Below, piece after piece: positions 1-11,594 of a stretch of DNA of 11,594 bases (positions are counted from its first letter, which is position 1; each line of letters opens with the position of its first letter). The position numbers and the translations under genes were made by a program. The stretch lies in assembly GCA_018384835.1 (NCBI GenBank), contig JAHAYB010000453.1, forward strand, positions 1 through 11,594, given 5' to 3'. This DNA is from Comamonas sp. Its GTDB lineage: Bacteria; Pseudomonadota; Gammaproteobacteria; Burkholderiales; Burkholderiaceae_C. The notes beneath the pieces were generated by a model. That model was not told where the DNA came from. It was given only the letters and a program-made list of their open reading frames with translations, and ran no database searches.

Positions 1-314
1 ACACTCAGTTGCACTACGTCTAGCTCGGGTGGGCGGGGCACATGCTGGTGCAGCGCGGCGGCAATGCCTTCACTGAGCTGCTGGCGTATTTCCGGTGGTC
101 GGCCTTCCATAAACTGTAGCTGCACATGCACAAAGCCGCGTGGCCGGGCGGCTGTGCCAATAACAAAACTATCGACGCGCTGGCAGCGGGCTTTTACATC
201 GGACTCATGCCCAACGGTGGGGTGGTTGCAAACAAAGGCGTTGATGGCCTGCATCAAAGCCATTTCATCCAGGCCGGTAACGTTGGCGCTGTACTCAATA
301 TAGATATGGGGCAT
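1..314 (-). CDS. 5-carboxymethyl-2-hydroxymuconate Delta-isomerase family protein (3' end outside window)
   Basis: The - strand frame is open from an ATG at 314-312 to the window edge, giving about 104 residues that begin MPHIYIEYSANV. This matches the start of the CHMI family in the tautomerase superfamily, where Pro1, exposed after Met removal, is the general base. Residues around 39-62 (DVKARCQR, then IGTAARPRGFVHVQL) also fit the family, which is usually 110-130 residues, so little is missing. CHMI isomerises 5-carboxymethyl-2-hydroxymuconate in homoprotocatechuate (4-hydroxyphenylacetate) degradation. No other gene of that pathway is visible here, so the substrate of this copy is uncertain. 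An AAGG lies 7 bases before the ATG as a plausible ribosome binding site. The gene is divergent from nadC. Confidence 0.85.
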   Translation of the reverse strand, partial: MPHIYIEYSANVTGLDEMALMQAINAFVCNHPTVGHESDVKARCQRVDSFVIGTAARPRGFVHVQLQFMEGRPPEIRQQLSEGIAAALHQHVPRPPELDVVQLS

Positions 315-531
315 GGGTAAACCTTCTGAGCGGGTGGGGGGGGGCAGCCTAAAAATAGGGGGCAAGGGTATCAAATTGCCAGTCCATTTGCCAAAACCCA
401 CCAGTGTAGAGCCGTTATCGCCCAGAAAATACGGGATTTGCTCTAGCGCTGGCCACAAGCAGCGCTTTATACCGCTATGCTTGCGCACCCAAGCGAGTTG
501 GCCTAGTTTTAAGTTTGAGTGTGAACTTTCT
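315..531. other. Intergenic region between the divergent CHMI-family gene and nadC
   Basis: These 217 bases must hold the promoters of both divergent genes, but no convincing -35/-10 pair stands out. Visible structure includes a run of nine G at 336-344, which lies 22-30 bases upstream of the isomerase start in its probable leader. Two copies of the palindromic hexamer AGCGCT occur at 445-450 and 461-466, 16 bases apart from start to start, which could be a tandem protein-binding site. The same frame as nadC is open through this region from an ATG at 313, but that stretch overlaps the isomerase start and does not resemble NadC, so I treat it as non-coding. Confidence 0.5.
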
Positions 532-1377
532 ATGATTTCCCCCACTATCCTCCAGCAAGCCCAAGACGATGTGCAGCGTGCTCTGCAAGAAGACATCGGC
601 GCGGGTGATTTGACTGCCGCCTTGCTGCCCGCTGGCCAGCGCGTGCAGGCACGCATTGTGGCGCGTGAGGCAGCCGTGATTTGCGGAGCGCCCTGGGTAG
701 AGGCCGCTTTGCGCAGCCTAGACCCCAGCGCCCAATGGCAATGGCAGGTGGCGGAAGGCCAGCACTGCCAGCCCGAGCAGGTGGTGCTGACGATGCAAGG
801 CGATGCCCGCGCCCTGCTCTCTGCCGAGCGCACGGCCTTGAATTTTCTGCAACTGCTCTCAGCGGTGGCAACCAAGACGGCGCAGTATGTAGATGCCGTG
901 GCGGGTACTAAGGCGCGGATTGTCGATACGCGCAAAACCCTACCCGGCCTGCGCGTGGCGCAAAAATACGCCGTGCAGGTGGGCGGTGGCTTCAACCACC
1001 GCATTGGCCTGTTTGATGCCGTGCTGATTAAAGAAAACCATATTGCCGCAGCTGGCGGTATTGCCCAGGTGCTACGCGCTGCTGAGGAAAAAGCCCGCCA
1101 GGCGCAATTCGTAGAAATTGAGGTGGAAACCCTGGACGAGCTGCGCCAAGCGCTAGACGCTGGTGCGCGTATGGTGCTGCTGGACAATATGCCCCTGCCC
1201 ATGCTGCATGAGGCGGTAGCCATCAACGCCGGGCGGGCGGTACTGGAAATCTCCGGCGGTGTAACGCTAGACGGCCTGCGTGAACTGGCCGAGACGGGTG
1301 TGGACCGTATCTCCATAGGCGGCTTGACCAAAGATGTCAAAGCCATTGACTTTTCCATGCGTGTGCAAGATTTGTAG
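532..1377 (+). CDS. nadC: Nicotinate-nucleotide pyrophosphorylase (quinolinate phosphoribosyltransferase)
   Basis: This cytoplasmic enzyme converts quinolinate and PRPP to nicotinate mononucleotide, pyrophosphate and CO2, the step at which de novo NAD synthesis joins the common pathway. The 281-residue length is normal for NadC. Visible signatures are EDIGAGDLTAA (20-30), TRKTLPGLR (133-141), HRIGL (156-160), KENH (167-170), VEIEVET (194-200), LLDN (216-219) and the C-terminal barrel loops EISGG (239-243) and SIGGLT (261-266). The Arg, Lys, Glu and Asp residues known to line the quinolinate/PRPP site are therefore present. The ATG at 532 is chosen because homology begins there; the frame stays open upstream to 313 without NadC-like sequence. 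No strong Shine-Dalgarno precedes 532. Two tandem TAG stops end the gene, and nadA starts 18 bases later, so the two are probably one operon. Confidence 0.96.
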   Translation: MISPTILQQAQDDVQRALQEDIGAGDLTAALLPAGQRVQARIVAREAAVICGAPWVEAALRSLDPSAQWQWQVAEGQHCQPEQVVLTMQGDARALLSAERTALNFLQLLSAVATKTAQYVDAVAGTKARIVDTRKTLPGLRVAQKYAVQVGGGFNHRIGLFDAVLIKENHIAAAGGIAQVLRAAEEKARQAQFVEIEVETLDELRQALDAGARMVLLDNMPLPMLHEAVAINAGRAVLEISGGVTLDGLRELAETGVDRISIGGLTKDVKAIDFSMRVQDL

Positions 1378-1395
1378 TAGGAGTGAAAAACCCCC

Positions 1396-2508
1396 ATGTC
1401 TGCCATCATTGATGTTGAATACGAGCAGCCCCAATCCGAGGGTGCTGTGTGCTCTACCCAATATGCGTGGGCGCGTGTGCCTCCCGAACTGTCGCAGGAC
1501 GAGCGCCAGGGCTTGAAGGGCAAAATCCGCCAGCTTCTGAAAGAGCGCAACGCCGTTATGGTGTCGCACTTCTACGTCCACCCTGATTTGCAGGACCTGG
1601 CGGAAGAAACCGGCGGCATCGTCAGCGATTCGCTGGAAATGGCACGTTTTGGCCGCGACCATGCGGCGCAAACCTTAGTAGTCAGCGGTGTGCGCTTTAT
1701 GGGCGAGACGGCCAAAATCCTCTCGCCAGAAAAAATCGTGCTCATGCCGGATTTAGACGCAACCTGCTCGCTGGACTTGGGCTGCCCGGTCGATGCGTTC
1801 AGCGCCTTTTGCGACCAACACCCTGACCGTACTGTGGTGGTCTATGCCAACACCAGCGCCGCCGTTAAAGCGCGGGCTGATTGGGTGGTGACCTCCAGTT
1901 GCGCCCTGGAAATTGTGCAGGCACTCAAAGACCAAGGGCAGAAAATCCTGTGGGGGCCTGACCGCCACCTGGGCGACTACATCCAGCGCCAGACGGGGGC
2001 GGACATGCTGTTCTGGAATGGCGCTTGTATCGTCCATGACGAATTCAAGGCGCTGGAGCTGGAGCTGCTGAAAAAAGACCACCCCCAAGCCAAGGTGCTG
2101 GTACACCCTGAAAGCCCCGCCGAGGTCGTTGCTCTGGCCGATGCCGTCGGTTCCACCAGTGCCATTCTGAAAGCGGCCAAGGAGATGGATGCGCGCGAAT
2201 TTATCGTCGCCACCGACAAGGGCATGATGCACAAGCTACGCCAGCTCAACCCCGGCAAAACCTTCTACGAAGCGCCCACCGCCGGTAACAGCGCCACCTG
2301 CAAAAGCTGCGCCCATTGCCCCTGGATGGCGATGAATGGCCTGGCCGATGTCGCTCGCGTGCTGGAAACTGGAGCCAACGCCGTGCATGTAGAGCCTGCG
2401 CTGATTCCCCGCGCACGCCAGCCGATTGACCGGATGCTGGCTTTTACTGCTGCGCTGAAAAGCGGCCAGCCCATCGACCACCTGGTTCCGCACCTGGGCG
2501 CTGTTTAG
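1396..2508 (+). CDS. nadA: Quinolinate synthase NadA ([4Fe-4S] enzyme)
   Basis: NadA condenses iminoaspartate with dihydroxyacetone phosphate to form quinolinate, the substrate of the NadC encoded just upstream. The protein has 370 residues, a normal length. The three cysteine positions that hold the [4Fe-4S] cluster are visible: C124 in DATCSL, C169 in TSSCALEI, and the [10 protein letters not shown] motif (C302, C305, C308), whose last Cys corresponds to the third ligand in E. coli. Other family motifs are [15 protein letters not shown] (56-70), SDSLEMARF (77-85), ANTSAAVKA (151-159) and HPES (237-240). An AGGAG at 1379-1383 lies 12 bases before the ATG, somewhat far but the only candidate. 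The iminoaspartate-forming partner (L-aspartate oxidase NadB or aspartate dehydrogenase) is not in the window. Transcription probably ends at the hairpin at 2578-2609. Confidence 0.97.
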
Positions 2509-2512
2509 CAGA

Positions 2513-2562
2513 GCCCCCCATGCAGGCGCTAGCGTACTGGTATTGCGCTTGCCTCTGGGGGC
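2513..2562 (+). other. Long imperfect hairpin in the nadA 3' untranslated region
   Basis: Between the nadA stop and the terminator, 2522-2529 (GCAGGCGC) pairs with 2545-2552 (GCGCTTGC) with one G-U pair. The outer 2513-2518 (GCCCCC) pairs with 2557-2562 (GGGGGC). A small internal loop separates the two helices and a 15-base loop closes the top. No U-run follows, so this is not itself a terminator. It could protect the 3' end of the nadCA mRNA, or be incidental. The pairing is seen directly; any role is inference. Confidence 0.45.
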
Positions 2563-2577
2563 GGTTTGGGACAATAA

Positions 2578-2609
2578 AAAACCCGCTTACTCAAAAAGTA
2601 GCGGGTTTT
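2578..2609. terminator. Bidirectional intrinsic terminator shared by nadA and tRNA-Leu
   Basis: The arms AAAACCCGCT-t-ACT (2578-2591) and AGTAGCGGGTTTT (2597-2609) pair around a CAAAA loop, with a single bulged T. On the + strand a T-rich run continues to 2614 (TTTTGTTTT). On the - strand the complementary run is TTTTTATTG. The structure can therefore end nadCA transcripts from the left and the tRNA transcript from the right. Confidence 0.9.
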
Positions 2610-2646
2610 GTTTTGAGGCTTCATGGCATTGCATGAAGCAGTGATG

Positions 2647-2733
2647 TGGTGCGCGGGGGGGGACTCGAACCCCCACGCCCGTGAAGGCGTCAGGACCTAA
2701 ACCTGGTGCGTCTACCAATTTCGCCACCCGCGC
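2647..2733 (-). tRNA. tRNA-Leu, anticodon UAG, with encoded CCA
   Basis: Read on the - strand this is an 87-base type II tRNA. The acceptor GCGCGGG pairs with CCCGCGC. The D arm (GCGAAATTGGTAGACGC) is typical of leucine tRNAs. The anticodon loop TTTAGGT carries UAG (2699-2697), which reads CUA and neighbouring CUN codons. A variable arm CGCC/GGCG follows, and the T arm is GGGGG-TTCGAGT-CCCCC. The discriminator A (2650) and a genomically encoded CCA (2649-2647) complete the 3' end. One oddity is the first anticodon-stem pair: C27 (2706) faces A43 (2690), a mismatch, while the other four pairs are perfect. Confidence 0.97.
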
Positions 2734-2751
2734 TAATTAGGCCAAGCTCAA

Positions 2752-2757
2752 ATTATA
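2752..2757 (-). promoter_or_regulatory. -10 element of the tRNA-Leu promoter
   Basis: On the - strand these bases read TATAAT, a perfect -10 hexamer, ending 18 bases before the mature tRNA 5' end at 2733. That is a sensible distance for a short 5' leader. No good TTGACA-like -35 is present 16-18 bases upstream (GAAATG at 2780-2775), so the promoter may rely on the -10 and its surroundings. Confidence 0.55.
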
Positions 2758-2812
2758 TAACGAAAACTATCGCTCATTTCTATACCAGATACAGAACGTG
2801 TTTACACGCTCA

Positions 2813-2828
2813 GATAGCCGTCGCTATC
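2813..2828. repeat. Short inverted repeat in the tRNA-Leu / hypothetical gene spacer
   Basis: GATAGC-CGTC-GCTATC is a perfect 6-base inverted repeat with a 4-base loop. It lies in the 182-base spacer 2734-2915, downstream of the - strand hypothetical gene. No T-run follows on either strand, so it is not a standard intrinsic terminator. The same spacer also holds two copies of CAGCACCCT (2848-2856 and 2866-2874). I see no gene in it. Confidence 0.4.
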
Positions 2829-2915
2829 ACGCAGACGCAACCTCGCGCAGCACCCTAGGCCGCGCCAGCACCCTCGCAAGAGGTTCAAAACACATCTTTG
2901 GGCGCGGGGGGGCTA

Positions 2916-3542
2916 TCAACTGGATGCACCTGCTGCACCAATTAGGCGTAAGTAGGCTTGCCGGGTGCTAGGCTGTACGCTAGCGAGCACCTGCTCATAC
3001 GTTGTTTGGTGCCGTGCCAATAAGCGCATGGAAGCCACTGACCGCGAGCGACCAAACCAGTGACAAGTGTGCTGCATAAGGAGCAGCTCTGCCGTCATGG
3101 TGTAAGCCCAGTCTTTACGCTGCGGCTCCTGCAAGCCTTGGGGAGCGCAGGCATTGCGTATGGCTTGCGCGTGTAGCTTGAGGGCTTGGCGCATATCAAA
3201 GCTAAACTGGGGTAAAAGCTGCTGACTGCCCGGCAAGGCCAGCGCTAAGGTGCTCACAGCAGTGTCTGTGGCTGACTCTTGGGCGAAACATTGGGCAAAA
3301 CGCTCAAAATGCTTGGCTAGCTTTTGTTCTTGCTCGTCTAAATAAGACCATACTTGGCGACGACGCTCAGGGTCTTTCTCATCGAGCACACGCAGATACC
3401 CTTCTATCAAACTGCCCATTAGTTTCTCCACGCGTGTACCTGCCAGGTGCTTGACCAGCAAGGTCATACGTTGGCGCTGCTGGCGGCTTTGCAGCCAATA
3501 CAACGCAGCGGCTATCAGGAAAAACCAACTCAATCCACTCAT
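2916..3542 (-). CDS. Hypothetical protein with one N-terminal membrane segment
   Basis: This 208-residue protein is not one I recognise by function. Residues about 3-17 (GLSWFFLIAAALYWL) form a single hydrophobic helix followed by a basic stretch (QSRQQRQR). That suggests an inner-membrane anchor with the remainder in the cytoplasm. The rest is predicted helical and charged (around residues 50-85, rich in E, K, R and Q), followed by another helical region containing HTCHWFGRSRS. No catalytic motif is evident. An AAGG lies 9 bases before the ATG at 3542. The neighbouring DUF3108 gene starts 18 bases away on the other strand, so the two regulatory regions must overlap each other or the genes. 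The frame is open and well spaced and no competing gene exists, so it is probably real. Confidence 0.75.
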   Translation of the reverse strand: MSGLSWFFLIAAALYWLQSRQQRQRMTLLVKHLAGTRVEKLMGSLIEGYLRVLDEKDPERRRQVWSYLDEQEQKLAKHFERFAQCFAQESATDTAVSTLALALPGSQQLLPQFSFDMRQALKLHAQAIRNACAPQGLQEPQRKDWAYTMTAELLLMQHTCHWFGRSRSVASMRLLARHQTTYEQVLASVQPSTRQAYLRLIGAAGASS

Positions 3543-3560
3543 ACAACCGGCCTTTATTAG

Positions 3561-4514
3561 ATGAAAGTGTTAAGTGTAGTCATGCGCCCTCTTACCCTTA
3601 CCCATTTATCCATTCCAAGCATGGCAGTTTCTTTGCTTACTGCTGCCTTGGGCTTGGGGCTTGGGCTTGCACCGCCAGCACTGGCGGCTGAGACGGGGGC
3701 AGCCTTAGCCCCCGCCTCGCCCCTCGCAGCAGAGAATGCCGATAGTGCTATCCCAGCCATAGGTGCCATAAGCGCCATTACCGTGCGCGTACCTGGCAAA
3801 GCCCCGCAATACTGGGGGGCAGACCCCCAGGCTAGTGTTTGGCAGGCTCCGCCTGCGGCGCAGCTTTCGTTTCAAGTGCAAGGCTTATTCAAAGGGATGG
3901 GCTACCAAGCCAAGGCCAAGCTCAGTTGGCAGCCAGAGGCAGGGCAGTACGAGGCACAGCAAACCATCAGCCTGCCACTGCTGGGGCGGCGCAGCCAGTC
4001 TAGCATTGGCCAAATCTTACCCACAGGCTTGCAGCCACAGGTTTTTTTAGATGCCTCTAGCCGCGAGCACAGCGTTAGCTTAGATGCGCAACAGGGGCGC
4101 ATTCACTTTAGCCGCCACGAAAATAGTGAGCCTTGGCTGCCTAGCACGCAAGACCGTTTAAGCGTATTTTTTCAACTTGCAGGGATGCTAGCGGCTGCCC
4201 CAGAGCGCTATCCACAGGGCACCCAGATTACGGTACAGACCGTAAGCAAAAGCAGCGTGAAGCCGTGGACCTTCATTGTCCGCAGCCCCCAAGCCCTGAC
4301 CCTACCCATTGGCACGGTGGAGGCACTCCAGCTAGAGCACCTCAGCGCCGCCTCCAGCACCGACACCCCAGCCCCAGCAGATACGAGTACGGATACGGCC
4401 AACTTGACCAGCTCGGCATTGTGGCTGGCAGCACAATGGGGCTATCTACCCGTTCGCATTCGCTTGCAAGAAGGCCCGCGTGACAAAGTGGAGCTACTCC
4501 TGCAACAGCGCTGA
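3561..4514 (+). CDS. Exported DUF3108 domain-containing protein
   Basis: The 317-residue product begins with a signal peptide. A hydrophobic core lies at about 19-37, and an ALA-AE cleavage site near residues 42/43 sends the mature protein to the periplasm. The body fits DUF3108 as I know it: a beta-rich section (102-200) with KLSWQPEAGQYEAQQ and IHFSRH, and a conserved C-terminal WLAAQWGYLPVRIRL (288-302). A Thr/Pro/Ala-rich insert (about 262-285) interrupts the domain before that motif. The family's function is unknown; an envelope role is inferred only from export. No Shine-Dalgarno precedes the ATG at 3561; an in-frame ATG at 3582 (residue 8) is a possible alternative start and gives a cleaner signal peptide. 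It converges on rsmE with 25 bases between the stops. Confidence 0.85.
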   Translation: MKVLSVVMRPLTLTHLSIPSMAVSLLTAALGLGLGLAPPALAAETGAALAPASPLAAENADSAIPAIGAISAITVRVPGKAPQYWGADPQASVWQAPPAAQLSFQVQGLFKGMGYQAKAKLSWQPEAGQYEAQQTISLPLLGRRSQSSIGQILPTGLQPQVFLDASSREHSVSLDAQQGRIHFSRHENSEPWLPSTQDRLSVFFQLAGMLAAAPERYPQGTQITVQTVSKSSVKPWTFIVRSPQALTLPIGTVEALQLEHLSAASSTDTPAPADTSTDTANLTSSALWLAAQWGYLPVRIRLQEGPRDKVELLLQQR

Positions 4515-4539
4515 GACCATTCCCGCACAAAAAAAGACA

Positions 4540-5334
4540 CTAGCTCAATAGCGCTAAAGCGGCCAGCGGCGCAGTTTCCGCCCGCAAAATGCGGTTGCCC
4601 AAGCTAACGGGCATAAACCCTTGGGAGAGCGCCAATGCCTCTTCGGCAGCGCTCAAGCCGCCCTCGGGGCCCGAAAGCAGGGTTATAGGCACCTGGGTTT
4701 GCTGTGCAGTGCTTGCGGCTACTTCTTGTGCCAATACTTGCACCAATGGGCGGCTGCCTGGCGCTAATGACAGGACCAGCCGCAAGCCCAGCCCTTGCCC
4801 TTGCTCGGCTACGGGCTGTGCCGCTAGCCACTGCGCTAGGGTCAGTGCCGGGTGTACTTGCGGGATTTGGTTGCGTCCGCATTGCTCGCAGGCAGCAGCG
4901 GCAATGGCTTGCCAGTGGGCGCGTTTTTTCTCGCCACGCTCACCTTTGAGCTTGAGCACACTGCGCTCGGCCAGCAGCGGGGTCAGGCTGGCAGCCCCCA
5001 GCTCGGTGGCCTTCTCTAGCAGCCAATCCATGCGCTCGTTGGCGGTAATGCCTACCAGCAGGTGGACTGGGCGTGGCAGCTCACGCTCCAGCGCTTGGTG
5101 TTCGCCCAAGCGCACTTGCACCTGGCTGCGCCCCATGCTTGTAATCTGCGCCTGCCATTGGCCTTGCGCCTGGCCGCCGGTGAATAAGGTGATGCCATCG
5201 CCCGGTTGCAGGCGCAGCACTTGCACATGGCGGGCAGTGCCAGGGGGCAAATCAAACAGCGCCCCAGGCGCTAGTTCAGGCAGGGGCAGAGGGCAGTGAA
5301 AACGGGGCATAACAACGGTGGCAAGGCTATCCAT
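4540..5334 (-). CDS. rsmE: 16S rRNA (uracil-1498-N3)-methyltransferase RsmE
   Basis: RsmE is a SPOUT-class, SAM-dependent enzyme that makes m3U1498 in 16S rRNA of the 30S subunit. The 264 residues contain an N-terminal PUA-like part (PRFHCPLPL, RHVQVLRLQPGD), NERMDWLLEKATELG (99-113), ERSVLKLKGERGEKKRAHW (123-141), EQCGRN (150-155) and the trefoil-knot SAM-binding motifs LLSGPEGGLS (219-228) and SLGNRILRAETA (244-255). The first ATG (5334-5332) overlaps the phoH stop as TAATG, favouring translational coupling. Homologues usually begin at MPRF, which here is an in-frame ATG at 5310-5308; either start is possible. After the stop the - strand has a run of seven T, but no convincing hairpin precedes it. 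Confidence 0.95.
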   Translation of the reverse strand: MDSLATVVMPRFHCPLPLPELAPGALFDLPPGTARHVQVLRLQPGDGITLFTGGQAQGQWQAQITSMGRSQVQVRLGEHQALERELPRPVHLLVGITANERMDWLLEKATELGAASLTPLLAERSVLKLKGERGEKKRAHWQAIAAAACEQCGRNQIPQVHPALTLAQWLAAQPVAEQGQGLGLRLVLSLAPGSRPLVQVLAQEVAASTAQQTQVPITLLSGPEGGLSAAEEALALSQGFMPVSLGNRILRAETAPLAALALLS

Positions 5335-6287
5335 TAAGCATCCAGCCCACGGCCTGGGTGGGTGTGGGCATCGTAGGCATCAATGATGCGAGCGACCAGC
5401 GGGTGGCGCACCACGTCCTGACTGCCAAAGCGCGAAATGGCAATGCCGCGCACACGCTTTAACACCCGCTCGGCATCAATCAAGCCGCTGGGCGTGCCTT
5501 TGGGCAGGTCAATCTGGCTTACGTCACCGGTAATCACTGCCTTGGCACCAAAGCCGATACGGGTGAGGAACATCTTCATCTGCTCGGGCGTGGTGTTTTG
5601 CGCCTCATCCAGGATGACGAAGGCGTTATTCAGCGTTCTGCCACGCATAAAGGCCAGGGGGGCAATCTCCAGCACGTTGCGCTCGAAGGCTTTTTGCACC
5701 TTTTCATAGCCCATCAAGTCGTAGAGCGCGTCATACAGCGGGCGCAGGTAGGGATCGACCTTCTGCGTTAAATCACCGGGGAGAAAGCCCAGGCGCTCGC
5801 CCGCCTCCACAGCAGGGCGAGTTAGCACAATGCGCTGCACGGCGCTTTTTTCCAGGGCATCCACCGCGCAGGCCACGGCCAGATAGGTTTTGCCCGTGCC
5901 AGCGGGGCCAATGCCCAGAGTAATGTCGTGCTGCGCCATGTTGTCTAGGTACAAGGCTTGGTTGGGTGTACGCGCCCGCAGGTTGCCCCGGCGGGTGTGC
6001 AGTTCTAGCCCGTCAGGGTCGGCTTGCAGCATGGCGCTATCGCCCGCCAGCATGAGCTGCACTTGCTCCTCGGTGATGGGCGCATCCGCCATTTCATACA
6101 GGGCTTGCAAGACATCCAAGGCTTGGTTGGCTTTGGCCTTGATGCCGTCAATTTTGAACTGCTCGTGGCGGTGGGCGATTTTGACTTGCAGGCCGTTTTC
6201 AATGGTGCGCAGATGCTGATCCATAGGCCCGCAAAGATGGCCCAGGCGCTGGTTGTTGTGGGGGGTAAAGGTGTGGCGCAGAATCAC
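5334..6287 (-). CDS. phoH: PhoH/YbeZ-family ATPase
   Basis: This is a cytoplasmic P-loop NTPase of the PhoH-like (YbeZ) family. In other proteobacteria it works with the endoribonuclease YbeY in rRNA maturation and has an RNA-helicase-like core. With a GTG start at 6287-6285 the product has 317 residues: an N-terminal part ([20 protein letters not shown]), Walker A GPAGTGKT (127-134), [17 protein letters not shown] (156-172), Walker B VILDEAQ (224-230) and a TGDVSQ motif (253-258). The GTG is chosen because similarity to relatives begins there. An ATG at 6377 would run into ruvA, and an internal ATG at residue 22 would remove conserved sequence. Shine-Dalgarno support is weak. The neighbour is rsmE, not ybeY, with a one-base stop/start overlap. 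The gene is divergent from ruvA. Confidence 0.94.
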
Positions 6288-6290
6288 GCG

Positions 6291-6312
6291 GATAATTCCC
6301 GTAAAGAAAGGA
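6291..6312 (+). promoter_or_regulatory. Candidate ruvA -10 element and ribosome binding site
   Basis: GATAAT at 6291-6296 matches the -10 consensus at five of six positions, and AAAGGA at 6307-6312 lies 9 bases before the ruvA ATG, a good ribosome binding site. No clear -35 is seen upstream. The whole stretch sits in the 34-base gap between the phoH GTG and the ruvA ATG, so the opposing promoters must overlap. The ribosome site is well supported; the -10 is tentative. Confidence 0.45.
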
Positions 6313-6321
6313 CAGTCTTCA

Positions 6322-6903
6322 ATGATAGGTAAGTTAAGCGGCACTCTGGCCGACAAGCACCCGCCCGAGGTCATCATCGACTGCCACGGCGTGGGCTATG
6401 AAGTGCAAGTGCCCATGAGCACCTTTTACCAACTGCCCGCCGTCGGGCAGCCGGCCAGCCTGCTCACCCACCTGATTGTGCGCGAAGATGCGCAACTGCT
6501 CTACGGCTTTGGCTCGGTGCAGGAGCGCCATGCGTTTCGCCAGCTTATCAAAGTCAGCGGCGTGGGGCCACGCACAGCTTTGTCTATTCTGTCTGGCCTG
6601 AGTGTGGATGACCTCGCCCAAGCCATCAGCCTGCAAGAGGTAGGCCGCCTGATTAAAGTACCCGGCATCGGCAAAAAAACCGCCGAACGCCTGCTGCTAG
6701 AACTCAAGGGCAAGCTGGGCGATGCCCTCACCAGCGCCAGCCCCGCCACCGCCCCCAGCAGCGCCGAGCGTGCCGACATTCTGCAAGCCCTGCTGGCTCT
6801 GGGCTACAACGACAAAGAGGCCAACGCCGCCCTCAAAGCCCTGCCGCCCGATATTGGCGTGAGTGAGGGGATTCGGCAGGCGTTGCAGGCGCTGGGGAAG
6901 TGA
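6322..6903 (+). CDS. ruvA: Holliday junction branch migration complex subunit RuvA
   Basis: RuvA tetramers bind the four-way DNA junction and hold the RuvB motor rings during branch migration. The 193-residue product has the three expected parts. The N-terminal OB-fold begins MIGKLSGTL and contains VGYEVQVP. Two helix-hairpin-helix motifs follow, ISxVGPRTA-like [13 protein letters not shown] (78-90) and [13 protein letters not shown] (113-125). After an Ala/Ser/Pro-rich linker (about 135-148) comes the RuvB-binding domain III ([22 protein letters not shown]). The start at 6322 has a good AAAGGA and is the conserved MIGKL start; an upstream in-frame ATG at 6253 would run through phoH. ruvB, normally the next gene, is displaced by two toxin-antitoxin modules. 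No LexA-type box (CTGT-N8-ACAG) is visible upstream. Confidence 0.97.
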
Positions 6904-6913
6904 AGCGGTCAGC
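6903..6913 (+). repeat. Left copy of an 11-base imperfect direct repeat bordering the TA insert
   Basis: AAGCGGTCAGC begins on the last base of the ruvA stop codon. AAGCGGTAAGC at 8105-8115 matches it at 10 of 11 positions. The two copies bracket both toxin-antitoxin modules. They could be the scar of insertion by recombination or target duplication, but an element this short may also occur by chance. Confidence 0.4.
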
Positions 6914-6916
6914 ATC

Positions 6917-6935
6917 TATACGCCATTGGCGGATA
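6917..6935. promoter_or_regulatory. 19-bp palindrome, candidate operator of the first TA module
   Basis: TATACGCCATTGGCGGATA is symmetrical about the central T at 6926 with one mismatched pair: TAT-a-CGCCA-t-TGGCG-g-ATA. It ends 10 bases before the toxin ATG and overlaps the -10-like TAAAAT at 6934-6939. That is where an HTH antitoxin would bind to repress its own operon. The palindrome is seen directly; its binding by the antitoxin at 7260-7550 is inferred from HigA-type systems. No T-run follows, so it is unlikely to be a ruvA terminator. Confidence 0.6.
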
Positions 6936-6945
6936 AAATGCACCT

Positions 6946-7257
6946 ATGGAATTTATTGAAACCCCTACCTTCACCCGCTGGGTCACTCAGTTGCTAACAG
7001 ATGAGGAATACCGCAAGCTGCAAAACCTCCTGATTGCCAATCCCGAGCGCGGCGACCTGATTCAAGGCGGTGGGGGCATTCGCAAACTGCGCCACGCCTT
7101 GCCTGGGCGTGGCAAGAGCGGCGGGGTTAGAGCCATCTACTACTGGAAGAATCAACAAAACCAGTTCTACATGCTGGTGATTTATCCAAAGTCGAAAAAA
7201 GACAACCTCAGCAGTGAGGAAACTGCCATTCTGCGTGATTTAGTCAAGGAGCTATGA
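6946..7257 (+). CDS. RelE/HigB-type toxin of a toxin-first type II TA module
   Basis: The 103-residue product fits the HigB/RelE-like toxin family that is encoded upstream of a NadS/HigA-type HTH antitoxin. The family hallmark is visible at 43-67: GGIRKLR, then PGRGKSGGVRAIYYW, followed by a hydrophobic strand (FYMLVIYPKSKKD, 74-86). Members of this superfamily act as ribosome-dependent mRNA nucleases, which is inferred for this protein. It is preceded by ruvA (42-base gap) and followed directly by its antitoxin. No Shine-Dalgarno is seen; a -10-like TAAAAT ends 6 bases before the ATG, so the transcript could be leaderless. Base composition is less GC-rich than in the ruv genes, consistent with acquisition. 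Confidence 0.88.
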   Translation: MEFIETPTFTRWVTQLLTDEEYRKLQNLLIANPERGDLIQGGGGIRKLRHALPGRGKSGGVRAIYYWKNQQNQFYMLVIYPKSKKDNLSSEETAILRDLVKEL

Positions 7258-7259
7258 CG

Positions 7260-7550
7260 ATGGAAAAAGAACTATTTAACGACTTGGTGCAAAGCCTAAA
7301 AGAAGCCAAAGCCATCGCCCACGGCGAGGTTCAGGCTTCACGTCGCTTTCAGCTAGACACTCCGGATGTCAAGGCAGTACGTCAACAAACCGGCCTGTCA
7401 CAAAGTGAGTTTGCCGATTTGATGCGAGTCAGCATTAAAACCCTACAAAACTGGGAGCAGCAGCGACGCAGCCCCACCGGCCCTGCTGCTGCCCTGCTCC
7501 AAATTGTCACGAACGCACCTGAGCTAGCGCTAAAGGCATTACACGCCTGA
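7260..7550 (+). CDS. HTH (Xre/HigA, NadS-like) antitoxin of the first TA module
   Basis: This small DNA-binding antitoxin pairs with the toxin just upstream. From the ATG at 7260 it has 96 residues: an N-terminal helix (ELFNDLVQSLKEAKAIAHGE) likely used in toxin binding, then a helix-turn-helix at about 36-70 with VKAVRQQTGLSQSEFADLM and VSIKTLQNWEQQRRSPTGPA, as in Xre-family repressors and the NadS group. By analogy the complex represses its own promoter, probably at the palindrome at 6917-6935. An earlier ATG at 7254 overlaps the toxin stop (ATGA), but the AAGGAG at 7246-7251 lies 8 bases from 7260 and only 2 from 7254, so 7260 is preferred. Sampled lines within it are about 45% GC, against about 65% in ruvB. 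Confidence 0.88.
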   Translation: MEKELFNDLVQSLKEAKAIAHGEVQASRRFQLDTPDVKAVRQQTGLSQSEFADLMRVSIKTLQNWEQQRRSPTGPAAALLQIVTNAPELALKALHA

Positions 7551-7593
7551 AAGCCCTACCCCCAAAGGAATACAAATTTTTTGGAGAAACGCC

Positions 7594-7842
7594 ATGCCCC
7601 ACCCACTACTTGCCTCAATGGCGGCCAGCGTCACCGAACTCAAGCGTGACCCAATGGGCACAGTGCTTGCTGGGGATGGAGCGCCTGTTGCCATCCTTAA
7701 CCGCAATAAGCCTGCGTTCTACTGCATCCCAGCCAAAGCCTTTGAAGCCTTGATGAACAAGCTCGAAGATTTAGAGCTGAACGCCATCGCTAATGCACGT
7801 TCCGACCAAGCAGAAATAGCGGTGTCTCTGGATGCGCTTTAA
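7594..7842 (+). CDS. Phd/YefM-type (StbD-like) antitoxin of the second TA module
   Basis: The 82-residue product fits the prevent-host-death (Phd/YefM) antitoxin family. The N-terminal DNA-binding part has ASVTELKRDPMGTVLAGDG and PVAILNRNKPAFYCIPA (11-47). A helix (FEALMNKLEDLELNAIANA) then leads to the C-terminal toxin-clamping tail EIAVSLDAL. The shape is close to StbD antitoxins of StbDE plasmid-stability modules. GGAGA at 7583-7587 lies 6 bases before the ATG, a good ribosome site; a second in-frame ATG at 7618 is less likely. The 43-base gap from the previous antitoxin holds no clear promoter or operator. The last 11 bases overlap the relE gene, so the pair is probably translationally coupled. 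Confidence 0.9.
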   Translation: MPHPLLASMAASVTELKRDPMGTVLAGDGAPVAILNRNKPAFYCIPAKAFEALMNKLEDLELNAIANARSDQAEIAVSLDAL

Positions 7843-8113
7843 CCTGCTTTTCAAAGAAGCGGCCTTGGCTGAATGGCGACGATTGGACGGCAGTGTGCGT
7901 GAACAGCTCAAGAAAAAACTGGCACAGCGTTTGGAGAACCCACGAGTGCCATCCGCCAAGCTGTCTGGGCATCCCGACCGCTACAAAATCAAACTTCGTA
8001 GCGTGGGCTATCGCTTGGTTTATGAGGTGCGTGATACTGAGGTCGTAGTGGTGGTAATCGCTGTCGGCAAACGCGAGAACGATGCCGCCTATATCGCCGC
8101 CGCTAAGCGGTAA
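7832..8113 (+). CDS. relE: RelE toxin (RelE/StbE family) of the second TA module
   Basis: This 93-residue protein closely resembles E. coli RelE, which cleaves mRNA in the ribosomal A site. All residues known to be needed in E. coli RelE occur at the same numbers: K52 and K54 (in YKIKLRS), R61 (GYRLVYEV), and R81 and Y87 (VGKREN, then AAY). The N-terminal part [25 protein letters not shown] (6-30) also matches. The toxin therefore looks intact and potentially active. Its start lies inside the antitoxin gene (11-base overlap), ensuring antitoxin is made first. It ends 37 bases before ruvB. Pairing with a Phd-type rather than ribbon-helix-helix RelB antitoxin is known from StbDE-type modules. 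Confidence 0.93.
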
Positions 8114-8115
8114 GC
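8105..8115 (+). repeat. Right copy of the 11-base direct repeat bordering the TA insert
   Basis: AAGCGGTAAGC covers the last two sense codons and stop of relE plus two bases. It matches 6903-6913 at 10 of 11 positions. Loss of one copy and everything between would leave ruvA and ruvB about 47 bases apart, a normal operon spacing. This is suggestive, not proof, of how the block entered. Confidence 0.4.
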
Positions 8116-8150
8116 CCATTGCCGCTTCTACATCTGCACCCGCTACTTCC

Positions 8151-9236
8151 ATGACCATCCACACCGAAGACTTCGGCCTGCCCCCATCCGGCCAGCGCCC
8201 CCCAGCCCAGCAACAGCCCCGCATGGTGGCCGCCACCACTGCCTCACGCAGCGAAGAGGCGCAAGAACGCGCTCTGCGCCCTAAGTTGCTGGAGGAATAC
8301 GTCGGCCAGAGCAAGGCACGCGGGCAGTTAGAGATTTTTATTGGCGCAGCCAAAAAGCGCGGCGAAGCACTTGACCACGTGCTGCTGTTTGGCCCGCCCG
8401 GCTTGGGCAAAACCACGCTATCGCACATCATCGCTGCCGAGCTGGGTGTGCAACTGCGCCAAACCAGCGGCCCCGTGCTGGAAAAGCCCAAAGACCTAGC
8501 CGCCCTACTCACCGGGCTGGAAGCGGGGGACGTGCTCTTTATTGACGAAATCCACCGCCTTTCGCCCGTGGTGGAAGAAATCCTCTACCCCGCGCTGGAG
8601 GATTATCAAATCGACATCATGATTGGCGAAGGGCCAGCAGCGCGTTCCATCAAGCTGGATTTGCAACCCTTTACCCTGGTGGGTGCCACCACCCGCGCCG
8701 GGATGCTGACCAACCCACTGCGCGACCGCTTCGGCATTGTGGCGCGGCTGGAGTTCTACACCCCCGAGGAGCTGGAACGCATCGTCACCCGCAGCGCCGG
8801 CCTGCTGCAAGTGCCCATAGACCCCGCCGGAGCCAACGAAATCGCCCGCCGCAGCCGTGGCACACCGCGCATTGCCAACCGCCTGCTGCGCCGCGTGCGC
8901 GACTTTGCCGACGTGAAGGGCGACGGGCATATCACCCAAGCCATCGCCCAGCAGGCACTGACCATGCTGGACGTGGACCCTGAGGGCTTTGACGTGATGG
9001 ACAGAAAACTGCTGGAGGCCATCATCCACCGCTTTGACGGCGGGCCTGTGGGGGTGGACAACATCGCGGCCAGCATCGGCGAAGACGCAGGCACGATTGA
9101 AGATGTGATTGAGCCTTACCTGATTCAGCAAGGCTATCTGCAACGCACCCCACGCGGGCGGGTCGCCACGCAAGCCGCCTGGCGGCATTTGGGGCTGGTT
9201 GCGCCTGCCGGGCGGCAGGATTTGTTTGAGGGCTAG
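8151..9236 (+). CDS. ruvB: Holliday junction branch migration ATPase RuvB
   Basis: RuvB forms hexameric AAA+ rings that pump DNA through the RuvA-bound junction. The 361-residue product has Walker A GPPGLGKT (81-88), Walker B LFIDEIH (129-135), sensor 1 GATTRAG (178-184), the arginine-finger segment PLRDRFG (189-195), sensor 2 [10 protein letters not shown] (236-245) and the C-terminal winged-helix domain ending in YLQRTPRGR. The start MTIHTEDF at 8151 matches the usual family start. No Shine-Dalgarno is visible before it, and the frame is open back to an ATG at 8082 inside relE, which would add 23 unlike residues. No promoter is evident in the 37 bases after relE, so expression probably comes from upstream. 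The stop is 2 bases from the ydhR stop on the other strand. Confidence 0.97.
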
Positions 9237-9238
9237 GG

Positions 9239-9547
9239 CTAGCCCACCACCGGCCCTTGGTTTATCGCCGTCAGTGCCTCATTCACCGTAAAAATGCGGC
9301 TGCGGATAGAGCTGATGCCCGCTTGTTGCAGGCGCTGGGCGTGCATTTCCAGATACGCCTGCGCCTGCTCGCGGCTGTCAAACAGGTAGATGCCGCCTGC
9401 CTCCTTGGCCTGGGTATCTTCCGTCCAAATCTTCCAGCGCACGCCTGGCTCTTGGTTGATGCTTTGCGCCAAGCCCTCGAAGGCTTGCGCCATTTCTGCG
9501 CCGAAAGGGCCGTCCATGGGGAAATCGACTTGTAGGATATAGGGCAT
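9239..9547 (-). CDS. ydhR: YdhR-family putative mono-oxygenase (dimeric alpha/beta barrel)
   Basis: The 102-residue protein matches E. coli YdhR throughout: NGPFG-like DGPFGAEMA (12-20), LAQSINQEPGVRWKIWTED (26-44), EAGGIYLFD (49-57), AYLEMHAQRL (64-73) and VNEALTAINQ near the end. YdhR proteins are small ferredoxin-like dimers proposed to act as mono-oxygenases on aromatic compounds, but their physiological substrate is not established. AAGGAG lies 8 bases before the ATG, a strong ribosome site. The gene is divergent from the GST gene (62-base gap) and converges on ruvB with two bases between stops, leaving no room for separate terminators. Confidence 0.93.
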   Translation of the reverse strand: MPYILQVDFPMDGPFGAEMAQAFEGLAQSINQEPGVRWKIWTEDTQAKEAGGIYLFDSREQAQAYLEMHAQRLQQAGISSIRSRIFTVNEALTAINQGPVVG

Positions 9548-9561
9548 CTTTTTGACTCCTT

Positions 9562-9574
9562 GGGTTAAAAACCC
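9562..9574. repeat. Small inverted repeat between the ydhR and GST genes
   Basis: GGGTT-AAA-AACCC is a perfect 5-base inverted repeat in the 62-base divergent spacer 9548-9609. It lies just upstream of the ydhR ribosome site. It could be an operator half-site pair, but is short enough to be chance. No other promoter signal is clear in the spacer. Confidence 0.3.
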
Positions 9575-9609
9575 TGATTGTGCCCTGCACGCCTCTTGCC
9601 CTGTCTAGT

Positions 9610-10260
9610 ATGCCCAACGCCCTGCCCATCCTCTACAGCTTTCGCCGCTGCCCCTACGCCATACGCGCCCGTCTGGCCATTGCCAGCGCTGGTCTGCACT
9701 GCGAACTGCGCGAAATCCAACTGCGCCACAAGCCCCCGGCCATGCTGGCCGCCTCTCCCAAAGGCACGGTTCCGGTGCTGGTACTGCCCAGCGGCCAGGT
9801 ACTGGAAGAAAGCCTGGACATCATGCTGCACGCCCTGCGCCTGCACGACCCGGACGGCTGGCTCACCCCCACCCAGGGCAGTCTGCAAGACATGCTGGCG
9901 CTGATTGCCCGCAACGATGGTTTTTTCAAACCCGCCCTAGACCGCTGCAAATACCACGAACGCTATAGCGCTGAGGAAGTTACCCAAGCCCAGCACGATG
10001 CCGCCCATTGGTTCAGCGCCATGGAGCAGCAATTAAGCGCCACCGGCTACCTGTTTGGCCAACACCCCAGCCTGGCCGATATGGCGCTGCGCCCCTTTGT
10101 ACGCCAGTTTGCCCGTGTGGATGAAGCCGCCTGGCAAGCCCACCCCTGGCCGCATGTGCAGGCTTGGTTGCAACGCTGGTTGGATTCGGCCTTGTTTGCG
10201 CAGGTGATGGCGCGGCCTGTAGCGCCACCTTTCAAGGAATGCCCACCGGCTGCGCCGTAG
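9610..10260 (+). CDS. Glutathione S-transferase family protein with CPYA motif
   Basis: The 216-residue protein has an N-terminal thioredoxin-like domain with LYSFRRCPYAIRARLA (8-23). Its potential catalytic cysteine is C14 of the CPYA motif. A cis-Pro loop GTVPVL (52-57) and the glutathione-contact stretch EESLDIML (66-73) follow. The all-helical C-terminal domain carries the fold-nucleating SLADMALRPFVRQFA (154-168). A cysteine-based motif suggests thiol-transferase or dehalogenation-like chemistry, as in omega-type GSTs, rather than classical Tyr/Ser conjugation; the substrate is unknown. The ATG at 9610 is chosen because the family begins just before LPILYSF; an in-frame GTG at 9580 is possible. 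There is no clear Shine-Dalgarno. The last 29 bases overlap the 3' end of mltB antisense. Confidence 0.9.
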   Translation: MPNALPILYSFRRCPYAIRARLAIASAGLHCELREIQLRHKPPAMLAASPKGTVPVLVLPSGQVLEESLDIMLHALRLHDPDGWLTPTQGSLQDMLALIARNDGFFKPALDRCKYHERYSAEEVTQAQHDAAHWFSAMEQQLSATGYLFGQHPSLADMALRPFVRQFARVDEAAWQAHPWPHVQAWLQRWLDSALFAQVMARPVAPPFKECPPAAP

Positions 10261-11422
10261 CCGCTGCCGTGCCATGGCGGGCAGCCGCCACTTCTTGCCC
10301 CAAGTCGTGTACCGCTAAAGCGTAGTAGCTCGACCAGTTGTAGCGGGTGATGGTGTAGAAATTCTGCGTGCCCACGATGTAACTGGGCGCAGCGCTGCCG
10401 TTTTGCAGCTCTACCAAGGCCAGCAGACCGTCGTGCTGCATGGCATCTTTGGGGATGACTCCCAGAGCCGCCATCTGAGCAGCGCTAAAGCTGGGCAAAA
10501 TATCTGGCGCTAGCAGCGTGGCTAAATCCAGGCTTTGGGGATTAAACAACGGGGCGTACCACACCGGCTGCCCCGCTTGCCAGCCATGCGCCCGAAAGTA
10601 ATTGGCCACCGAGCCAATGGCATCGGCCGGGCTGTTGAAGAGGTCAATGCGGCCATCACCATCAAAATCGACCGCCCAGCGCTCCCAACTGGTGGGCATG
10701 AATTGCCCCAGTCCCATCGCCCCCGCGTAGCTGCCCTTGGGTTGGCTGGGGTCACTGCCACTTTTCCAGGCGGTGAGTAAAAACTGCTCCAACTCGCCTT
10801 GAAAGTAGGCTTGGCGCTGCTCGGCACGCGGGTGCGCTTGGGGAAAATCAAACGCCAAAGTAGCCAAGCTATCGAGCACACGCAAATTGCCCATTTGCTG
10901 GCCATAGACGGTCTCTACCCCAATGATGCCCACGATGATGGGGGCGGGCACACCGTATATTTTCTCCGCCCGTTGCAAGGTGGCGGCATGGCGATTCCAG
11001 AACTGCACCCCCGCACGAATGCGCGTGCTATCAATAAAACGGCTACGGTAGCTACGCCAATCGCGGGCAGTGCTGGTGGTGTTATTGGTGATGGCGGGGG
11101 GAGTCATCAGCCGAGGCACTTGCGGTAAGAAACGCGCTTGCGCTAACTGCGCTTGCAACCACACTGGGCTGATGCCATGGCGCTGCGCCACTGCTTGCAG
11201 CCATTGCTGGGCATCTAGGCGCTGGCCGTAGGGGTATTGGCCTGCACTGGCGCTAGGCGGGGTAGTTTGGGCATGGGCACTTGCCCCAGATGTTGCCCAA
11301 ACGGCCAAAGTAGCGCCAACGCACACCACCGCCGTTACGACGATGGTGCGCAAGGACTGGGTAAACAGCGGTAAAGACCGTAATGCTGGGGAAGCAAGGT
11401 AAGAAGGTAGGGGTAAAGGCAT
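10232..11422 (-). CDS. mltB: Membrane-bound-type lytic murein transglycosylase B
   Basis: MltB-type enzymes cleave the MurNAc-GlcNAc bond of peptidoglycan in the periplasm, leaving 1,6-anhydroMurNAc ends. The 396-residue product has a long basic N-terminus, a hydrophobic segment (about 26-43) and an AHA-QT cleavage site near 51/52. The catalytic Glu is E170 in IIGVETVYG. Other motifs are FWNRHAATLQRAEKIYGVP (141-159), GAMGLGQFMPTSW (234-246), an EF-hand-like calcium loop DFDGDGRIDLF (252-262) as in E. coli Slt35, and a C-terminal ITRYNWSSYYALAV (358-371). No lipobox is evident, so it may be soluble periplasmic or anchored by its signal segment rather than a lipoprotein. No Shine-Dalgarno precedes the ATG at 11422. 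Confidence 0.93.
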   Translation of the reverse strand: MPLPLPSYLASPALRSLPLFTQSLRTIVVTAVVCVGATLAVWATSGASAHAQTTPPSASAGQYPYGQRLDAQQWLQAVAQRHGISPVWLQAQLAQARFLPQVPRLMTPPAITNNTTSTARDWRSYRSRFIDSTRIRAGVQFWNRHAATLQRAEKIYGVPAPIIVGIIGVETVYGQQMGNLRVLDSLATLAFDFPQAHPRAEQRQAYFQGELEQFLLTAWKSGSDPSQPKGSYAGAMGLGQFMPTSWERWAVDFDGDGRIDLFNSPADAIGSVANYFRAHGWQAGQPVWYAPLFNPQSLDLATLLAPDILPSFSAAQMAALGVIPKDAMQHDGLLALVELQNGSAAPSYIVGTQNFYTITRYNWSSYYALAVHDLGQEVAAARHGTAAATAQPVGIP

Positions 11423-11462
11423 AAGTTAAGAAGAGGCCACTCAACCCGCAGGCCAAGCCGGT

Positions 11463-11478
11463 AATTGCAGGCGCAATT
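11463..11478. repeat. Inverted repeat upstream of mltB
   Basis: AATTGC-AGGC-GCAATT is a perfect 6-base inverted repeat with a 4-base loop, ending 41 bases upstream of the mltB ATG. It lies where an mltB regulator could bind or where a leader hairpin could form. The rest of 11423-11594 holds an A/T-rich tract at about 11540-11562 and no gene that I can support. Confidence 0.35.
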
Positions 11479-11594
11479 GTCGCAGGCTAGGGCATGGCGC
11501 ACGGACTGGGGTAATAACACCATGGCGATAACGCCTGTCATTATTTATTTATTTTTTTAATTACCGCCCTCTAGGCAGGCGTAGGGTTCTAAGA

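Follow-up and report, generated by a model that had tools for sequence, protein, structure and literature searches.

RuvA and RuvB act together as a single complex, and ruvAB is a textbook operon. RelE of Escherichia coli, to which one of the toxins described below is related, has RelB as its antitoxin partner. Two described systems offer the closest comparisons for the locus reported here. In E. coli the toxin–antitoxin (TA) pair yafNO is transcribed both from a promoter of its own and, once DNA is damaged, from that of dinB (PMC2814082), which shows that read-through from a repair-gene promoter into a TA pair does happen. In Vibrio cholerae the footprinted operator of HigA2 is TGTACGC(N)5GCGTACA, and it reaches over the −10 element (PMC11006873).

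The window, by which we mean the whole stretch of 11,594 nucleotides analysed, comes from a Comamonas sp. MAG and carries four small genes between ruvA and ruvB. Its features in this region are as follows.

6325..6903, + strand: ruvA, intact to its stop (TIGR00084, 2.4e-62).
6917..6935, + strand: operator-like inverted repeat of module 1, TATACGC-CATTG-GCGGATA, read from the sequence.
6946..7257, + strand: toxin 1, a HigB2-type toxin of the RelE family and the first gene of module 1 (PF06296, 4.8e-12).
7254..7550, + strand: antitoxin 1, a NadS/HigA2-type HTH antitoxin (NadS, NF041265, 3.9e-21, above cut-off).
7551..7593, + strand: spacer of 43 bp ahead of antitoxin 2, with a Shine–Dalgarno-like GGAG in the sequence.
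7594..7842, + strand: antitoxin 2, a Phd/YefM (YafN-like) antitoxin (weak matches to PF02604 and TIGR01552).
7832..8113, + strand: toxin 2, of the RelE mRNA-interferase family (ParE/RelE; PF05016, 2e-13; TIGR02385).
8114..8150, + strand: ruvB leader of 37 bp, with no Shine–Dalgarno sequence or promoter recognisable in the sequence or by scanning.
8151..9236, + strand: ruvB, intact, with its ATG at 8151 (NF000868, 4.3e-163).

Gene calls and profile matches bear out the original prediction that the ruvA–ruvB gap holds four intact genes on the ruv strand, ordered toxin–antitoxin and then antitoxin–toxin; in both pairs the toxin and antitoxin genes overlap. The predicted difference in base composition was also found, with a GC content of 0.515–0.549 in the four TA genes as compared with 0.627 in ruvA and 0.637 in ruvB, and GC3 was 0.54–0.63 in the TA genes and 0.75 in ruvA/ruvB. 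When compared with homologs of 70–80% protein identity, toxin 1 showed 16/10/50 differences at the first, second and third codon positions and antitoxin 2 showed 15/4/43. Because differences concentrate on codon position 3, we take the four TA ORFs to be real genes that have been kept as proteins by purifying selection. An in-frame ATG at 8082 overlaps the toxin-2 gene, and a ruvB start there would give RuvB an N-terminal extension of 23 residues. A tRNA-Leu gene lies on the − strand of the window at 2647–2733.

The MAG is fragmented (526 contigs, 85% complete) and the window is the whole of contig C483, as might be expected had a TA fragment been joined to the ruv locus during assembly. We regard such an artefact as exceedingly improbable: phoH–ruvA and ruvB are collinear with the same genes in the four nearest relatives, which makes a chimeric join unlikely, and the joins fall between genes, not within them. 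Two genes tested from the downstream side of the window's ruvB were not found within 1.5 kb after ruvB in those four relatives.

The distribution of the block was assessed in 53 genomes of the genus, our own included, of which 51 have ruvA and ruvB on one contig. By match ends, which take in up to about 30 bp of ruvA, the gap measured 6–204 bp in 20 genomes and 741–9475 bp in 31, the present genome among the latter. The nearest relatives on a tree of RuvA+RuvB (G037, G039, G030 and G009) form the sister clade, and their gaps are 94–204 bp by match ends and 67–177 bp by gene coordinates. Searches with the four TA proteins by tblastn gave no hit in the 50 other congeneric gaps (E 1e-3), in 60 gaps of the family or in 25 gaps of other families (both at E 1e-2). 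The original prediction had reckoned with the possibility that close relatives all carry the block; none of the relatives searched does. Given its absence from all those gaps, we reject the idea that the block is ancestral to the genus. Of the sister clade's four short gaps, three (L035, L037 and L038) have AGCAAGCGCTRRCAGCTATT in common, which may be a dispersed intergenic repeat.

A DNA search with the block among 399 family genomes, in which at most two candidates were scored per genome, matched 21 others, 14 of them in module 1 only and seven in module 2 only. Among plasmids, 1095 records matched the block and no single place covered 80% of it. A single composite mobile element bearing both modules was considered and rejected, as no DNA relative covering both halves was found among the candidates scored in the family genomes and none of the plasmid records reached 80% of the block in one place. 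Since the halves were never found in one stretch, the modules most likely arrived separately, in this lineage. Acquisition into the operon of two modules of different families, as had been proposed, is thus upheld by the family assignments, by the absence from congeneric gaps and by the separate matches to the two halves.

The premise that ruvA and ruvB are normally adjacent did not hold as a rule here. Both genes were found in 144 of 160 family genomes among the matches listed, and in 127 they shared one contig and strand; in the others of the 144, again among the matches listed, they lay on different contigs (12) or on opposite strands (five). Among the matches listed for the 127, the gap was 250 bp or less in 59 genomes and 251–30,000 bp in 64, including our own, while in four the genes were further apart or in another order. 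These sizes are taken from match ends and are overstated by up to about 70 bp; once corrected, G150 alone changes class and counts as adjacent, giving 63 split of 127 among the matches listed. Of 85 genomes from the order's other families, 76 were measurable, with 51 adjacent and 25 split; outside the order but within the class, 104 of 122 were measurable, with 91 adjacent, 10 split and three in which the genes were remote.

We examined 60 of the 62 other split family gaps, the two left out (G198 and G070) being about 20 kb each. The cargo is mixed, comprising carbonic anhydrase, trypsin-like proteases, PCu(A)C copper chaperones and many single families, and it lies on either strand. In one clade (L056, L045, L061, L058 and L060) the gap contains tandem related genes of ∼480–660 aa, five of them in L056, which on reading resemble trypsin-type proteases. 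Every ORF listed was on the opposite strand in seven of the 30 other split genus gaps, as judged by a caller that picks the longest ORFs and sometimes places them on the wrong strand. Opposite-strand inserts indicate that co-transcription of ruvA and ruvB is dispensable in relatives, so that an inexact loss of the block need not harm the host.

These observations are what would be anticipated if the TA genes were neutral cargo, with ruvB served by a promoter of its own and TA regulation not reaching RuvB. About half of the measured family genomes, among the matches listed, are split, with varied inserts on either strand, and the opposite-strand inserts of relatives imply that ruvB can own a promoter. 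Because such relatives live without co-transcription, this insulation of ruvB stays the main rival to the reading that we prefer, in which ruvB shares the TA transcript. Nevertheless, we consider insulation somewhat unlikely. No + strand terminator-like site was predicted in 6904–8150, and a promoter scan of low sensitivity found no + strand promoter-like site before ruvB. The same scan misses the module-1 promoter and finds none ahead of ruvA from 6200 on, so that its result leaves room for a ruvB promoter. Also against insulation, the TA inserts of three other genomes abut or overlap ruvB, and no promoter could fit between insert and gene.

Those three genomes (G087, G141 and G480) carry toxin genes in the ruvA–ruvB gap, all on the ruv strand. 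In G087, which belongs to another genus of the same family, there is a MazF/PemK toxin (PF02452, 2.8e-15, above the gathering score; NCBIfam score below cut-off), preceded by an ORF that resembles MazE by reading and has no NCBIfam match, and followed by an AbrB-type antitoxin (TIGR01439, 3.6e-14) and then a PIN/VapC toxin (NF047959, 1.2e-9, below cut-off; PF01850, 4.2e-12). The last stop of this insert lies 1 nt before ruvB, which is read with a GTG start, and G087 is a second tandem case. G141 has a zeta-type toxin (PF06414, 4.1e-10, assigned by the P-loop in its translation) and a small ORF that belongs to no recognised family; the stop of this ORF and the ruvB ATG overlap as ATGA. G480 is from another family; its insert begins with an MNT-type nucleotidyltransferase, 1 nt past the ruvA stop, and includes a HEPN protein whose stop likewise overlaps the ruvB ATG as ATGA. 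As the Pfam counts do not name their members, we identified the zeta, MNT and HEPN genes from their translated sequences. Related bacteria often fill the ruvA–ruvB position with other genes, and sometimes with other TA pairs.

The scan for such genes covered 74 of 74 small (A1), 63 of 87 large (A2) and 112 of 121 further (A3) ORFs of the family, nine of 47 ORFs of the genus (A3), in whose gaps we looked chiefly for the four proteins of the window itself, and 73 ORFs from 23 of the 25 gaps of other families (A4), L284 and L285 being left out. With this coverage, the number of TA-bearing gaps is a lower bound. A ruv-strand DUF4160–DUF2442 pair, a predicted TA, lies in the gap of G090 (L163, 2830–3366); it was paired by reading translations and left out of the count. 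Among the matches listed, a literature search found no report of TA genes, or of any other insert, separating ruvA from ruvB.

It is conceivable that TA genes within ruvAB are favoured by selection, either because RuvB then follows their de-repression under stress or because a cell that deletes them pays in RuvB as well (operon-anchored addiction). Toxin genes of different families occur in four genomes, ours included, and all are co-oriented with ruv; the tight junctions with ruvB in the other three, and the second tandem arrangement in G087, are in keeping with this idea. We nevertheless judge selection for such coupling to be distinctly improbable. Four cases stand against many non-TA inserts, and we do not claim enrichment; co-orientation in four loci would arise by chance with a frequency of 0.5 to the fourth, about 0.06; the window's own ruvB starts 37 bp past the block; and the block is unique among the genus genomes searched. 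TA genes are, besides, generally common. A broader proposal, which we hold to be doubtful, is that the ruvA–ruvB junction of the order serves as a recurrent docking site where TA modules, with toxins of six types or more (HigB2, RelE, MazF, PIN, zeta and HEPN/MNT), become internal to the operon; RuvB synthesis would then be tied to the TA genes both transcriptionally and translationally, would rise when antitoxin is degraded under stress, and would be disturbed by removal of the TA genes.

The first module resembles a described pair. Toxin 1 matches the structures of V. cholerae HigB-2 at E 1.2e-22 over residues 3–93, and has no NCBIfam match; antitoxin 1, whose gene lies downstream of toxin 1, matches those of HigA-2 at E about 1e-10. 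An inverted repeat with a GC-N5-GC core was found upstream of toxin 1 in the window and in 10 of the 10 homologs compared; these were drawn from 14 module-1 DNA relatives, L096, L099, L101 and L110 being left out for their partial or remote toxin matches. In the window this repeat (6917–6935) overlaps a −10-like TAAAAT (6934–6939), the end of which is 6 nt before the toxin ATG. Counted by eye, the operator arms have six of seven and five of seven bases identical to TGTACGC, and the right arm departs from a perfect inverted repeat. Module 1 thus has a putative operator of the higBA2 type, a single inverted repeat over the −10. The toxin-1 message would be leaderless, its mRNA starting at or near the toxin ATG.

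Further copies of the module-1 operator in the genome were considered and rejected: ACGCCATTGGCG has five more exact matches, and in the single direction of reading that was checked none of them precedes a toxin of this kind. The same MAG has three more remote relatives of antitoxin 1, of 40–49% identity (L086, L087 and L088; contigs C3, C175 and C240). Assignment of the block to a defence system was rejected, PADLOC yielding just weak HTH matches, for antitoxin 1. SOS control of the ruv/TA block was rejected as well: LexA-type sites (CTGT-N8-ACAG) are not in excess, the window having three matches with one mismatch where chance alone predicts 4.15. None of the three is upstream of ruvA and one falls within the toxin-2 gene (7891–7906).

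In module 2, antitoxin 2 scores 26.9 bits against PF02604 (4.1e-6), below the gathering score of 29.8, and 21.0 bits against TIGR01552, just over the cut-off of 20.8; it comes nearest to the YafN model, with a score under the cut-off (2.6e-10). Almost the entire length of toxin 2 aligns with E. coli RelE structures (PDB 4v7j, 4v7k and 4fxe; E 2.9e-29), and the toxin keeps K52, K54, R61, R81 and Y87 of E. coli RelE, which we take to be its catalytic residues. An antitoxin-2 relative lies directly upstream in 65 of the 80 RelE relatives kept, in named genomes, of 107 found. In the other 15 (59–62% identity, mostly enterobacteria; L233–L236, L238–L246, L248 and L250) no antitoxin-2 relative was detected upstream, which suggests that a similar RelE toxin has a different antitoxin partner in those loci. 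In L215 (3001–3814) and L094 (139–2004) a module-2 relative is found near a remote module-1 relative, in another order or orientation. A literature search for NadS with RelE found none.

Homologs of module 2 share a AAAGTGCTAATATTAGTACT-like motif at a median of 24 bp before the antitoxin. The motif was derived from the same sequences that it scores, each sequence's own counts being removed, and on that basis 63 of 68 distinct homologous upstream regions scored above the 95% level obtained by shuffling the region in the window, the other five lacking a significant motif. It is likewise absent from the window's spacer (7551–7593), which scores −0.9 against a shuffled mean of −1.0. To judge from the sequence, module 2 has probably lost its own promoter-operator, although a non-consensus promoter could lie in the 43-bp spacer. 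Lacking the operator usual for its kind, module 2 is probably supplied by transcripts that begin upstream, at module 1 or at ruvA; for the same reason we do not claim it as a self-regulated unit.

Taken together, the data make the following explanation a likely one. Two unrelated type II TA modules would have been gained separately in an insertion-tolerant interval, all of their genes co-oriented with ruv. Antitoxin 1, of the HigA2/NadS type, would repress the module-1 promoter together with toxin 1, and module 2 would be expressed from that promoter and by read-through from ruvA. The same transcripts would run on into ruvB, adding to RuvB a TA-repressed input on top of that from the ruvA promoter. 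The anatomy of the locus can be read directly from the DNA; from it we infer the transcript into ruvB, which ruvB probably shares with the TA genes. Both modules may simply be ribosome-dependent mRNA interferases of the ordinary sort, serving in stabilisation or stress, and a dedicated role in repair is not needed to explain them.

The four TA genes are ordinary members of known families. What makes the locus worth following is where they sit, the second operator that is inferred to have been lost, and the fact that toxin pairs recur at a repair-operon junction. Within one bacterial order this junction varies and has come to house toxin pairs of several kinds; in some genomes not a base is to spare between the insert and ruvB. 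In such loci nature may have put a core repair gene on one transcript with a TA promoter, and they offer a direct route to asking whether TA autoregulation reaches host genes. Module 2, for its part, has apparently dispensed with an operator of its own since coming to lie behind another TA module.

Toxin 2 is partnered by a Phd/YafN-like antitoxin, unlike E. coli RelE, and the operator usual for Phd/YefM–RelE modules of the module-2 kind is missing. Like the window, E. coli dinB–yafNO has a TA pair in a DNA-repair operon (PMC2814082); there, however, the pair lies downstream of a repair gene, while in the window the TA genes lie between two and upstream of one. The window also shows no LexA-type excess, in contrast to the SOS-regulated dinB–yafNO. 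V. cholerae higBA2 (PDB 5ja8, 5jaa and 8a0x) is like module 1 in that the toxin comes first and both proteins are homologous, and in its one inverted-repeat operator with an N5 spacer over the −10 (PMC11006873). Among the four base-contacting residues of HigA2, the window's antitoxin keeps Asn72 and Arg77 and has Lys for Arg68 and Gln for Glu71; the half-sites of its operator are TATACGC and TATCCGC, as against TGTACGC in V. cholerae (PMC11006873). Unlike higBA2, the window's pair sits inside ruvAB. In this it is like the inserts of G087, G141 and G480, where ruv-strand toxin genes and small partner ORFs fill the space between ruvA and ruvB, although the families differ: MazF and AbrB/PIN in G087, a zeta-type toxin in G141 and MNT–HEPN in G480, compared with HigBA2 and Phd/RelE in the window.
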